From: Mycolicibacterium arabiense
GTDB lineage: Bacteria; Actinomycetota; Actinomycetes; Mycobacteriales; Mycobacteriaceae
DNA length: 64,000 nucleotides
Assembly: GCF_010731815.2 (NCBI RefSeq)
Contig: NZ_AP022593.1
Coordinates: 1,674,001-1,738,000 of the forward strand
Reading direction: 5' to 3'
Shown here: positions 1-64,000 of the stretch, piece by piece
Numbering within the stretch: the stretch's first letter is position 1
Layout: the number at the start of each line of letters is the position of its first letter
Translations under genes and position numbers: made by a program
Notes under the pieces: model-generated
The model's input: the letters and a program-made list of their open reading frames with translations, nothing else
Database searches by the model: none
What the model was told of the DNA's origin: nothing

Positions 1-300
1 GTACGGCCGCGACAGCCAGTCGATGGCGTTCTTCAACACGCCGGGGATGCTGCCGTTGTACTCGGGCGTGACGATCAGCGCGGCGTCGGCCTCGGCGGCC
101 GCCGCACGCAGTGCTCGCACCGGTTCCGGGGCGTCGTCGTTGTCGATGTCCTCGTTGTAGAAGGGCACCTCACCCAGCCGGTCGAACAGCTCGACCGTCG
201 TCCCCGCAGGCGCGACGTCGGTGGCGAGTTCGGCGAGTTGCCGATTCACCGACTCCTTGCGGAGGCTGCCCAGCAGAACCAAAACCTTGGCGTTCGACAT
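1..300 (-). CDS. NAD(P)H-dependent FMN reductase, N-terminal part
   Basis: The first 100 residues of a flavodoxin-fold NAD(P)H:FMN reductase; the gene runs off the left edge. It starts at ATG 300 with a beta-strand (KVLVLLGSLR) followed by the flavin-phosphate loop GSLRKESVN, and further on shows PEYNGSIPG, the usual isoalloxazine-contacting motif of the family. Such enzymes reduce free flavin or quinones in the cytoplasm. It is divergent from the TetR gene at 388 and shares with it a palindromic promoter region, so that regulator probably controls it. In M. tuberculosis a protein of this family (Rv3054c) sits at the same place beside the TetR gene Rv3055. Family assignment is firm; the physiological substrate is unknown. 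Confidence 0.85.
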   Translation of the reverse strand, partial: MSNAKVLVLLGSLRKESVNRQLAELATDVAPAGTTVELFDRLGEVPFYNEDIDNDDAPEPVRALRAAAAEADAALIVTPEYNGSIPGVLKNAIDWLSRPY

Positions 301-340
301 CTTCCATTCCCTTTCGTAGCCCCTCGATGCTTGCACAGGA

Positions 341-362
341 TAACCGGACCATGGTCCGATTA
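341..362. promoter_or_regulatory. Palindromic operator candidate, FMN reductase/TetR promoter
   Basis: A perfect 14-bp palindrome CGGACCATGGTCCG (345-358) is extended by TAA (341-343) and TTA (360-362) with one mismatched pair between. It lies in the 87-bp divergent promoter between the FMN reductase and the TetR gene. Length and symmetry fit a TetR dimer site; binding is inferred. Confidence 0.6.
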
Positions 363-387
363 ATTCCGGCTGAGCTAAAGTGCGTTG

Positions 388-1005
388 GTGGCAGCCATCA
401 ACGAGTCAGCTGGGCTGGCCGGGCTGCCGGTCACCGATTCTGCGCCGCACGAGCGTGGCGATGCGGCCCGCAACAGAGCGCTGCTCCTCGACGCGGCGCG
501 CGCGCTCATCGCCGAGCACGGCGCCGACGCGGTCACCATGGACGACGTCGCCTCGGCTGCCGGGGTCGGCAAGGGCACGCTGTTCCGTCGGTTCGGCAGC
601 CGCGCGGGCCTGATGATCGTCTTGCTCGACGAGGACGAGAAGGTACAGCAGCAGGCCTTCATGTTCGGGCCGCCGCCGCTCGGACCCGGGGCCTCGCCGG
701 TGGAGCGGCTGCTGGCCTACGGCCGTGAACGCCTCCGCTTCGTCTGGGACCACCGCGCACTGCTCTCGGACGCCGGCCGCGATCCGCAGACCCGGTTCAA
801 CGCGCCCGCGATGCTGCACCGCTCCCACGTCCGGATGCTGCTCGCCACCGCGGGCACCAGCGGTGACCTCGACGGCCAGGCCGACGCGCTGCTGTCCCTG
901 CTCGACTCCGACTACGTCACCCACCAGGTCGAGGACCTCGGCCGCAGCCTCGAGACGCAGGGCCAGGCCTGGGAGGACGTGGTTCGAAAGCTGTGCGGGA
1001 CTTGA
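388..1005 (+). CDS. TetR-family transcriptional regulator
   Basis: A 205-residue TetR repressor. The N-terminal helix-turn-helix covers about residues 25-70 (ALIAEHGADAVTMDDVA, then GVGKGTLFRRFGSR); the C-terminal ligand domain is not assignable to a known effector. GTG 388 is preferred over TTG 385 because a -10-like TAAAGT at 376-381 would start transcription at about 388, giving a leaderless mRNA; no Shine-Dalgarno is visible. The dinB2 start lies only 4 bases after its stop, so the two are probably co-transcribed. It is the positional counterpart of Rv3055. It probably represses itself and the divergent flavin reductase through the palindrome at 341-362. Confidence 0.85.
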   Translation: MAAINESAGLAGLPVTDSAPHERGDAARNRALLLDAARALIAEHGADAVTMDDVASAAGVGKGTLFRRFGSRAGLMIVLLDEDEKVQQQAFMFGPPPLGPGASPVERLLAYGRERLRFVWDHRALLSDAGRDPQTRFNAPAMLHRSHVRMLLATAGTSGDLDGQADALLSLLDSDYVTHQVEDLGRSLETQGQAWEDVVRKLCGT

Positions 1006-1009
1006 GCTC

Positions 1010-2089
1010 GTGAGTTGGGTCCTGCACGTCGACCTCGACCAGTTCCTCGCGTCGGTCGAACTGCGGCGCCGTCCCGACCTCGTCGGGTCGCCGGTGATCG
1101 TCGGCGGCAACGGCGATCCGGCCGAACCACGCAAGGTCGTCACCTGCGCGTCGTACGAGGCACGTGAATTCGGCGTCCACGCGGGCATGCCGCTGCGCGC
1201 GGCGGCACGCAAGTGCCCCGATGCGGTGTTCCTGCCGTCGGACTCCGCCGCCTATGACGAGGCGTCGGAACAGGTGATGGGCCTGCTGCGCGATCTCGGC
1301 CACCCCGTCGAGGTGTGGGGATGGGACGAGGCGTACGTCGGCCTCGACGACCCGGACGGCACGGTCGACCCCGTCGAGTTCGCCGAGCGCATCCGCACCG
1401 TCGTCGCCGCCGAAACGGGCCTGTCGTGCTCGGTCGGCATCAGTGACAACAAGCAACGGGCCAAGGTGGCGACGGGGTTCGGCAAACCGGGCGGGGTCTA
1501 CGCGCTGACCGACGAGAACTGGATGGCCGTCATGGGCGACCGGGGGGTCGACTCGCTGTGGGGCGTCGGCCCGAAGACCACGAAGCGTCTCGCGGGCATG
1601 GGCATCACCACCGTGGCCGACCTCGCGAACACCGACCCCGCGGTGCTCACCGACGCCTTCGGCCCGTCGACGGGACTGGGGATCCTGCTGCTCGCCAAGG
1701 GCGGCGGCGACGAGACCGTCCGGTCCGAGCCGTGGGTGCCGCGCTCGCGCAGTCACGTCACCACGTTCCCGACCGATCTGACCGATCGCGACGAGATGGA
1801 CTCGGCCATCAGGGCATTGGCGAGGCAGACCCTCACCGAGGTGGTGGCGCAGGAACGCATCGTCACCAGGGTCGCGGTGACCGTACGCACCAAGACGTTC
1901 TTCACCAGGACGAAGATCCGCAAGCTGCCCGCACCCACCACCGACGAGGCAACGGTCGTCGAGACGGCGCTCGCAGTGTTCGACCAGTTCGAACTCGACA
2001 GACCGGTGCGCCTACTCGGCGTGCGACTCGAGTTGGCCATGACGGGCTCGGATTCCGCCCACCCCGAATCCGTCGGACTCCCGGGCTAG
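1010..2089 (+). CDS. dinB2: Y-family DNA polymerase, DinB2/DinP type
   Basis: A 359-residue translesion polymerase without exonuclease. The start is GTG 1010; the first strand reads VSWVLHVDLDQFLASVEL. Metal-binding acidic residues are Asp8 and the pair Asp106-Glu107 in GWDEAYV. Palm and fingers occupy about 1-170, the thumb with a helix-hairpin-helix (GVGPKTTKRLAGMGI) about 170-235, and the little finger domain about 240-345. The residue aligned with the steric-gate Phe13 of E. coli DinB is Leu13, as in the ribonucleotide-tolerant DinB2 of M. smegmatis. The C-terminus ends without an obvious beta-clamp motif. It matches dinP (Rv3056) in sequence type and neighbourhood. No SOS box is visible upstream. 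Confidence 0.92.
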   Translation: MSWVLHVDLDQFLASVELRRRPDLVGSPVIVGGNGDPAEPRKVVTCASYEAREFGVHAGMPLRAAARKCPDAVFLPSDSAAYDEASEQVMGLLRDLGHPVEVWGWDEAYVGLDDPDGTVDPVEFAERIRTVVAAETGLSCSVGISDNKQRAKVATGFGKPGGVYALTDENWMAVMGDRGVDSLWGVGPKTTKRLAGMGITTVADLANTDPAVLTDAFGPSTGLGILLLAKGGGDETVRSEPWVPRSRSHVTTFPTDLTDRDEMDSAIRALARQTLTEVVAQERIVTRVAVTVRTKTFFTRTKIRKLPAPTTDEATVVETALAVFDQFELDRPVRLLGVRLELAMTGSDSAHPESVGLPG

Positions 2090-2099
2090 CGTCGCCACC

Positions 2100-3263
2100 G
2101 TGCTGCACACCGTCGCCGTCCGGGGCTACCGATCGCTGCGCGAAGTGATCATGCCGCTGCGCCGCCTCACCGTCGTCACGGGCGCCAACGGCACCGGCAA
2201 GTCGTCGGTCTACCGCGCGCTCGGTCTGCTCGCGGCCTGCGCGCGCAACGAGGTCATCGGCTCGCTGGCCCGCGAAGGCGGCCTCGAGTCCGTGCTGTGG
2301 GCCGGGCCAGAAGGGCTCGGCGGAGCGCGTCGTACCGGCACCGTCGAGGGCATCACCCGCAACCGGCCCGTCTCACTCGAACTCGGGTTCAGCTCAGACG
2401 ACTTCGGCTACCTGATCGATCTCGGACTGCCCCAGTACGCCGGTCCGAAGTCGATGTTCGCGCGCGACCCGGAGATCAAGCGCGAGGCGGTCTTCGCGGG
2501 CCCGCGACTGCGCAGGAGTGCGACGCTGGTGTCGCGCGGCCGCGACTACGCCGAGGTGGCATCGGAGTCCGGGAGCGGGTTCGACCCACTCACCAAGTCA
2601 CTGCCCGCCTACCGCAGCGTGCTGGCCGAGTACGCGAGCGCCGGTGCGCTGCCGGAACTGGCCGCGGTGCGGGACCGGTTGCGCACGTGGCGGTTCTACG
2701 ACGGCTTCCGGGTCGACGCCGGGGCACCCGCACGCCAGCCGCGCGTCGGCACCCGCACGCCCGTGCTCGCCGACGACGGCGCCGACCTGGCCGCCGCGGT
2801 GCAGACCATCGTCGAGGCGGGTTTCGACGATCTGCATCGCGCGGTCGCCGAGGCCTTCGACGGGGCCACGGTGTCGGTGGCCGCCAACGACGGCCTGTTC
2901 GAACTCCAACTGCAGCAGAAGGGGATGCTGCGCCCGTTGCGCACCGCCGAATTGTCCGATGGCACCTTGCGCTTCCTACTGTGGGGAGCTGCGCTGCTCA
3001 GCCCGTCGCCGCCGTCGCTGATGGTCCTCAACGAACCGGAGACGTCGCTGCACCCCGACCTCATCGCACCGCTGGCGGCGATGATTCGGTCGGCCGCGGC
3101 GGTGACGCAGGTCGTCGTGGTCACGCACTCCCCCGCCATGCGCGAACTGCTGGCGGACGAGGGGGACGCCGCGGAGATCGAACTCCACAAGGACTGGGGC
3201 GAGACCCGCATCACCGGTCAGACGAATCTGACTGCGCCACCGTGGGATTGGGGTAAGCGCTGA
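2100..3263 (+). CDS. AAA ATPase of the RecF/SMC-like (AAA_21) type
   Basis: A 387-residue predicted ATPase starting at GTG 2100, ten bases after dinB2. Walker A is GANGTGKSS (residues 28-36), an ABC-type signature LSDGT lies near 286, and Walker B LMVLNEPETSLHPDL near 306, followed by a switch histidine in VVTHSPAM. This is the head architecture of RecF/SMC/OLD-like ATPases, but there is no long coiled coil and no TOPRIM nuclease domain, so it is an ATPase alone. Its position suggests co-expression with the translesion polymerase. From memory, it is absent between Rv3056 and Rv3057c in M. tuberculosis. A role in DNA repair or in defence is possible but not shown. Confidence 0.8.
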   Translation: MLHTVAVRGYRSLREVIMPLRRLTVVTGANGTGKSSVYRALGLLAACARNEVIGSLAREGGLESVLWAGPEGLGGARRTGTVEGITRNRPVSLELGFSSDDFGYLIDLGLPQYAGPKSMFARDPEIKREAVFAGPRLRRSATLVSRGRDYAEVASESGSGFDPLTKSLPAYRSVLAEYASAGALPELAAVRDRLRTWRFYDGFRVDAGAPARQPRVGTRTPVLADDGADLAAAVQTIVEAGFDDLHRAVAEAFDGATVSVAANDGLFELQLQQKGMLRPLRTAELSDGTLRFLLWGAALLSPSPPSLMVLNEPETSLHPDLIAPLAAMIRSAAAVTQVVVVTHSPAMRELLADEGDAAEIELHKDWGETRITGQTNLTAPPWDWGKR

Positions 3264-3266
3264 GGG

Positions 3267-4127
3267 TCAGCCTGCCTTCGACGGCCGCAGCGCCTTGGTG
3301 AAGATCACGTTCACCTGGCGCATGGCGACGCTGTACGGCCACCACGCGAACCGCTTGAAGGCGTACAGCGCCCGGATGTCGGGCGAGGTGTAGATCAGGT
3401 AGCGGTTGCGTCCCACGCCGACCAGGATGCGGTCGGCGACGTGCTCGGCCGACACGGCGTGGCCACCGAACCGGTCGACCCACTTGCGCACCTGCGGGTG
3501 CTCGCGGTCCACGCCTGCGATCTCGACCGTCTGCACCAGCGGCGTCTTGACGGCGCCGGGAACCACCAGCGACACCCCGATGCCGTGGCGCGCCAAGTCG
3601 AATCGCAGCACCTCGCTGACGCCGCGCAGCCCGTACTTGCTCGCGCTGTACGCCGCGTGCCACGGCAGCGCGACGAGGCCGGCAGCCGACGACACGTTGA
3701 CCAGGTGACCGCCGCGACCAGCGGCGACCATGGGTGGGACGAACGACTCGATGACGTGGATCGGTCCCATCAGGTTGATCGACACCATCGATTCCCAGTG
3801 CCGGTGCTCCAGCGTGCTGACGGTGCCCCATGCCGACACGCCCGCGATGTTCATCACGACGTCCATGGCCGGGTGCGACGCGTGGATGTCGGCGGCGAAC
3901 GCGGCCACCTGTTCGTAGTCCGAGACGTCGAGCGCACGGTGCGCGCTGACCTGGGCACCGAGTGCGCGGGCGTCGGCCACCGTCTCGGCGAGCCCCTCGG
4001 CGTTGCGGTCGGTGAGGAACAGTTCGGCACCCTCGCCGGCCAGCTTCAGAGCCGTCGCCCGGCCGATGCCGCTGGCCGCCCCGGTGAGGAAGCACCGTTT
4101 CCCTGCGTAACCGCTGCGCTGCGCCAT
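3267..4127 (-). CDS. Short-chain dehydrogenase/reductase (Rv3057c-like)
   Basis: A 286-residue classical SDR starting at ATG 4127. It has the Rossmann motif TGAASGIG (residues 15-22), NIAG near 92, and the catalytic Ser-Tyr-Lys set (VNVSSAAG, then YSASKYGL). The roughly 30-residue C-terminal extension with an aromatic basic segment (FKRFAWWPYSVAMRQ) resembles peripheral membrane SDRs. It is convergent with the AAA ATPase gene and lies 23 bases downstream of the TetR gene with the same orientation, so the two probably form one transcript. It may work with the P450 across the promoter, oxidising or reducing the same lipid alcohol; this is inferred from the conserved neighbourhood. Confidence 0.87.
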   Translation of the reverse strand: MAQRSGYAGKRCFLTGAASGIGRATALKLAGEGAELFLTDRNAEGLAETVADARALGAQVSAHRALDVSDYEQVAAFAADIHASHPAMDVVMNIAGVSAWGTVSTLEHRHWESMVSINLMGPIHVIESFVPPMVAAGRGGHLVNVSSAAGLVALPWHAAYSASKYGLRGVSEVLRFDLARHGIGVSLVVPGAVKTPLVQTVEIAGVDREHPQVRKWVDRFGGHAVSAEHVADRILVGVGRNRYLIYTSPDIRALYAFKRFAWWPYSVAMRQVNVIFTKALRPSKAG

Positions 4128-4150
4128 GCAGCCGACCCTACCGGCGGGGG

Positions 4151-4822
4151 TCAGCGCAGTTCGGTGGCGTCGCCGCCCCACAGCGCGTTGAGCCACAACC
4201 GTTCGACGACGTCGAGTGCGCGGGCGGGATCGGTGCCGCGGCCCACGAAGCCGCTGTCCCGGGACAGGGTCATCGCCGTCGTCGCCGTCAGCATGCGGAC
4301 CAGGGCGGGCAGGTCGTCGGTGATGGGTCGGGCGCCGGAGTCCTGCCGGACGAGGCCGACGATCTTCTCGATCACCGTGTCCTCGAAGTCGTTCATGATC
4401 TCGCGGATCTGGGCGTCGGTGTTCTGCGCCAACGTGAATGCCTGCATGACGGGGTCCCTGCTGCCGAACACCGCGGCGGCGCTGCCGACCATGCGCTTGG
4501 CGAACTCCGCCGGGGTCTCGTCGGGCTCGCGTGGGGCGTAGTCGTGGGTGAGCTTGTCCAGCTCCTCCATCGCGTCGGCCACGATCACGGCGAGCACGGC
4601 GTACTTCGAGTCGAAGTAGAAGTAGAAGCCCGACCGGGCGACCCCGGCCCGCTCGCTGATCATGCTGACCGAGAGGTCGGCGAACGACTTCACCTCGAGC
4701 AGTTCGCGGACGGCGGTGATGATCGCCTCGCGTTGGCGGTCGCCTCGGCTGCGACGGGGCTCGGCGTCGGCGGAGACCGATGCCGACACCGATGCGGTCG
4801 ACGAGTCGGGGGTCATGGGCAT
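4151..4822 (-). CDS. TetR-family regulator (Rv3058c-like)
   Basis: A 223-residue TetR repressor. Two in-frame ATGs exist at 4822 and 4816; the first is used here. The HTH lies at about residues 25-70, with SVSMISERAGVARSGFYFYF as recognition region. The C-terminal domain is helical and unassigned. It is divergent from the P450 gene (cyp136) with 109 bases between, which contain the inverted repeat at 4855-4870, and is followed by the SDR gene. The arrangement regulator-SDR divergent from cyp136 is the one remembered for M. tuberculosis Rv3058c, Rv3057c and Rv3059, so it very probably controls the P450. Confidence 0.87.
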   Translation of the reverse strand: MPMTPDSSTASVSASVSADAEPRRSRGDRQREAIITAVRELLEVKSFADLSVSMISERAGVARSGFYFYFDSKYAVLAVIVADAMEELDKLTHDYAPREPDETPAEFAKRMVGSAAAVFGSRDPVMQAFTLAQNTDAQIREIMNDFEDTVIEKIVGLVRQDSGARPITDDLPALVRMLTATTAMTLSRDSGFVGRGTDPARALDVVERLWLNALWGGDATELR

Positions 4823-4854
4823 CCACCTTGGCACCGCGCCACGCCTGGGACAAA

Positions 4855-4870
4855 CTTGACAGGCGTCAAG
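4855..4870. promoter_or_regulatory. Inverted repeat in TetR/cyp136 promoter
   Basis: CTTGAC-AGGC-GTCAAG, perfect 6-bp arms with a 4-base spacer, placed between the TetR start (4822) and the P450 start (4932). The CTTGAC arm also resembles a -35 hexamer for the P450, so a bound repressor would block it. Operator role inferred. Confidence 0.5.
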
Positions 4871-4931
4871 ACAGCACATCAGGATGGTGCTCAGAGTGAG
4901 ATCGACCACACGAACTCAGCCAAGGAGAGTC

Positions 4932-6413
4932 ATGGCGACCATCAACACCCCCGAGTACCTGCTCGGTGAGGCGAAACGACGCCTCACCCCGTCGATCAAC
5001 AACTTCCCGGGGATGGGCGCGGTCGAGAAGCGGCTGCGCCAGCGCGAGTGGCCGCAGTTCGTGCTGGCCGAGCCGCCCGCGGGCAGCGACCTCAAGCCCG
5101 TGATGGGTGACGCCGGCCTGCCGGTGCTCGGCCACATGATCGAGACGTTCCGCGGCGGCCCGGACTTCGTGCTCGACGTCTACCGCAAGCACGGCCCGGT
5201 GCACTACATGCACTCCGCCGCCCTGCCGTCGGTGCTCGCGCTGGGCCCGGACGCCACGCAGACGGTGTTCTCCAACCGCAACAAGGACTACTCGCAGAAG
5301 GGCTGGCACCCGGTCATCGGCCCGTTCTTCAACCGCGGCCTGATGATGCTCGACTTCGACGAGCACATGTTCCACCGCCGGATCATGCAGGAGGCGTTCA
5401 TCCGCAGCCGCCTCACCGGCTACGTCGAGCACATCGACCGGGTGGCGTCGGAGGTCGTGGCGAACGACTGGGCTGCCAACGACAGCCGCTTCCTGTTCTA
5501 TCCCGCGGTCAAGGAACTCACCCTCGACATCGCGAGCGTCGTCTTCATGGGCCACGAGCACGGCGGTGACAAGGAACTCGTCACGAAGGTCAACGACGCC
5601 TTCACGATGACCACCCGTGCGGGCGGCGCGATCATCCGCACGCCCGTCCCACCGTTCAAGTGGTGGCGCGGACTCCAGGCCCGCAAGGTGCTCGACGACT
5701 ACTTCGTCGCCCGGGTCAAGGAGAAGCGCAACTCCGAGGGCACCGACATGCTCAGCGTGCTGTGTCATACCGCCGACGAGGACGGCAACACGTTCTCCGA
5801 CGAGGACATCGTCAACCACATGATCTTCCTGATGATGGCGGCGCACGACACCTCGACCTCGACGCTGACGACGATGGCCTACAACCTGGCCGCCAACCAG
5901 GAGTGGCAGGACCGGGTGCGCGAGGAGTCCGACCGCCTCGGTGACGGGCCGCTCGACATCGACGCGCTGGAGAAGCTGGAGACGCTCGACCTCGTCATGA
6001 ACGAGTCGTTGCGACTGGTCACACCGCTGCCGTTCAACGTGCGAATGACGGTGCGCGACACCGAGTTGTGCGGTCACCACCTGCCCGCCAACACCACCGT
6101 GGTGACGTGGCCGTCGATGAACCACCACCTGCCCGAGCTGTGGACGGATCCGGAGAAGTTCGACCCGTCGCGCTTCGCCGAGCCGCGCAACGAGCACAAG
6201 AAGCACCGCTACGCCTTCGCCCCGTTCGGTGGCGGCGCGCACAAGTGCATCGGCATGGTGTTCGGTCAGCTCGAGATCAAGACCGTCATGCACCGGCTGC
6301 TGCGCAAGTACCGCCTCGAGCTGGCCCGCCCCGGCTACAAGGCGCACTGGGACTACGGCGGCATGCCGATCCCGATGGACGGCATGCCGATCGTGCTCCG
6401 GCCGCTGCGCTGA
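4932..6413 (+). CDS. cyp136: Cytochrome P450, CYP136 family
   Basis: A 493-residue P450, longer than the usual bacterial 400-420 because of an N-terminal extension, as in M. tuberculosis CYP136 (about 492 residues). The N-terminus (ATINTPEYLLGEAKRR) and the C-terminus (MPIPMDGMPIVLR) match what I recall of CYP136. The oxygen-activating I-helix reads MMAAHDTSTS; the ExxR pair is in MNESLRL; the heme loop is FAPFGGGAHKCIG with the ligand Cys439. ATG 4932 has a purine-rich AAGGAGAG just upstream. The enzyme would hydroxylate a hydrophobic substrate using ferredoxin, which is not encoded nearby; sequence kinship to CYP51-like sterol enzymes suggests a steroid or lipid, but the substrate is unknown. 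Confidence 0.93.
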   Translation: MATINTPEYLLGEAKRRLTPSINNFPGMGAVEKRLRQREWPQFVLAEPPAGSDLKPVMGDAGLPVLGHMIETFRGGPDFVLDVYRKHGPVHYMHSAALPSVLALGPDATQTVFSNRNKDYSQKGWHPVIGPFFNRGLMMLDFDEHMFHRRIMQEAFIRSRLTGYVEHIDRVASEVVANDWAANDSRFLFYPAVKELTLDIASVVFMGHEHGGDKELVTKVNDAFTMTTRAGGAIIRTPVPPFKWWRGLQARKVLDDYFVARVKEKRNSEGTDMLSVLCHTADEDGNTFSDEDIVNHMIFLMMAAHDTSTSTLTTMAYNLAANQEWQDRVREESDRLGDGPLDIDALEKLETLDLVMNESLRLVTPLPFNVRMTVRDTELCGHHLPANTTVVTWPSMNHHLPELWTDPEKFDPSRFAEPRNEHKKHRYAFAPFGGGAHKCIGMVFGQLEIKTVMHRLLRKYRLELARPGYKAHWDYGGMPIPMDGMPIVLRPLR

Positions 6414-6497
6414 CTCGGCGATCGCGGGCGGGTCAGTTCGGATCGGCGTGCGCACAACCCTTGATCGCGCGGCAAATCTCGGGCTAAGTGCCTGTAC

Positions 6498-7826
6498 GTG
6501 ACGACCACCGACTCCTCGACCGACGCACGGCTACCGGCGGACGACTCCGCGAAGACCGTCCGCACGGCGCTGGCCGCGAGCCTCATCGGCACCACCATCG
6601 AGTGGTACGACTTCTTCCTCTACGCCACCGCCGCGAGCCTGGTCTTCAACAACGCGTTCTTCCCCGACCAGAGTTCGTTGGTCGGCACGCTGCTGTCGTT
6701 CGCGACGTTCGCCGTGGGCTTCGTGGTCCGACCGATCGGCGGCTTCGTCTTCGGCCACGTCGGCGACCGCATCGGGCGCAAGCGCACGCTCGCCCTGACC
6801 ATGCTGCTGATGGGCGGCGCCACCGCGCTGATGGGCGTGCTCCCCACCGCGGCGCAGATCGGGGTGCTGGCGCCGATCCTGCTGCTCCTGCTGCGCATCG
6901 TGCAGGGCTTCGCGCTCGGCGGCGAGTGGGCGGGCGCGGTGCTGCTGGCCGTCGAGCACAGCCCGCCGAAGCGGCGCGGGCTGTTCGGCAGCATCCCTCA
7001 GGTCGGTCTGGCGCTCGGTCTGGCGCTCGGCACCGGCGTGTTCGCGCTGCTGCAGGTCGTGATGTCCGACGAGGCCTTCCAGACCTACGGGTGGCGCATC
7101 GCGTTCCTGCTGAGCATCGCGCTGGTGGTCGTCGGCGTCGTGGTGCGGCTCAAGGCGACCGAGACCCCGGAGTTCGAGCGGGCGCGGGCCAGCGGCGACA
7201 CCTCGACGGTGCCGGTTCGCGACGTGTTCCGACCGCCCGCACTGCGCTCGACGGTGCTCGGCATGTTGTCGCGATGGGGCGAGGGTGCGGCGTTCAACAC
7301 GTGGGGCGTGTTCGCGATCTCGTATGCGACCGGCACGTTGCACTTCGCGAAGGTGCCCACGCTCGTCGTCGTGACCGTCGCCGCGCTGCTGATGGCCGCG
7401 CTGATCCCGGTGTCGGGCCTGCTGGCCGACCGGTACGGCCCGAAACGCGTGTACGCCAGCGGGATCGCCGCCTACGCGCTCGCGGTCTTCCCGGTGTTCG
7501 CGCTGTTCGGCACCGGCAACCTCACCGCGTTCGCGATCGGGATGGTGCTCGTCTTCGGCGTCGTGCACGCCTGGTTCTACGGCGCGCAGGGCACGCTGTA
7601 CGCGTCGCTATTCCCGACACGCATCCGCTACACGGGTCTGTCCACGGTGTACCAGCTGTCCGGGGTCTACTCGTCCGGGCTCACACCGCTGATCCTGACC
7701 GCGCTGATCGCCGCGGCAGGCGGCTCCCCGTGGCTGGCGTGCGGTTACCTGGTGCTCACCGGCCTGATCAGCGTGGCCGCGACGTTGGCCCTGCGGCCGC
7801 TACCGCTTCAGGATGCGGTGGCGTAA
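6498..7826 (+). CDS. MFS transporter, metabolite:H+ symporter (MHS) family
   Basis: A 442-residue permease with about 12 membrane helices, starting at GTG 6498. The opening segment SLIGTTIEWYDFFLYATAA is the hallmark of the MHS family (ShiA, KgtP, ProP), and the loop between helices 2 and 3 carries GHVGDRIGRKRTL. These proteins import organic acids or betaines with protons. It stands alone, 84 bases after cyp136, and converges with the LeuA-domain gene, overlapping it by 19 bases. The substrate cannot be deduced; a carboxylate taken up for catabolism would fit the neighbourhood. Confidence 0.88.
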   Translation: MTTTDSSTDARLPADDSAKTVRTALAASLIGTTIEWYDFFLYATAASLVFNNAFFPDQSSLVGTLLSFATFAVGFVVRPIGGFVFGHVGDRIGRKRTLALTMLLMGGATALMGVLPTAAQIGVLAPILLLLLRIVQGFALGGEWAGAVLLAVEHSPPKRRGLFGSIPQVGLALGLALGTGVFALLQVVMSDEAFQTYGWRIAFLLSIALVVVGVVVRLKATETPEFERARASGDTSTVPVRDVFRPPALRSTVLGMLSRWGEGAAFNTWGVFAISYATGTLHFAKVPTLVVVTVAALLMAALIPVSGLLADRYGPKRVYASGIAAYALAVFPVFALFGTGNLTAFAIGMVLVFGVVHAWFYGAQGTLYASLFPTRIRYTGLSTVYQLSGVYSSGLTPLILTALIAAAGGSPWLACGYLVLTGLISVAATLALRPLPLQDAVA

Positions 7827-8287
7827 AGCCGGTTCGCACAGGCGATCACCGCGCGCAGCGCCGATTGGGTCGAGTCCTCCGACCAGCCCATCGCCCAGTC
7901 CTCGCGGTAGCCGTCGGTGCCGCGGATGAACGTCGCCGTGGCACCGTCGAGCTGCTTCTGGTGGAACCCCAGCATCTCGACGGCGATGCCCCGCTCGTGC
8001 AGCATCGCGGTGAGCGCGCCGATCGGGCCTGCCGCGACCGCGGTGGACGTCCCGATGCTGTCGCCGAGGGCGATCGTGGCCTGGTAGGTCCGCGCCTGCG
8101 GGCCGAGCGTGCCCGTGCGTTCGTCGGTGCACTCCCAGTTGCCGAGACGCAACGGTCCGGACGTGGGTGCGTAGGTGGCGTGGAATGCGTCGACCGACAT
8201 GGACTCTGCCTCCTCGCGAAGGCCCCGCGGCAGCGAGGCCGTGATGGTGGTGGACGGCCCGAGAGGGCTCGCGAAGGTGGAGATCAT
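7808..8287 (-). CDS. Stand-alone alpha-isopropylmalate synthase regulatory (LeuA-dimer-like) domain protein
   Basis: A 159-residue protein starting at ATG 8287. It resembles only the C-terminal allosteric domain of LeuA/homocitrate synthases: a strand with YQATIALGDSIGTSTAVAAG, then GPIGALTAMLHERGI, MLGFHQKQL, an acidic strand (GTDGYREDWAMGWSED) and SALRAVIACANRL, matching the final helix of that domain. No catalytic TIM barrel precedes it and none is encoded nearby. Free-standing copies could sense leucine-like ligands or modulate a distant LeuA; this is inference. It faces the TauE gene across a 183-bp region with a strong hairpin (8340-8372). Confidence 0.7.
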   Translation of the reverse strand: MISTFASPLGPSTTITASLPRGLREEAESMSVDAFHATYAPTSGPLRLGNWECTDERTGTLGPQARTYQATIALGDSIGTSTAVAAGPIGALTAMLHERGIAVEMLGFHQKQLDGATATFIRGTDGYREDWAMGWSEDSTQSALRAVIACANRLYATAS

Positions 8288-8339
8288 GTGTGCCGGAACT
8301 TTCCAGTAGAGGAAGTGACCGACGGTGTAACACGACCCA

Positions 8340-8372
8340 CAGCGAGGGGTCGGTCTGGATCAGACCCCGCTG
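8340..8372. promoter_or_regulatory. Strong inverted repeat in divergent promoter
   Basis: Between the LeuA-domain gene and the TauE gene. The core GGTCTG-GAT-CAGACC (8352-8366) is a perfect 6+6 palindrome. An overlapping alternative stem pairs GGGGTC (8346-8351) with GACCCC (8363-8368) and extends by CAGC (8340-8343) and GCTG (8369-8372). It could be an operator or a leader hairpin; no poly-T follows, so a simple terminator is unlikely. Confidence 0.45.
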
Positions 8373-8470
8373 CGGGTTGCTACTACGAGTCGCTTCGGCA
8401 CGTCAGCGATGCTAGGCCGTCGGCGACCGCTCGTGCAAGCGATATCGAGGACGGCTAGGGTTCATCGCCG

Positions 8471-9232
8471 ATGACCGCGCTGAGTTGGTGGAACCTGGCG
8501 CTGCTGTTCGTCGCAGGCGTCGGCGGTGGGCTCACTGGCAGCATCGCTGGTCTCGCCTCGGTGTCGACCTATCCGGCGCTGCTCCTGGTCGGTCTGCCGC
8601 CGGTGACCGCGAACGTCACCAACACCGTCGCCCTGGTGTTCAACGCCGTCGGATCGGTGTGGGGCTCGCGACCAGAACTCGCGGGCCAGCGCGCGGCGCT
8701 GCTCAGGCTGGTTCCGATGGCCGCGGTCGGCGGCGTCGTCGGCGCTGTGCTGCTGCTGTCGATTCCCTCGGAGGGCTTCGAGGACGCGGTTCCCGTGCTG
8801 CTCGCCGTCTCCTCGGTTCTGATCGCGCTGCCGCGCCGCACCCGCGCCGACGGCGACGAGGGCGGCATGGTCCAGACGGTGCTGGTGTGCGCGGCGGTGT
8901 TCTTCATCTCGATCTACGGCGGGTTCTTCGGTGCCGCGGCGGGAGTGCTGCTGCTCGCGCTGTTCCTCAGCACGGCGAGCGACACCCTGGCGCACGCCAA
9001 CGCCACCAAGAACGTGGTGCTGGGCATCGCGAACGGCGTGGCCGCGCTGATCTTCGTGGTCTTCGCACACGTGCACTGGCCTGCCGTTGTCGCGATGGGC
9101 GTCGGGTGCCTGATCGGGGCGCGCCTGGGCCCGATCATCGTGCGACGCGCGCCCGCGACGCCGCTGCGCCTCGGCATCGCCGTGGCCGGCCTGGCCCTGG
9201 CGGTCAAGCTGGGCCTCGACGCCTACCGCTGA
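8471..9232 (+). CDS. TauE/SafE-family sulfite exporter-like membrane protein
   Basis: A 253-residue integral membrane protein with about eight hydrophobic helices, starting at ATG 8471. The first half carries GGGLTGSIAGLASVSTYPAL and VTANVTNTVAL, the second half repeats the pattern with FFGAAAGVLLLALF and HANATKNVVLGIANG; this internal duplication is the TauE/SafE (DUF81) signature. Family members export sulfite, sulfoacetate or other organosulfonates. It is monocistronic, ending 4 bases before the convergent phosphotransferase gene. A sulfite-oxidase-like protein is encoded 6.6 kb away, but no link is evident. Confidence 0.85.
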   Translation: MTALSWWNLALLFVAGVGGGLTGSIAGLASVSTYPALLLVGLPPVTANVTNTVALVFNAVGSVWGSRPELAGQRAALLRLVPMAAVGGVVGAVLLLSIPSEGFEDAVPVLLAVSSVLIALPRRTRADGDEGGMVQTVLVCAAVFFISIYGGFFGAAAGVLLLALFLSTASDTLAHANATKNVVLGIANGVAALIFVVFAHVHWPAVVAMGVGCLIGARLGPIIVRRAPATPLRLGIAVAGLALAVKLGLDAYR

Positions 9233-9236
9233 CCGC

Positions 9237-10292
9237 TCACGCGAAGACGTCCTCGCCGCAGGCCACCCGCGTGCCGAGGTCGATCAGCGACATCGCCGAC
9301 TCGTGCAGCCGTTGCCCCGCTTCGCGATTCGCCTGCCCGGCCAGATAGCGCGACCAGGTGCCCTCGATGACGATGCCGAGCTTGAAGCACGCCAGGGCCA
9401 CGTACCAGGGCAGGTGCGACGTAGCGCGTCCACCGGCGGCGAGATAGGCCTCGAGCAGTTCGGCCCGGGTGGCGAGCCCGCCGAGCGCGGCCAGCTCCGC
9501 GCCGGCGTCGATCGTGTTCGGTTCGGTGGGCCAGCACACCATCATCCAGCCGAGGTCGAGCAGCGGATCGCCGACGGTGCACATCTCCCAGTCGATGAAC
9601 GCGGCCAGTTCGGCCCGATCACGGCGCAGCAGAACGTTGTTCAGGTGAGCGTCGCCGTGCATGACGCCGGGCCGTCCGTCGTTGGGCTGATTCGTCCGGA
9701 GCCAGTCGGCGAGGACGTCCACCGACAGCGTGCCCGGGTCGTACGCGTCGTGCCGGTAGCTCTCCAGCAGCCGCAGGAACTGCGGGACCTGCCTGCCGAT
9801 GAACGATCCCGGGCGCTGCAGCTCGGCCAGCGGGCTGCCCTCCCAGGCGACGTCGCCGAGTCGCGCGAGGCTCCCGGCGTAGGACAGGCACACGTCGTGG
9901 CGCATCGCGGCGTCGTCGACGTAGGACTGGGCCATCTCGTTGCCAGGGTTGAACCCGTCGACCTCCTCCATCAGATAGAAGACGACGCCGAGCACGCTCA
10001 GATCGTCACAGCCGGCGACGAATTCGGGATGCGGCACGTCGGTGCCCGCCAGCGTGCGCAGCACGGCGATCTCGCGCAGCATCGTCTTGTCGCTGGTGGG
10101 CCGCGGATGCAGCGGCGGCCGCCGCAACACCATGGGCCTGCCGTCGACGAGCAGGTGTACGACGATGTTCTGGGAGCCGCCGGTCAGCGGCCGGACGTCG
10201 GTGACCTCCGACCCCAGATGCCGTTGACGGACCCAGCTCTCTACCGCCGTCCGGTCGTCGTCGCTGAGTGTCGGTGGGGTCGGGGCGCTCAC
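9237..10292 (-). CDS. APH-family phosphotransferase (acyl-CoA-dehydrogenase-associated type)
   Basis: A 351-residue kinase-fold protein. GTG 10292 is chosen because it overlaps the upstream stop by 4 bases (GTGA), a sign of translational coupling. The N-lobe has TGGSQNIVVHL and the conserved MVLRRPP lysine/arginine strand; the C-lobe has the catalytic loop VMHGDAHLNNVLL and the metal-binding FIDWEMCTVGDPLLDLGW. This matches the ACAD10/11-like phosphotransferases that accompany acyl-CoA dehydrogenases and phosphorylate hydroxy-acyl intermediates. Its coupling to the dehydrogenase-like gene just upstream supports that; the substrate is unknown. Confidence 0.86.
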   Translation of the reverse strand: MSAPTPPTLSDDDRTAVESWVRQRHLGSEVTDVRPLTGGSQNIVVHLLVDGRPMVLRRPPLHPRPTSDKTMLREIAVLRTLAGTDVPHPEFVAGCDDLSVLGVVFYLMEEVDGFNPGNEMAQSYVDDAAMRHDVCLSYAGSLARLGDVAWEGSPLAELQRPGSFIGRQVPQFLRLLESYRHDAYDPGTLSVDVLADWLRTNQPNDGRPGVMHGDAHLNNVLLRRDRAELAAFIDWEMCTVGDPLLDLGWMMVCWPTEPNTIDAGAELAALGGLATRAELLEAYLAAGGRATSHLPWYVALACFKLGIVIEGTWSRYLAGQANREAGQRLHESAMSLIDLGTRVACGEDVFA

Positions 10293-11476
10293 AGCCCGAA
10301 CTGATCGTCGACGAGTCCTAGCCAGACCTGTGCGGCGTCGATGGCGACCTTCTCGCTGATGAAGGCGTGCTGCGTGCCGGTGTAGACGTCGCGGAAGGCC
10401 CGTTCGAGTCGCGTGCCCTCGCGGATCGCGCTGGTGCCTGCGACCAGATGGGACCACTCGGCGCACTCACGCGCCACGTCCGTGGCGTAGACCGCCGCCA
10501 CCCGCATGTCGGCGCGCAGCGTCGGCGTCAGGTCCTCCCCTGCCGCCACGGCCGCCTCGGCGGTGCTGAAGGCGTCGAGTACTAGCAGCCGCGCGGCTCG
10601 CCAGGCGGCGACGTGCCGGGCGAGCCCCTTCTGGAACGTCGGTCGGCTGGCCAGCGACGCCATGTCGCTCATGCGGTACTTGGTCTCGGCCAGTTCGGCG
10701 ACCTCGTCGAGCATGCTCTTGGCGACCCCGAGCGCCCAGGCGGCGTGCCCGGCGGCCGTCACCGGCATCATGCCCATCCGGGTGGCCGGGGAACTCCCCC
10801 GCCGCGGCTCGCGCGCGAACAGCGGGAAGGTCCTCGAGACGGGCACGAACACGTCCTCGACGGCGTAGTCGTAGGAGCCGGTTCCCTTGAGGCCCTGCAC
10901 GTGCCAGTTGTCCTTGAATGTGATCTCCTCGCGCGGGATGATCGCGACGTGCATCTCGGGGATGCCGTCGGAGACCCAGCGTGGCTGACCGTCGTCGGTG
11001 GGCATGAACCCCGCGGCCACGTACTGCGCGTGCCCGGTGCCCGATCCGAAGCTCCAGGCGCCGGTCAGCCGGTAGCCGCCGTCGACCACCGCGCCCTGAC
11101 CGTTGGGGAAGAACTGGCCGCCCATGGTGACGCGGTTGTCGTTGGCGGTGAACACCTCGGCGAAGCCCTCGTCCGGCAGGTACGCCGCGGCCGCGAACGA
11201 GGACGGCAGGTTGGCGATGCCGATCCACCCGAATGAGCCGTCCTGCCAGGCCATTTCGAGCCAGGTCTCGATCATCTCGGCGAACGTCGGCTCGACGCCG
11301 CCCGCTGCGGCCGGGTTCATCGAACTCATGAGTCCCGACGCCCACATCTCGTCGACGATGGCGGGCGTCAGCGTGCGCATCCGCTCCGACTCGCACGCAT
11401 GGCCGGCGACCAGGTCGCGCATGCTGCGGGCCGCTGCGACGACGGGACTGTCACGGGGTGGGGCAACCTGGGTCAT
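10289..11476 (-). CDS. Acyl-CoA dehydrogenase-fold flavin monooxygenase-like protein
   Basis: A 395-residue protein of the acyl-CoA dehydrogenase superfamily. It has the typical three-domain order but lacks the usual catalytic glutamate motif and the C-terminal GGxGY stretch. Segments such as GWIGIANLPSSFAAAAYLPD, GAWSFGSGTGHAQYVAAGF and VEDVFVPVSRTFPL resemble group D flavin monooxygenases (HsaA, DszC, hydroxylase oxygenase components). Those use reduced flavin from a partner reductase to hydroxylate aromatics or steroids; no reductase gene is adjacent. It is the first gene of a two-gene unit with the phosphotransferase. ATG 11476. Substrate unknown; plain acyl-CoA dehydrogenase activity is less likely. 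Confidence 0.78.
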   Translation of the reverse strand: MTQVAPPRDSPVVAAARSMRDLVAGHACESERMRTLTPAIVDEMWASGLMSSMNPAAAGGVEPTFAEMIETWLEMAWQDGSFGWIGIANLPSSFAAAAYLPDEGFAEVFTANDNRVTMGGQFFPNGQGAVVDGGYRLTGAWSFGSGTGHAQYVAAGFMPTDDGQPRWVSDGIPEMHVAIIPREEITFKDNWHVQGLKGTGSYDYAVEDVFVPVSRTFPLFAREPRRGSSPATRMGMMPVTAAGHAAWALGVAKSMLDEVAELAETKYRMSDMASLASRPTFQKGLARHVAAWRAARLLVLDAFSTAEAAVAAGEDLTPTLRADMRVAAVYATDVARECAEWSHLVAGTSAIREGTRLERAFRDVYTGTQHAFISEKVAIDAAQVWLGLVDDQFGL

Positions 11477-11530
11477 GCCTCACATCGTGACCGCAGCGGC
11501 GCCGATCGCGTGGCGGAATGCGGAAGTGGC

Positions 11531-12349
11531 TCACCGCCTGCGGGCCACCACCAGCAGGTATTCCCACTCCATGGTCGACGGCCCCGTCACGAACCGGTCC
11601 CCGACGGCCGCGATGTCGGCATCCAACGCCGCGATGCGGTCCCGGTCGTCACCGATGGCGCGGTAGGCGGAGATGGTCGGCCCGTAGACGGCCTTGAAGT
11701 AGTCCCGGAACGTCGACCCGTCGGGGAAGGCGGTGACGGTGAGGGAGCGTCGCTGCACCGTCATGTCGCTCACCTCGTCGCCGAGCAGCGCTCGCACGTG
11801 GTTCTCGTCGCCCCACAGCGGCGGGGCCTGGACGCCCGGCGGTGGAGCGGGCAGATGCGGTTTCATGGCGGCGAACAATCGCCCGATGTGCCCTTCTGGG
11901 GTCCAACTGAGCAACCCGATGGTGCCGCCGGGCCTGCACACCCGGAGAAGTTCGCCGGCGGCCAGTTCGTGGTGGGGCGCGAACATCACGCCGATGCACG
12001 ACATGACCGTGTCGAACTCGGCGTCGCCGAACGGCAGCGCCTCGGCATCGGCCTCCTGCCAACGCAATTCGACACCGCGCTGTTCTGCGGCGAGCCGTCC
12101 GGCTGCGAGCAGTTCGGGTGTCAGGTCGCTGGCGACCACGTCGCCCCCGGCCACCGCGGCGGGAATCGACGCGTTGCCGGTGCCCGCGGCAACGTCGAGG
12201 ACCCGGTCGCCGGGCTTGACTCCGCACGCCTCGACGAGAACGGGACCCAATGGGGAGACCAGCTCGGCGGCCAGCCGGGGATAGTCGCCCGTGGCCCACA
12301 TGGCGCGGTGCTTGGCGGTCAGGGCGGGATCGTGCACGGAAGTTGTCAT
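11531..12349 (-). CDS. Class I SAM-dependent methyltransferase
   Basis: A 272-residue methyltransferase of the UbiE/Methyltransf_11 type. ATG 12349 is preceded by AAGGAGCAAGAC, a good ribosome site. Motif I is VLDVAAGTGNASIPAA, with the acidic residue after the next strand in VVASDLTPELL; motif II/III are FDTVMSCIGVMFAPHH and LRVCRPGGTIGLLSW. C-terminal residues 190-272 hold a substrate lid (FRDYFKAVYGPT). It is divergent from the HxlR gene with 124 bases between. The HxlR protein is likely its regulator. The methyl acceptor is not evident. Confidence 0.85.
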   Translation of the reverse strand: MTTSVHDPALTAKHRAMWATGDYPRLAAELVSPLGPVLVEACGVKPGDRVLDVAAGTGNASIPAAVAGGDVVASDLTPELLAAGRLAAEQRGVELRWQEADAEALPFGDAEFDTVMSCIGVMFAPHHELAAGELLRVCRPGGTIGLLSWTPEGHIGRLFAAMKPHLPAPPPGVQAPPLWGDENHVRALLGDEVSDMTVQRRSLTVTAFPDGSTFRDYFKAVYGPTISAYRAIGDDRDRIAALDADIAAVGDRFVTGPSTMEWEYLLVVARRR

Positions 12350-12419
12350 GTCTTGCTCCTTCGGCTCCGGTGAATTGATCGTCGCGCCGCGGATCGTGCC
12401 ATTCCAGTTCCAGATCTGT

Positions 12420-12430
12420 ACCACGGTGGT
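12420..12430. promoter_or_regulatory. Short palindrome between methyltransferase and HxlR genes
   Basis: ACCAC-G-GTGGT, perfect 5-bp arms about one base, placed 71 bases before the methyltransferase start and 44 before the HxlR start. HxlR dimers bind such short dyads near their own promoters; binding here is inferred. Confidence 0.35.
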
Positions 12431-12473
12431 TTCATGGTTGGAGGGGGCTTGACCTGCGGTGGGGGTGATCGCG

Positions 12474-13148
12474 ATGTCCGGGTACGGCCAGTTCTGTCCG
12501 GTGTCCAAGGCGATGGAACTGCTCGATGAGCGGTGGACGATGCTCGTCGTCCGCGAACTGCTCCTGGGTAGCCGTCATTTCAACGACCTTCGCCGCGGCG
12601 TTCCGAAGATGTCGCCTGCGTTGCTGTCGAAACGGCTCAAAGCCCTGGTGCGCGCCGGGGTGGTGCAGCGTGAGGAGGTCGACGGCCGTACCGCCTATTC
12701 GCTGACCGAGTGCGGTCGCGAACTCGGCGCGGTGGTCGACGCGCTGGGTCGCTGGGGGGTGCGCTGGATAGGCGAACTCGGTGACGAGGATCTCGACCCG
12801 CATCTACTGATGTGGGACATCCACCGCACCGTTCCGATCGACTCCTGGCCGGCGCAGCGCACCACCTTGGCCTTCCGTCTCGACGGGGTCGCCGCCAAGG
12901 CGTCCCGGTGGTGGCTGGTGGTCGCCGACGGCAAGGCCGATGTGTGTGACTTCGATCCGGGCTACGAGGTGGCGGGGACGGTGGAGACCAGCCTCCTGAC
13001 CCTCACCCGCGTGTGGCGCGGCGACATCGGGTGGACTCGCGCCATGCGCGACGGCAGCGTCGCGCTGACCGGCCCGGCCGACATCCGCCGCGCCATCCCG
13101 ATGTGGATCGGCCAGGGCGGGCTGGCCGACGTACCGCGACCGGCGTGA
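12474..13148 (+). CDS. HxlR-family transcriptional regulator with C-terminal extension
   Basis: A 224-residue winged-helix regulator. ATG 12474 follows GGGGGTGAT (12461-12468), a plausible ribosome site; GTG 12459 is an alternative. Residues 4-100 form the HxlR domain: Cys near the N-terminus in GQFCPVSKAMELLDERWTM, RHFNDLRRGVPKMSPALLSK as recognition region, and the wing VVQREEVDGRTAYSLTE. The single Cys-Pro pair resembles the redox or aldehyde-sensing cysteine of HxlR/HypR proteins. Residues 125-224 form an extra alpha/beta domain, similar in size to SCP2-like sterol-carrier modules seen in actinobacterial HxlR proteins; this could bind a hydrophobic ligand. Confidence 0.85.
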   Translation: MSGYGQFCPVSKAMELLDERWTMLVVRELLLGSRHFNDLRRGVPKMSPALLSKRLKALVRAGVVQREEVDGRTAYSLTECGRELGAVVDALGRWGVRWIGELGDEDLDPHLLMWDIHRTVPIDSWPAQRTTLAFRLDGVAAKASRWWLVVADGKADVCDFDPGYEVAGTVETSLLTLTRVWRGDIGWTRAMRDGSVALTGPADIRRAIPMWIGQGGLADVPRPA

Positions 13149-13162
13149 GGGGCGAGTCCCCC
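13149..13162 (+). terminator. Hairpin directly after the HxlR stop codon
   Basis: GGGG-CGAGT-CCCC begins at the base after the TGA. The stem is short and no U-tract follows, so it would be one of the non-canonical mycobacterial type if it acts at all. Confidence 0.3.
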
Positions 13163-13224
13163 TGTGCGCCCGAACTACCCGCTCGTCACGTCAGACCTCG
13201 AAGCGAAGGGAACGGTAGCCGGCC

Positions 13225-14211
13225 ATGTCCAACCCCGTTAAGCAGGCGGTGATTCGAGCCATGCCTGCCATCGACGTCGTCATCTTCCCGCTGGTGTACC
13301 TGTGCGCGCTACTCCTCAAGTACGTCAGAACCGTTGGGGTCGACCGTCTTCCGGCGTCCCGAGCAATGCTGTTCCGCGCCGGCTGCTTTCCGCTGCGGGA
13401 TCACTACTATGAGCCGTCCTTCGACAACGCAGCCATACGGGATCTGATATCCACCGAAAGGGATCTGCCAGGGATCGATTGGAACGTGGACGCACAGCTG
13501 AGCCTCTTGAACTCGTTCACGTTCGCCGACGAGTTGGCCGGGCTGCCCCGCCACGACGCCGGCGGGTACGGCTTCTATCTGGAGAACCGGGCGTTCGAGT
13601 CCGGAGATGCCGAGTACTGGTACAACCTCATTCGCCTCAAGAAGCCGAAACGAATAGTCGAGATAGGTAGCGGGTTCTCCACGAGAATGGCCATCCGGGC
13701 ACTGGAGGCGAACAAGCGAGACGACCCGAACTACACATGCGAACACACCTTGATCGAGCCCTACGAACATGAATGGCTCGAGGAACTGAACGTCACGGTC
13801 ATCCGCGAGAAGGTCGAATCCACCGGTATGCAGTTGTTCGAGAGCCTGGAGGCCGACGACATCCTGTTCATCGACTCGTCGCACGTCATCCGGCCTCGAG
13901 GTGACGTCGTCTTCGAGTACCTGGAGGTACTTCCCGCCCTCCAGCCGGGCGTCATCGTCCACGTGCACGACATCTTCTCGCCGAGAGACTATCCAGCCGA
14001 GTGGATCGTCGACGAAGTGCGACTCTGGAACGAGCAGTACCTACTCGAAGCCTTCCTGACGTCGAACGGCGACTGGAAGATCCTCGGAGCGCTCAATCAC
14101 CTACGGCACCACCATTACGACGAGTTGAGGGCTCAGTGCCCGTTCTTGACGCCAGACCGAGAACCGGGTTCGTTCTACATGCAGCGAACTGCTCGCACGC
14201 CGGCCGGCTAG
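13225..14211 (+). CDS. Class I methyltransferase-like protein with N-terminal membrane helix
   Basis: A 328-residue protein starting at ATG 13225, with AAGGGAACGG upstream. Residues 12-30 (MPAIDVVIFPLVYLCALLL) are a membrane anchor. The core has IVEIGSGFSTRMAIRAL as SAM-binding motif I, TLIEPYEHEWL with the acidic ribose ligand, DILFIDSSHVIRPRGDVVFE, and VIVHVHDIFSPRDYP, a pattern typical of Methyltransf_24 proteins from polysaccharide clusters. Codon use is unlike its neighbours: several ATA isoleucine codons (for example in AIRDLIS and RIVEIG) and AGA arginine codons, rare in mycobacteria, suggest acquisition from elsewhere. It stands alone. Acceptor unknown. Confidence 0.75.
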   Translation: MSNPVKQAVIRAMPAIDVVIFPLVYLCALLLKYVRTVGVDRLPASRAMLFRAGCFPLRDHYYEPSFDNAAIRDLISTERDLPGIDWNVDAQLSLLNSFTFADELAGLPRHDAGGYGFYLENRAFESGDAEYWYNLIRLKKPKRIVEIGSGFSTRMAIRALEANKRDDPNYTCEHTLIEPYEHEWLEELNVTVIREKVESTGMQLFESLEADDILFIDSSHVIRPRGDVVFEYLEVLPALQPGVIVHVHDIFSPRDYPAEWIVDEVRLWNEQYLLEAFLTSNGDWKILGALNHLRHHHYDELRAQCPFLTPDREPGSFYMQRTARTPAG

Positions 14212-14230
14212 ACGAACGACACCTCGGACG

Positions 14231-14998
14231 CTACTTCGGGGCGAAGCGCTGTCCGGCGTCCAGACGGATGCACTGGCCGTTAAGCATGGGGTTCTCCACG
14301 ATCGCCAGCGCGAGCTTGGCGTACTCCTCCGGCTTGCCAAGGCGCTTCGGGAAGGCGGCGTCCTTGGTGAGCGCCTTGGCGAAGTCGTCCGGGATGCCCT
14401 CGGTGAGCCCGGTGGCGAACAGGCTTGGCGCAATGGCGGTCACGCGGATGCCGAGGCTGCCGAGGTCGCGCGCCATCGTGAGGCACATGCCTGCGATCGC
14501 GGCTTTGGAGGCGGTGTAGGCGACCTGTCCGATCTGGCCTTCGAAGGCGGCGATCGATGCGGTGTTGATGATGACACCGCGCTCCTCGGCCTCGTCGTCC
14601 ACCGGCTCCTGCTGGCTCATCTGCCACGCGGCGAGACGGCTGATGTTGAACGTGCCGATCAGGTTGAGGTCGATGCAGAAGCGGAAGGAGTCGAGGCTGT
14701 GCGGGCCGTCCTTCTTGATGGTGCGCTCGCCGATGCCGCCACCGGCGGTGGTCACGATGACGTGGAGTCCGCCGAGTGCCGCCACTGCCTCGGAGAGCAC
14801 CTTCTCAGTTCCGTCGAAGTCGGTGACGTCCACCTCGTGGAAGGAGGCGCCGATCGAGTCGGCCACCTCCTTGCCCTTCGACTGGGGCCGGTCGAGGATG
14901 GCCACGGTCGCGCCGCGCTGCGCGAGCGATTCTGCGGTGGCCTTGCCGAAGCCCGATGCGCCGCCGACGACGATCGCCTTCTTCCCCGAGATCTCCAT
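14231..14998 (-). CDS. SDR of the 3-hydroxyacyl-CoA dehydrogenase type II (HSD17B10) class
   Basis: A 255-residue SDR; ATG 14998 is used because AAAGGGAGCCAC lies just upstream. Cofactor motif VVGGASGFGKATAESL, acidic NAD-selecting residue in VAILDRP, TTAGGGIGERTI, catalytic INTASIAAFEGQIGQVAYTASK with the Tyr-Lys pair, and the long insertion MSQQEPVDDEAEERGVII that is characteristic of human HSD10-like enzymes. These oxidise (S)-3-hydroxyacyl-CoA or 17-beta-hydroxysteroids with NAD. Divergent from the sulfite-oxidase-like gene. It would provide the third step of a beta-oxidation cycle. Confidence 0.87.
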   Translation of the reverse strand: MEISGKKAIVVGGASGFGKATAESLAQRGATVAILDRPQSKGKEVADSIGASFHEVDVTDFDGTEKVLSEAVAALGGLHVIVTTAGGGIGERTIKKDGPHSLDSFRFCIDLNLIGTFNISRLAAWQMSQQEPVDDEAEERGVIINTASIAAFEGQIGQVAYTASKAAIAGMCLTMARDLGSLGIRVTAIAPSLFATGLTEGIPDDFAKALTKDAAFPKRLGKPEEYAKLALAIVENPMLNGQCIRLDAGQRFAPK

Positions 14999-15107
14999 GT
15001 GGCTCCCTTTCCGCTGTGAACGTGTCACTTTGAGGTCATTGTGTAAGGCACTGGCGTCGTCACTTTACGGTAAGGCTTTCGAGTGGCCGAGTAGGTACCT
15101 TGGCGGG

Positions 15108-16691
15108 ATGGCACGTCAGGCTGTTCACCCCCGCCCGATGGCGGGCGTAGCTGCCGCCGCAGTCGCCCTCGGGGTTGCCCAATTGGTCGCAGCTCCGTTC
15201 GGTCCGTCTGCGGATTCGCGTACCGCGGTGGGGTCGGCGGTCATCGACCTCACGCCCGGGCCGGTGAAGGAATGGGCCATCCAGACCTTCGGCACCTCCG
15301 ACAAATTGGTGCTGACACTGCTGATCCTCGGTGTCATCGCGTTGATCGCCGGGCTTGCAGCGCAGTTGGAACGGCCGCGCCTCCCGGTGGGCAGTCTCGT
15401 CATCGCCGCGGCGGGGATCGCCGGCTGCGCGGCCGTGCTGTCACGTGAGGGCGCGACGATCGCCGACACCGTGCCCACCCTCGTGGGAACGGTGTGCGGC
15501 ATCGCGGTGCTGCGGTTCCTCGCGTCGGGCAGATTCACCGACGGGCCCCCGGCGCGCGACGACCGCGGCCGCGCCAGCGCGGGCACGCGGATCGGCCCGG
15601 TGCCCGACCCTGGTCGACGGCTGTCGTTGATCACGCTGGGCTTCCTGGCCGGCGGCGCGTTGACCGGCGTGGGCGGTGCGGTGCTGACGAGGATGCGCGC
15701 GTCGGTCTCCGGTGATCGCAGCGCCTTCGCGCTACCCACGCCGAAGGCCGTTGCCCCGCCGGTGCCGCCGGCCGTCCAACCCGCCGGGGTTTCCCTACCT
15801 ACGTTCATCACTCCCAGTGCCGACTTCTATCGGATCGACACCGCCCTTTCGGTGCCGCAGCTGAGCCGCGAGGACTGGCGCCTGCGCATTCACGGCATGG
15901 TCGACCGCGAGGTGGACCTGACCTTCGACGACCTCGAGCAGTTCGAGGTGGTCGAGGACGTCGTGACGCTCGCGTGCGTCTCGAATCCGGTAGGCGGGGA
16001 CTTGATCTCGACCGCGAAGTGGACGGGATATCGCGTGCGGGACATCTTGGCCCGGGCGGGGGTTCAGTCCGACGCCGACATGCTGCTGTCGAAGTCGATC
16101 GACGGGTTCACTGCCGGCTCGCCGATCGAGGCGATGACCGACCAGCGGGATTCACTGCTGGCGATCGGGATGAACGACGCCCCACTGCCGACCGAGCATG
16201 GCTATCCCGCCCGTCTGGTGGTGCCGGGCCTGTACGGCTATGTGTCCGCGACGAAGTGGGTCGTCGACCTGGAACTCACCCGGTTCGATCGGGCCGAGGC
16301 GTACTGGACGAAACTCGGGTGGGCTGCGCTCGGGCCGATCAAGACGCAGTCGCGTGTCGACGTCCCCCGCAGTGGTCAGGACGTGCCGCGCGGCACCGTG
16401 ACGTTCGGCGGCGTGGCGTGGGCGCAGAACCGCGGGGTGAAGGCCGTCGAGGTTCGCGTCAAGGGACCCGGCGCCACTGAGGATCGTTGGCAGCCAGCCC
16501 AACTCGGTGCGGCCTACTCGAACGAAACGTGGCGGCTGTGGAAGTTCACGTGGGAGGCCGGCGAGCCAGGACTCCACGAGATCTCGGTGCGGGCGACCGA
16601 CGGCACCGGTGCGGTGCAGACCTCTCAGCTGGCCGATGTGGTGCCCGATGGCGCGACGGGGTGGCACACGGTGTCGTTCGCGGTGATGTGA
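15108..16691 (+). CDS. Membrane-anchored sulfite-oxidase-family molybdopterin protein (Rv0218-like)
   Basis: A 527-residue protein starting at ATG 15108. Residues 1-200 hold about five hydrophobic helices; residues 215-400 form the oxidoreductase molybdopterin domain, with the Mo-ligand Cys290 in TLACVSNPVGGDLI, and a C-terminal Mo-co dimerisation (Ig-like) domain from about 420 (FGGVAWAQNRGVKAVEVRV). The same architecture is known in Rv0218. Without a twin-arginine signal, the catalytic part is carried by the membrane domain; its side of the membrane cannot be fixed here. Physiological substrate unknown: sulfite or methionine sulfoxide are family options. It is divergent from the SDR. Confidence 0.85.
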   Translation: MARQAVHPRPMAGVAAAAVALGVAQLVAAPFGPSADSRTAVGSAVIDLTPGPVKEWAIQTFGTSDKLVLTLLILGVIALIAGLAAQLERPRLPVGSLVIAAAGIAGCAAVLSREGATIADTVPTLVGTVCGIAVLRFLASGRFTDGPPARDDRGRASAGTRIGPVPDPGRRLSLITLGFLAGGALTGVGGAVLTRMRASVSGDRSAFALPTPKAVAPPVPPAVQPAGVSLPTFITPSADFYRIDTALSVPQLSREDWRLRIHGMVDREVDLTFDDLEQFEVVEDVVTLACVSNPVGGDLISTAKWTGYRVRDILARAGVQSDADMLLSKSIDGFTAGSPIEAMTDQRDSLLAIGMNDAPLPTEHGYPARLVVPGLYGYVSATKWVVDLELTRFDRAEAYWTKLGWAALGPIKTQSRVDVPRSGQDVPRGTVTFGGVAWAQNRGVKAVEVRVKGPGATEDRWQPAQLGAAYSNETWRLWKFTWEAGEPGLHEISVRATDGTGAVQTSQLADVVPDGATGWHTVSFAVM

Positions 16692-16855
16692 GGGGCCGGC
16701 GGCTCTGTCAAATGGCGGGCCTTGAAGAACAACTCGCCGTACACCAAGGGGCCGACACAGCGGCCGCTCTCGGGTTGAGTCATCCCCAATGCCGACTTCA
16801 TCCACGGCGTGGTCAGCATCGGTTTTTGGTGCCCGGTGGTGTCTGCCCTTCGCCC

Positions 16856-16861
16856 TATAAT
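16856..16861 (+). promoter_or_regulatory. Consensus -10 hexamer (TATAAT) of the DUF222-HNH gene
   Basis: A perfect TATAAT ends seven bases before the A of ATG 16869, so transcription would start at or next to the start codon and the mRNA would be leaderless. No clear -35 is seen. Confidence 0.6.
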
Positions 16862-16876
16862 CGAATGTATGTTCGA
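16861..16876. promoter_or_regulatory. LexA (SOS) box overlapping the DUF222-HNH start codon
   Basis: TCGAAT-GTAT-GTTCGA differs by one base from the mycobacterial SOS consensus TCGAAC-N4-GTTCGA. It abuts the -10 hexamer and covers the predicted transcription start and ATG, the ideal place for repression. 13E12-repeat genes of M. tuberculosis are reported to carry LexA sites. Confidence 0.75.
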
Positions 16877-18650
16877 TCGGTTCGCCACCGCCTTCGACGC
16901 CTCCGGCACCGTCGGGGAATGGGCGCGGGTCGAGGCCGCAGCCACCGCGCGTCGACTCGCCGCGATGGTCGTGCTCTTGGACCAGGCCTACGCCGCCGAC
17001 GGGTCGGCCGATCGGGAGCAGTGGTACCTGGACAACTGGGGAGCCGTCGCTGCGGAGATCGGGGCCGAGCAGAACATCACTCAAGGCGCTGCATCGCATC
17101 AGCTGTTGATCGCGACCGCGCTGCGGGATCGGCTGCCCGAGGTCGCCAAGCTCTTCGCGCAGGGACTGGTGTCGTACCGTGTCGTGTCGGCGATCACGAC
17201 GCGCACCGCCCTGGTCCGAGACCGAGCCGCCCAGCGGGCGGTCGACAAGGCGTTCGCTGACGTCTTGACCGAGTGGGCGCCGATGTCGGAGGAGAAGCTG
17301 AACACCGCCGTTGATGCGATCGTCGCCGAGCACGACCCCCACGGTGTCTATCGCACGAAGCTCACCGCGAAGGGCCGCAACATCCAGTTCGACTACGACG
17401 GCTCGGGCACGGCCACGATGTTCGGCACCCTGTTCGCCACCCACGGCAAGACCTTAGAGAAGCGCTTGAACGTCCTGGCCCACACCGTGTGCCCGGGTGA
17501 CCCGCGGACCGTCGAGCAGCGTCGCGCCGATGCCGTCCACTCGATCACCCACGCCCTCGACTACCTGCCGTGCCTGTGTGGAAGCGATGACTGCCAAGGA
17601 CCCAAGACGCCCCCGAAGGGCAATGCGGTGGTCTATGTCGTGGTGAACGAGGACACCCTCGACGAGAACTCCGACGCCGCGAAGGCACACGATGCCGCGC
17701 TCGACGGCGAACCCGAGCCGCTATTCGACAAGCCCCTGTCGGAGATCACCACGTGGGACGAGTTGGGCGGCAACCTAAACGACACCGATGACGGGAGGGC
17801 GGAAGTTGCCACCGCCCACGACACAGGCGCGGGCGCGGCAAATGACCAACAGGACATTGGCCCCGAACCGGGCGTCGAGGACGACGCCGAACCCGCGGAC
17901 CAGCATGGGTTGGGGAGCGACTCTTGCGACGACGCCGCCGACCACGCCGCGGATGACGCGCTAGGTTCGAGCGACCACGTCGAGACTGCTGCCTCGATTA
18001 ACCTTGAATCCCCCGCCACCCGCCCCGGCACCATCATCGGCGGCCCATTCCTCCCCGGCGCACTGGCCCGCCGCTTCGCGCTCACCGCGAAGATCCACAA
18101 GGTCCGCCACCCCGGCGACAGTCCACCAGAACCCCGCTACACCCCATCGCGCCGACTCGCCGAATTCGTCCGCTGCCGAGACATGACCTGCCGCTTCCCC
18201 GGCTGCAGCGAACCAGCCACAAACACCGACATCGACCACACCATCGCCTGGCCGATCGGACCCACCTGCGCGTCGAACCTCAAATGCCTATGCCGTCGAC
18301 ACCACTTGCTCAAAACCTTCTGGGGCGGACCCACCGGCTGGCGCGATCGACAGCTCCCCGACGGCACCATCATCTGGACCTCACCCCACGGCCGGACCTA
18401 CGTCACCGAGCCGGGCAGCAAGCTGCTGTTCCCCAGCCTCTGCACGCCCACCGCACCAGTCACGATCACTGATGAAGCCAGAACCGAAGTGTCACAACAC
18501 AACCCTGGCCTCACCATGCCACGCCGAAAACGCACCCGCGCCCAAGACCGCGCCCAACGCATCGCCGACGACCGCCGACTCAACCAGGAAGAGGCGGCCC
18601 TCGCGGCAGCAAGTGTCGCGCCCCCACCCGTCTGGGTCAATTGGCCATAA
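16869..18650 (+). CDS. DUF222 and HNH endonuclease domain protein (13E12 repeat family)
   Basis: A 593-residue protein. ATG 16869 is chosen because the SOS box and -10 fix the promoter there. Residues about 20-260 are DUF222, helical (AAATARRLAAMVVLLDQAY, GAASHQLLIATALRDRLPEV). Residues about 305-380 are a low-complexity acidic linker rich in Asp, Ala and Glu. Residues about 430-490 are the HNH nuclease: CRFPGCSEPATNTDIDHTIA with two cysteines and the Asp-His pair, then CLCRRHHLLK. The rest is a basic tail. This is the 13E12 repeat family, multi-copy and of unknown biological role in mycobacteria, induced by DNA damage. It converges with the NYN gene, overlapping it by 14 bases. Confidence 0.88.
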   Translation: MFDRFATAFDASGTVGEWARVEAAATARRLAAMVVLLDQAYAADGSADREQWYLDNWGAVAAEIGAEQNITQGAASHQLLIATALRDRLPEVAKLFAQGLVSYRVVSAITTRTALVRDRAAQRAVDKAFADVLTEWAPMSEEKLNTAVDAIVAEHDPHGVYRTKLTAKGRNIQFDYDGSGTATMFGTLFATHGKTLEKRLNVLAHTVCPGDPRTVEQRRADAVHSITHALDYLPCLCGSDDCQGPKTPPKGNAVVYVVVNEDTLDENSDAAKAHDAALDGEPEPLFDKPLSEITTWDELGGNLNDTDDGRAEVATAHDTGAGAANDQQDIGPEPGVEDDAEPADQHGLGSDSCDDAADHAADDALGSSDHVETAASINLESPATRPGTIIGGPFLPGALARRFALTAKIHKVRHPGDSPPEPRYTPSRRLAEFVRCRDMTCRFPGCSEPATNTDIDHTIAWPIGPTCASNLKCLCRRHHLLKTFWGGPTGWRDRQLPDGTIIWTSPHGRTYVTEPGSKLLFPSLCTPTAPVTITDEARTEVSQHNPGLTMPRRKRTRAQDRAQRIADDRRLNQEEAALAAASVAPPPVWVNWP

Positions 18651-19125
18651 GCCGGTGGATCGGAACGCCCGTGTCAGTGAGAACGCGCGCCACCGTGCCG
18701 CAGCCGGCGACGAGTTCGACCTTGACGCCGGCGGCCTGCCACTCCCGCACGGATGGCGCGAAGACGTGATCACCCGAAGCCACGATGACACGCTCGTAAC
18801 ACCGCTTCGCCCAGCCGATGTCAGCGACGCGCAGCAGCGCGCGGTCGGCACCGTCGCGGCCTCGACCGGTGAGCAGACGGATCCCCGGCGGCAACGACTC
18901 CGATGCGGCGAACGCCCGCGACCCGTCTACCGCCACCACCACGCCGTCGTCGTTGTAGACGCCGACCCGGTCCTCGTAGAGATCCCAGATCCTGCGAACG
19001 GCACGCGGCGTGACATGTCCGCGCGGACAGAGGTTCTCGAGGTCGATCAAGTGGAATGTCCGCGGCAGCGGACGCCGGTGCCTGCCGCACGGTTGCTGTC
19101 GTCTGCGTTGCTTCGGTGTGGTCAT
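18637..19125 (-). CDS. NYN-domain (PIN-like) putative ribonuclease
   Basis: A 162-residue protein from ATG 19125, preceded by CCTGGGGGGATCG. A short basic N-terminus (KQRRRQQPCGRHRR) leads into the NYN fold: FHLIDLENL with Asp28 and Asn31, VVVAVDGSRAF, GRDGADRALLRVAD carrying the second acidic pair, and VIVASGDHVFAPSV with the third Asp. These acidic residues form the metal site of PIN/NYN nucleases. The basic tail could bind RNA. It faces the YqeY-like gene across 90 bases. Biological target unknown; small NYN proteins of this kind are common in actinobacteria and mostly uncharacterised. Confidence 0.78.
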   Translation of the reverse strand: MTTPKQRRRQQPCGRHRRPLPRTFHLIDLENLCPRGHVTPRAVRRIWDLYEDRVGVYNDDGVVVAVDGSRAFAASESLPPGIRLLTGRGRDGADRALLRVADIGWAKRCYERVIVASGDHVFAPSVREWQAAGVKVELVAGCGTVARVLTDTGVPIHRLMAN

Positions 19126-19215
19126 CGATCCCCCCAGGTCGTTGGAGCGACAGGATGCCAGCGACCACCGACAAATGAGATGACACGAACGAAAGCGAGG
19201 TAGCACTATGACCGG

Positions 19216-19629
19216 ATGACCGAGCCAGCGACGACGTGGCGCGAGACGCTGCGCGCCCAACTGCTCACGGCGCGCAAGCAGCGCGACCAGACGAGGGTCT
19301 CCGCCCTGCGCTGCGCGCTGAGTGCGATCGACAACGCCGAGACACCCGACGCCGAGACGCCAGACGCCCAAATCCCGCGCGAAACGGCACCCGTCGTGAC
19401 ACCCGACGGCGCGATCGCCGGGGCCGGGTCCGGTCTCGGGTCCACCGAGGTTGCCCGGCGGCAGCTGACCGACGCCCAGATCCGGGCGCTGCTTCGGGCA
19501 GAGGTCGACGAACGCCTGAGGGCTGCCGAGCAGTTGGAGGACAACGGCGCCGAGGAGCGTGCCGCGGCGGTGCGGTCCGAAGCCGACGTTCTGACCGCAG
19601 TACTCGCTGACGGGTCCGCGCCGGGCTAG
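19216..19629 (+). CDS. GatB/YqeY-domain protein
   Basis: A 137-residue protein starting at ATG 19216. [33 protein letters not shown] is the usual N-terminal helical pair of YqeY proteins, and the second half ([33 protein letters not shown]) matches the tRNA-binding-like tail helices also found in GatB. Between them lies an Ala/Pro/Asp-rich insertion. The family is related to amidotransferase B tails, but its function is not established. It lies 76 bases before ligB in the same direction and could be co-transcribed. Confidence 0.78.
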
Positions 19630-19705
19630 CCGCCCGCGACCGGCTGGGCGCCCACGTCAGCCGGCCCGCTCCCGCGATGTCACACCGCCGTGCCAGTCTG
19701 GAGGC

Positions 19706-21271
19706 GTGTTGCTTCATGACGTCGCCGCGGCGTCGGTCGACGTCGGCGCGGTGTCATCACGCTCGGCGAAGATCGCCAGGATCGCCGAGCTGCTGACGGC
19801 TGCGGCGGCCCCATCCGACCCCGCCGACCCAGCCATCCCCGCCGACACGACCACCCCCGCCATCGTGGTCACCTGGCTTTCGGGCGACCTACCGCAACGG
19901 CAGATCGGCGTCGGTTGGGCCGCGTTGCGCTCGCTGCCCGCGCCTGCCGCCGAACCCACGTTGACCGTCACCGGGGTGCACGCCACCTTCAGCGAGATCA
20001 AGGCCGTCGCGGGCAAGGGCTCGCAAGCGCGCCGCGCCGAGCTGCTCGCCGGACTGTTCGGCGCAGCCACCGACGTCGAGCAGACGTTCCTGCGCCGACT
20101 GCTCGGCGGCGAACTGCGCCAGGGCGCGCTGGTGGGCGTCATGGCCGACGCCGTCGCCAAGGCCGCCGGCCTGCCCGCTCCTGGCGTCCGCCGGGCGGCA
20201 ATGCTCAGCGGCGACCTCGCCACCGTGGCCGCCGCCGTCCTCACCGAGGGCGCCGACGCACTCGACCGGTTCACCCTGCACGTGGGCACACCCGTCGGCC
20301 CCATGCTCGCGCAGACGTCCACCGGCGTGGCGCACGCGCTCGAGAAACTCGGTGGCACGGCCATATTCGAGGCGAAGCTCGACGGCGCCCGCGTCCAGAT
20401 CCACCGCGACGGCGACGACGTGTCGATATACACCCGCAGCCTCGACGACGTCACCGACCGCCTGCCCGAGGTCGTCGACGCCACGCTCGCCCTGCCCGTG
20501 CACGCGCTCATCGCCGACGGCGAAGCCATCGCGCTGCGGCCCGACGGCCGGCCCGACCGCTTCCAGGTGACCGCATCGCGGTTCGGCTCACGCGGCACCA
20601 GGGACGCCGCGACGCAACCGCTGTCGGTCTTCTTCTTCGACCTGCTGCACCTCGACGGGGTCGACCTGCTCGACGCCTCCACCACCGACCGGCTCACAGC
20701 CCTCGACTCGATCGTGCCCGCCTCCCAGCGGGTCGACCGACTGTTCACCGACGACGCCGACGCGGCCGAGGCGTTCCTCAAGGCCACGCTCGACGCCGGC
20801 CACGAGGGCGTGATGGCCAAGGCGCCGTCGTCGCCGTACGAGGCGGGCCGGCGCGGCGCGGGCTGGCTCAAGGTCAAACCCGTCCACACGCTCGACCTCG
20901 TGGTGCTCGCCGTCGAATGGGGCTCGGGCCGCCGCACCGGCAAGCTGTCGAACATCCACCTCGGCGCCCGCGACCCCGACACCGGCGGCTACGTCATGCT
21001 CGGCAAGACGTTCAAGGGCATGACCGACGAGATGCTCGACTGGCAGACCGCGCGCTTCACAGAACTCGCCACCGGGCCCACCGACTCCTACGTCGTCCCC
21101 GTCCGACCCGAACAGGTCGTCGAGATCGCCCTCGACGGCGTGCAGGGGTCCACTCGCTACCCCGCGGGGATGGCGCTGCGCTTCGCACGGGTGGTGCGTT
21201 ACCGCGACGACAAGCGTCCCGAGGAGGCCGACACCGTGGACACCGTGCGGGCACTCTACGACCGCCCCTGA
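19706..21271 (+). CDS. ligB: ATP-dependent DNA ligase LigB
   Basis: A 521-residue ligase; GTG 19706 follows GGAGGC. An N-terminal DNA-binding domain (about 1-200) precedes the nucleotidyltransferase domain with motif [10 protein letters not shown]; the Lys that takes AMP is residue 224. Motif III ([12 protein letters not shown]), motif IV ([17 protein letters not shown]) and motif V (GWLKVKP) follow, then the OB-fold domain with [14 protein letters not shown]. The size fits mycobacterial LigB (507 residues in M. tuberculosis, Rv3062), a nick-sealing enzyme that is not essential beside the NAD-dependent LigA. The gene is followed by cstA as in M. tuberculosis. Confidence 0.94.
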
Positions 21272-21291
21272 ACGACGCACCAAACGGGGCG
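21263..21291 (+). terminator. Possible terminator hairpin at the end of ligB
   Basis: CGCCCC (21263-21268) pairs with GGGGCG (21286-21291) across a 17-base loop that contains the ligB stop codon; two T residues follow. The loop is long and the U-tract minimal, so this is weak. Confidence 0.25.
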
Positions 21292-21331
21292 TTCTCGCCA
21301 ATCCCCAGAGCCACGATGACAGGATCGCCCT

Positions 21332-23638
21332 ATGGCTGCATCACCACCCACGCCCCGGGCCACCACGTCGGAGCGCACCGAAGAGACCGTCGGCGACATC
21401 ACGTACGTCCGCAATAGCGCCGACCTGCCCCCGGTCGCGATCATCGACCGCTCACCGATCACCCTGAAGCACAAGATCGTCTTCGGCGTCATCGCCATCA
21501 TCGGCGCGGTCGCGTGGGCCGTGATCGCCTTCTTCCGCGGGGAGACGGTCAACGCGGTCTGGTTCGTCATCGCCGCGTTCTGTACGTACGTCATCGGCTT
21601 CCGGTTCTACGCCCGGTTGATCGAGATGAAGATCGTCAAGCCCCGCGACGACGTCGCCACCCCTGCCGAGATCTTCGAGAACGGCACCGACTACATGCCC
21701 ACCGACCGGCGCGTGCTGTTCGGTCACCACTTCGCGGCCATCGCCGGCGCAGGCCCCCTGGTGGGCCCGGTGCTCGCCATGCAGATGGGCTACCTGCCCG
21801 GCACCATCTGGATCATCATCGGCGCGTTGGTCGCCGGCTGCGTGCAGGACTACCTGGTGCTCTCGATCTCGGTGCGCCGCCGCGGTCGCTCGCTGGGCCA
21901 GATGGCCCGCGACGAACTCGGCACCATCGGCGGTGTCGCCGCGATCGTCGGCGTGCTGGTCATCATGGTGATCCTGCTGGCAGTGCTGGCGCTCGTCGTC
22001 GTAAACGCCCTCTCCGAGAGCCCATGGGGCGTCTTCTCCATCGCCATGACGATCCCCATCGCGATCTTCATGGGTCTCTACCTGCGCTACCTGCGGCCCG
22101 GTCGGGTATCCGAGGTCTCGCTGATCGGCGTCGTGCTACTGCTGCTCGCCGTCGTCTCCGGCGGCTGGGTTGCCGAAACGGCGTGGGGCGCCGACTGGTT
22201 CACCCTGTCGAAGGTCGCGCTGTCCTGGTGCATCATCGCCTACGGCCTCGCTGCCTCGGTGCTGCCGGTGTGGTTGCTGCTCGCCCCCCGCGACTACCTG
22301 TCCACCTTCATGAAGGTCGGCACGATCGTGCTGCTGGCCATCGGCATCCTGCTGGCCCGCCCGATCATGGAGGCGCCCGCGGTCTCGTCGTTCGCCGCCA
22401 GCGGCACCGGCCCGGTCTTCGCCGGGTCGCTGTTCCCGTTCCTGTTCATCACGATCGCGTGCGGCGCGCTGTCGGGTTTCCACTCGCTGATCTCCTCGGG
22501 CACCACGCCGAAGCTGCTCGAGAAGGAAAGCCAGATGCGGCTGATCGGCTACGGCGGCATGCTGACCGAGTCGTTCGTGGCGATCATGGCGCTCATCACC
22601 GCTGCGATCCTCAACCAGCACCTGTACTTCACGATGAACGCGCCTGCCGCATCCACCGGCACCACCGCGCAGACCGCCGCCGACTACGTCAACGGGCTCG
22701 GCCTGTCCGGCCCGCCCATCACTGGAGCGGAGATCGATGCTGCCGCCGAGAGCGTCGGCGAGGAGTCCATCGTCTCCCGCACGGGCGGCGCACCGACGCT
22801 GGCGTTCGGCATGTCCGAGGTTCTGCACCAGGTGTTCGGCGGTGAGGCGCTGAAGGCGTTCTGGTACCACTTCGCGATCATGTTCGAGGCGCTGTTCATC
22901 CTCACCACGGTCGACGCCGGCACCCGGGTGGCGCGCTTCATGCTCTCCGACGGCCTCGGCAACCTCGGCGGCCCGTTCAAGAAGCTGCAGAACCCGAGTT
23001 GGCGTGTGGGCGCATGGATCTGCAGCATCATCGTGGTCGCCGCGTGGGGCAGCATCCTGCTGATGGGCGTCACCGACCCCCTCGGCGGCATCAACACGCT
23101 GTTCCCCCTGTTCGGCATCGCCAACCAGCTGCTGGCCGCCATCGCGCTGACGGTGGTCACCGTCGTCATCATCAAGCGCGGTCTGCTGAAGTGGGCGTGG
23201 ATCCCCGGCATTCCACTGGCATGGGACCTCGTCGTGACGATGACCGCCTCGTGGCAGAAGATCTTCTCGGGCGACCCGAAGGTCGGCTACTGGACGCAGC
23301 ACTTCCAGTACCGCGACGCCAAGGACGCGGGCAAGACGGCGTTCGGCGCCGCCAAGGACGCCGGCCAGCTCGACGCCGTCATTCGCAACACCTTCATCCA
23401 GGGCACGCTGTCGATCGTGTTCGCCGTGCTGGTGGTCATCGTGTTCGCCGCCGGTGTCGTCATGGCGCTCAAGGCGATTCAGGGTCGCGGCAGGCCGCTG
23501 ACCGAGGACGAGCCGGTGCCGTCGCGCATCTTCGCTCCGTCCGGACTGCTGGCCACCAAGGCTGAGAAGGAGGTGCAGAAGCAATGGGACGAGTCACCGC
23601 ATACGCCCGCCAGATCAGTTGGTACTGGGGGTCACTGA
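21332..23638 (+). CDS. cstA: CstA-family peptide/pyruvate transporter
   Basis: A 768-residue membrane protein with roughly 16-18 hydrophobic helices, starting at ATG 21332. Signature segments are GHHFAAIAGAGPLVGPVLAM, CGALSGFHSLISSGTTPKLL and TVDAGTRVARFMLSD, all typical of CstA/BtsT proteins. The N-terminus has a short hydrophilic extension before the first helix. It is the equivalent of Rv3063. E. coli homologues import pyruvate or peptides under carbon starvation. A small YbdD/YjiX-like protein is encoded by an overlapping downstream gene, as in many genomes. Confidence 0.94.
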   Translation: MAASPPTPRATTSERTEETVGDITYVRNSADLPPVAIIDRSPITLKHKIVFGVIAIIGAVAWAVIAFFRGETVNAVWFVIAAFCTYVIGFRFYARLIEMKIVKPRDDVATPAEIFENGTDYMPTDRRVLFGHHFAAIAGAGPLVGPVLAMQMGYLPGTIWIIIGALVAGCVQDYLVLSISVRRRGRSLGQMARDELGTIGGVAAIVGVLVIMVILLAVLALVVVNALSESPWGVFSIAMTIPIAIFMGLYLRYLRPGRVSEVSLIGVVLLLLAVVSGGWVAETAWGADWFTLSKVALSWCIIAYGLAASVLPVWLLLAPRDYLSTFMKVGTIVLLAIGILLARPIMEAPAVSSFAASGTGPVFAGSLFPFLFITIACGALSGFHSLISSGTTPKLLEKESQMRLIGYGGMLTESFVAIMALITAAILNQHLYFTMNAPAASTGTTAQTAADYVNGLGLSGPPITGAEIDAAAESVGEESIVSRTGGAPTLAFGMSEVLHQVFGGEALKAFWYHFAIMFEALFILTTVDAGTRVARFMLSDGLGNLGGPFKKLQNPSWRVGAWICSIIVVAAWGSILLMGVTDPLGGINTLFPLFGIANQLLAAIALTVVTVVIIKRGLLKWAWIPGIPLAWDLVVTMTASWQKIFSGDPKVGYWTQHFQYRDAKDAGKTAFGAAKDAGQLDAVIRNTFIQGTLSIVFAVLVVIVFAAGVVMALKAIQGRGRPLTEDEPVPSRIFAPSGLLATKAEKEVQKQWDESPHTPARSVGTGGH

Positions 23639-23775
23639 TGGGCGACAACCACTATCGCCGCTACGTCGAACACCGCTCGCGCACCCATCCCGGCGATCCG
23701 GTGATGTCCGAGCGGGACTACTGGCGCATGCGTCACGATGCCACGGAACGGAATCCGCAGACGCGCTGCTGCTAG
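23584..23775 (+). CDS. YbdD/YjiX-family small protein
   Basis: A 63-residue protein whose ATG 23584 lies within the end of cstA in another frame (55-base overlap), so translation is probably coupled. The sequence YWRMRHDATERNPQTRCC with a C-terminal double cysteine, and MGDNHYRRYVEHRSRTHPG before it, matches the YbdD (DUF466) family, which regularly follows cstA. It may assist the transporter; its activity is unknown. Its stop overlaps the end of the convergent P450 gene by four bases. Confidence 0.85.
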   Translation: MGRVTAYARQISWYWGSLMGDNHYRRYVEHRSRTHPGDPVMSERDYWRMRHDATERNPQTRCC

Positions 23776-25025
23776 CGCAGCGAATACCGGATCGGCAGGT
23801 GCTTGAGCCCGCCGACGAAGGTCGTCGCCAGATAGTCGGGCGGGCCGGCGAGTTCGACCGACTCCAACCGCGGTAGCAGCTCGCCGAAGAAGCTGGCGAT
23901 CTCGAGCCGAGCCAGCGCGGCGCCGAGGCAAAAGTGCACGCCGTAGCCGAACGCGATGTGGCGGTTCGGAACTCGGCCGACGTCGAACGTGAACGGGTCG
24001 GCGAATACCTCCTCGTCACGGTTGCCGGAGACGTAGGACAGCAGCACCGACTCCCCCGCGGCGATCGTCACACCGCGAATGACATAGTCGCGCTGCGCGG
24101 TTCGCATGAACTCCTTCACCGGTGTCGTCCAGCGCACCATCTCCTCCACAGCCAGCGGCATCAGGGCCGGGTCGTCGCGCAGCCGCGCCAACTGCTCGGG
24201 TTGCTCGATGAGCGCGTGCATGCCGCCGGCAATGCTCGCGCTCGACGTGTCGTGACCGGCGGCGGCAATGATGGCGTAGTAGGACACCGTCTCGATGTCC
24301 GTCAGCGGCTCGCCGTCGATCGTGGCGTTGGCGATCGCCGACGCCAAGTCCTCGGTCGGGTTGGCCCGGCGCGCCGCGGTCAGCTCGGTGAAGTACTGGA
24401 ACATCTCGAGCAGAGCCGTCATCTGCTCGGCCATGTCACCGCGCTTGAACTCGTCGTCGTCGCTGCCGAACAGTTCCTGGGTCAGCTTGAGCATCAGCCC
24501 GAAGTCGTCCTCGGGCACGCCCAGCAGGGTCATGATCATGTAGAGCGGGTAGTTGACGGCGACCTTCTGCACGAAGTCGCATTCCGGCCCCTCGGTCACC
24601 ATTGCGTCGACGAACTGCTTGGCCAGTGCGTCGGCGCGATCCTTCAACGCGCGCATGGCCTTTGGCCGGAACCAGTTGGCGCCGATCGCCCGCACGTCCC
24701 GGTGCTGCGGGTCGTCCATGTGGATCAGGGTCTTGATGCCGGAGGCGGCTTGTTGCTCGTCGCCCTCCCTGGTCACCAGCACCGGTCGCGGCGAGTTGGT
24801 GAACACGTCGTTGGCACGCTCGATCTCGATGATGTCGGCGTGCTTGGTGATCGCCCAGAACGGTGCGTAGTTCGGCACGTCCACCCAGGACACCGGCGCA
24901 GTCGCACGCAGGTGGGTGAGCGCGCGGTGCAGGCCCACCTCGTCGGTGTAGGCCAACGGATCGGCCAGTACGGAGGCGGCGGTGACGGGCCTGGCGGCAG
25001 CTCGCCCCCCGTCGCCGCCGTGCAT
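23772..25025 (-). CDS. Cytochrome P450
   Basis: A 417-residue soluble P450 starting at ATG 25025. The I-helix oxygen motif is IAAAGHDTSSAS, ExxR is not in its consensus place in the short readable stretch but EEMVRWTTPVK is the usual helix K region, and the heme loop is HIAFGYGVHFCLGAALAR with the ligand Cys366. Substrate recognition in the N-terminal half (VPNYAPFWAITKHADI) is typical of actinobacterial lipid, terpene or steroid hydroxylases such as CYP125/142-class relatives, but the family cannot be named with safety. It faces the carboxyltransferase gene with 58 bases between. A partner ferredoxin is not local. Confidence 0.85.
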   Translation of the reverse strand: MHGGDGGRAAARPVTAASVLADPLAYTDEVGLHRALTHLRATAPVSWVDVPNYAPFWAITKHADIIEIERANDVFTNSPRPVLVTREGDEQQAASGIKTLIHMDDPQHRDVRAIGANWFRPKAMRALKDRADALAKQFVDAMVTEGPECDFVQKVAVNYPLYMIMTLLGVPEDDFGLMLKLTQELFGSDDDEFKRGDMAEQMTALLEMFQYFTELTAARRANPTEDLASAIANATIDGEPLTDIETVSYYAIIAAAGHDTSSASIAGGMHALIEQPEQLARLRDDPALMPLAVEEMVRWTTPVKEFMRTAQRDYVIRGVTIAAGESVLLSYVSGNRDEEVFADPFTFDVGRVPNRHIAFGYGVHFCLGAALARLEIASFFGELLPRLESVELAGPPDYLATTFVGGLKHLPIRYSLR

Positions 25026-25083
25026 GCGGCAGACGCTACAGTAAGCACTTCAGTATGGTCAACGGTCTTGGTGGGAGGACGAC

Positions 25084-26580
25084 GTGGCGAAGGCTTCCGA
25101 CTGGGACGAGACACTGGCGGACCTGGCGCGGCGGCGCAGCCACACCAAGGCCATGGGCGGACCGGAGCGGGTCGCCAAGCACCACGCCAAGGGCGAGCTC
25201 GACGCCCGTGCCCGCCTCGACCGGCTGCTGGACGCGGGTTCGTTCCGCGAACTGGGCACCCTGGTCGGCGGTGACATCGCCGCCGACGGGATCGTCGTCG
25301 GCTCGGGCGCAGTGAACGGCACCCCAGTGATGGTCGGCGCCGAGGACTTCACGACGCTCGCGGGCAGCATCGGCCCCGGCGGCAACTCCAAGCGGTACCG
25401 CATCGCAGAACTCGCGCTGCGTCATCGCGTGCCGCTGGTGATGTTGTTGGAGGGAGCCGGTTTTCGACCCACCGGCGGCCACTACGGCCGCACCCCGACC
25501 GACCTGCTGGCCCAGGCGAACTGCTCGGGCAAGGTACCGACCGTGGCCGCAGTGCTGGGCCCGTCCGCCGGACACGGCGCACTGGTCGCCCCGGTGTGCG
25601 ACTTCCGCATCATGAGCCGCCAGGGCGCGATCTTCACGGCAGGGCCGCCAGTGGTCAAGGAGAGCACGGGCGAGGAGATCACCAAGGAGGACCTCGGCGG
25701 GCCCGACGTCGCGCTGTCCAGCGGGGTGATCCACAACCTCGGCGAAGACGACGAAACCGTGCTCGACGACGTCCGCCGGTATCTGTCGTACTTCCCACCC
25801 AGCGCGTGGTCGTACCCCGCGCGACTGCCCGACGACGCGACCACCGCAGCCCGCGCAACCCCCGAGCTGCTCGACATCGTCTCGCGGGACAACAAGCGCG
25901 TCTACGACATGCGCAACGCGCTCGACGTCATCCTCGACCGTCCCGACTGGTTCGAGGTGCAGCCGAAGTTCGGCAGGGCGATCATCTGCGCGCTCGGTCA
26001 TCTGGGCGGCAATCCCGTTGCGGTGGTGGCGAATCAGCCCCGGGTGATGGCCGGCTCGATCGACGCCGACGCCGCCGACAAGGCCGCGCACTTCATCCTG
26101 GTCGCCGACTCCTTCCACCTGCCGATCGTCTTCCTGGCCGACAACCCGGGCATGCTGCCCGGTAGTCGATCCGAACGCGCCGGGGTACTGCGCGCCGGGG
26201 GCCGCATGTTCGCTGCGCAGACCGCGGCGACCACGCTGAAGTTGCACGTGACCCTGCGCAAGGCATACGGATTCGGCTCGATGGTCATGTCGCTGCTCGG
26301 CTTCGACAACCAGGGCGCCACCTACGCCTACCCCGGGGCGACGATGGGCGCGATGAGTGCAGCGGCACTGACCCGCGCCACGCACGCCGAGGAGGACGTG
26401 AGCGCCAAGCTGCGCGACGCCGAACTACAGGCCTCCTACCGCTCGGCGGAGCACCTCGGCTTCGACGAGCTGATCGATCCGCGTGAGACACGCGATGCGT
26501 TGCTCGCCGGCCTGCATCGCGGTCTCCACGCCAGGCAGGCAGCCGCCGAACCCGTGAGCCGGACGGTCATCCTGCCGTAG
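25084..26580 (+). CDS. Acyl-CoA carboxylase beta (carboxyltransferase) subunit-like protein
   Basis: A 498-residue carboxyltransferase with two crotonase-like halves. Start GTG 25084. The first half holds the acyl-CoA oxyanion region (LEGAGFRPTGG, GPSAGHGALVAPVCDF), the second the carboxybiotin region (FLADNPGMLPGSRSERAGVL, AYGFGSMVMSLLGFD). It lacks nothing obvious, but no biotin carboxylase/BCCP subunit lies nearby, so it would need one encoded elsewhere. The gene is 10 bases from the ThDP enzyme gene and probably co-transcribed. Substrate likely a branched or long acyl-CoA; divergent from a P450. Confidence 0.87.
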   Translation: MAKASDWDETLADLARRRSHTKAMGGPERVAKHHAKGELDARARLDRLLDAGSFRELGTLVGGDIAADGIVVGSGAVNGTPVMVGAEDFTTLAGSIGPGGNSKRYRIAELALRHRVPLVMLLEGAGFRPTGGHYGRTPTDLLAQANCSGKVPTVAAVLGPSAGHGALVAPVCDFRIMSRQGAIFTAGPPVVKESTGEEITKEDLGGPDVALSSGVIHNLGEDDETVLDDVRRYLSYFPPSAWSYPARLPDDATTAARATPELLDIVSRDNKRVYDMRNALDVILDRPDWFEVQPKFGRAIICALGHLGGNPVAVVANQPRVMAGSIDADAADKAAHFILVADSFHLPIVFLADNPGMLPGSRSERAGVLRAGGRMFAAQTAATTLKLHVTLRKAYGFGSMVMSLLGFDNQGATYAYPGATMGAMSAAALTRATHAEEDVSAKLRDAELQASYRSAEHLGFDELIDPRETRDALLAGLHRGLHARQAAAEPVSRTVILP

Positions 26581-26589
26581 CGTGGCAGC

Positions 26590-28242
26590 ATGCCGACTCC
26601 TGCCGAACTGATGGTCGAGTGCCTCGAGGCCGAGGGCGTGACGCTGGTCTTCGGCATACCCGGCGAGGAGAACATCCACTTCACGCGGGCGCTCGCCCGG
26701 TCCGAGCAGATCCGGTACGTGCTGTGCAGGCACGAGCAGGGCGCCTCGTTCATGGCCGAGATGTACGGCCGGGTCACCGGCCGGCCCGCGGTCGTGTCGG
26801 CCACGCTCGGCCCCGGTGCGATCAACATGCAGCTGGGCGTCGCCGACGCGACCACCAACAGCACTCCGCTGGTGGCGATCTCGGCACAGGTCGGACAGAA
26901 CCGGGAGTACAAGGAGTCCCACCAGTACGTCGACCTGGTGGCCATGTTCGCCCCGATCACGCGGTGGTCCGATGGCGTGCCGTCACCGCTGGCGATCCCC
27001 GAGATGTTCCGCAAGGCGTTCAAGCTCGCCGAGACCGAACGCCCGGCCGCGGTGTACCTGGCCATCCCGGAGAACATCGACGCCGACGAGGCCGGCTACG
27101 ACATCGCTCCCCTGCCACGCAACGTCGTCCGGGCCGAGGCGCCCTCACCGGCACAGGTGGCCCGCGCCGCCGATCTGCTGCGGTCGGCGAAGCGTCCGGT
27201 GGTACTCGCCGGCCACGGTGCAGCACGTGCGCACGCCACCGCGCCGCTGGTGCGGTTGTCCGAGGAACTGGGCATCCGGGTGGCCAACACGTTCCACGGC
27301 AAGGGCGTGATGCCCGACGATCACCCGAACGGCATGGGCACCATCGGCTTCATGCGGCACGACTACGTGAACTTCGGCTTCGACGACGCGGACCTGGTGA
27401 TCGCCGTCGGCTACGAACTGCAGGAGTTCGACCCGGTCCGCATCAACCCCGAGGCCGACAAGCCCATCATCCACGTGCACCGGTTCCCCGCCGAGGTCGA
27501 CGCCCACTACTCCGTCGACGTCGGCATCGTCGGCGACATCGGGGCGTCGCTGGACGCGCTGCGGGAGGCCCTGGCGGGGCACCGCTTCGAGGGCGCCGAT
27601 GCGGCCGCGCCCGGCGCAGGCCTCCTGAGCGAGGAGTTCGCCCGCGGGCAGGCCGACGCCCGGTTCCCGCTGGCCCCGCAGCGCATCGTCGCCGACACCC
27701 GCGCAGCGCTCGGACACGGTGACGTGGTGCTGGTCGACACCGGTGCGGCCAAGATGTGGATGGCACGGCTGTACCCCACCTACGAGGCGAACACCTGCCT
27801 GATCTCCAACGGCCTGTCCACGATGGCGTTCTCCCTACCCGGCGCGCTGGGGGTGAAGCTGGCCCGGCCCGACGCCAAGGTGCTGGCGGTGATGGGCGAC
27901 GGCGCATTCCTCATGAACTCCCAGGAGATCGAAACCGCGGTGCGCGAGCGCATCCCGCTGGTGGTGCTGATCTGGGAGGACAACGGCTACGGCCTGATCG
28001 AGTGGAAGATGGACCTCGAACTCGGCGATCACTACTACGTCGGCTTCGGCAACCCCGACGTCGTCGAGTACGCAGAGAGCTTCGGGGCCAACGGCTACCG
28101 GATCGAGGCCGCCGACGACCTGCTGCCCACACTGCGCACGGCTCTGGCCGACGACGGCGTGTCGATCATCGCCTGCCCGGTGGACTATTCGGAGAACCTG
28201 CGGCTGACGGACCGTCTCGGTCAGCTCGACGGGACGCTCTGA
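26590..28242 (+). CDS. ThDP-dependent enzyme of the catabolic acetolactate synthase (AlsS) type
   Basis: A 550-residue enzyme with the three-domain ThDP plan. The cofactor-activating Glu is residue 49 in CRHEQGASFMAE. The central domain and the ThDP-binding motif GDGAFLMNSQEIETAVRERI ending in WEDNGYG follow. The C-terminal CPVDYSENLRL matches the VPVDYSDN of Bacillus AlsS. The family condenses two pyruvates (or other 2-oxoacids) to acetolactate without regulatory subunit. Next to a carboxyltransferase and away from ilv genes, it may instead work on another 2-oxo or oxalyl-type substrate. It converges with the kshA-like gene, overlapping by 22 bases. Confidence 0.85.
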   Translation: MPTPAELMVECLEAEGVTLVFGIPGEENIHFTRALARSEQIRYVLCRHEQGASFMAEMYGRVTGRPAVVSATLGPGAINMQLGVADATTNSTPLVAISAQVGQNREYKESHQYVDLVAMFAPITRWSDGVPSPLAIPEMFRKAFKLAETERPAAVYLAIPENIDADEAGYDIAPLPRNVVRAEAPSPAQVARAADLLRSAKRPVVLAGHGAARAHATAPLVRLSEELGIRVANTFHGKGVMPDDHPNGMGTIGFMRHDYVNFGFDDADLVIAVGYELQEFDPVRINPEADKPIIHVHRFPAEVDAHYSVDVGIVGDIGASLDALREALAGHRFEGADAAAPGAGLLSEEFARGQADARFPLAPQRIVADTRAALGHGDVVLVDTGAAKMWMARLYPTYEANTCLISNGLSTMAFSLPGALGVKLARPDAKVLAVMGDGAFLMNSQEIETAVRERIPLVVLIWEDNGYGLIEWKMDLELGDHYYVGFGNPDVVEYAESFGANGYRIEAADDLLPTLRTALADDGVSIIACPVDYSENLRLTDRLGQLDGTL

Positions 28243-29360
28243 ACCATGTTGTCGGCGACCTCCGACTGCCAGAAGTCGTTGGCGTGGGTGGTGTCCACCT
28301 CGAGTTCGAACCTGTCGGTCATGTCCGGGGTGACGTCGGCGACGTCGACGTAGAACTGCTCGTACCACCGGCGGTGCTGATACACCGCGCCGTCCTCCTC
28401 GGTCAGCAGCGGATTGTCGATGCGCGCCTTGTGCTTCCAGATCTCGACGTCCTCGAGGAAGCCCTCCCCGAACGACTTCGCCATCGAGCCCGCGAGCTTC
28501 GCGGCCTTGTCCGCGGGTAGACCCGGGATCGCCTGCACGGCCACACCCCACTGCAGGACGAACGAGTCATGCGTCACCGGGTAGTGGCAGTTGATCAGCG
28601 CCACCTCGATGGTGAAGTCGGGCGCCACGTCGTTGTGCAGCCAGTTGATCATGTAGGCCGGGCCGAAGTACGTCGCCTCGGACCGCAACTTCGTTCCCTC
28701 CCAGAGCTTCTCGAAGTTGGGCGTCACGTCGGGCCTAGCCCTGGACTCCATGAACTGCGTCGCGGTGTGCCCTTCGATCACGTTCTTGAAGTACGTCGGG
28801 TACGCGTGATGGATGTAGAAGAAGTGCGCCATGTCGACGTTGTTGTCGACGATCTCGCGGCAGTGCGAGCCCTCGATCAGGATGCGGTTCCACGACCACG
28901 GCGACCACACTCCGTCGGAGTACCCGTCGATCTCGGGCGGGAAGAGTTCCTCCGGCGGCGCCGAGCCCTCGGGGTCGTGCCACACCAGCAGTTGCCCGTT
29001 GACCTCGCGGGTGGGCCACCGGCGCGTGCGCGCGAGACGCGGCGTGCGCTTGGCGTACGGCACCAGCGAGCAGCGTCCCGTCGAACCCTGCCAGCGCCAG
29101 TCGTGAAACGGGCACGCCAGCGAGTCGCCCTTGACCGTGCCCTGCGACAGATCCCCACCCATGTGCCTGCAGTACGCGTCGAGGACGTGGCGGGCACCGT
29201 CGGCGTCGCTGAACACCACCAGCTTGGTGCCGAACGCATCGATCCCGTGCGGCTTTCCGTCGGCGAAGTCCTCGGCCAACCCCAGGCAGTGCCATCCCCT
29301 GGCGAATCGCTGCATGGGTGAACCGGTGTCGATCTCCCGAATTGCGTCGGCCTCGGTCAT
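28221..29360 (-). CDS. kshA: Rieske non-heme iron oxygenase, KshA-like (3-ketosteroid 9-alpha-hydroxylase oxygenase)
   Basis: A 379-residue oxygenase. Rieske ligands are Cys64, His66, Cys83 and His86 (CRHMGG, CPFHDW). The mononuclear iron site is in EIVDNNVDMAHFFYIHH with Asp176, His179 and His184. Many stretches (PYAKRTPRLARTR, NRILIEGSHCREI, YQHRRWYEQFYVDVADV) match M. tuberculosis KshA (Rv3526), so a steroid or related polycycle substrate is likely. The reductase KshB is not encoded here; homologues are often used by several oxygenases. Divergent from a TetR gene with a clear palindrome between. ATG 29360. Confidence 0.88.
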   Translation of the reverse strand: MTEADAIREIDTGSPMQRFARGWHCLGLAEDFADGKPHGIDAFGTKLVVFSDADGARHVLDAYCRHMGGDLSQGTVKGDSLACPFHDWRWQGSTGRCSLVPYAKRTPRLARTRRWPTREVNGQLLVWHDPEGSAPPEELFPPEIDGYSDGVWSPWSWNRILIEGSHCREIVDNNVDMAHFFYIHHAYPTYFKNVIEGHTATQFMESRARPDVTPNFEKLWEGTKLRSEATYFGPAYMINWLHNDVAPDFTIEVALINCHYPVTHDSFVLQWGVAVQAIPGLPADKAAKLAGSMAKSFGEGFLEDVEIWKHKARIDNPLLTEEDGAVYQHRRWYEQFYVDVADVTPDMTDRFELEVDTTHANDFWQSEVADNMVQSVPSS

Positions 29361-29388
29361 GGGCGTCCCCTTCGTCGACCACCGACAC

Positions 29389-29404
29389 TAAGCGAAATCG
29401 CTTA
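29389..29404. promoter_or_regulatory. Palindrome in kshA-like/TetR promoter
   Basis: TAAGCG-AAAT-CGCTTA, perfect 6-bp arms around a 4-base spacer, in the 66 bases between the oxygenase (start 29360) and the TetR gene (start 29427). It differs from the KstR and KstR2 consensus sites, so the local TetR is the likely ligand. Confidence 0.6.
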
Positions 29405-29426
29405 ATTGCTCAAGTACCATTCCCCC

Positions 29427-30077
29427 ATGGCCCGGGGCGAGCAGACCAGACACGCCATCCTCGACGCCGCCGAGCGGCTCATCGCGGAGCAGGGCGTCCG
29501 GGTACCGCTGCGCGACATCGCCCTGGCCGCGGGGCAACGCAACAACTCGGCGGTGAACTACCACTTCCGCAACCGGCAGGACCTCATCGACGCGATCGTC
29601 GTGCGCAGACTCGAGCCCATGGAGCACGAGCGCCGCCTGATGCTCGAGGCACTCGACGCGGATCAGCGGACCGACGTCGACGTGCTGCTGCGGGTCATGG
29701 TGCTGCCGCTGCTTCACGTCGACAGCGCCTGCTACGCGCGCTTCCTCCACGCGGCAGCCCACTACCTGCGCACCGACACCGATCAGACCCCGAACTCCGT
29801 GTGGCCCGACGTCATGGACGGGCTGGCCCGCGCGGTACCCACCACCGACCACGCGAGCCGCCACCGGCGCGTCGGCGCGGTCGCCACGGCCATGTTCGCC
29901 CTGCTGGCCGATCGCGAACACCGGGCGCAGAACGAGCCGGACATGGCCGCGACGGCCGAGGAGTTGATCGCGATGCTGGGGGCGATGCTGACCGCACCCC
30001 TCCCGGCCGCGATGGCGGGCGCTAGCTCACGGACTCCCGGTACGCGGCGACGATCGGCGCCAGCTCGTCCGGCGTAG
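29427..30077 (+). CDS. TetR-family regulator beside the Rieske oxygenase
   Basis: A 216-residue TetR protein; ATG 29427 (MARGEQTRHAI) is more likely than ATG 29406. The HTH is ILDAAERLIAEQGVRVPLRDIA, then QRNNSAVNYHFRNRQDL. The C-terminal tail ends in a basic run. It is divergent from the kshA-like gene with one shared palindrome, which points to negative control of the oxygenase and itself. Its 3' end overlaps the convergent LLM gene by 56 bases, so transcripts of the two are complementary there. Effector unknown. Confidence 0.85.
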   Translation: MARGEQTRHAILDAAERLIAEQGVRVPLRDIALAAGQRNNSAVNYHFRNRQDLIDAIVVRRLEPMEHERRLMLEALDADQRTDVDVLLRVMVLPLLHVDSACYARFLHAAAHYLRTDTDQTPNSVWPDVMDGLARAVPTTDHASRHRRVGAVATAMFALLADREHRAQNEPDMAATAEELIAMLGAMLTAPLPAAMAGASSRTPGTRRRSAPARPA

Positions 30078-31062
30078 CACCGTGCATGATCACCGCGTCT
30101 GCGCCGTAGTCGAACTCCTTGCGCACCCGGTCCACGCACTGGCGTGCCGTACCGGTCGCCGAGGGCTCGAGCCACTCCTGCGGGATCAGCGTCGCGACGT
30201 GCTCGATCTGATCGGCGGTGGCCTTGTGATCGATGCCGCCCGGGATGGACTGCACCACCGGGTCGTCCCGGAAACGCTGAAGGACTGCGGGATCCCAGCC
30301 GTTGGTCTTGACCAGCAGGTCGCCGTAGCCCTGTAGGTAGGTCGCCAGCCGGGCGACGGTCTTCTTCAGCCGCAGTTCCTCGGGCAGGTGGTCGCCGACC
30401 GTCGCGAAGCACGACCACACCCGCACGCTGGCCGGGTCGCGCCCGGCCTGCTCGGCCGCGTCCTTGACCGTCTTGACCGCCCGCTGCAGTGTCTCCGGGG
30501 TGAAGTACGTGTGCAGGATGACGTCGTCGAACTCCCGGCCTCCCAAGGCGAGCGTCTGCGGACCGAACGCGACGATCGCCAGCCGGATGTCCTCGTCGAA
30601 GTCGGGGTCGAGGAACAGCACCTGGTACTTGCCGATCGGCCCGTCGTGGCCGAAGATCAGCTCCCCGTGCCAGAGCTTGCGCATCACCTGCGCGAAGTCC
30701 TCCATCTGCGCGGTGGTGACCGCGGGCACGCCGAACGCGTCGTACATCGCGGCGATGCCCCTGCCGAGTCCCAGGGTGAACCGGCCGCCGGACAGCCGGT
30801 GCATCGTCGTCGCCCACGAGCCCGTGATGAGCGGATGCCGGGTGTTGTGATTGGTTGCGGCGGTGGCGATCTGCATCCGTTCGGTGACGGCGAGCGCCGC
30901 ACCGGTGAGCGACGACGCCTCCTTGACGTTCCACCGCTCGGAGATGAAGCCGGTGCCGAAGCCGAGTTCCTCGCCGCGGCGCGCCTCGTCCATCAGAGTG
31001 GCCGGTCCCTCACCGCCGGCACCGGCGAGTAGGTAGTAGCCCAGCTCGTCGAGCACTCTCAT
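30022..31062 (-). CDS. LLM-class F420-dependent oxidoreductase
   Basis: A 346-residue TIM-barrel flavin/F420 oxidoreductase of the luciferase-like family. ATG 31062 overlaps the upstream stop by four bases (ATGA). Seen motifs: GFISERWNVKEASSLTGAA, TAATNHNTRHP (substrate-loop), HRLSGGRFTLGLGRGI, and GADAVIMHGATPDE at the end. In mycobacteria most such proteins use F420 to oxidise or reduce hydroxyl, aldehyde or ring compounds. It is last in a three-gene unit with SnoaL and phosphotransferase genes. Substrate unknown. Confidence 0.87.
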   Translation of the reverse strand: MRVLDELGYYLLAGAGGEGPATLMDEARRGEELGFGTGFISERWNVKEASSLTGAALAVTERMQIATAATNHNTRHPLITGSWATTMHRLSGGRFTLGLGRGIAAMYDAFGVPAVTTAQMEDFAQVMRKLWHGELIFGHDGPIGKYQVLFLDPDFDEDIRLAIVAFGPQTLALGGREFDDVILHTYFTPETLQRAVKTVKDAAEQAGRDPASVRVWSCFATVGDHLPEELRLKKTVARLATYLQGYGDLLVKTNGWDPAVLQRFRDDPVVQSIPGGIDHKATADQIEHVATLIPQEWLEPSATGTARQCVDRVRKEFDYGADAVIMHGATPDELAPIVAAYRESVS

Positions 31063-31433
31063 CTCCAGACTCCTTGCTTGTAGCCGCAATTCCAGACCTC
31101 GGTGATCCTGCCGCCGACCACGCGGAAGATCTCCATGCTGCCGACGGTGGTCTCGGTCCCGTCCTTCAACGACATCGGCGACTGGTACACGATCGCCACG
31201 TGTTCGCCGTCGTCGCCGGCAACCACCAGGTTCAGCTCGAAGCGGATGGTCTCGAACATGGCCCAATGATCGACTATTCGCGCCACGGCCTGCTCGTGGG
31301 TGAGCACGGTCGCCTCCCCCACGTCGTGTCGGGTGACCGTCTCACCCATCAACTCCTCGGCCAAGGCGAAGTCCCGCTGATTCCACACGACGAGGTTGTA
31401 CAGCTCGACCACCTCGCGCGCCGACCGCGTCAC
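31059..31433 (-). CDS. SnoaL/NTF2-like small protein
   Basis: A 124-residue cone-shaped NTF2/SnoaL fold protein. GTG 31433 overlaps the upstream phosphotransferase stop by four bases. Sequence: ELYNLVVWNQRDFALAEELM, TRHDVGEATVLTHEQAV, and GGRITEVWNCGYKQGVWR at the end. These domains act as isomerases, hydrolases or dehydratases on small polycyclic or terpenoid molecules, often with Asp/His pairs; here Asp and His occur in RHDVGEA. Translational coupling on both sides shows that it works with the kinase-like and LLM proteins. Confidence 0.83.
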   Translation of the reverse strand: MTRSAREVVELYNLVVWNQRDFALAEELMGETVTRHDVGEATVLTHEQAVARIVDHWAMFETIRFELNLVVAGDDGEHVAIVYQSPMSLKDGTETTVGSMEIFRVVGGRITEVWNCGYKQGVWR

Positions 31434-32464
31434 GGGAAGGCCGCCAGCGCGTCGACGGCGGCGATCGCGGCCACCGCCCGGTCGGTCAGCGTCAGGCACA
31501 GTCGTCTCGACCGTTCCGGCAACGCATCCCACCCGGTGAGCGTGATGACCGGCAGCAGCATCAGGTAGACGGCAGCCAGCCGGTAGTGCCGCCACGCGTC
31601 GTCGAAGCCGTAGTCGCGCAGCCCCGCGGCGGCCAGGTGGTCGAGGTACTCGCGGACGAGCGCCTCGTCGTGGCCCTCCCGCGCGCCGCTCGGCAGACCC
31701 TGGGTGACGAGGTACGCGATGTCCGAAGCCCCGCACCCGCGGGCAGCGAACTGGAAGTCGACGACCTTCATGGCCTCGCCGGAGAAGAACAGGTTGTCCG
31801 CGCGGATGTCTCCGTGCAGAAGCATCTCGCGCTCGGTGAGCTGCGCCAGCGCTGTCACCGCCCGTTCGGCGAAGCGTTCGGCGAACGCACCGACGGCGCC
31901 AGGAACCGTCGCGTCCGTGTGTTCCCGGTAGACCCGCCAGCCGGGCGCGAACACGGGCAGCAGCAGATCTCGCGCGATCGGGGCGTCCAGGCTCGGGAAC
32001 GCTTGCAGCACGGCCGGATCCGCCGACGTGCGCGACCACGCGTGCAGGCCGGCCAGAGCGGCGATGCAGGTTCGCGCCCGGTCCATCGAGAGTCCGGCGA
32101 GGTGGTCGGCGTTGTCCCAGTTCGAGAGGTCCTCGAGGATCAAGACGAAGTCGGTGCCGACCTCGGCGATGCGGGCCGCGTGCACACGCGGTGTCGCGAT
32201 CGGGGCATGGGCCGCCACGGTCCGGTAGAACGCCAGTTCCCGGCTATATCCGCCCAGTAGTTCCATGGCACCGCGCGCCTCGGACTGCGCGGGCAACTTG
32301 GCGATGACGGTCGCCGGGGCGTGGTCGCCGGTCAGGTGCAATCGGTAGAGCAGCGACGAGAACCCGGTGTCGAGTGCGATGCGATCGCTTCGGACGCCCG
32401 TGACCTCGACGCCGAGGGCCTCGGTGAGCCACGCGGCATCGACGCCCTCGATGCCTGATGGCAC
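31430..32464 (-). CDS. APH/EcKinase-like phosphotransferase
   Basis: A 344-residue protein starting at GTG 32464. The kinase-like signature is MLLHGDIRADNLFF (catalytic Asp) and MKVVDFQFAARGCGASDIAYL (metal-binding Asp); the N-lobe has TVIAKLP with the ATP lysine. The DFQ rather than DFD/DWE spacing is the one seen in ecdysteroid-kinase-like and CHK proteins that phosphorylate hydroxylated lipids. It heads the operon with the SnoaL and LLM genes. Divergent from the TetR gene at 32520 across 55 bases. A role in activating an alcohol for elimination is possible. Confidence 0.84.
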   Translation of the reverse strand: MPSGIEGVDAAWLTEALGVEVTGVRSDRIALDTGFSSLLYRLHLTGDHAPATVIAKLPAQSEARGAMELLGGYSRELAFYRTVAAHAPIATPRVHAARIAEVGTDFVLILEDLSNWDNADHLAGLSMDRARTCIAALAGLHAWSRTSADPAVLQAFPSLDAPIARDLLLPVFAPGWRVYREHTDATVPGAVGAFAERFAERAVTALAQLTEREMLLHGDIRADNLFFSGEAMKVVDFQFAARGCGASDIAYLVTQGLPSGAREGHDEALVREYLDHLAAAGLRDYGFDDAWRHYRLAAVYLMLLPVITLTGWDALPERSRRLCLTLTDRAVAAIAAVDALAAFP

Positions 32465-32519
32465 TGCTGATTGATTGACGATGGGCTCAAGTTAATTGTC
32501 GAGCGTCTAATATGCAAGG

Positions 32520-33152
32520 GTGCCCTCCCCCGCCCGCGGGCTGACCCAAACCCAGCGCGTCGAACTGTCGGCTCGCAGGCTGGTCGAGGCTGCGGCCAGT
32601 CTGATCGTCGAGAAGGGTTGGGAGGCAACGACGGCGGCCGAGATCGGTCGGCGAGCCGGCTACAGCCGCGCAATGGTGCATGCGCGGTACGGCAGCAAGG
32701 AGGCCATCCTCGACACGCTGTTCCGCGACACCTACGAGGCCCGACTGGACGCCACACCGGTGGCCGGCGCCGACGGCCTGACCACGGCGCTCCGCCACGT
32801 CGACCGAATCATCGAGCTCTACGCCGAGGACACGGCGTTCACGCGCGCGGTGTTCGTGCTGGCCTTCGAAGCGGTCAAGTCCACGTCGCCGGTCAGGAGC
32901 CGTATGCAGCAGTGGCTCACCGGCGGAGCGGCCACCGTGGAGGCGGGTCTGCGCGCCGGGCTCGCCGACGGATCGGTGCGCGACGGCATCGACGTCGAGG
33001 CCGCGACGGCCGACATCAGCACCGCCGGGCTGGGAGTGGTCTACCAGTGGATCCTGTTCGACGACTCCTACCCGCTCGATCGGGCACTGAACTCGCTGCG
33101 CGAGCGCATCATCGCCGACTATGTCCGGCCAGCGCGTCGGCGACGGACGTGA
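32520..33152 (+). CDS. TetR-family regulator
   Basis: A 210-residue TetR protein starting at GTG 32520. HTH: LVEAAASLIVEKGWEATTAA, then GRRAGYSRAMVHARYGSKEAI. The rest is the helical ligand domain (TetR_C) ending in a basic run (RPARRRRT). It lies between the phosphotransferase operon (divergent, 55 bases) and the acyl-CoA dehydrogenase operon (convergent, 3 bases). It is most likely to control the former. Two -10-like AT-rich tracts (TTAATTG, TAATAT) occur in the shared promoter, but no clean dyad was found. Confidence 0.84.
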   Translation: MPSPARGLTQTQRVELSARRLVEAAASLIVEKGWEATTAAEIGRRAGYSRAMVHARYGSKEAILDTLFRDTYEARLDATPVAGADGLTTALRHVDRIIELYAEDTAFTRAVFVLAFEAVKSTSPVRSRMQQWLTGGAATVEAGLRAGLADGSVRDGIDVEAATADISTAGLGVVYQWILFDDSYPLDRALNSLRERIIADYVRPARRRRT

Positions 33153-33155
33153 CGC

Positions 33156-34343
33156 CTACGGCGTCTTCGCCACCGAGTAGCTGGGCTTGCCGAGTCCGAG
33201 CACGTACTGCGCGATCATGTTTCGGAAGACCTCCAGCGTGCCGCCGTAGATGCCGACCAGCGGCGCGAACCGGTACACGTACTCCGAGGCACCGTCGTCG
33301 ATTGCCCCGTCGGTGTCGATAGGTAGGGCGGCCGCCTCGCCGAGTACGTCCATCAGGTCCGGTGCCACGTCGCGCATGGTCTGCGCCAGAGCGACCCGGC
33401 CGAAGACGTTGGGGGTGCTGATCGCCACCTCCATGCGCGCGACACTGCGGCCGAATCGGTAGGCTACGGACCCGTCGTCGACCGGTCTGCGCCCGTCGCG
33501 CCCCGAGCGCCCCACGATTGCTGCCGCCCGGTCGCACGCACTGACCATGAAGCCACCCTGGTGCATCATGATCGAGACGTCCTGCAGTCCATCGGCACTG
33601 GCGTCCACGGCGCCGTGCTCGGCGTTGAGCGGCTCGCGCAGCACCGTCCAGCCGCCGTTGACCTCGCCGAGCCGATAGCGGTCGTCCACCCGTACGTCGC
33701 TGTAGTACACGATGTTGGTGCGGTCGCCGTCGACGGTGCGGATGCCCTGGATCTCGATGCCGGGCGTGTCGAGCGGCACCAGGAACATGGTCAGGCTCCG
33801 ATGCTTCGGCGCATCCGGATCGGTGTTGGTGATGAGGAAGACGTACTGGCAGTTGTGCGCGCCGGTGGTGAACATCTTGGCGCCGTTGACCACCCAGTGC
33901 TCACCGTCTCGGACGGCGCGGGTCTTGCAGGTGGCGATGTCGGAGCCGCCCTCGGGTTCGGTGTAGCCGAGGCACAGCCGGACGTGGCCGCTCAACACCC
34001 CGGGCAGCACCTCGTCGCGCAGCTCGGGACTGCCGAACTCCTGCACCGAACGCGCCACCATCGACGTGGTGCCCGACGTCACCCACGGCACGTGAAAACG
34101 TCGCTTCTCCTGCTCCCACAGTCGCCGTCGCACGCGCGGAAAGCCACCGTCGGCCTCGGAGTTCCATTCTCCCGCCAGGTATCCGGCGGTGCCCAGCGCG
34201 AGGTGCACGCCCTCGTCGAAGTTGTCCCCGGTCTCGCGGTCCCGTCGCAGGACCTCGTCGGTGACGAGGCTCGACAGCAGCGCACGCGTGTCGTCGAGGA
34301 AGGCCTGGTCCTCGACGGACAGTTCCACCCGCTCGAAGTTCAT
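33156..34343 (-). CDS. Acyl-CoA dehydrogenase (alpha-type of a pair)
   Basis: A 395-residue acyl-CoA dehydrogenase. ATG 34343 overlaps the upstream gene by four bases. The FAD region shows LCLGYTEPEGGSDIATCKT, then KMFTTGAHNCQYVFLITN; the C-terminal FAD/adenine region is GIYGGTLEVFRNMIAQYVLGL. It is the last of five coupled genes and directly follows another, shorter dehydrogenase gene. Such adjacent unequal genes encode alpha2beta2 enzymes in steroid side-chain catabolism (FadE pairs of M. tuberculosis). Which residue is the base cannot be decided here. Confidence 0.86.
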   Translation of the reverse strand: MNFERVELSVEDQAFLDDTRALLSSLVTDEVLRRDRETGDNFDEGVHLALGTAGYLAGEWNSEADGGFPRVRRRLWEQEKRRFHVPWVTSGTTSMVARSVQEFGSPELRDEVLPGVLSGHVRLCLGYTEPEGGSDIATCKTRAVRDGEHWVVNGAKMFTTGAHNCQYVFLITNTDPDAPKHRSLTMFLVPLDTPGIEIQGIRTVDGDRTNIVYYSDVRVDDRYRLGEVNGGWTVLREPLNAEHGAVDASADGLQDVSIMMHQGGFMVSACDRAAAIVGRSGRDGRRPVDDGSVAYRFGRSVARMEVAISTPNVFGRVALAQTMRDVAPDLMDVLGEAAALPIDTDGAIDDGASEYVYRFAPLVGIYGGTLEVFRNMIAQYVLGLGKPSYSVAKTP

Positions 34344-35407
34344 CGCGCCTGCTCGACGGACGTTGCGACCGAGGCGTTCTCGCGCTCGGCGACGATGCGT
34401 GCGATGCGGACCGCGGTGGCACCGGGATCGCCTCCTGCCAGTGGCCACCCCCTGGCCCGGACCAGGTAGGCGGTGGCCGCGGCTTCGGCCGACACCCCGA
34501 GCCCGCCCTGCACGTGCACGGCCATGGTCGCCGCCTTGGCCGCCTCCTCGGACATGAACACGAATGCGCACGCGCCCAGCTCCGGCCGCACGCCGGGTTC
34601 GTTGTCGAGGTACCAGGCCGCGCGACGGGCCAGCGCCCGCCCGCCCTGGACGACGATCGCCATGTTGGCCAGCGGGTGCGAGATGGCCTGCAGCGTCCCG
34701 ATCGGAACGCCAAGCGTGTACCGCGTCTTGGCGAACTCGGCGGCGATGGTCATCGTCTCCTCCACCAGGCCGGTCAGCGCCGCTGCCGTGAGCAGGCGCC
34801 ATTCGTCGAGGGCCAGTTGGTAGTCGGCCAGCGCGCCGGGGCCACTGGCGAGCACGGTGCGGGTATCGGCCGCCGCGGGGTCCACCCACGCCATCGGCAG
34901 CCGGGCGATGTTCTCCACCCGCGCAGGCCGCGTCGCGAACGTCAGGCGGACCACGTCGTCACCGTCGCGCACGATCACCTGGTCGGCCACCGCACCCGAC
35001 GGGATCAGCCGTCGGCCGGGGGCGTCCACCTCGCGGGCGTCGAAGCCGACGATCTGCTCACCGCTGACGACCGCTGGATCGGACGCGCCGAGGCGGGCCA
35101 GTAGCCGTGCCGCGCAGACGTGGTCGATCCACGGTAGCGGTGCCAGCGACCGGCCGAGTTCCTCGGCGACGAGCGTCAGATCGACCAATGTGGCACCGTC
35201 GCCGCCCGCCGATTCGGGCAGCGCCATCGTGGTGGCGCCGGTGGCGCACAGGCGCTCCCAGAGGCTCTTGTCGAACCCCGTGGTCTCGGCGGCGCGAACG
35301 GCGTCGATCGAGCAGTTCGCCTTGAAGAACTTCCGGTAGGCCTGTGCAAGATCGGACTGATCCTCGGACAGGCTGTAGTCCTCGCGGCGGAGTTCGTAGC
35401 GGTCCAT
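34340..35407 (-). CDS. Acyl-CoA dehydrogenase (beta-type of a pair)
   Basis: A 355-residue dehydrogenase-fold protein, ATG 35407, whose stop overlaps the start of the next dehydrogenase gene (ATGA). The N-terminal helical domain (LCATGATTMALPESAGGDGATLVDL) and the C-terminal domain (VHVQGGLGVSAEAAATAYLVRAR) are present, but the central beta-domain is short and lacks the usual flavin Trp/Thr motif, consistent with a degenerate subunit of a heterotetramer. Expression with its partner is coupled. It follows the amidohydrolase gene by four bases. Confidence 0.83.
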   Translation of the reverse strand: MDRYELRREDYSLSEDQSDLAQAYRKFFKANCSIDAVRAAETTGFDKSLWERLCATGATTMALPESAGGDGATLVDLTLVAEELGRSLAPLPWIDHVCAARLLARLGASDPAVVSGEQIVGFDAREVDAPGRRLIPSGAVADQVIVRDGDDVVRLTFATRPARVENIARLPMAWVDPAAADTRTVLASGPGALADYQLALDEWRLLTAAALTGLVEETMTIAAEFAKTRYTLGVPIGTLQAISHPLANMAIVVQGGRALARRAAWYLDNEPGVRPELGACAFVFMSEEAAKAATMAVHVQGGLGVSAEAAATAYLVRARGWPLAGGDPGATAVRIARIVAERENASVATSVEQAR

Positions 35408-35411
35408 CCGA

Positions 35412-36248
35412 TCACCGGTCCTCTCCTGCGCCGAAGAAGAACTCCTCGGCGTTGTCGTACAGATATCCGTCCAGCACGTCGGGCGGTAGGTCGAGAGCCA
35501 ATGCCTCAGGCACGACGCGACTTTGACGCAGCACGGGCCAGTCGGACGCGAAGATCACCTTGCCCCTGCCGCGGGTGCGCATGAAGTGCAGCAAGGAGTC
35601 GGGCAACCGCTTCGGCGACCATGCCGACGTCATCAGACGCAGGTTGGGGTACTTGATCAGCATCCGGATCGCGACGTCCCACCACGGGTCCGCCCCATGG
35701 ATCATGCACAGCCGCAGTTCCGGGAACCGCACGCACACCCGGTCCAGGTGGATCGGGTTCTGCACCTCACCGGGGATGGGCGGCCCCGGTAGGCCGGTGT
35801 TGACGCACAACGGCAGTCCGATCTCGGCGCACTTGGCGTAGAGCGGGTAGTACACCGCGTCGCTCGGGGGGTACATGCCGTCGCCCCAGAAGCTAGGGCC
35901 CACAGCGGCATACGCGACCGGCAGGTCCGCCGCGATGGCCGCGAGGTCGCGCAGCGCGGGAACGGGACGCAGCAGATCGATTCCACCCACGGCGAGGGCG
36001 AACCGGTCCGGTCGCTGTTCGACGAACGACCTCGCCGTGGCCGAGGGCTTGACCACGTTGTCCATCAAAATCGCCTTGACGACGCCGTGGGCGTCCATCT
36101 CGTCGAGCAGCTCGGGCAGTTCGACCTGGTCGTAGAGCGACTGCGGGCCCTTGAAGTAGTCGTCGCGCACCTTCAGCATGAGGTCGGGTTGCGTGGCCGT
36201 CTCGCCGAAGTGGACGTTGACGAGGCAGTCGATGGCGCGGTGGGTCAT
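35412..36248 (-). CDS. Amidohydrolase family 2 protein (first of two)
   Basis: A 278-residue metal-dependent hydrolase/decarboxylase-type TIM barrel. ATG 36248 overlaps the upstream stop by four bases. Seen: HRAIDCLVNVHFGE (a degraded HxH, only one His), CMIHGADPWWDVAIRM (metal His), and VIFASDWPVLR with the conserved Asp. Family 2 includes decarboxylases of aromatic acids and hydrolases of cyclic diketones or lactones. In an acyl-CoA operon, a ring-opening or decarboxylation role is plausible, but not shown. The first metal motif is weak. Confidence 0.8.
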   Translation of the reverse strand: MTHRAIDCLVNVHFGETATQPDLMLKVRDDYFKGPQSLYDQVELPELLDEMDAHGVVKAILMDNVVKPSATARSFVEQRPDRFALAVGGIDLLRPVPALRDLAAIAADLPVAYAAVGPSFWGDGMYPPSDAVYYPLYAKCAEIGLPLCVNTGLPGPPIPGEVQNPIHLDRVCVRFPELRLCMIHGADPWWDVAIRMLIKYPNLRLMTSAWSPKRLPDSLLHFMRTRGRGKVIFASDWPVLRQSRVVPEALALDLPPDVLDGYLYDNAEEFFFGAGEDR

Positions 36249-37465
36249 CGAGAGCCCACCGGGGCTCGTCCGAGGAGATCTAGTGCGTTGTCGCGCATGA
36301 CCTTTCGCGTGTCCTCGGCGCTGAACTCCGGGAACTGCGGAATGTCGGCCGTGAAGGTCATTGGGTCGGCGAGCCCCTCGCCGTGCGGCCAGTCGGAGCC
36401 GAACAGGATCTTGTCGACGCCGATGGTGGCGGCGAGCAGCTTCACGTCGTCCTCGTAGTACGGGGCGATCCAGACGTTGTTGCGCAACTGCTCGACCGGG
36501 TCCTCGGTGAAGTGGTACGGCGCGGTGTTGGCCGCCTTCTTCAGGCGCTTGATCAGCCGGTAGACGAAGTAGGAGCCGTTCTCGATGCTCGCGACCTTCA
36601 GCGTGGGGTGCCGGGTGAAGACCTGGTGCACGATCATCGAGGCCATCGAGTCGTGGATGGCACGGTCGTCTAGCAGCACCTGGTCGAGTGGGTCCTTCAT
36701 GCCGAAGCCCTCGAACGTCGCCTTGCCGCCCCACAGTGCCGCGATCGCCAAATAGCCGCTGTCGGACAGGTGAAACACCACTGGGACACCGGCTTCGGCC
36801 AACCGCGCCCAGACCGGGTCGTGAAGTGGGTGGCCCAGCGAGCGCGGTTTGACGACACCGGGTACCGGCGCCGGGCGCACGCAGACGATCTTGGCGCCGC
36901 GCGCCAGCACGAACTCGACTTCGTCGACCGCCTTGTCCGGGTCGGCCAGTGAGATGATCGGCGCCGAGAGGAATCGGTGGTCGGGCCGGTCGAAACCCCA
37001 GTCCTCGTCCAGCCACAGGTTGAAGGCGTGGACCGAGGCCATGGTCGCCTCGACGTCGTGCTTGAGTGCTTCCTCCACACCACAGGCGAACGTGGGCAGC
37101 ATGAACACCGTCTCGAGGTTCTGCTCGTCGAGGATCTGCACCCGGGCGTCGCGGTTCTGGTACTCGGGATGATCGGCGAGCCGGTCGACCTTCATCAGAG
37201 ACGCCGGGTCGACGCCCTCGGGAATCTCGCCGCGAAACAGCAGATCCAGGCAGCCCGGCTCGATGATCGGGTCGAACGTGGGGTTCGGGACGAAGTGGTT
37301 CACCACCCCGCCCATGACCGCGTAGGTTCGCTTGCCCTCGGTGAGCATCTGAACGCCGCGGCGCTTGAACTCCTTGGGCAGGTGCCGGGTGAAGGAGTCG
37401 ATCGGCTCGTAGTAGTGGTTGTCGACGTCGATCGCCCGGTAGTTCAGGGGCGCGGGCTCGCTCAC
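36245..37465 (-). CDS. Amidohydrolase family 2 protein (second of two)
   Basis: A 406-residue amidohydrolase. GTG 37465 overlaps the enoyl-CoA hydratase stop by four bases (GTGA). The N-terminal metal motif is AIDVDNHYYEP (Asp/His), the barrel continues with VVFHLSDSG (metal His), and the C-terminal metal Asp is in KILFGSDWPHGEGL. It is the larger partner of the adjacent 278-residue homologue; the two may form a hetero-oligomer or act in sequence. Substrate inferred only as an intermediate of the same pathway as the dehydrogenase pair. Confidence 0.84.
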   Translation of the reverse strand: MSEPAPLNYRAIDVDNHYYEPIDSFTRHLPKEFKRRGVQMLTEGKRTYAVMGGVVNHFVPNPTFDPIIEPGCLDLLFRGEIPEGVDPASLMKVDRLADHPEYQNRDARVQILDEQNLETVFMLPTFACGVEEALKHDVEATMASVHAFNLWLDEDWGFDRPDHRFLSAPIISLADPDKAVDEVEFVLARGAKIVCVRPAPVPGVVKPRSLGHPLHDPVWARLAEAGVPVVFHLSDSGYLAIAALWGGKATFEGFGMKDPLDQVLLDDRAIHDSMASMIVHQVFTRHPTLKVASIENGSYFVYRLIKRLKKAANTAPYHFTEDPVEQLRNNVWIAPYYEDDVKLLAATIGVDKILFGSDWPHGEGLADPMTFTADIPQFPEFSAEDTRKVMRDNALDLLGRAPVGSR

Positions 37466-38286
37466 GTCGGGTCCTCCTCGTGCGGCGGGTAACTGGGCTG
37501 TCGCTTCTCGAAGAAGGCGGTGATGCCCTCGATGAAGTCGGGCCGTCGCATCGACTCGTACATCAGGGTCTCGGCGCGGTCGCTGGTGGTCTCCAGGTCG
37601 CGCAATGCGTCGTCGTACAGCTGGCGCTTGATCACCGCCAGCGCGCTGGGGGCGCAGTGGACGGCGATGTCCTCGGCGTAGGCCAGTGCGGTGGGCATCA
37701 GGTCCTCCGGTGCGACCACCTGCTTGACGAGGCCCAGTTCGGCAGCCTCCTCGGCCAGGAACGTGCGCCCGCTCAGCAGCAGGTCCATGGCGACGCTCCA
37801 GCCCACCACCCGCGGCAGAATCCAGGAGATGCCGTACTCGCCGATCAGGCCGCGACGCGCGAAGGCCGTCGTAAACTTCGCGCCGGCGGCGGCGAAGCGG
37901 ATGTCGCACATCAGGGACAGGGTGAGCCCGATGCCCGCGCAGGCCCCGTTTATCGCCGCGATCACGGGCTTGCGCAGCTTGGTGACGAAGTGGGGGTGGC
38001 GCTCGCCGACGAGCGCCGTGACGTCGGCGCTCTCCCCGGAATCGCTTGCACCGCTGATCGTGTCGAGGTCGCCCATGTCGGCGCCTGCACAGAAGGCACG
38101 TCCGTTGCCGGTCACCAGGATGACGCGTACCGCCGGGTCGGCCTCAGCGGCGTCCATGCAGCGGTAGAAGGCCGCAGCCAATCCTCCGCCCCAGGCGTTC
38201 AGCCGTTCCGGCCGGTTGAGCGTCACCACGGCGACGCCGCTGCTCCGAACCTCGTAGAGCACGGGACCAATGTCGGTGGCGGTCAA
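37462..38286 (-). CDS. Enoyl-CoA hydratase/isomerase, first gene of five-gene operon
   Basis: A 274-residue crotonase. TTG 38286 is accepted as start because GAGG lies seven bases before it and no ATG/GTG fits upstream. Oxyanion motifs: GNGRAFCAGADMGDL and INGACAGIGLTLSLMCD; the catalytic Glu region shows GLIGEYGISWILPRVVG with Glu in the second position used by hydratases. Residues 250-274 form the CoA-binding tail. It hydrates trans-2-enoyl-CoA. All four downstream genes follow with overlaps or short gaps, so one mRNA is likely. Confidence 0.88.
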   Translation of the reverse strand: MTATDIGPVLYEVRSSGVAVVTLNRPERLNAWGGGLAAAFYRCMDAAEADPAVRVILVTGNGRAFCAGADMGDLDTISGASDSGESADVTALVGERHPHFVTKLRKPVIAAINGACAGIGLTLSLMCDIRFAAAGAKFTTAFARRGLIGEYGISWILPRVVGWSVAMDLLLSGRTFLAEEAAELGLVKQVVAPEDLMPTALAYAEDIAVHCAPSALAVIKRQLYDDALRDLETTSDRAETLMYESMRRPDFIEGITAFFEKRQPSYPPHEEDPT

Positions 38287-38338
38287 TGCGACCTCATCGT
38301 CGTCGACTCCTGATGGGGCAGGCCTCTGTGTATGGACT

Positions 38339-38357
38339 TACCGTACACCTATCGGTA
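38339..38357. promoter_or_regulatory. Inverted repeat upstream of five-gene operon
   Basis: TACCG (38339-38343) and CGGTA (38353-38357) around a 9-base spacer, 52 bases upstream of TTG 38286. A related TACCGGTA palindrome occurs at 39460-39467 before the TetR gene at 39514, so this TetR may bind both. Inference. Confidence 0.4.
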
Positions 38358-38472
38358 GTGCCTACGGGAGCGCTTCGCACACCCTTCAGAACTCGCGAGA
38401 TCTACCCCAGCGTCGTGACGGGGCGGCGTTCCACGACGCTGGTGTAGACGTCGCGAGGGCGCACCCCGTCGG

Positions 38473-39237
38473 TCAGGCGCCGGTCCAGTTCGGCTTCCGC
38501 TTCTCGGCGAACGCGGTCGCGCCCTCCATCGCGTCCTTCGACGAGAAGACCGGCATGACGAGTTCGTTCTGCTTCTTCCACATCTCGGCCTCGCTCCATC
38601 CGGCGGACTTCGCGATGATCTCCTTGGTGACCGCCACGGCGAGAGGACCGTTGGCCGTGATGCGTTCGGCGAGTGCGAGCGCACCGTCGAGCGCACCGCC
38701 GGTTCCGGTGAGGACGTTCACGAAACCCCACTGCGATGCTTCCTCGGCGGTGAAACTGTCTCCGGTCAACGCGAGTTCGAGCGCCTTCTGGTACGGGATG
38801 CGGTGGGGCAGGCGGAGCAGGCCGCCACCAGCTGCCACCAGGCCGCGCTTGACCTCCGGAATGCCGAACTTCGCGTCCTTGGCGGCCACGACGAGGTCGG
38901 TGGCGAGCACGATCTCGGTGCCACCCGCCAGTGCGTAGCCCTCGACGGCCGCGATCAGCGGCTTGCGCGGCGGGCGCTCGGTGAAGCCGATTCCGCGGCC
39001 GGGAATGGCCGGGACCTCGCCTGCCATGAACGCCTTGAGGTCCATGCCGGCGCAGAAGTTGCCGCCCGCGCCCGTGACGATCGCGACCGACAACTCCGGG
39101 GTGTCGTCGAGTTCGTCCATGGCGTCGGCGAGCCCCTGGGCAACGGCGAGGTTGAACGCGTTGCGGGCCTGCGGGCGGTTGATGGTGACGATCAGGGTGC
39201 GTCCCCGTCGCTCGCGAATGACTACTTCATCGGACAC
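38473..39237 (-). CDS. Enoyl-CoA hydratase/isomerase
   Basis: A 254-residue crotonase starting at GTG 39237. Oxyanion loops: GAGGNFCAGMDLKAFM and EGYALAGGTEIVLATDLV; the following helix has KFGIPEVKRGLVAAGGGLLRLP with the usual Glu. The first half is close to EchA-type enzymes of mycobacteria. It stands apart from the downstream operon by 186 bases. The promoter between it and the TetR gene has an inverted repeat at 39293-39313. Reaction: hydration of enoyl-CoA in beta-oxidation. Confidence 0.88.
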   Translation of the reverse strand: MSDEVVIRERRGRTLIVTINRPQARNAFNLAVAQGLADAMDELDDTPELSVAIVTGAGGNFCAGMDLKAFMAGEVPAIPGRGIGFTERPPRKPLIAAVEGYALAGGTEIVLATDLVVAAKDAKFGIPEVKRGLVAAGGGLLRLPHRIPYQKALELALTGDSFTAEEASQWGFVNVLTGTGGALDGALALAERITANGPLAVAVTKEIIAKSAGWSEAEMWKKQNELVMPVFSSKDAMEGATAFAEKRKPNWTGA

Positions 39238-39292
39238 GTGGGGCCCCTTTGCCGTCGAGTTCGAATGCCACTTCGGGTCGTACGGGTGAAAC

Positions 39293-39313
39293 CTACTATA
39301 GGGCTTTCAGTAG
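39293..39313. promoter_or_regulatory. Inverted repeat upstream of enoyl-CoA hydratase
   Basis: CTACT (39293-39297) and AGTAG (39309-39313) with an 11-base AT-containing spacer (TATAGGG within it could be a -10). It lies 56 bases from the start at 39237. The 276-bp region up to the TetR gene at 39514 holds no other gene. Confidence 0.35.
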
Positions 39314-39513
39314 TGGTGGAGCGGCCAACGGTCGGATCGAATCCAATTGCAGCGCAGCTGATTCGAGCGTCTTGGCAACGGCCCCCGCCGGGCAGGCATC
39401 GGGACGGGCCTACGCGCGCAAGCGAGGCCCACAGCGTGAAGAAACCCACACGGTATGCCTACCGGTAAGCTTCACGGTGTCGTCCGCCCACTGAACTGAT
39501 GGAGGTGCCCCCG

Positions 39514-40278
39514 GTGGCCAAGCAACCGACCGCAGAGAAGCGGCAGCGCCGTGAGCGCGGTTCCATCAACCCCGACGACATCATCAACGGTGCGTTCGAA
39601 CTCGCCGAGGACATCGGCATCGACAACCTCAGTATGCCCCTGCTGGGCAAGCACCTCGGCGTCGGAGTAACCAGCATCTACTGGTACTTCCGCAAGAAGG
39701 ACGACCTGCTCAACGCGATGACCGACCGCGCACTGCGCCAGTACGTGTTCGCCACGCCCTACGTCGAGGCCGCCGACTGGCGGGAGACCCTGCGCAACCA
39801 CGCTCGTGTGATGCGAAAGGCGTTCCTGGGCAACCCGATTCTGTGCGACCTCATCCTCATCCGCTCGGCACTGTCACCACGGGCCGCCAAGCTCGGCGTC
39901 GCCGCCGTGGAGAAGGCCATCGAGAGCCTCGCCGAGGCGGGCCTGTCACCCGAGGATGCGTTCGACACGTACTCGGCGGTCTCCCTGCACGTCCGCGGCT
40001 CGGTCGTCCTGCAGCGGCTCTACGACAAGAACCAGTCGACCGACTGCGGACCCGGCTACTTCGAGGAGGCGATGGTCATCGATCCGGAGACCGCGCCCCT
40101 GCTCGCCAAGGTCAGCGCCGAAGGCCACCGCATCGGGGCGTCGGACGAGAAGAACTTCGAATACGGGCTGGACTGCATCCTCGACCATGCCGCGCGGCTG
40201 ATCGAGGAGTCGGCCGCCAAGCCGGCCCAGCGCCGCAAGACCGCGACGCCGCGCCGCAAGGCTGCTGCCGACCGCTAG
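39514..40278 (+). CDS. TetR-family regulator
   Basis: A 254-residue TetR protein. GTG 39514 is preferred over ATG 39499 because GGAGG (39501-39505) sits at ribosome-site distance. HTH: INGAFELAEDIGIDNLSMPLL, then GVGVTSIYWYFRKKDDL. The C-terminal helices are followed by a basic Pro/Ala/Lys tail (RRKTATPRRKAAADR), as in histone-like tails. It is divergent from the enoyl-CoA hydratase and convergent with the thiolase, overlapping it by four bases. Probably it controls the hydratase and the five-gene operon, whose promoters share a TACCG-type dyad with its own. Confidence 0.84.
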   Translation: MAKQPTAEKRQRRERGSINPDDIINGAFELAEDIGIDNLSMPLLGKHLGVGVTSIYWYFRKKDDLLNAMTDRALRQYVFATPYVEAADWRETLRNHARVMRKAFLGNPILCDLILIRSALSPRAAKLGVAAVEKAIESLAEAGLSPEDAFDTYSAVSLHVRGSVVLQRLYDKNQSTDCGPGYFEEAMVIDPETAPLLAKVSAEGHRIGASDEKNFEYGLDCILDHAARLIEESAAKPAQRRKTATPRRKAAADR

Positions 40279-41450
40279 ACCTCGATGACGACGGCGCCGC
40301 CCTGGCCGCCACCCGCGCACATGGCTGCGACGCCGATGCCGCCGCCGCGGCGGCGTAGCTCGTAGACCAGAGTGGTCATCATCCGCGCGCCCGAGGCGGC
40401 GATCGGGTGGCCGAGGCTGCACCCGCTGCCGGAGAAGTTCACCTTCTCCTCGTCGAGCCCGTACTCCTTGCATGCCGCGATCGGCACCGAGGCAAACGCT
40501 TCGTTGATCTCCCACAGGGTGACGTCGGAGGCCGACAGACCGGCGCGCTCGAGCACCTTGCCGATGACCCGCACGCCGCCCAGACCGGTGTCGCGCGGCG
40601 CCACGCCGATCGAGGCCCACGCCTTCACGGTGGCCATGACGTCGAGGTTCTCGGCCTCGGCGTAGCCGCGTTCGGTCAGAGCGACCGCGGCGCACGCGTC
40701 GTTGGTGCCGCTGGCGTTGCCCGCGGTGATGGAGAAGCCCTCGATCTCGGGGTGCAGGACCTTGAGGCCTGCCAGCTTCTCGACGGTGGTGTCACGGCGC
40801 GGGTGCTCGTCGACGGCGAACTCGGTGATCGAGCCGTCGAACTGGGTGATCTTCAGCGGCAGGATCTCGTCGTCGAACTTGCCCGCATCCTGGGCGGCGA
40901 CCGCGCGCTGGTGGCTGCGTGCGGCCCACGCGTCCATCTCCTCGCGGCTGATGCCCGCTGCCTGGGCGGTGTTCCATCCGACGGTGATCGACATGTCCTT
41001 GGCAGGCGCGTCGGGCGTCTCGACGTGCGTGGGCGGCATCCACCGCTCCTCGAACTTCAGCTCCGGGCCGGGGATGCGCCAGTTGGTCAGCGGCGTCATC
41101 GACAGAGACTGCACCCCGCCTGCGATGAGCGCGCGCTCCATGCCGGAGCCGATCTGCGCCGAGGCGTTGCCGATCGCGGTGAGGCTGCCCGCGCAGTGCC
41201 GGTTCACCGACTGGCCCGGCACGTGCTCGAGGCCCGTCGCCGTGGCCGCATAACGGGCGAGATCGCCGCCGCCGTAATGGGATTCGGCGAAGATCAGGTC
41301 GTCGACGTCCGCGGGGTCGATGCCCGAGCGGCGCACGATCTCTGGCAGCACGGCGGTGATCAGGGTCTCCGGCGGCGTGTTGACCAGCGTGCCCTTGAAG
41401 GACCGCCCGATAGCGGTTCGGACTGCTCCGACGATGACGGGTGTGGACAT
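40275..41450 (-). CDS. Acetyl-CoA acetyltransferase (thiolase)
   Basis: A 391-residue thiolase starting at ATG 41450. The acyl-accepting Cys86 is in SVNRHCAGSL; the second active-site regions are INEAFASVP, GCSLGHPIAASGAR (His) and AAMCAGGGQGGA (Cys). All three catalytic residues are present, so thiolytic or condensing activity is expected, most likely degradation of 3-ketoacyl-CoA. Divergent from the SDR at 41599 across 148 bases. Confidence 0.9.
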   Translation of the reverse strand: MSTPVIVGAVRTAIGRSFKGTLVNTPPETLITAVLPEIVRRSGIDPADVDDLIFAESHYGGGDLARYAATATGLEHVPGQSVNRHCAGSLTAIGNASAQIGSGMERALIAGGVQSLSMTPLTNWRIPGPELKFEERWMPPTHVETPDAPAKDMSITVGWNTAQAAGISREEMDAWAARSHQRAVAAQDAGKFDDEILPLKITQFDGSITEFAVDEHPRRDTTVEKLAGLKVLHPEIEGFSITAGNASGTNDACAAVALTERGYAEAENLDVMATVKAWASIGVAPRDTGLGGVRVIGKVLERAGLSASDVTLWEINEAFASVPIAACKEYGLDEEKVNFSGSGCSLGHPIAASGARMMTTLVYELRRRGGGIGVAAMCAGGGQGGAVVIEV

Positions 41451-41598
41451 GTCTTCGAACCTCGGGATTCTCGGGCTACCTGGGCAGTGCCGGCGGCAGC
41501 GTGGACCTGCGTTACAAATCTAGCAGAAACTGTAGTGTTGCCAACAGCAGGTCGGAGGAACGCTCCGCGCCGGGAGCAGACGACGGAAGGATCGACGC

Positions 41599-42420
41599 GT
41601 GAGCGGACGCCTCGAGGGCAAGGTCGCATTCGTCACCGGCGCGGCGCGAGGGCAGGGCCGCGCGCATGCGGTCCGGATGGCGCAGGAGGGTGCCGACGTG
41701 ATCGCCGTCGACGTCGCAGGCCAACTTCCGCCGTGCGTGCGCTACGACCCCGCGACACCCGAGGACCTCGACGAGACCGTTCGGCTGGTCGAGAAGACCG
41801 GGCGCCGAATCCTGGCGTCGGCCGTCGACACCCGCGACCACGGCCGGATGAACGACGTCGTCGCCGAGGGGGTGGCGGAGTTGGGACGCCTCGACGTCAT
41901 CGTCGCCAACGCGGGCATCGCCGTCCCCCAGACCTGGGACGAGATCACCCCGGACTCCTTCCGCGACGTCATGGACGTCAACGTGACCGGCACGTGGAAC
42001 ACGGTGATGGCGGGCGCCCGACACGTGATCGACGGCGGGCGCGGCGGGTCGATCGTGCTGATCAGCTCGGCGGCCGGACTGAAGATGCAGCCCTTCATGA
42101 TTCACTACACCGCGAGCAAGCACGCTGTCACGGGCATGGCGCGCGGCTTCGCCGCCGAACTCGGTCGCCACGGCATTCGGGTGAACAGCGTGCACCCCGG
42201 CCCGGTCGCCAGCGACATGGGGTCGGGCGACATGGTGGCCGAGATCGGCAGGACCATGGAGTCCCACCCGCAGCTGTCGAACATGCTCGTCGGCTTCCTG
42301 CCCGAGGGCATCTGCGAACCGCACGACATCGCCGATGCGGTGCTGTGGCTGGCCAGTGACGAGTCGCGCTTCGTCACCGCCGCGGCGATCGCGGTCGACG
42401 GCGGCACCACCCAGTACTGA
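41599..42420 (+). CDS. SDR, mycofactocin-coupled type
   Basis: A 273-residue SDR starting at GTG 41599. Cofactor motif FVTGAARGQGRAHAVRMAQE, then VIAVDVAG followed by an insertion of some 30 residues before VDTRDHGRM; catalytic SSAAGLKMQPFMIHYTASKHAV. Both GAARGQGR and the insertion are typical of SDRs that hold a non-exchangeable NAD and pass electrons to mycofactocin. Mycofactocin genes themselves are not in the window. Substrate: an alcohol, perhaps a terpenoid or steroid. Divergent from the thiolase. Confidence 0.82.
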   Translation: MSGRLEGKVAFVTGAARGQGRAHAVRMAQEGADVIAVDVAGQLPPCVRYDPATPEDLDETVRLVEKTGRRILASAVDTRDHGRMNDVVAEGVAELGRLDVIVANAGIAVPQTWDEITPDSFRDVMDVNVTGTWNTVMAGARHVIDGGRGGSIVLISSAAGLKMQPFMIHYTASKHAVTGMARGFAAELGRHGIRVNSVHPGPVASDMGSGDMVAEIGRTMESHPQLSNMLVGFLPEGICEPHDIADAVLWLASDESRFVTAAAIAVDGGTTQY

Positions 42421-42440
42421 CCGTCACGCGACAGGCGCCC

Positions 42441-42509
42441 GCCGAGCATGGGGCTTATGCACGCCCGCGGGCAGTTTCGCGTACACGAGGCCCACACTCG
42501 ACGGGCGCG
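42441..42509 (+). repeat. Intergenic direct repeat, copy 1
   Basis: About 69 bases, near-identical to copy 2 at 42582-42650 (about five differences). The shared core includes GGGCAGTTTCGCGTACACG and GGCCCACACTCGACGGGC. It follows the SDR stop by 21 bases. No protein is likely here. Confidence 0.75.
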
Positions 42510-42581
42510 AGGTTCACATAGCGCTCACGAACACCCCCACCCGCACTTCCCCACCATGACCGCTACCTCAACCCAAACGAC

Positions 42582-42650
42582 GCCGAGCGTGGGGCTCGTG
42601 CACGCGCGCGGGCAGTTTCGCGTACACGAGGCCCACACTCGACGGGCATG
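42582..42650 (+). repeat. Intergenic direct repeat, copy 2
   Basis: Second copy, 141 bases after the first, ending just before the GntR stop at 42654. In this copy GTGCACGCG and CGCGTACAC can pair as a nine-base stem with one mismatch, so a hairpin is possible in the transcripts of both converging genes. Confidence 0.75.
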
Positions 42651-42653
42651 GGC

Positions 42654-43361
42654 CTACGACCCCGCCGCCTCCGACGACGGGGCCGCGGCGATAACGCCGC
42701 GTTCGACGAGGTGCTCGGTCAGCGGCGCCACGCCGATGGTGAAGTGCTCGGCCATCGCGGTCCGGGCCCGCGTGGCGTCGCGGCGCTCGAAGGCGGCGAT
42801 CACCCGGCGATGGTCGGAGATCGACTGCTTGGGCCAGCCCTCCAGCGTCGGGAACACCGACTCCGGCGCATATCTCGTGATGGTCGACATCACGTGCGTC
42901 AGCTTCGGCGACCCGGCGGCCACGTTGATGGTGCGGTGGAACTCGTGGTTGAGCCGCACCATCCGCTCGAGATCGTCGGTCTCGTAGGCCCGTTCGAGTT
43001 CGTCCTGGACGGCCTTGAGTGACGCCAGCTGGTCGTCGGTGATGTTCACCGCGGCCCGCGCGGCCAGCTCTCCCCCGATGAACGCCTGCACCCCCGCCAC
43101 GTCGGCGATGTCGCGCGCGGTCACCTCGAGCACCATGAAGCCGCGGCGCGGATGCTGGACGAGCAGACCCTCGGCCCGCAGGTTCAGCAGCGCCTCCCGC
43201 ACCGGGGTGACGCTGATGCCGAGTTCGGCGGCCAGCTGATCGAGGCGCAGGTACACCCCGGCAGCGAACGTGCCGTTGAAGATTCGCCGGCGGACGTAGC
43301 GCGCGACGTCGTCGGAGAGTTGCGGCCGCGCCGCGAAGGCCGGCTCAGAGTCGGTATTCAT
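42654..43361 (-). CDS. GntR-family regulator (FadR/FCD type)
   Basis: A 235-residue GntR regulator starting at ATG 43361, which overlaps the end of the acyl-CoA dehydrogenase gene by 17 bases. Winged HTH: FNGTFAAGVYLRLDQLAAEL, then SVTPVREALLNLRAEGLL; C-terminal FCD domain with the metal-binding His set (HEFHRTINVA, SDHRRVIAAF, AMAEHF). FCD members sense carboxylic acids or acyl-CoAs. It is the last gene of the SDR-thiolase-dehydrogenase operon and presumably controls it from the promoter region at 46536-46632. Confidence 0.87.
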   Translation of the reverse strand: MNTDSEPAFAARPQLSDDVARYVRRRIFNGTFAAGVYLRLDQLAAELGISVTPVREALLNLRAEGLLVQHPRRGFMVLEVTARDIADVAGVQAFIGGELAARAAVNITDDQLASLKAVQDELERAYETDDLERMVRLNHEFHRTINVAAGSPKLTHVMSTITRYAPESVFPTLEGWPKQSISDHRRVIAAFERRDATRARTAMAEHFTIGVAPLTEHLVERGVIAAAPSSEAAGS

Positions 43362-44538
43362 GGAGGAGGTTCTTGCTGATGATGGTCTTCTGGATCTCGC
43401 TGGTGCCCTCGCCGATCAGCAGGAACGGCGCGTCGCGCATCAGCCGTTCGATCTCGTACTCCTTGGAGTATCCGTAGCCGCCGTGGATGCGGAAGCTCTG
43501 CTGGGTGACCTCGATGCAGTACTCACTGGCCAGGTACTTCGCCATGCCCGCCGCGACGTCGTTGCGCTCACCGGAGTCCTTGAGCCTGGCGGCGTTGACC
43601 ATCATCAGGTGCGCCGCCTCGACCTTGGTCGCCATCTCGGCGAGCTGGAACGCGATCGCCTGGTGGTCGGCGATCGGCTTGCCGAAGGTGCTGCGCTGCT
43701 GGGCGTATCGCACCGCGAGTTCGAACGCCCGCAACGCCACCCCGCAGGCGCGGGCCGACACGTTGACCCGGCCCACTTCCACGCCGTCCATCATCTGGGC
43801 GAAGCCACGGCCGGGCGCGTTGCCGAGCACGTCGTCATCGGAGGCGACGTACCCGTCGAAGATCAGCTCGGTGGTGTCGATGCCCTTGTAGCCGAGCTTG
43901 TCGAGCTTTCCCGGGATCGTCAGCCCGGGGGCCACCTCGCCGAAACCGGGCGGCTTCTCGATCAGGAACGCCGTCAGGTTGCGATGCGGCTTGTCTGCAC
44001 CCTCGTCCGTCTTCACAAGCGCCGCAACCAGAGTCGAGCTGCCACCGTTGGTCAGCCACATCTTCTGGCCGGTGATCGCGTAACCACCCTCGGGCCTGCG
44101 GACGCCCCTGGTGCGGATGGCTGCGACGTCGGAACCCAGTTCTGGCTCGGACATCGAGAACGCTCCCCGGATCTCGCCGGTGGCCATCCGCGGGAGGAAC
44201 CGCTTCTTCTGTTCGTCGGTGCCGTGCTGGCGGATCATGTAGGCCACGATGAAGTGCGTGTTGATCACGCCGGAGACGCTCATCCAGCCGCGGGCCAGCT
44301 CCTCGACGCACAGCGCGTAGGTGAGCAGCGACTCCCCCAGTCCGCCGTACTCCTCGCCGATCATGAGGCCGAACAGCCCCATCTCGCGCATCGCGTCGAC
44401 GATCTGCTGCGGGTAGGTGTCGGAGTGCTCGAGTTCCTGGGCGTTCGGGATGATCTCCCTGTCGACGAAATCGCGTACAGTCGAGACGATCTCGCACTGC
44501 ACGTCGGTCAGACCGACCGTCTGCGCGAGCCTAGTCAT
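43345..44538 (-). CDS. Acyl-CoA dehydrogenase
   Basis: A 397-residue canonical acyl-CoA dehydrogenase starting at ATG 44538. GAFSMSEPELGSDVAAIRT and KMWLTNGGSSTLVAALVKT mark the FAD/substrate region; RIHGGYGYSKEYEIERLMRDA and LLIGEGTSEIQKTIISKNLL the C-terminus, where GEGTSEIQ carries the catalytic Glu in the short/branched-chain class. It acts with the thiolase and SDR encoded just upstream in the same transcript. Confidence 0.9.
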   Translation of the reverse strand: MTRLAQTVGLTDVQCEIVSTVRDFVDREIIPNAQELEHSDTYPQQIVDAMREMGLFGLMIGEEYGGLGESLLTYALCVEELARGWMSVSGVINTHFIVAYMIRQHGTDEQKKRFLPRMATGEIRGAFSMSEPELGSDVAAIRTRGVRRPEGGYAITGQKMWLTNGGSSTLVAALVKTDEGADKPHRNLTAFLIEKPPGFGEVAPGLTIPGKLDKLGYKGIDTTELIFDGYVASDDDVLGNAPGRGFAQMMDGVEVGRVNVSARACGVALRAFELAVRYAQQRSTFGKPIADHQAIAFQLAEMATKVEAAHLMMVNAARLKDSGERNDVAAGMAKYLASEYCIEVTQQSFRIHGGYGYSKEYEIERLMRDAPFLLIGEGTSEIQKTIISKNLLHEYRL

Positions 44539-44568
44539 GGGCGATCCCGCTCCGCTTCTCGCTGGCCG

Positions 44569-45795
44569 TCACGCGCCGACCCGCTCGAACACGGCAGCCA
44601 GACCCTGGCCGCCGCCGATGCACATCGTCTCGAGGCCGTATCGGCCGTCGCGGCGGTGCAGTTCGCGCGCCAGCGTGGCCAACATCCGGCCGCCGGTGGC
44701 GCCGACGGGGTGACCGAGCGAGATACCCGACCCGGCAACGTTGGTGCGGTCGAAGTCGCTCGGCCCGAACTTCCACTCCCGCGTCACCGCCAGCGCCTGG
44801 GCGGCGAACGCTTCGTTGAGTTCGATGACGTCCATGTCCGCGATGCCCAGCCCTGCCTTCTGCAGCGCAGCCTCGGTCGCGGGCACGGGACCGATGCCCA
44901 TCACGTTGGGCGGTACCCCGGCCACGCCCCAGGACACCAGCCGAACCAGCGGCGTCAACCCCAGTTCGGCCGCCTTGTCGACGGTGGTCACGATGCACAT
45001 CGATGCCGCGTCGTTCTGACCGCTCGAGTTTCCGGCCGTCACGGTGGCGTCGGGATCCTGCTTCAGCAGAACGGGTCTCAGCTGGCTCAGCGCTTCCACC
45101 GAGGTATCGGCACGCGGGTGCTCGTCGGTGTCGAGCACGGAATCACCAGACTTGCCCGACACCGTGACCGGGATGATCTGCTCGGCCAGCGACCCGTCGC
45201 GTTGCGCTGCCACCGCACGCTGGTGCGATCGCACGGCCAGCTCGTCCTGCTCGTCGCGCGGGATGTCGTACTGCCGACGCAGGTTCTCGGCCGTCTCCAA
45301 CATGCCGCCCGGGACGGGGTAGTCGCGCCCGCCTGCGGTGGTGCGGCCGCGCGACAGTGCGTCGTGCACCTGCACGCCTCCCCTCGCGCCACCCCAGCGC
45401 ATGTCGGTGGAGTGGAACACCACGTTGCTCATGGACTCGGCACCCCCGGCAACTACGAGGTCGTTCTGGCCGCTGCCGACTTGCATGGCGGCCTGGATGA
45501 CGGCCTGCAGGCCCGAGCCGCACCGGCGGTCGAGCTGCATGCCGGGCACCGTGACGGGAAGGCCGGCGTCCAGGGCCACGACGCGCCCGATCGCCGGGGC
45601 CTCCATGCTCGGATAGCAGTGCCCCAGGATGACGTCCTCGACGTCGCCGGGTCCGATGCCGGTGCGCTCGAGCAGCCCGCGCAGTGCGGCCACGCCGAGG
45701 TCGACCGCGGTCAGACTCTTGAACATGCCGCCGTAGCGGCCGATGGGCGTGCGGACGGGCTCGCAGACGACCGCCTCGCGCAACGAGGCGCTCAT
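44569..45795 (-). CDS. Acetyl-CoA acetyltransferase (thiolase)
   Basis: A 408-residue thiolase. ATG 45795 shares one base with the SDR stop (TGATG), so translation is coupled. Cys92 in MQLDRRCGSGLQAV is the acyl-accepting residue; ELNEAFAAQAL, SLGHPVGATGGRML and ETMCIGGGQGLA complete the active site. It is of the FadA type used in beta-oxidation. All neighbours in the operon (SDR, dehydrogenase, GntR) fit one cycle. Confidence 0.9.
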   Translation of the reverse strand: MSASLREAVVCEPVRTPIGRYGGMFKSLTAVDLGVAALRGLLERTGIGPGDVEDVILGHCYPSMEAPAIGRVVALDAGLPVTVPGMQLDRRCGSGLQAVIQAAMQVGSGQNDLVVAGGAESMSNVVFHSTDMRWGGARGGVQVHDALSRGRTTAGGRDYPVPGGMLETAENLRRQYDIPRDEQDELAVRSHQRAVAAQRDGSLAEQIIPVTVSGKSGDSVLDTDEHPRADTSVEALSQLRPVLLKQDPDATVTAGNSSGQNDAASMCIVTTVDKAAELGLTPLVRLVSWGVAGVPPNVMGIGPVPATEAALQKAGLGIADMDVIELNEAFAAQALAVTREWKFGPSDFDRTNVAGSGISLGHPVGATGGRMLATLARELHRRDGRYGLETMCIGGGQGLAAVFERVGA

Positions 45796-46535
45796 CAGAT
45801 GTGCCGCCCGCCGGTCACTTCCAGCACCGTGCCGGTCATGTACGACGACAGGTCCGAGGCGAGGAACAGCGCCACCGACGCGACCTCGCTGGGCTCGCCG
45901 GCACGCGCCATCGGGATCTCGGCCAGCTTGGCGTCCCAAATGCGTTGCGGCATGGCCTCGGTCATTGCCGAACGGATGAGCCCTGGCTGGATGGCGTTGA
46001 CCCGCACACCCAGGTGGGCGACCTCCTTGGCAGCGGCCTTGGTGAGGCCGACGATCCCGGCCTTGGCCGCCGAGTAGTTGGTCTGGCCGATCAGCCCGAC
46101 CTTCCCCGAGATCGAGGAGATGTTCACGATCGCGCCGCGCTTCTGCTCGCGCATGACGTCGGCGGCCTTGCGGGTGCCGTTCCAGCTGCCCTTGAGGTGC
46201 ACGGCGATCACCTGGTCGAACTGCTCCTCGGTCATCTTTCGCATCGTCGCGTCGCGCGTGATGCCCGCGTTGTTGACCATGACGTCCAACCCACCGAACT
46301 CCGAGACGGCCGCCGCCACGAGCGCCTCGACGTCGTCGGCCCTGGTGACGTCGCACCGCACGGCGCGAGCCACGTCCGCGCCGCCCAACCGGCCGACCGC
46401 CGCCTCGGTGGCATCGAGGTCGAGGTCGCCGAGGACGACGCGTGCGCCCTCTGCCACGTAGCGCTCGGCGATGGCGAAGCCGATCCCCTGTGCGCCGCCG
46501 GTCACCACCGCGGTGCGTCCGTCAAGCAGTCCCAT
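45795..46535 (-). CDS. SDR, FabG-like (3-oxoacyl/3-hydroxyacyl reductase or dehydrogenase)
   Basis: A 246-residue SDR starting at ATG 46535. Cofactor motif [17 protein letters not shown], acidic VLGDLDLD for [17 protein letters not shown] as in FabG, catalytic [22 protein letters not shown]. The C-terminus ([15 protein letters not shown]) is typical. The Asp after strand 2 favours NAD(H), so dehydrogenation of a 3-hydroxyacyl-CoA in catabolism is more likely than fatty acid synthesis. First gene of a four-gene operon and divergent from an acyl-CoA dehydrogenase. Confidence 0.88.
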
Positions 46536-46579
46536 GGTCGTCGTACCCCTCTCAGTCCGGCCGTCGGCGTCAAACATAA

Positions 46580-46590
46580 AATATGATATT
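46580..46590. promoter_or_regulatory. AT-rich palindrome in divergent promoter
   Basis: AATAT-G-ATATT in a 97-bp region between the SDR operon and the acyl-CoA dehydrogenase at 46633. The surrounding CATAAAATATGATATTC is strongly AT-rich for this genome and includes possible -10 hexamers on both strands (TATGAT on the plus strand). The local GntR is the likely binder; GntR sites are often AT-rich dyads. Confidence 0.45.
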
Positions 46591-46632
46591 CGTGGCAGGC
46601 ACGCCGCACCCCCGAGCAGGAGAGTCCGACGA

Positions 46633-47850
<1,218 letters not shown>

Positions 47851-47863
47851 TGCCCCGCCGCCG

Positions 47864-48316
47864 TCAGGCGATGTAGCGGATGATCGACTCTGCGACCGCT
47901 GCCGGCTTCTCCGAGTCCTCGATCTCCACGGTGATCGTGGTGGTCGCCTGCACGGCGCTCTCGAGTTGGTTGATCGCGGTGACCTCGCCGCGGGCGCGGA
48001 TCCTCGCCCCCACCTTGACCGGCGTGATGAAGCGAACCTTGTTGTAGCCGTAGTTCACCGCCAGCGAGATGCCGTCGACGCGGTAGAGGTCATGCGAGAA
48101 GTGCGGGAGCAGCGACAGTGTCAGCAGCCCGTGGGCGATGGTGCCGCCGAACGGGCCGTCGGCCGCCTTCTCCGGATCGACGTGAATCCACTGATGATCG
48201 TCCGTGGCGTCGGCGAACAGGTTGACGCGCTCCTGGCTGATTTCCATCCACTCGGTCGGGCCGAGTTGGCTGCCCTGTGCCGCTGCAAACTCGTTCAGAT
48301 CCTTGAAGACTTTCAC
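47864..48316 (-). CDS. MaoC-like (R)-specific enoyl-CoA hydratase
   Basis: A 150-residue hot-dog-fold hydratase. GTG 48316 is preceded by GAGAGGAGCAGGC, a strong ribosome site, and is preferred to the upstream ATG at 48556, whose extension has no similarity to MaoC. The hydratase motif is FADATDDHQWIHVDPEKAADGPFGGTIAHG, split here: Asp and His in the first half, GGTIAHGLLTLSL in the second. It adds water to trans-2-enoyl-CoA. It faces the structured region 48317-48679. Confidence 0.89.
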   Translation of the reverse strand: MKVFKDLNEFAAAQGSQLGPTEWMEISQERVNLFADATDDHQWIHVDPEKAADGPFGGTIAHGLLTLSLLPHFSHDLYRVDGISLAVNYGYNKVRFITPVKVGARIRARGEVTAINQLESAVQATTTITVEIEDSEKPAAVAESIIRYIA

Positions 48317-48679
48317 GCCTGCTCCTCTCGGGGTGATCGCGACGTCGCACGCCGCCCGTAATAGATGTAGCCGCTGCGCGATCTGAACACAATCTCCCAT
48401 TTGCTGGAAAACCAGGGAATTGGTCGGATTTCGCGCCGAATTTTGCCAGTCGGGTTCATACGCTGGGCTAATAACCGAAATTGCCATTGCAGAGTTTTGA
48501 CGCGCGTGCACAATTTTTTGCCGCAGGCTTGTGACCTGCGGGTAACCATATTTCACCGCTGGTTTCCTGGCTCGAACGGCCCGATACTGACTGCGCGATT
48601 CGCATTAATCCGATGCGAATGAACGGTGGCCGGCGGCGCCGTACTACGCCGCTCGGCTGCCCTACGAATGGGGCAATAA
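48317..48679. other. AT-richer intergenic region with three hairpins
   Basis: 363 bases without a gene, more AT-rich than its surroundings (for example ACAATTTTTTGC at 48510-48521). Three perfect stem-loops follow one another toward the gene at 48680: CCGCAGG/CCTGCGG (48521-48541), ATTCGCAT/ATGCGAAT (48598-48620) and GCGGCG/CGCCGC (48633-48652). It must contain the promoters of the MaoC-like gene and the gene at 48680. Confidence 0.6.
48598..48620. promoter_or_regulatory. Perfect 8-bp inverted repeat before the GNAT-like gene
   Basis: ATTCGCAT and ATGCGAAT around a 7-base spacer (TAATCCG), 60 bases before ATG 48680. It could be an operator or a leader hairpin; the AT-containing spacer favours protein binding. 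Confidence 0.4.
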
Positions 48680-49399
48680 ATGAGCGTTCCCAGCCTGGAA
48701 TTTCACGACTACGCGGCTTTTCGCATGCCCGAGAACATCAGCTGGTGGGACAGGGACTCGAGGTCCACGATGGTCATATCGACCCCGGAACTCGACTCCG
48801 CGCTGTGGTCGGAATACCTGTGCTGCGCCGAGCGCAGCTACCGCAAGCACGGCGTCGAGAAGGCGCTCGACGTGGCGGCGATCGCCGACGGGGCGGACAC
48901 CGCGATCTTCTGGGCACTGGTCGACGACGACGGGGTCATGCTGGGCGGCGTTCGCGCCAAGGGGCCGCTGACGGGAGCCGACGACTCGCACGCCGTGGTG
49001 GAGTGGGCGGGCCACGAGGGGTTGCCCATGGTGCGCAAGATGATCGACGACCGGGCGCCGTTCGGCATCCTGGAGATGAAGTCGGCGTGGACGACGGACG
49101 ATCGGAGCCGGGCGGGCCTGGTGTCCACCGCTCTGGCACGCAGTGGCTTTCACGCACTGGAACTCATGGGCATCCAGTTCTGCATGGCGACCTCCGCGCC
49201 TCACATCCTGGAGCGCTGGGGATCGTCGGGCGGCGTGGTGGCCCCCATCCCCGCGGCGGCGTACCCCGACGAGCGCTACCGCACGAAGATGATGTGGTGG
49301 GACAGGCGGACGTTCGCCAATCATGCTGACCCCGAACAGTTGTCGAAGATCCTGCGGGAGACCGCGGCGATCGCCTCGCGTCCGGCGATCGCCTTGTAA
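48680..49399 (+). CDS. Unrecognised protein with GNAT-like features
   Basis: A 239-residue protein, ATG 48680 after AATGGGGCAATAA (weak ribosome site). I do not recognise a named family. The second half has the look of an N-acyltransferase: APFGILEMKSAWTTDDR, then AGLVSTALARSGFHALELMG, then ATSAPHILERWGSSGG and a final YPDERYRTKMMWWDRRTF. The ordered strands, the Met-Trp-Trp-Asp end and the middle aromatic dyad resemble GNATs of the autoinducer-synthase/FeeM (N-acyl amino acid synthase) type. No membrane segment or signal is seen. It stands alone between the structured leader and the c-di-GMP gene. Function unknown. Confidence 0.6.
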   Translation: MSVPSLEFHDYAAFRMPENISWWDRDSRSTMVISTPELDSALWSEYLCCAERSYRKHGVEKALDVAAIADGADTAIFWALVDDDGVMLGGVRAKGPLTGADDSHAVVEWAGHEGLPMVRKMIDDRAPFGILEMKSAWTTDDRSRAGLVSTALARSGFHALELMGIQFCMATSAPHILERWGSSGGVVAPIPAAAYPDERYRTKMMWWDRRTFANHADPEQLSKILRETAAIASRPAIAL

Positions 49400-49891
49400 C
49401 CGCACGCAACGGCGTCGCGAGCGCTACGGCCGGCCGGATTGCCGAAATCACCGGACCGTCGACCGACCGAGCCGAGGCGGCCCGCGTCCGCCATGGTCGC
49501 TCGCCGACACGCACCGGGCGGCTGGCGCAGTAGCCGAGGTGCGCGAGACGTCCGCCGGCGCGGCCGCCCCCTCAGACCTCGTCGACGACCGTCGCGACGG
49601 GTAGCCAGGCGCCGGGCTCCCGCCGATCGCCCGCGACCACGCCGCACCGCGGGCTCGGCAACGTCGACGTTGCCGGCAGGTTGCGGTGAGTGGTCGAACC
49701 GAAGCGCCCGGGTCGCCAGTCCCTCGAGCACGACGGGCCCCGTCCGTGCACGGCCACTCGCGCAGCGCTCGTCTCCAGCGACGCGCCCGCAGTTGGCCGA
49801 TACCGAGGTTGCGCGGCCACGATGACCAATCGGTGTCGGTCGCGGGCCGTACGCAGCATGAACACACACGACCGGCGATACTGTCTACACA
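49400..49891. other. 492-bp region without a convincing gene
   Basis: GC-rich with open frames in all phases but none with a ribosome site or recognisable similarity. Two overlapping minus-strand frames (around 49572-49892 and 49321-49869) contain short protein-like stretches (MLRTARDRHRLVIVAA; VVLEGLATRALRFDHS) that could be remnants of one frameshifted gene. The promoter of the GGDEF-EAL gene must lie at its right end. Confidence 0.4.
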
Positions 49892-51748
49892 ATGTCCGGA
49901 GGAACGCCTCGCGTAAGCCTTGAGCGGCTGGTGACCGACGTCGCCGTCGACCTCATGGCGTCGAATGCGGCCACCTCCGTACCGGTGGCCCGCAAGGTGC
50001 TCGCGATGCTCGTCGCGTACTTCGACGTCGACGTCAGCTTCCTGCGCTACAACGACCATTCCATTCGGGCATCCCTGCTGGTGGCCGAATGGCCCGAGCG
50101 CCTGGACGTACCCGACCCCGACCCGCTCGGCGTCGTCTACTTCGCCGACGCCGACCCCGTGTTCGCGGCGTCGGAGCACGGCAAGAAGCCACTGGTGTTC
50201 CGGCCCGAGAACGAGGACTACCAACGGCGCATCGAGGAGGCGCGCACGGTCCCCCAGACGTCGATGGCCGCAGCACCGCTGGTGTCGGGCGACCTCACGA
50301 CCGGGGTGCTCGGCTTCGTGAAGTTCGGCGATCGCGAGTGGCGGCCGGAGGAACTCAACGCGCTCGAGGCCATCGGATCGCTGTTCGCGCAGGTGCAGGC
50401 ACGGGTGAAGGCCGAGGATCAGCTCCGTCACCGCGCCGAGCACGATGACCTGACCGGCCTGTGCAACCGGCGCGCGCTGCTCGACCACCTGGCGGCCAGG
50501 CTGGCGCCGGGTCGCCCGGGTCCGGTCGCGACGCTGTACTTCGACCTCGACCGGCTCAAGACCATCAACGACTACCTCGGACACACGGCAGGCGACTGGT
50601 TCATCCGGGTTCTCGCCGACCGGCTCCAGCAGAGCACCAAGCGCCCCAGCGTCATCGCACGCCTCGGCGGCGACGAATTCGTAGTCGTGCCGACCGAGCC
50701 GACGTCGGCCACCGAAGCCGAGGAACTCGCCGAACACCTGCTGAGCGTGCTGCGCGAGCGCGTTGCCATCGACGGCGAGATGCTCACCCGCACCGTCAGC
50801 ATCGGCGTCGCGCTCGGCGTTCCCGGTCGCGACACCACCAAGGAACTCCTGCGCAGAGCCGATCAGGCGTTGATGACCGCCAAGGCCGAGGGCGGCAACC
50901 GCGTCGCGGCGGCCACCGAGGAAATGGCCCTGGAGTCGGAGTTCCGCAACGACATCGAGTTGCACCTGCAGAACGTCATCGAGAACGGGGCCCTGTTCCT
51001 GCGTTACCTGCCCGAGGTCGACATGCGCACCGGACGGGTGCTCGCCACCGAGGCCCTGGTCCGGTGGGAACACCCCACCCGAGGCCTGCTGTCCCCGGCC
51101 TCGTTCATCGCGGTGGCCGAGTCCATCAACCTGGCCGGTGAACTCGGCCGGTGGGTGATGCGCACCGCCTGCGCGGAGTTCGCGCGGTGGCGCGCCACGG
51201 GCGTCGCGGACGACGTGGTGCTGCGGCTGAACGTCTCCCCCGTGCAGCTCGTCGCCGGGGGATTCGTCGAGTCGGTGGCCGGCATCCTCGCCGAGTTCGA
51301 CCTGCCCCGCGGGTCGGTGTGCGTCGAGATCACCGAGAGCGTGGTGGTGCACGACCTGGAGACCACGAGCATCACGCTGGCCGGCCTCCGCGAGGCGGGC
51401 GTCAAGGTGGCGATCGACGACTTCGGCACGGGCTACAGCGTGTTCGCACACCTCAAGCAGTTGCCGGTGGACGTCCTCAAGATCGACCGCAGCTTCGTGA
51501 CGGATCTGGGCCGCAACCCCGACGACCTCGCGATCGTGCGCGCGATCATCGCGCTCGCCGATGCCTTCGGTCTGCAGCTGGTGGCCGAGGGCGTCGAAAC
51601 GGAGGCGGCGGCGCAGACACTGCTGCGCCACGGCTGCAGGCGGGCGCAAGGCTTCCTGCTGTCCGAGCCCCTGGCCGGCGACGAGATGCTGGCGTTGCTC
51701 GAAGAGGGTGGCGTCTCAGTGCACTTTCCGGCAGTGCCCGGGACCTGA
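49892..51748 (+). CDS. GAF-GGDEF-EAL c-di-GMP turnover protein
   Basis: A 618-residue protein, ATG 49892 after GTCCGGAGGA... at proper spacing. GAF domain about residues 25-170; linker helix with QVQARVKAEDQLRHRAEHDD; GGDEF domain with RLGGDEFVVVP (GGDEF 259-263); EAL domain with EAL at 387-389, then ITESVVVHDLE, IDDFGTGYS and KIDRSFV. All catalytic signatures are intact, so both diguanylate cyclase and phosphodiesterase are possible, as described for the M. smegmatis and M. tuberculosis (Rv1354c) proteins with the same architecture. No RxxD inhibitory site is present before GGDEF. The GAF ligand is unknown. No membrane segment. Confidence 0.92.
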   Translation: MSGGTPRVSLERLVTDVAVDLMASNAATSVPVARKVLAMLVAYFDVDVSFLRYNDHSIRASLLVAEWPERLDVPDPDPLGVVYFADADPVFAASEHGKKPLVFRPENEDYQRRIEEARTVPQTSMAAAPLVSGDLTTGVLGFVKFGDREWRPEELNALEAIGSLFAQVQARVKAEDQLRHRAEHDDLTGLCNRRALLDHLAARLAPGRPGPVATLYFDLDRLKTINDYLGHTAGDWFIRVLADRLQQSTKRPSVIARLGGDEFVVVPTEPTSATEAEELAEHLLSVLRERVAIDGEMLTRTVSIGVALGVPGRDTTKELLRRADQALMTAKAEGGNRVAAATEEMALESEFRNDIELHLQNVIENGALFLRYLPEVDMRTGRVLATEALVRWEHPTRGLLSPASFIAVAESINLAGELGRWVMRTACAEFARWRATGVADDVVLRLNVSPVQLVAGGFVESVAGILAEFDLPRGSVCVEITESVVVHDLETTSITLAGLREAGVKVAIDDFGTGYSVFAHLKQLPVDVLKIDRSFVTDLGRNPDDLAIVRAIIALADAFGLQLVAEGVETEAAAQTLLRHGCRRAQGFLLSEPLAGDEMLALLEEGGVSVHFPAVPGT

Positions 51749-51899
51749 GCGCGCGTTCCGCACGTCGCGCAGCGCTCGGTGCACGGCTGAGCACGGGCGG
51801 CGGGTGTCGACGTCACGCGTTGCCGTGCGCAAGATCTCCACTCGACCGAAACGGCTCGCGGTACGTCCCACCAGGCACACCCGCCGCTGCTCCCCGCCG

Positions 51900-52608
51900 A
51901 CGCCCGCCGGGGGCTCGCCAGTGAACCCGTCGTGCTCGTTCGGCGCCACACTGATGCCCATGCGGGCCCGCACCGCCAGGGGCCCATCCGGTGTGGCGAA
52001 CACGGCGCCCACGACGCGTCCGTCGTCGAACACCAGTCGGCGCAGTGGCGTACCGGTCAGCACGTCGACGCCGCGACTGCGCGCCTGGCCGACCATCCAG
52101 TCCCGTAGTTCGGGCGCGCCCATGCCGTGGCGCCAGCCGATCGAGCCGATGGGCAACACCTCGACGGTCCCGCCGTCGGCTGCGCGCATCGTGTGGTCCC
52201 CCCGGCGAAGACGCGGGAGTGGAGCATCCCGTAGGGCGACGTAAGGCACTGCACGGCCCAATCGCTCAGACGCGAGCCGATGAAGGGTTCGATCTCGCCC
52301 TCGCGGACCGCACTGACGACGCGCGTCGGCACCGGCACGTCGCGAGCGACGTGGGCAGACCCGGGCACCCACGCGGCGAAGTCCGCGAAGTAGTCGGCGG
52401 TCTTTGCGTCGGCGGCCTCGGTGATCAACCAACCGCAGGCCTGAACGCGCCGTCGGGTGGCGACACCCAACCCTCGGTTGATCCGAACCGGTGGGGCGTC
52501 CGCGACCAAGACGTCGCATCCCGCGTCGACGGTGGCGATCGCTCCCGCGAGACCTCCAATGCCGGCACCGATCGAGACGAGGTCGACCTCGCGGTCCCAC
52601 TTCTGCAT
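51900..52608 (-). pseudogene. Broken FAD-dependent oxidoreductase gene
   Basis: Starting at ATG 52608, the first frame reads VDLVSIGAGIGGLAGAIATV (Rossmann FAD motif) and continues through MLHSRVFAGG; then the reading frame is lost in a run of six C (52198-52203 on the plus strand). Similarity continues in another frame from MRAADGGTVEVLPIGSIGW to GRVVGAVFATPDGPLAVRAR. After about 51930 nothing similar follows, so the C-terminal half (about 250 residues of a normal 500-550) is absent. It resembles flavoproteins of the fumarate-reductase/3-ketosteroid dehydrogenase type. A sequencing error in the C-run would remove the frameshift but not the truncation. Confidence 0.75.
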
Positions 52609-53005
52609 CAGCTACGCCCGCTGTGAGGATGCTCACTCCGGGATGCGCCATCCCGGCCGCGACGGGCGACGAAGCACCGTGCGACTGCGCCGACGCCGGC
52701 CCTCGGCGCGACACCCGGTCGCCGCGGGGCCGTTCTGGGCGCTGCCGGCCGAAGGTGCACGTCAACGCGGTTCTGAACCGCGTAGACGTGGTGGCGGACC
52801 TCACCCGGAGCTAGACCCGAAGTCATCACGATTGCGACTTTACATACCGATGGGATGCTATGCAGCGCGTACCTGAACCCGGAGTTTGGCGGGACGCGGC
52901 CCGCGGTCCGAGTCCGTGGATCGCAGCAAATTCCTGTAGAACTTCCTGGGGTGCACGCGCACACGGGGGTCGGTCAGTACGGAAAGTCGAGAACGGGCAG
53001 CAACG
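52609..53005. other. 397-bp region upstream of the first ScbR-like gene
   Basis: No gene is recognised. It holds the 27-bp palindrome at 52761-52787 and, further right, AT-richer bases (GATTGCGACTTTACATACC at 52830-52848) that may be a promoter (TTGCGA as -35 and TATGCA near 52859 as -10). Confidence 0.4.
52761..52787. promoter_or_regulatory. 27-bp palindrome upstream of ScbR-like regulators
   Basis: ACGCGGTT-CTG-AACCGCGT (52765-52783) is a perfect 8+8 dyad; GTC (52761-52763) and GAC (52785-52787) extend it with a single mismatched pair. Length and symmetry are those of autoregulatory elements bound by ScbR/ArpA-type regulators, two of which are encoded downstream. Confidence 0.6.
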
Positions 53006-53683
53006 GTGAGTGACAACCCCGAACGTCGACCCGACGGCACGCGCATGCAGATCCTGCGGGCAGCGGCCCAGCAACTCGCGCGCGAGCCGTACGGTCGAGT
53101 CAGCCTCGACCGCGTCCTCGAGATCGCCAACGTGACCAAGGGCGCGCTGTACTTCCACTTCCGCTCCAAGCACGACTTGGCGATCGCGATCGTCGAGAAC
53201 CATGCGGAGGCTCGGGCGGAGACATTCAGCGAGGCGTTCGCGCAGTCGCGTCCAGGCCTCGAATCGATGATCGAACTCTCGTATCGCATCGGCAGTGACG
53301 ACGTCGGCGACGACATGGCCCGCGCCGCGCTCAACCTCCTCGAGGCACTCGGCCGGTTCGATGGCCTGCAGTCCAAGGTGCTCGACGGGTGGATCACCGC
53401 CTTCACCGACCTCGCCCGGCGTGCCGCCGACGACGGCGACATCGCAAACGGCGTCGACCCCGCACACGTCGCACGCCTGGTGGTGTCGCTGTACCTGGGC
53501 CTGCGACAGACGGGCAATCTCGACGATCCGGTCGCGTTCACGTGCGATCTCGAGGCGCTTTGGCTACTCATCCTCCCGGGTTTCGCCAACCCGGACCGGC
53601 TCCCGTATCTGAAGGGCTTCGTGGAGCGACGCACCGCACGCGCGATCAAGAATGCAGCATCGCGCAGCACCGACGTTCTATGA
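53006..53683 (+). CDS. ScbR-type TetR regulator (first of two)
   Basis: A 225-residue TetR protein starting at GTG 53006. The HTH ends in IANVTKGALYFHFRSKHDLAIAIVE; VTKGALYFHF is the signature of the gamma-butyrolactone receptor (ScbR/ArpA) group. The C-terminal ligand pocket begins about residue 75. In Streptomyces these proteins release DNA on binding a butyrolactone; in mycobacteria the ligand is not known. It is followed after 50 bases by a paralogue in the same direction. The long palindrome at 52761-52787 lies 219 bases upstream. Confidence 0.82.
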   Translation: MSDNPERRPDGTRMQILRAAAQQLAREPYGRVSLDRVLEIANVTKGALYFHFRSKHDLAIAIVENHAEARAETFSEAFAQSRPGLESMIELSYRIGSDDVGDDMARAALNLLEALGRFDGLQSKVLDGWITAFTDLARRAADDGDIANGVDPAHVARLVVSLYLGLRQTGNLDDPVAFTCDLEALWLLILPGFANPDRLPYLKGFVERRTARAIKNAASRSTDVL

Positions 53684-53733
53684 TTCCGCTTTAGCTTGTT
53701 TTCCGGGGACCGAGCCAACGGAGGTAGTCGAAC

Positions 53734-54444
53734 GTGGTGCGCCAGGCCAGATCCGAGGCGACCCGACGGAGGATCATCGACTCGGCAATTGATTTGATCA
53801 ACGAGATCGGTTATCCCGCCGCTGGATTGGCGGACATCATCGAACGCGCCGACCTCACCAAGGGCGCGCTCTACTACCACTTCGATTCGAAGGAAGCCCT
53901 GGCGACCACGATCATCGAGGAGGGTGCGAACAAGGTCCTCGAATCGTTCCGGGCGGCGGGCCGGTCCAGTTCCCCCGCGATGGAGAACATCGTCCACGGC
54001 CTGTTCGTGGTCACCGACGTACTTGGCAACGACCGTGTCGCCCAGGCCGCCGGTCGCTTGCTGCGCACGTTCGGCGGATTCAACCCCGCGGCAAAGAAGA
54101 CGTACGCCGTGCTGCTCGACGAGATGACGATGCTGACCACGAGCGCCATCGCCGAGGGCGACCTCCGCTCCGAACTCGACCCGGCCGAGGCGAGCAGCGC
54201 CATCATCGGCTCGCTGCTCGGTGCCGAATTGCTGTCCAGTGCCTTGACCGACGGCAAGGATCTCCGCGGGCGATTCGGCCGCACCTGGGCCCTTCTGTTG
54301 CCTGCACTGATCTCCGAGGATTCGCTGGCCTACTACCGCGAGTTCCTGGCCCGGCAATCGCTGCGCGGCGATGCCCGCGGTGCTGAACGCCCCGCCGAGA
54401 CCCGCGGTGACGATCAACCCGGCGACTCCCCGCTGGATCGCTGA
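53734..54444 (+). CDS. ScbR-type TetR regulator (second of two)
   Basis: A 236-residue TetR protein starting at GTG 53734 (a second GTG follows directly), with GGAGG at 53720-53724. HTH: IDSAIDLINEIGYPAAGLADI, then RADLTKGALYYHFDSKEALAT. The C-terminal part ends in an acidic/basic tail (RGDDQPGDSPLDR). It is a divergent paralogue of the preceding gene; a pair of receptor-like regulators often includes one that binds the signal and one pseudo-receptor. It precedes the acyl-CoA dehydrogenase pair by 91 bases and may regulate it. Confidence 0.82.
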   Translation: MVRQARSEATRRRIIDSAIDLINEIGYPAAGLADIIERADLTKGALYYHFDSKEALATTIIEEGANKVLESFRAAGRSSSPAMENIVHGLFVVTDVLGNDRVAQAAGRLLRTFGGFNPAAKKTYAVLLDEMTMLTTSAIAEGDLRSELDPAEASSAIIGSLLGAELLSSALTDGKDLRGRFGRTWALLLPALISEDSLAYYREFLARQSLRGDARGAERPAETRGDDQPGDSPLDR

Positions 54445-54535
54445 GCGTCACTCCCTTCCCTTGGACCCGGGGTGCGCCCCACCTGACTAACTAGGTTTAC
54501 TGTCTTCGGAGACGCTTCGACTGACGGGAAGACCC

Positions 54536-55768
54536 ATGGACGTGACGTGGTCCGCCGCCGACCTCGAGTTCCGGGACGAGGTGCGGGCGTTCCTGCACGA
54601 GAAGCTGACGCCGGATCTGCGTGACGCCGGTCGGTTGATGACCAGCGTGTACAGCGACCACGAGGCCAGCCTGCGGTGGCAGGCCATCCTGCACGAGCGG
54701 GGGTGGGCCGCGCCGGCGTGGCCCGTCGAGTACGGCGGGTGCGATTGGAGCCTCACCCAGCACTACCTGTTCAGCCGTGAGTCGACGCTGGCCGGCGCGC
54801 CGTCACTGTCGCCGATGGGCATCCGGATGGTCGCCCATGCCATCATCGCATTCGGCACGTCCGCTCAGAAGGACTACTTCCTGCCGGGCATCCTGACCGG
54901 CGAGGTGTTCTTCTGCCAGGGCTATTCCGAACCGGAATCCGGATCCGACCTGGCCTCGCTGACCATGGTGGCGGTCGACGATGGTGACGACCTGGTGTGC
55001 ACGGGCAGCAAGATCTGGACGACCCACGCCCGGGAGGCGAACTGGATGTTCGCCCTCGTCCGCACCTCCCGCACGGGCAAGAAGCAACAGGGCATCACGT
55101 TCGTCCTCATCGACATGACCTCGCCTGGGATCGAGATCCGGCCCCTGGTCATGACGTCGGGCGAGGAGGTGCAGAACCAGGTCTTCTTCGATGACGTCCG
55201 CGTTCCCAAGTCGAACGTGATCGGGCAGATCGACGACGGCTGGACCGTGGCGAAGTACCTCCTCGAGTTCGAGCGTGGCGGAGGCGCAACGGCGCCCGCG
55301 CTTCAGGTGATGGCGGAGCAGGTGGCCGCGAACGCAGCAACACAGCCGGGGCCCACGGGTGGGCGCCTGATCGACGACCCGTCGTTCTCGCGCAAGCTGG
55401 CCGACGCCCGCATCCGCACCGACGTGCTGGAGATCCTCGAGTTCCGGGTTCTCGCCGCGCTATCCGGTGGCGGGCATCCCGGAACGGATTCGTCGATGCT
55501 GAAGATCCTGAGTACCGAGCTGAGTCAGACGATCACCGAACTGGCAATGGAGGCCGCTGGACCTCGCGGCCGCGCATATCAGCCCCATGCCACCCGTCCC
55601 GGCGGCCCGGTTGCCGAATTCGATCCTCCGGCAGACGGATACGTGAGCGGCGAGCCGTGGCAGGCCGTCGCGCCGCTGCGGTACTTCAACGATCGTGCGG
55701 GCTCGATCTACGCCGGTAGCAACGAGATTCAACGCAACATTCTGGCCAAGACTGCTTTGGGTCTCTAG
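54536..55768 (+). CDS. Acyl-CoA dehydrogenase (alpha-type of a pair)
   Basis: A 410-residue acyl-CoA dehydrogenase starting at ATG 54536. GYSEPESGSDLASLTMVA and KIWTTHAREANWMFALVRT mark the flavin region; the C-terminus is GSIYAGSNEIQRNILAKTALGL. A 30-residue insertion rich in Gly/Pro (GPRGRAYQPHATRPGG) precedes it, as in steroid side-chain dehydrogenases (FadE26/28/30 class). It is followed after 13 bases by the smaller partner. CoA-bound substrate unknown, likely bulky. Confidence 0.88.
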   Translation: MDVTWSAADLEFRDEVRAFLHEKLTPDLRDAGRLMTSVYSDHEASLRWQAILHERGWAAPAWPVEYGGCDWSLTQHYLFSRESTLAGAPSLSPMGIRMVAHAIIAFGTSAQKDYFLPGILTGEVFFCQGYSEPESGSDLASLTMVAVDDGDDLVCTGSKIWTTHAREANWMFALVRTSRTGKKQQGITFVLIDMTSPGIEIRPLVMTSGEEVQNQVFFDDVRVPKSNVIGQIDDGWTVAKYLLEFERGGGATAPALQVMAEQVAANAATQPGPTGGRLIDDPSFSRKLADARIRTDVLEILEFRVLAALSGGGHPGTDSSMLKILSTELSQTITELAMEAAGPRGRAYQPHATRPGGPVAEFDPPADGYVSGEPWQAVAPLRYFNDRAGSIYAGSNEIQRNILAKTALGL

Positions 55769-55781
55769 GTAAGGACTTCCA

Positions 55782-56906
55782 GTGGATTTCACGCTTTCCG
55801 ACGAGCAAAAGATGCTGCGCGACGGGCTCACCAAGTTCCTCTCCACGCGGTACGACCTCGCCAAGAGCCGTGCAGCCGTCAAGACCGGCGCGGGTTGGCA
55901 GCCCGAGACCTGGCGTGCCTTCGCCGAGGACCTCGGCATCCTCGGCGCCGCACTACCCGAGGACGTCGGTGGCATCGGGGGTGGTCCCGTCGAGGTGATG
56001 GTGATCGCCGAGGCGCTCGGCCACGCGCTGGTGGTCGAGCCCTATGTCGACACCTCCGTGGTGGCTGCCGGACTGCTGCGTCGCGCCGGGGGCCCTCGGG
56101 CCACCGAGCTGCTCGAGCGGATCGCCGCGGGGCGCGCCGTCGTCGCCCTCGCGGCCTCGGAAGCAGAGTCGGGCGACGACTGGTCGCGCGTCACGACGAC
56201 TGCGACGGCCGACGGCACCGGCTGGCTCCTGCACGGCACCAAGCTCGTCGTCGTCTCCGCACCGCTTGCCACCCACCTGCTGGTGACGGCGCGTACGCAG
56301 GCGGGCACCTCGCTGTTCCTGGTGGAGGTCGAGGCTGCGGGCTCCGCCCTCGTGCAGCACGCCTACCGCACGGTCGACGACCGCTGGGCGGCCGACGTCG
56401 AGTTGTCCGGCGTGCGACTGGATTCCGACGCGCTGCTCGGCGACGACGGCGCGGCGTGGCCGTCGTTGTCACGGGCGCGCGACGAGGGTGCCGCCGCGGT
56501 GTGCGCCGAAGCGGTCGGATGCATGCGGAAGGTGTTGGCCGACACCGTCGAGTACAGCAAGCAGCGGCATCAGTTCGGACAGCCGATCGGAGGCTTCCAG
56601 GTTCTCCAGCACCGCATGGTCGACATGCACATGGAGGTGGAGCAGGCCGCGGCAGCGGTACTGCTCGCCGTCCTCAACCTCGAGGCAGACGAGGCCGAAA
56701 GGGCGAAGGCCGTCTCGGCGGCGAAGGTCACCATCGGGCGCGCGGCCCGGTTCGTCGGACAGAACGCGGTGCAGTTGCACGGTGGGATGGGCATGACCGA
56801 GGAACTCGCCATCGGCCACTACTTCAAGCGACTGACCGCCGTCCAGTACGAATTCGGCAGCACCGACTCCCACCTCGCGCGGTACGCAGAGCTGACGACG
56901 GGCTGA
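55782..56906 (+). CDS. Acyl-CoA dehydrogenase (beta-type of a pair)
   Basis: A 374-residue partner dehydrogenase starting at GTG 55782, 13 bases after the alpha-type gene. The N-terminal helices show FLSTRYDLAKSRAAVKTG, a motif seen in FadE27/29-type subunits; the C-terminus (QLHGGMGMTEELAIGHYFKRL) retains the GGxG motif. The middle domain lacks a strong flavin motif. A heterotetramer with the preceding protein is likely. The end is followed by a dyad of the TGGACA type. Confidence 0.86.
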   Translation: MDFTLSDEQKMLRDGLTKFLSTRYDLAKSRAAVKTGAGWQPETWRAFAEDLGILGAALPEDVGGIGGGPVEVMVIAEALGHALVVEPYVDTSVVAAGLLRRAGGPRATELLERIAAGRAVVALAASEAESGDDWSRVTTTATADGTGWLLHGTKLVVVSAPLATHLLVTARTQAGTSLFLVEVEAAGSALVQHAYRTVDDRWAADVELSGVRLDSDALLGDDGAAWPSLSRARDEGAAAVCAEAVGCMRKVLADTVEYSKQRHQFGQPIGGFQVLQHRMVDMHMEVEQAAAAVLLAVLNLEADEAERAKAVSAAKVTIGRAARFVGQNAVQLHGGMGMTEELAIGHYFKRLTAVQYEFGSTDSHLARYAELTTG

Positions 56907-56912
56907 CCAACC

Positions 56913-56928
56913 CTGGACACCTGTCCGA
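56913..56928. promoter_or_regulatory. Operator-like dyad, copy 1 (before TetR 57062)
   Basis: CTGGACA-CC-TGTCCGA. The inner GGACA/TGTCC arms are perfect. It is the first of two copies of the same motif upstream of the TetR gene and lies 7 bases after the dehydrogenase stop. Confidence 0.55.
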
Positions 56929-57053
56929 CAACGACCCGGGATGACTGTGGACGGCCCGCGCGTCGTGAGCCGAGCGCAGTGCATCGAGCTGGTATTTCGT
57001 CCTGTTCATGGATGTTTCGTGGGTCATTGCCAACCCCATTGCGGTCAGCTAGC

Positions 57054-57069
57054 CTGGACACATGTCCAG
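57054..57069. promoter_or_regulatory. Operator-like dyad, copy 2 (over the TetR start)
   Basis: CTGGACA-CA-TGTCCAG, perfect 7-bp arms around two bases, overlapping the ATG at 57062. Binding there would stop transcription or translation start of the TetR gene. The copy at 56913-56928 shares 14 of 16 bases. Confidence 0.65.
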
Positions 57070-57652
57070 TTCAGCGGTGACCCACGTCACCCGCCTACGG
57101 GACCCGCACGCTCACCACGGTCGCACGCAGCAGCGCGTGCTCGGAGCTGCCGCCTCGATGCTGGACGAGTCGGCTCATCCGGACGTCTCGGTCGCCGCGC
57201 TCGCAGCGCGCGCTCGCGTCGCGCCGACCGCCCTGCGCGCGCACTTCCCCTCGCTCGACGCGGTCTTCGCCGAGCTGTACCTGCATCACGTCTCGACGCT
57301 GCCACTGGTGATCGACCGATCCGCCCGCGTCGAGGCGCGCGTGGGTGCCCAGCTGCGGGCGATCACGATGATCCTGGCCGACCGGCCCGGCCTGGCCCGG
57401 ACGTGCACGCGTGCCTTGCTGTCGACCGACGATCCAGCGGTCGCCGACGTCCGTGCCCGCATCGCGGCAGAGGTACGGCGCCGAGTGGCGGCTGCGCTCG
57501 GCACCGGGGCATGGCCGGAGGTGCTCGCCACCGTGGAGACCGTGTTCTGGGGCGCGTTGCTGCAGGCCCAGTCCCGCGACATCGATTACCGGATCATGGC
57601 CGATCGCCTCGACACGATGCTGTCGCTGATCCTCCCAGGGGACGACGGCTAG
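57062..57652 (+). CDS. TetR-family regulator
   Basis: A 196-residue TetR protein starting at ATG 57062, inside the dyad CTGGACA-CA-TGTCCAG. HTH: VLGAAASMLDESAHPDVSVAAL, then RVAPTALRAHFPSLDAVFAEL. No ribosome site is visible, and a start of transcription at or near the ATG is possible. It sits between the acyl-CoA dehydrogenase pair and the Ltp2-like/DUF35 genes, all in one direction, and probably autoregulates and controls these. Confidence 0.83.
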   Translation: MSSSAVTHVTRLRDPHAHHGRTQQRVLGAAASMLDESAHPDVSVAALAARARVAPTALRAHFPSLDAVFAELYLHHVSTLPLVIDRSARVEARVGAQLRAITMILADRPGLARTCTRALLSTDDPAVADVRARIAAEVRRRVAAALGTGAWPEVLATVETVFWGALLQAQSRDIDYRIMADRLDTMLSLILPGDDG

Positions 57653-57694
57653 CAGCGCCGCACCGGCCACCACTTCTGCAGGAGGACAACGGGT

Positions 57695-58900
57695 ATGGGG
57701 TTACGTGGCGATGCCGCGATCGTCGGCTTCACCGAGCTTCCCGCGACCAAGCGGCCCACCGGGCCCCTCGAGTTCAACCTCGAGCAGTGGGCACGTCTGG
57801 CTGCGGCGACACTCGCCGATGCCGGCCTGCAGGCCTCCGACGTCGACGGCATCTGCACCGGCCACCTGCAGGAATCGCAGATCTTCGTGCCGTCGACCAT
57901 CGTCGAGTACCTGGGCATCCGGGCGAACTTCGCCGAACTCGTCGACCTCGGCGGCGCCAGCGCCTCGGGCATGGTGTGGCGCGCAGCGGCTGCCATCGAG
58001 CTGGGAATCTGCAACGCCGTGCTGTGCGTCCTACCCGCCACTCCCCTGACGCCCGTGAGCGAGCACAAGCCGGTCGACTTCGGGGACATGCTGTACTTCG
58101 GCGCGTCGAGCAACCGATACGGATCGCCACAGGCCGAATTCGAGATCCCGTACGGCAATCTGGGCCAGAACGGACCCTACGGCCAGGTGGCCACGCTCTA
58201 CGCCGCGACGCACGGCTACGACGAGCGGGCGATGGCCAAGATCAGTGTCGACCAGCGGGTGAACGCGAATCACACGCCCGGGGCGATCTTCGCCGATACG
58301 CCACTGACCGTCGACGACGTGCTGGCCAGTCCGGTGATCGCGTCGCCACTGCACATGCTCGAGATCGTGATGCCCGTTCTCGGTGGTGCCGCCGTCCTGG
58401 TCGCGAACCCGGAAGTCGCCCGCCGCAGCCGCAATCGGCCGGTGTGGATCAAGGGATTCGGCGAGCGGGTGCCCTACAAGACGCCGACGTACGCCGAGGA
58501 CCTGCTGCAGACACCGATGATCAAGGCGGCCGAGAGTGCCTTCGCGATGGCGGGTCTCGGCCCGGCCGACATGGACATGGCATCGATCTACGACTGCTAC
58601 ACCATCACCGCGCTGTTGAGCCTCGAGGACGCCGGCTTCTGCCGCAAGGGCGAGGGTCTGCGGTTCGTTTCAGACCACGACCTCACGTTCCGCGGCGACT
58701 TCCCGATGAACACCGCGGGCGGTCAGCTCGGCTACGGCCAGGCAGGCACGGCGGGCGGCATGCACCACGTGTGCGATGCGACCCGCCAGATCATGGGACG
58801 TGCCGACCGAGCCCAGGTCACCGACTGCCACCGCGCCTTCGTGTCGGGCAACGGCGGCATCCTCTCCGAGCAGACCACTCTCGTCCTGGAGGGCGACTGA
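57695..58900 (+). CDS. Thiolase-superfamily lipid-transfer-like protein (Ltp2-type aldolase)
   Basis: A 401-residue thiolase-fold protein starting at ATG 57695, after GGAGGAC. It lacks the nucleophilic Cys of thiolases; the equivalent part is LGGASASGMVWRAAAAIE. SIYDCYTITALLSLEDAGFC places tyrosines where Ltp2 retro-aldolases need them, and GGQLGYGQAGTAGGMHH near the end is typical of SCP2-thiolases. Ltp2 cleaves the C-C bond of 17-hydroxy-20-oxo steroid-CoA together with a DUF35 partner. The next gene, two bases on, encodes such a DUF35 protein, so an aldolase complex is likely. Confidence 0.85.
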   Translation: MGLRGDAAIVGFTELPATKRPTGPLEFNLEQWARLAAATLADAGLQASDVDGICTGHLQESQIFVPSTIVEYLGIRANFAELVDLGGASASGMVWRAAAAIELGICNAVLCVLPATPLTPVSEHKPVDFGDMLYFGASSNRYGSPQAEFEIPYGNLGQNGPYGQVATLYAATHGYDERAMAKISVDQRVNANHTPGAIFADTPLTVDDVLASPVIASPLHMLEIVMPVLGGAAVLVANPEVARRSRNRPVWIKGFGERVPYKTPTYAEDLLQTPMIKAAESAFAMAGLGPADMDMASIYDCYTITALLSLEDAGFCRKGEGLRFVSDHDLTFRGDFPMNTAGGQLGYGQAGTAGGMHHVCDATRQIMGRADRAQVTDCHRAFVSGNGGILSEQTTLVLEGD

Positions 58901-58902
58901 CG

Positions 58903-59316
58903 ATGAGCAGCACCAGCCGGCCCATGCCGATTCCCACGCCCACGACGCGGCCCTTCTGGGATGCGTTGGCCAGACACGAGATTCGCATCCAATACTCGCC
59001 GTCTGCCGGCCGCTACGTGTTCTACCCCCGGGTGCTCGCGCCCGGCACGCTGGCCGACGACCTGGAGTGGCGCGAGATCAGCGGTGGGGGAACGCTATAC
59101 ACGTTCACGGTCAGCCATCGACCGGTCTCACCGCACTTCGTCGACGACGTGCCCCAGATCCTCGCCGTCGTGGAATGGGACGAGGGACCGCGCTTCTCCA
59201 CCGAGATCGTCAACGCCGCGCCCGATGAGGTCCGGGTCGGCATGCGGGTGCGGCCGGTGTTCACCGACCATCCCGACGCAGGCATCACCATGCTGCGGTA
59301 CGAACCCGCCGACTGA
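58903..59316 (+). CDS. DUF35 OB-fold protein, partner of the Ltp2-like aldolase
   Basis: A 137-residue protein starting at ATG 58903. It has the OB-fold part (GGGTLYTFTVSHRPVSP, VRPVFTDHPDAGITMLRYEP) and an N-terminal segment corresponding to the rubredoxin-like zinc ribbon, but the usual CxxC pairs are replaced (IQYSPSAGRYVFYPR), so no zinc can bind there. In ChsH2/Ltp2 systems DUF35 proteins activate the aldolase. Coupled to the Ltp2-like gene by a two-base gap. Confidence 0.85.
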   Translation: MSSTSRPMPIPTPTTRPFWDALARHEIRIQYSPSAGRYVFYPRVLAPGTLADDLEWREISGGGTLYTFTVSHRPVSPHFVDDVPQILAVVEWDEGPRFSTEIVNAAPDEVRVGMRVRPVFTDHPDAGITMLRYEPAD

Positions 59317-59330
59317 TCAGTCGCGGTCGC

Positions 59331-60257
59331 TCACCGTCCGTGGGTGTCGAAGAACTGCCACGACGCCACCGACGCGTCGATGACGTTGGTCGTCGCCCCT
59401 GCTGCGTCCATCAGGGCCGGGGCCCCGGGCCAGGTGTGACCTCCCCCGTCGACGCGGTTGAACACCACCGCGGTTCCGGCGGCGCAGGGCGCCGACGTCG
59501 TGCGCTGAATCTGCTGTCCGTGCCCGGCGCCGAACAGGGTCTCGTCGACCGGCGGCGGGCACCCGTCGACCTGTCGCCAGCGATCCGCCATCGCCGGTGC
59601 CGCAACGACGGTGCTGGCGCCGCCGCGCCCCGTCATACCGCCGCCGCCGTAGGGCACGATCGGGTCGACTGTTCCGTGGGTTGCGAACACCGACACCGGC
59701 CGGGACGGGTTGCACGCGACATTGGTGCCAAGCGTCCCGGCAACCGGAGCGACGGCGGCGAACAGATCGGCACGCTCACACGCCATCCGGTTGGCCATGA
59801 AGGCGCCGGCGGACAGGCCCGTGATGAAGACGCGACCACCGGGGATCCCGTAGTCGGCGACGAGCTTGGTGGTCAGCGCCGAGATGAACCCGACGTCGTC
59901 GACTCCCTGGCGATCCGGAACGGAGGCGCCCCGGCCGTCGGCCCAACTCAGGTCGATGCCGTCGGGGTAGGCCACGACGAACCCGTTGGCGTCGGCAACC
60001 GCGTCGTAGCGGGTCAGTGCGGCTTGTCCGCCACCGGTGCCGCCTGCGGCATGCAGGTTGATCACCAGCGCCGACGGACGTTCGACGCCGACCGGCGCAT
60101 GCACCACGTACGTGCGCGGCAGACCGCCGTGGTCGAGTTGAGCGGTCTTGGCGGGAATGGCGGATGCATGGGGTACGGGCGTCAGGGCCGATGCCGCGAG
60201 GCCACCCGCGAGCAGGACTGCGGTGAGGCGTAGGAGCCGATGGCAAACTGTGAACAC
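59331..60257 (-). CDS. Secreted esterase, polyhydroxybutyrate-depolymerase (LpqC-like) family
   Basis: A 308-residue alpha/beta hydrolase from GTG 60257. Residues 1-33 are a Sec signal peptide ending PHASA-IPAK, with no lipobox Cys. The catalytic serine is Ser149 in GLSAG, the acid Asp198 in THGTVDPIVPY, the base His274 in GGGHTWPG. The oxyanion region is NLHAAGG. It should act outside the cytoplasm on a feruloyl, polyester or short acyl ester substrate. It converges with the DUF35 gene by 14 bases. Confidence 0.87.
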   Translation of the reverse strand: MFTVCHRLLRLTAVLLAGGLAASALTPVPHASAIPAKTAQLDHGGLPRTYVVHAPVGVERPSALVINLHAAGGTGGGQAALTRYDAVADANGFVVAYPDGIDLSWADGRGASVPDRQGVDDVGFISALTTKLVADYGIPGGRVFITGLSAGAFMANRMACERADLFAAVAPVAGTLGTNVACNPSRPVSVFATHGTVDPIVPYGGGGMTGRGGASTVVAAPAMADRWRQVDGCPPPVDETLFGAGHGQQIQRTTSAPCAAGTAVVFNRVDGGGHTWPGAPALMDAAGATTNVIDASVASWQFFDTHGR

Positions 60258-60314
60258 CTGCCAACCGTAGGTAGTGGACGCGAACGGCGTGCGAAGAATG
60301 CGTGGCGGGAACTC

Positions 60315-61580
60315 CTACTTCGTCGCCGCGAGGTGCTTCTCCTCGTACAGGCGCGCCCACTCCCTGCGCGGCTTGATCGACACGTCGACGTCAGTCGCGT
60401 TGGCGCGCAGCGCACCGACGGTGGCCTGATCCCTCGGGGTGCGCGCGAACGGATCCCAGCCGAAGAACCGGCACGAGTTCTCCCACGTGATCTTGTTGAT
60501 GTCGGCGTCGTCGGCGCCGGCACCGTTGAGTTCTGCGAGCACCTGCTCGGGCGCGTCGGGCCAGAAGCAGTCGGAGTGCGGGTAGTCGCACTCCCAGGCG
60601 ATGATGTCGATGCCGATCTCGTGCCGCAGCCGCAATGAGGTCTTGTCGGTCACGTAGCAGGCCAGTGAGTGCTCGCGGAACACGTCGCTGGGCAGCTTGT
60701 CCCCGAAGTCGCGGCGCAGCCACTTCTGGTTCGTGTAGTGCCGGTCGCTGCGATCGAGGTAGAACGGGATCCAGCCGATGCCGCCCTCGGAGAACGCGAA
60801 CTTCAGGTCGGGGTAGTTGCGCATCGCAGGCCCCCACAGCAGGTCCTGGGCGCACATCGCCGAGACCTGGGTGGCCAGGATGATCAGGTTGTCGATCGGC
60901 GCGTTGGGCGCCATGCTGATCGCTCCGAAGCCGGTACCGATGTGCAGACACATCACGACGTTCTCCTCGGACAGCGTCCGGAACACCGGACCCCAGTAGT
61001 CCTCGTCGTGGTAGCTGGGCAGACCCTCCAGGTGTGGCAGCTCCGGCATGGTGACCGCACGGCAGCCCTTGGCCGCGACCCGGCGGATCTCGTCGCACAT
61101 CGCCTCGGGGTTCCACGTCGGCAGTACGGCGATCGGGATGAAGCGGTCCGGGTAGCTGCCCGCCCACTCGTCGATGTGCCAGTCGTTGTAGGCCGACACC
61201 ATGACCAGCGTGACGTCTTCCCGGTGCATGTTGAGGTGGCGCGCCGAGAACCCGGTGAAGGTCGGGAAGCACATCGAGGCCAGGATCCCGTTGCGGTTCA
61301 TGTCGCGAACGCGCTCGTGGACGTCGTACACGCCGGGCCGCATCTCGGCGAAGCCGGCGGGGTCGCGGCCCCACTCCTCCGGCGGCCAGGACACCACGGC
61401 GTTGAGCCCGCTGACGCCCTGGGGCCTGCCCTGATACATCCACTGATCGACGCCGTGAGAGTCGGTGACGACGATCGGGGCCTCGGACTTGTACTTGGCG
61501 GGCACGTGGTTGAGGAACATGTCCGGGGGCTCTACGACATGGTCGTCGATGCTCACCAGGATCAGGTCTTCGGCTTTCAT
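60315..61580 (-). CDS. Amidohydrolase family 2 protein
   Basis: A 421-residue metal-dependent hydrolase starting at ATG 61580. Metal/catalytic motifs: LVSIDDHVVEPPDMF (Asp-His), VVMCLHIGTGF (His), AFSEGGIGWIPF and IIAWECDYPHSDCFWP with the final Asp in place of the usual SDxPH. Related proteins occur in actinobacterial steroid and terpenoid clusters. The promoter is only 25 bases from the AraC gene; a TACTAG element on the minus strand (61595-61590) would place the transcript start close to the ATG. Confidence 0.84.
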   Translation of the reverse strand: MKAEDLILVSIDDHVVEPPDMFLNHVPAKYKSEAPIVVTDSHGVDQWMYQGRPQGVSGLNAVVSWPPEEWGRDPAGFAEMRPGVYDVHERVRDMNRNGILASMCFPTFTGFSARHLNMHREDVTLVMVSAYNDWHIDEWAGSYPDRFIPIAVLPTWNPEAMCDEIRRVAAKGCRAVTMPELPHLEGLPSYHDEDYWGPVFRTLSEENVVMCLHIGTGFGAISMAPNAPIDNLIILATQVSAMCAQDLLWGPAMRNYPDLKFAFSEGGIGWIPFYLDRSDRHYTNQKWLRRDFGDKLPSDVFREHSLACYVTDKTSLRLRHEIGIDIIAWECDYPHSDCFWPDAPEQVLAELNGAGADDADINKITWENSCRFFGWDPFARTPRDQATVGALRANATDVDVSIKPRREWARLYEEKHLAATK

Positions 61581-61605
61581 GTCTCAACTAGTACCCTCGG
61601 ATCCC

Positions 61606-62469
61606 GTGACCGTCTCTGCACCTTCGGACAGAGGTTTGACTCTTTCGGCCAAGGCTCGGACGACCACCCGCAACGCCGCGTTCCGGCCGGTGATCGAGCT
61701 GCGCCGCGGCGGCCGCGCCATGGCGGGCAGCTATCTGTACGAGGGCGACGGGCTCATCACCGGGTGGCACTCGCACGAGGTGCATCAGATCGAGTACGCC
61801 CTGCACGGCGTCGTCGAGGTGGAGACCGACTCGGCCCACTACCTGCTTCCGCCGCAGCAGGCGGCCTGGATCCCGGTCGGCCTGGAACACCAGGCGGTGA
61901 TGAACCCGGACGTCAAGACCGTCGCGGTGATGTTCGCGCCGGAGTTGATCCGCAATGCGGGTGGACGGGCGCGGATCATCGCGGTGTCACCGTTGATCCG
62001 CGAGATGATGATCTACGCGCTGCGCTGGCCGATCGACCGCGCGCAGGGCGACGGCACATCGGATGACTTCTTCCGCACCCTGGCCGCGCTGGTCTCCGAG
62101 GCACTCGATCACGAGGCGCCGCTGAGTCTTCCGACCTCCGACCATCCGATCGTCGCCGCCGCACTCGCCTACACCAAGCAACACCTGAATTCCGTGACCG
62201 CAGACGAGGTGGCCCGTGCAGTGGCCGTGTCGGAACGCACGCTGCGCAGGCTGTTCTCCGACACTGTCGGAATGTCCTGGCGCAGTTATCTCTTGCAGGC
62301 CCGGATGCTGCGGTCGATGGCGCTTCTCGCCGCGCCGGGCCAGTCGGTGCAGGCGACGGCGACGGCGGTCGGGTTCGAGAACCTCAGCTCCTTCACCCGA
62401 TGCTTCGCCCAATTCTGCGGCGAGACGCCGTCGTCCTACCGGCGGCGGGTCGCCGAGACGGGGTCCTGA
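61606..62469 (+). CDS. AraC-family regulator
   Basis: A 287-residue AraC regulator. GTG 61606 is chosen; the upstream reading is inside the divergent amidohydrolase gene. An N-terminal cupin (GWHSHEVHQIEYALHGVVEVE) binds a small ligand; the C-terminal tandem HTH reads VARAVAVSERTLRRLFSDT and ATAVGFENLSSFTRCFAQFCG. It lies 25 bases from the divergent amidohydrolase gene and 5 bases before the AMP-dependent ligase gene, so it probably activates both. Confidence 0.87.
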   Translation: MTVSAPSDRGLTLSAKARTTTRNAAFRPVIELRRGGRAMAGSYLYEGDGLITGWHSHEVHQIEYALHGVVEVETDSAHYLLPPQQAAWIPVGLEHQAVMNPDVKTVAVMFAPELIRNAGGRARIIAVSPLIREMMIYALRWPIDRAQGDGTSDDFFRTLAALVSEALDHEAPLSLPTSDHPIVAAALAYTKQHLNSVTADEVARAVAVSERTLRRLFSDTVGMSWRSYLLQARMLRSMALLAAPGQSVQATATAVGFENLSSFTRCFAQFCGETPSSYRRRVAETGS

Positions 62470-62474
62470 CCTCG

Positions 62475-63998
62475 ATGGCGACCGACGGCCCACTCCTGCA
62501 CGACCTGGTGGCGTCGGCAGCACGGGCAGTGCCCGATCGGCCCGCCGTGATCGCCGACGACGGCACTTCGACCACGTTCGCCGAGTTCGACCGTCAGATC
62601 GCGCGCCTCGCGGGATGGGCAGCGCGGCAGTGTGTCCGCGGCGAGCGCATCGCGGTCATCGCCAACAACGGCGTCGACTACGCCCGGCCGTACTACGCGA
62701 TCCCGCGCAGCGGTGCGGTGCTGGCGCTGGTCAACCAACGACTGAGCACCAGCGAACAGGTGTCGTTGCTGCGCGCCATCGAACCGGCAATGATCGTCGG
62801 CGACGCCCGCTACCTCGATGCTCTGCCTACGACCACCACGCCGGCCATTCGCTTCGGCACTCCGGAATGGCAGGCCGCACAGCGGCATTCGGAGGAAGGC
62901 ACCGTCGCGAACCCCGATGACGTCGCCTGGCTGCTGTTCACCAGTGGATCAACCGGCACCCCGAAGGGGGTGCTGCACACGCATCGGTCGATCACCGCCG
63001 CGGTGCGCGGTACCGTCGAGGGCCGGTCCGTACGCTCGGGCGGGGTCTACCTGCTGCCGTTTCCGATGTGCCACGTCGCCGGTTACAACGTGCTCGTCCA
63101 CCACGCGGCGCAGTCCACCGTGGTGCCGGTACCCGCGTTCCGGCCGGAGGCCTTCGTCGCCGCCGTGAACGCCCATGGCGTCACGTCGTGTTCGCTCGCG
63201 CCCACCATGCTGCACGGGCTCCTCGCCCACCTGGAGGACACGGGCGCCGCCCTGCCGACGCTGAGTGAGATCGCCTACGGGTCCTCCGCCATCCCCGCCG
63301 ACCTGTTGCGCCGCGCCATGGCCCGTCTCGACGTCGGCTTCCACCAGGGGTACGGGATGACCGAAACCGGCGGCAACGTCACCTTTCTCGGCCCCGACGA
63401 CCACCGGGCCGGCGCCGGCGGTGACGCAGGAGTGCTGGCCACCGCGGGGCGGCCGCACAGTGGTGTCGAGGTCCGCATCGCAGGCGGCGACGTCGGCGAG
63501 ATCCAGGTGCGCGGACCGCAAGTGGCGTCGGGCTACTGGCGTGATCCTCGGCCGGTGACGGACGGCGGCTGGCTGAGCACCGGCGACGTCGGACGGATCG
63601 ACGAGGCGAACAGGCTCGTCGTCCTCGACCGCAGCAAGGACGTGATCATCACCGGCGGCGAGAACGTCAGCTCGCGGGAGGTGGAGGACGCCCTGTCGAC
63701 CCACCGCGACGTCGACCAGGTGGCCGTGGTGGGAGTGCCCGACGAGTACTGGGGCGAGGCCATCTGCGCGGTGGTCGTGCCCCGGCCCGGGTCATCGCCC
63801 GACACCGACGATCTCGTCGCCCACGTGCGGGCCGTCCTCACCCCGTGGAAGCGGCCACGGCACGTGCTGTTCGTCGACGCCCTTCCCACCACCACCAACG
63901 GCAAGGTCGCCAAGGACGCGGTGCGCGCCCGTGCCCGCGACGCCGTCAGGCAGGCAGGCTCCGCTGGATCTTCGCGGCGATCTCCGATGCCGAGGTGA
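62475..63998 (+). CDS. AMP-dependent acyl-CoA ligase
   Basis: A 507-residue adenylating enzyme starting at ATG 62475, five bases after the AraC gene. A3: LLFTSGSTGTPKG; A5: GYGMTETGGN; A7: STGDVGRID; A8: RSKDVIITGGENVSSREVE; A10: TTTNGKVAKD with the catalytic Lys. The missing N-terminal 30-40 residues of longer ligases are within normal variation. It would activate a carboxylic acid as its CoA thioester for the beta-oxidation enzymes nearby. The stop TGA is at 63996-63998, two bases before the window end. Confidence 0.9.
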   Translation: MATDGPLLHDLVASAARAVPDRPAVIADDGTSTTFAEFDRQIARLAGWAARQCVRGERIAVIANNGVDYARPYYAIPRSGAVLALVNQRLSTSEQVSLLRAIEPAMIVGDARYLDALPTTTTPAIRFGTPEWQAAQRHSEEGTVANPDDVAWLLFTSGSTGTPKGVLHTHRSITAAVRGTVEGRSVRSGGVYLLPFPMCHVAGYNVLVHHAAQSTVVPVPAFRPEAFVAAVNAHGVTSCSLAPTMLHGLLAHLEDTGAALPTLSEIAYGSSAIPADLLRRAMARLDVGFHQGYGMTETGGNVTFLGPDDHRAGAGGDAGVLATAGRPHSGVEVRIAGGDVGEIQVRGPQVASGYWRDPRPVTDGGWLSTGDVGRIDEANRLVVLDRSKDVIITGGENVSSREVEDALSTHRDVDQVAVVGVPDEYWGEAICAVVVPRPGSSPDTDDLVAHVRAVLTPWKRPRHVLFVDALPTTTNGKVAKDAVRARARDAVRQAGSAGSSRRSPMPR

Positions 63999-64000
63999 CG
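63946..64000 (-). CDS. Possible 3' end of a convergent gene
   Basis: On the minus strand, a frame from the window edge reads VTSASEIAAKIQRSLPA and stops with TGA at 63948-63946, within the end of the ligase gene. Composition is protein-like, but 18 codons are too few to decide. The ligase is complete without it. Confidence 0.22.
   Translation of the reverse strand, partial: VTSASEIAAKIQRSLPA

What the first reader, a model, noticed from the sequence alone, without database searches (positions are those of the whole stretch)
48317..54444. Possible signalling locus: GNAT-like synthase, c-di-GMP enzyme and two ScbR-type receptors
Within 6 kb lie a GNAT-like protein with features of N-acyl signal synthases, a GAF-GGDEF-EAL protein and two autoregulator-receptor-like TetR proteins with a 27-bp palindrome. 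Proximity suggests, but does not prove, a small-molecule signalling system in a mycobacterium, linked to acyl-CoA metabolism downstream.
Basis: inference. Interest (0 to 1): 0.7.

Follow-up and report, generated by a model that had tools for sequence, protein, structure and literature searches.

The report
Acyl-tryptophan enzyme beside c-di-GMP gene
A mycobacterium carries an enzyme gene predicted to join fatty acids to tryptophan, next to a second-messenger gene, while its usual partner gene sits millions of bases away beside an oxygenase gene, which suggests an unreported variant of a recently described lipid pathway.

Summary
The 239-residue GNAT-like protein (48680-49399) is homologous in sequence family and gene order to TrzA, reported in December 2025 to N-acylate tryptophan for the oxazolone lipid tryptazolone (PMC12856293). 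That paper already notes adjacent c-di-GMP genes and suggests signalling.

New here: the partner gene trzS is missing from the window locus but lies 3.7 Mb away, directly behind a cytochrome P450 gene. This is a rule: all 25 trzA genomes examined have trzS; adjoining trzA it has no P450 beside it (16 of 16), otherwise it has (9 of 9). P450-linked TrzS form one clade, yet the switch recurs across the TrzA tree.

The two ScbR-like TetR genes have an operator candidate (TTACATACCTTTAGAATGTT-like) in 41 of 43 TetR-bearing loci and 0 of 37 others. TetR presence does not track trzA; in eight other genomes the TetR pair accompanies an exopolysaccharide cluster.

So: synthase plus c-di-GMP module, supported; TetRs as receptors of its product, not supported. 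No metabolite, expression or binding was tested.

The parts
48680..49399 (+). trzA homologue: GNAT-fold N-acyltransferase, 239 aa (predicted N-acyl-tryptophan synthase)
   Evidence: 1200 homologues; AF2 fold FeeM/LasI; adjoins Rv1355c-family trzS in 49 of 80 related loci; dN/dS 0.11 against L031
49400..49891 (.). Gap where 49 of 80 related loci carry trzS (ThiF plus nitroreductase-type oxidase fusion); no trzS here
   Evidence: the genome's only copy over cut-off is at G000:C2:5442284-5444389, outside the window
49892..51748 (+). GAF-GGDEF-EAL protein, 618 aa, GGDEF and EAL motifs present
   Evidence: Pfam; motifs; homologue in 71 of 80 loci
51716..52608 (-). FAD-binding-like gene, frame broken in the window; 297 aa and open in L031 and L034
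52758..52790 (.).
52840..52859 (+). Conserved ARE-like operator candidate TTACATACCGATGGGATGCT; starts 166 bp before tetR1
   Evidence: one site in 41 of 43 TetR-bearing loci, none in 37 TetR-less loci
53006..53683 (+). TetR1, ScbR-like TetR regulator, 225 aa
53734..54444 (+). TetR2, ScbR-like TetR regulator, 236 aa
54536..55768 (+). Acyl-CoA dehydrogenase (PimC-like below cut-off), 91 bp behind tetR2; possible co-transcribed target
55782..56906 (+). Acyl-CoA dehydrogenase (PimD-like below cut-off)

Best explanation
The locus is a variant tryptazolone-type locus. TrzA (48680-49399) is predicted to transfer a short acyl chain from acyl-CoA to tryptophan (inferred from homology to characterised TrzA; product not tested). 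The acyl-tryptophan is then cyclised and oxidised by a TrzS that is no longer at this locus but 3.7 Mb away, in a cassette with a cytochrome P450, which is predicted to add a further oxidation (inferred from strict gene linkage). The GAF-GGDEF-EAL protein next to trzA makes or breaks c-di-GMP, so the acyl-amino-acid pathway and this second messenger are coupled, by co-expression or by sensing (linkage shown, coupling inferred). The ScbR-like TetR pair controls its own promoter, and probably the divergent FAD gene and the downstream acyl-CoA dehydrogenases, through an ARE-like site (site conservation shown, binding inferred); it is not a dedicated receptor of the trz product. In eight other mycobacterial genomes the same pair accompanies an exopolysaccharide cluster, so a surface-polysaccharide output linked to c-di-GMP is likely there (inferred).
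For: Fold and family. Locus identity: TrzS = NF005901 Rv1355c family at 952.7, 977.6 and 997.5 bits for three loci, directly behind trzA; PMC12856293, parts 1 to 4 of 7 read. Co-occurrence: 25 of 25 trzA genomes have trzS over cut-off, 35 of 36 trzA-less genomes do not. Own remote trzS and P450. P450 rule: 9 of 9 non-adjacent against 0 of 16 adjacent, Fisher p 4.9e-7. Ten of 12 tested genomes whose trzA locus lacks an intact trzS have a full-length copy elsewhere with a P450 homologue in the 1.5-kb flank. P450-linked TrzS fall in one clade with one unlinked row (SH-aLRT 97), while absence of an intact adjacent trzS needs 11 changes on the TrzA tree, at least 10 forced by supported branches. 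Operator. Exopolysaccharide link.
Against: No metabolite, expression or binding data. The genome has a second, diverged trzA-like gene at C2:3.05 Mb that could instead be the TrzS partner. Substrate is carried over from a homologue; identity to the characterised proteins was not measured. Of the 12 genomes just named, two have no intact trzS elsewhere: one metagenome bin has none (G068), one has trzS in two halves about 2.3 Mb apart (G075). One bin (G069) holds both TrzS types. G015 has trzS without trzA; L101 has trzA plus P450 without a full trzS. In four of 16 TetR-pair genomes (G001, G017, G031, G036) the site pattern with up to 2 mismatches was not found near the TetR genes (in G017 a weaker 18.9-bit site is there). 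The site matrix was trained on TetR1-upstream regions, so the TetR2-only loci (8 of 9) and TetR-less loci (0 of 37) are its independent tests. Genomes are related, so Fisher p-values overstate independence.
Confidence: 0.68

Rival explanations
1. Closed signalling circuit: the trz product is secreted and bound by the two ScbR-like TetR proteins, which control the locus together with c-di-GMP.
For: 31 of 80 trzA loci hold both TetRs, downstream of the GGDEF-EAL gene; ScbR-like family; ARE-like site whose ACATAC half matches the CprB/ArpA consensus printed in PMC4150764; acyl-tryptophan reported mainly in the supernatant.
Against: TetR pair is independent of trzA: 9 of 23 with, 7 of 14 without; 37 of 80 trzA loci lack both TetRs in the fetched flanks, and no site of 20 bits or more lies at trzA.
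Confidence: 0.12
2. The TetR pair senses an acyl-CoA or lipid intermediate and mainly controls the downstream acyl-CoA dehydrogenase operon, standing beside trzA by history only. (Compatible with the best explanation for trzA.)
For: tetR2 ends 91 bp before the dehydrogenase gene on the same strand; the dehydrogenases stay at the locus in some relatives without the TetRs, such as L038, L042, L045.
Against: Some loci with both TetRs and the site show no dehydrogenase match at 40 per cent identity in the fetched flank (L061, L069); in G006 and G030 sites lie at polysaccharide-type genes.
Confidence: 0.35
3. The window trzA works without any TrzS: N-acyl-tryptophan itself is the end product, and the remote P450-TrzS serves another substrate.
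For: trzA is kept under purifying selection without adjacent trzS (dN/dS 0.11); acyl-tryptophan accumulates outside cells in the homologous systems.
Against: trzS is present in 25 of 25 trzA genomes, and in L037, L049, L051, L062 and L077 the P450-linked trzS lies behind trzA in the same locus.
Confidence: 0.12
4. Chance neighbourhood of unrelated genes.
For: None beyond the lack of functional data.
Against: GGDEF-EAL near trzA in 71 of 80 loci and genome co-occurrence.
Confidence: 0.02

Closest known systems
trzAS tryptazolone pathway (Rv1356c-Rv1355c; M. smegmatis; R. jostii RHA1), PMC12856293
   Same: TrzA-family acyltransferase, Rv1355c-family TrzS in the genome, c-di-GMP gene next door
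   Different: trzS is not adjacent but 3.7 Mb away in a P450-trzS cassette; the paper's main text has no occurrence of P450, CYP or TetR
tyzACB tyrazolone pathway, PMC10404671 (passages seen)
   Same: acyltransferase, ThiF cyclase and flavin-dependent oxidase logic
   Different: separate cyclase and oxidase genes; tyrosine and C12 chains (as told)
oxzAB oxazolone pathway of Pseudoalteromonas (as told in PMC12856293)
   Same: acyltransferase plus ThiF-oxidase fusion
   Different: phylum; no P450 or c-di-GMP link told in the parts read
FeeM N-acyl amino acid synthase and LuxI-type AHL synthases
   Different: 9 and 12 per cent identity in those alignments; no match to them by sequence search
Streptomyces ScbR/ArpA/CprB autoregulator receptors
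   Same: NF041196 is the best family; ACATAC half-site as in the printed CprB/ArpA consensus
   Different: scores under the curated cut-off (127.1, 143.2 against 150); a butyrolactone synthase gene was not sought

Membership tests
TrzA N-acyl-tryptophan synthase | N-acylates L-tryptophan with short acyl-CoA | not testable with these tools
   Needs an enzyme assay
TrzA N-acyl-tryptophan synthase | Homologues lie directly before an Rv1355c-family trzS and next to a GGDEF-EAL gene in relatives | tested here: met
   trzS adjacent in 16 of 25 genomes and 49 of 80 loci; GGDEF-EAL in 71 of 80 loci
TrzAS two-gene locus | trzS adjacent to trzA | tested here: not met
   Absent at the window locus; only copy over cut-off at G000:C2:5442284
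LuxI/FeeM-type GNAT | GNAT fold | tested here: met
LuxI/FeeM-type GNAT | Closer to FeeM/AHL synthases than to other GNATs | tested here: inconclusive
LuxI AHL synthase | Makes acyl-homoserine lactone from SAM | not testable with these tools
   Needs an enzyme assay; no Pfam or NCBIfam match for the protein
ScbR autoregulator receptor (NF041196) | Score over curated cut-off 150 bits | tested here: not met
   127.1 and 143.2 bits
ScbR autoregulator receptor (NF041196) | ARE-like site upstream of its own gene | tested here: met
   41 of 43 TetR-bearing loci; ACATAC half as printed for CprB/ArpA; binding not tested
ScbR autoregulator receptor (NF041196) | Binds a diffusible lactone or similar ligand | not testable with these tools
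   Needs binding assay
GGDEF-EAL c-di-GMP enzyme | GGDEF and EAL catalytic motifs present | tested here: met
   GGDEF 259-263, EAL 387-389, DDFGTG 509-514; no RxxD in the spacing scanned before GGDEF

The most novel reading that the evidence does not exclude
Mycobacteria carry interchangeable chemotypes of one small-molecule pathway: a plain tryptazolone type (trzS behind trzA) and a P450-modified type (P450-trzS cassette anywhere in the genome), swapped repeatedly and never both over cut-off in the 25 whole genomes examined (one metagenome bin outside that set holds both), while trzA and its c-di-GMP partner stay in place. This would resemble pherotype switching of a communication signal that feeds c-di-GMP and exopolysaccharide control.
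Probability: 0.17. Interest if true: 0.85.

Novelty: new variant of a known kind. Interest (0 to 1): 0.52.

Why it matters
PMC12856293 calls the physiological role of mycobacterial oxazolones a major unresolved question. A second, nearly mutually exclusive P450-bearing form of the pathway predicts undescribed modified tryptazolones in environmental species, and the recurrent exchange of the two forms is a pattern expected of signals or weapons rather than of housekeeping lipids (my inference). Separately, a conserved operator candidate for an ScbR-like TetR pair, found with c-di-GMP genes and in some genomes with an exopolysaccharide cluster, gives a concrete DNA site to test in mycobacteria.

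Tried and rejected
TetR pair as receptors of the trz product: not supported. TetR site upstream of trzA: only weak hits, 12.4 bits in L040 and 11.9 bits in L070, below 20 bits. N-acyl-tryptophan as sole end product: considered, then weakened when trzS was found elsewhere in the genome. Exopolysaccharide genes inside the 80 trzA loci: none at E<=1e-15 with 13 query proteins. PDB sequence searches with the protein and its alignment gave nothing at E<0.1. Literature searches; only PMC12856293 held 'tryptazolone'. Papers: PMC12856293, parts 1 to 4 of 7 plus term searches of its main text; PMC10404671, PMC4150764 and PMC7554373, passages only; others, search listings only. Alignment A1 held one useless 3-residue row by mistake and was replaced by A2.

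Rows dropped or chosen: the TrzS tree used hits of at least 600 bits (61 of 80 loci) plus 11 remote copies; three partial copies (L047, L096, L103) and 16 loci without a hit were left out. In the TrzA tree L103, whose trzS is broken, was labelled as having it. In one search one trzA and one trzS per genome were entered by me; for G017 and G030 I entered a trzA match other than the best-scoring one, which does not change their class (not adjacent). P450 matches were taken at E<=1e-140 and over 150 bits. The whole-genome trzS search covered the genomes of 15 loci; seven loci without trzS (L034, L075, L079, L090, L101, L107, L110) were not searched that way. One search covered 20 of the 61 genomes.

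Full report

What the gene is. A scan of named genomes gave 141 encoding stretches, of which the best 80 were kept with up to 10 kb flanks. In 71 of 80 a GGDEF-EAL homologue is in the flanks. In 49 of 80 a roughly 2.1-kb gene sits directly behind the GNAT-like gene; three tested examples score 952.7 to 997.5 bits for NF005901, the Rv1355c family, with ThiF and nitroreductase domains. PMC12856293 (parts 1 to 4 of 7 read) reports that Rv1356c (TrzA) N-acylates L-tryptophan and Rv1355c (TrzS) turns the product into a tryptazolone. It remarks that rv1354c and rv1357c, predicted c-di-GMP genes, are adjacent, and calls the physiological role unresolved.

The missing partner. The window has no trzS between 49400 and 49891. 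The genome's only copy over the cut-off is at G000:C2:5442284-5444389, its match starting 12 bp behind a P450 gene, with a TetR gene on the other side. Across 61 genomes, all 25 with trzA have trzS over cut-off, and 35 of 36 without trzA do not; the exception is G015. Among the 25, trzS adjoins trzA in 16 and none of these has the P450 beside trzS; in 9 it does not, and all 9 have it, at gaps of -15 to 1117 bp (Fisher p 4.9e-7, relatedness not corrected for; in G028 trzS is split between contigs). In the 80 named loci, 12 with full-length trzS also hold the P450 and 49 do not. Of 12 tested genomes whose trzA locus lacks an intact trzS, 10 have a full-length copy elsewhere with a P450 homologue in the 1.5-kb flank; one bin (G068) has none, and G075 has trzS in two halves about 2.3 Mb apart. 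One bin (G069) holds both types.

Evolution. In a TrzS tree of 72 rows the 23 P450-linked copies fall in one clade with one unlinked row (L074), SH-aLRT 97, quick method. In a TrzA tree of 82 rows the state 'no intact adjacent trzS' needs 11 changes, at least 10 forced by well-supported branches. The window's TrzA with L031 and L034 is sister to L032, which keeps an adjacent trzS. The two TrzS forms thus appear to have been exchanged repeatedly under a trzA that stays put. Purifying selection on trzA continues without adjacent trzS (dN/dS 0.11 to L031; 0.14 to L032). A second trzA-like gene in the genome (G000:C2:3052731, 53 per cent identity) lies on a long branch and cannot be ruled out as the TrzS partner.

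Regulators. Both TetR proteins are closest to NF041196 but below its cut-off. Fifty bases further on lies a block kept in all three. Regions upstream of tetR1 hold TACATAC, mostly followed by CTTT or TTTT and then GAATG or a near form, in 30 of 32 loci scanned, L031 and L034 set aside. A 20-bp matrix from these finds one site of 20 bits or more in 41 of 43 loci with TetR1 or TetR2 and none in 37 loci without; 8 of 9 TetR2-only loci, not used in training, have it. At 11 bits, 43 hits occur in 1.55 Mb against 1 in one mononucleotide shuffle. The ACATAC half equals that of the 22-bp CprB/ArpA consensus quoted in PMC4150764 (passage seen). No site of 20 bits lies at trzA or the GGDEF-EAL gene in these 80 loci.

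Regulon. A looser pattern search in 20 genomes gave 30 hits against 8 for the reversed control. Of the 16 genomes with the TetR pair, 12 have a hit near the TetR genes; G001, G017, G031 and G036 do not. In G006 one site precedes tetR1 and another precedes a run of genes that includes WecG-type transferase, Bac_transf, Polysacc_synt, glycosyltransferases, Wzy_C and Wzz domains. In G030 two exact matches lie on a contig with a Wzz homologue, trzS, the P450 and a GGDEF-EAL gene. The Wzz protein is found in 8 of 61 genomes, and all 8 have the TetR pair (p 3e-4 among 37 congeners). The TetR pair always comes with the GGDEF-EAL gene (16 of 16) but not preferentially with trzA (9 with, 7 without). 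I read this as two modules that share a c-di-GMP hub.

Limits. No metabolite, expression or binding evidence exists here for the window organism. Substrate assignment is by homology. The P450's reaction is unknown; its best solved relative is deposited as a putative cytochrome P450 (7wzl, 262 bits). Operator function is inferred from conservation.

Noticed in passing
L146, L147 (G006) and L148, L149 (G030 contig C50): Wzx/Wzy/Wzz-type exopolysaccharide clusters with TetR-linked sites; the G030 contig also holds trzS, a P450 and a GGDEF-EAL gene. Domain scans were run on the G006 genes only.
   Followed up: partly
G000:C2:3052731-3053369 (L114 7106-7933, minus strand): Second, diverged trzA-like gene; the ORF list of the fetched 15 kb showed no trzS or GGDEF-EAL gene by eye.
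   Followed up: partly
window 51716-52608 (-): FAD-binding-like gene with a broken frame; open in L031 and L034.
   Followed up: partly
L153 (G017) near 12692: 26-bit TetR-type site away from the TetR genes, between genes that resemble a sugar kinase and a lipoprotein (names from recall of the sequences, not from a search).
   Followed up: no
L101 (M. simulans), and G023:C5:649680-653757: trzA-like gene, then P450, then a separate nitroreductase-like match without a ThiF part: possibly a third arrangement.
   Followed up: no
G015:C168:36926-39046: trzS over cut-off in a genome without any trzA match.
   Followed up: no
L103 (Mycobacterium sp. DL99, G075): trzS in two halves about 2.3 Mb apart, one behind trzA and one beside a GGDEF-EAL gene, as after a rearrangement through the gene.
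   Followed up: no
L076: Contig labelled as an Acidobacteria bin carries a mycobacterial-type trzA-trzS-GGDEF-EAL order; possibly mis-binned.
   Followed up: no
window 54536-59316: Paired acyl-CoA dehydrogenases, a third TetR gene, a thiolase-like ORF and a small ORF, resembling by recall a steroid side-chain degradation operon.
   Followed up: no
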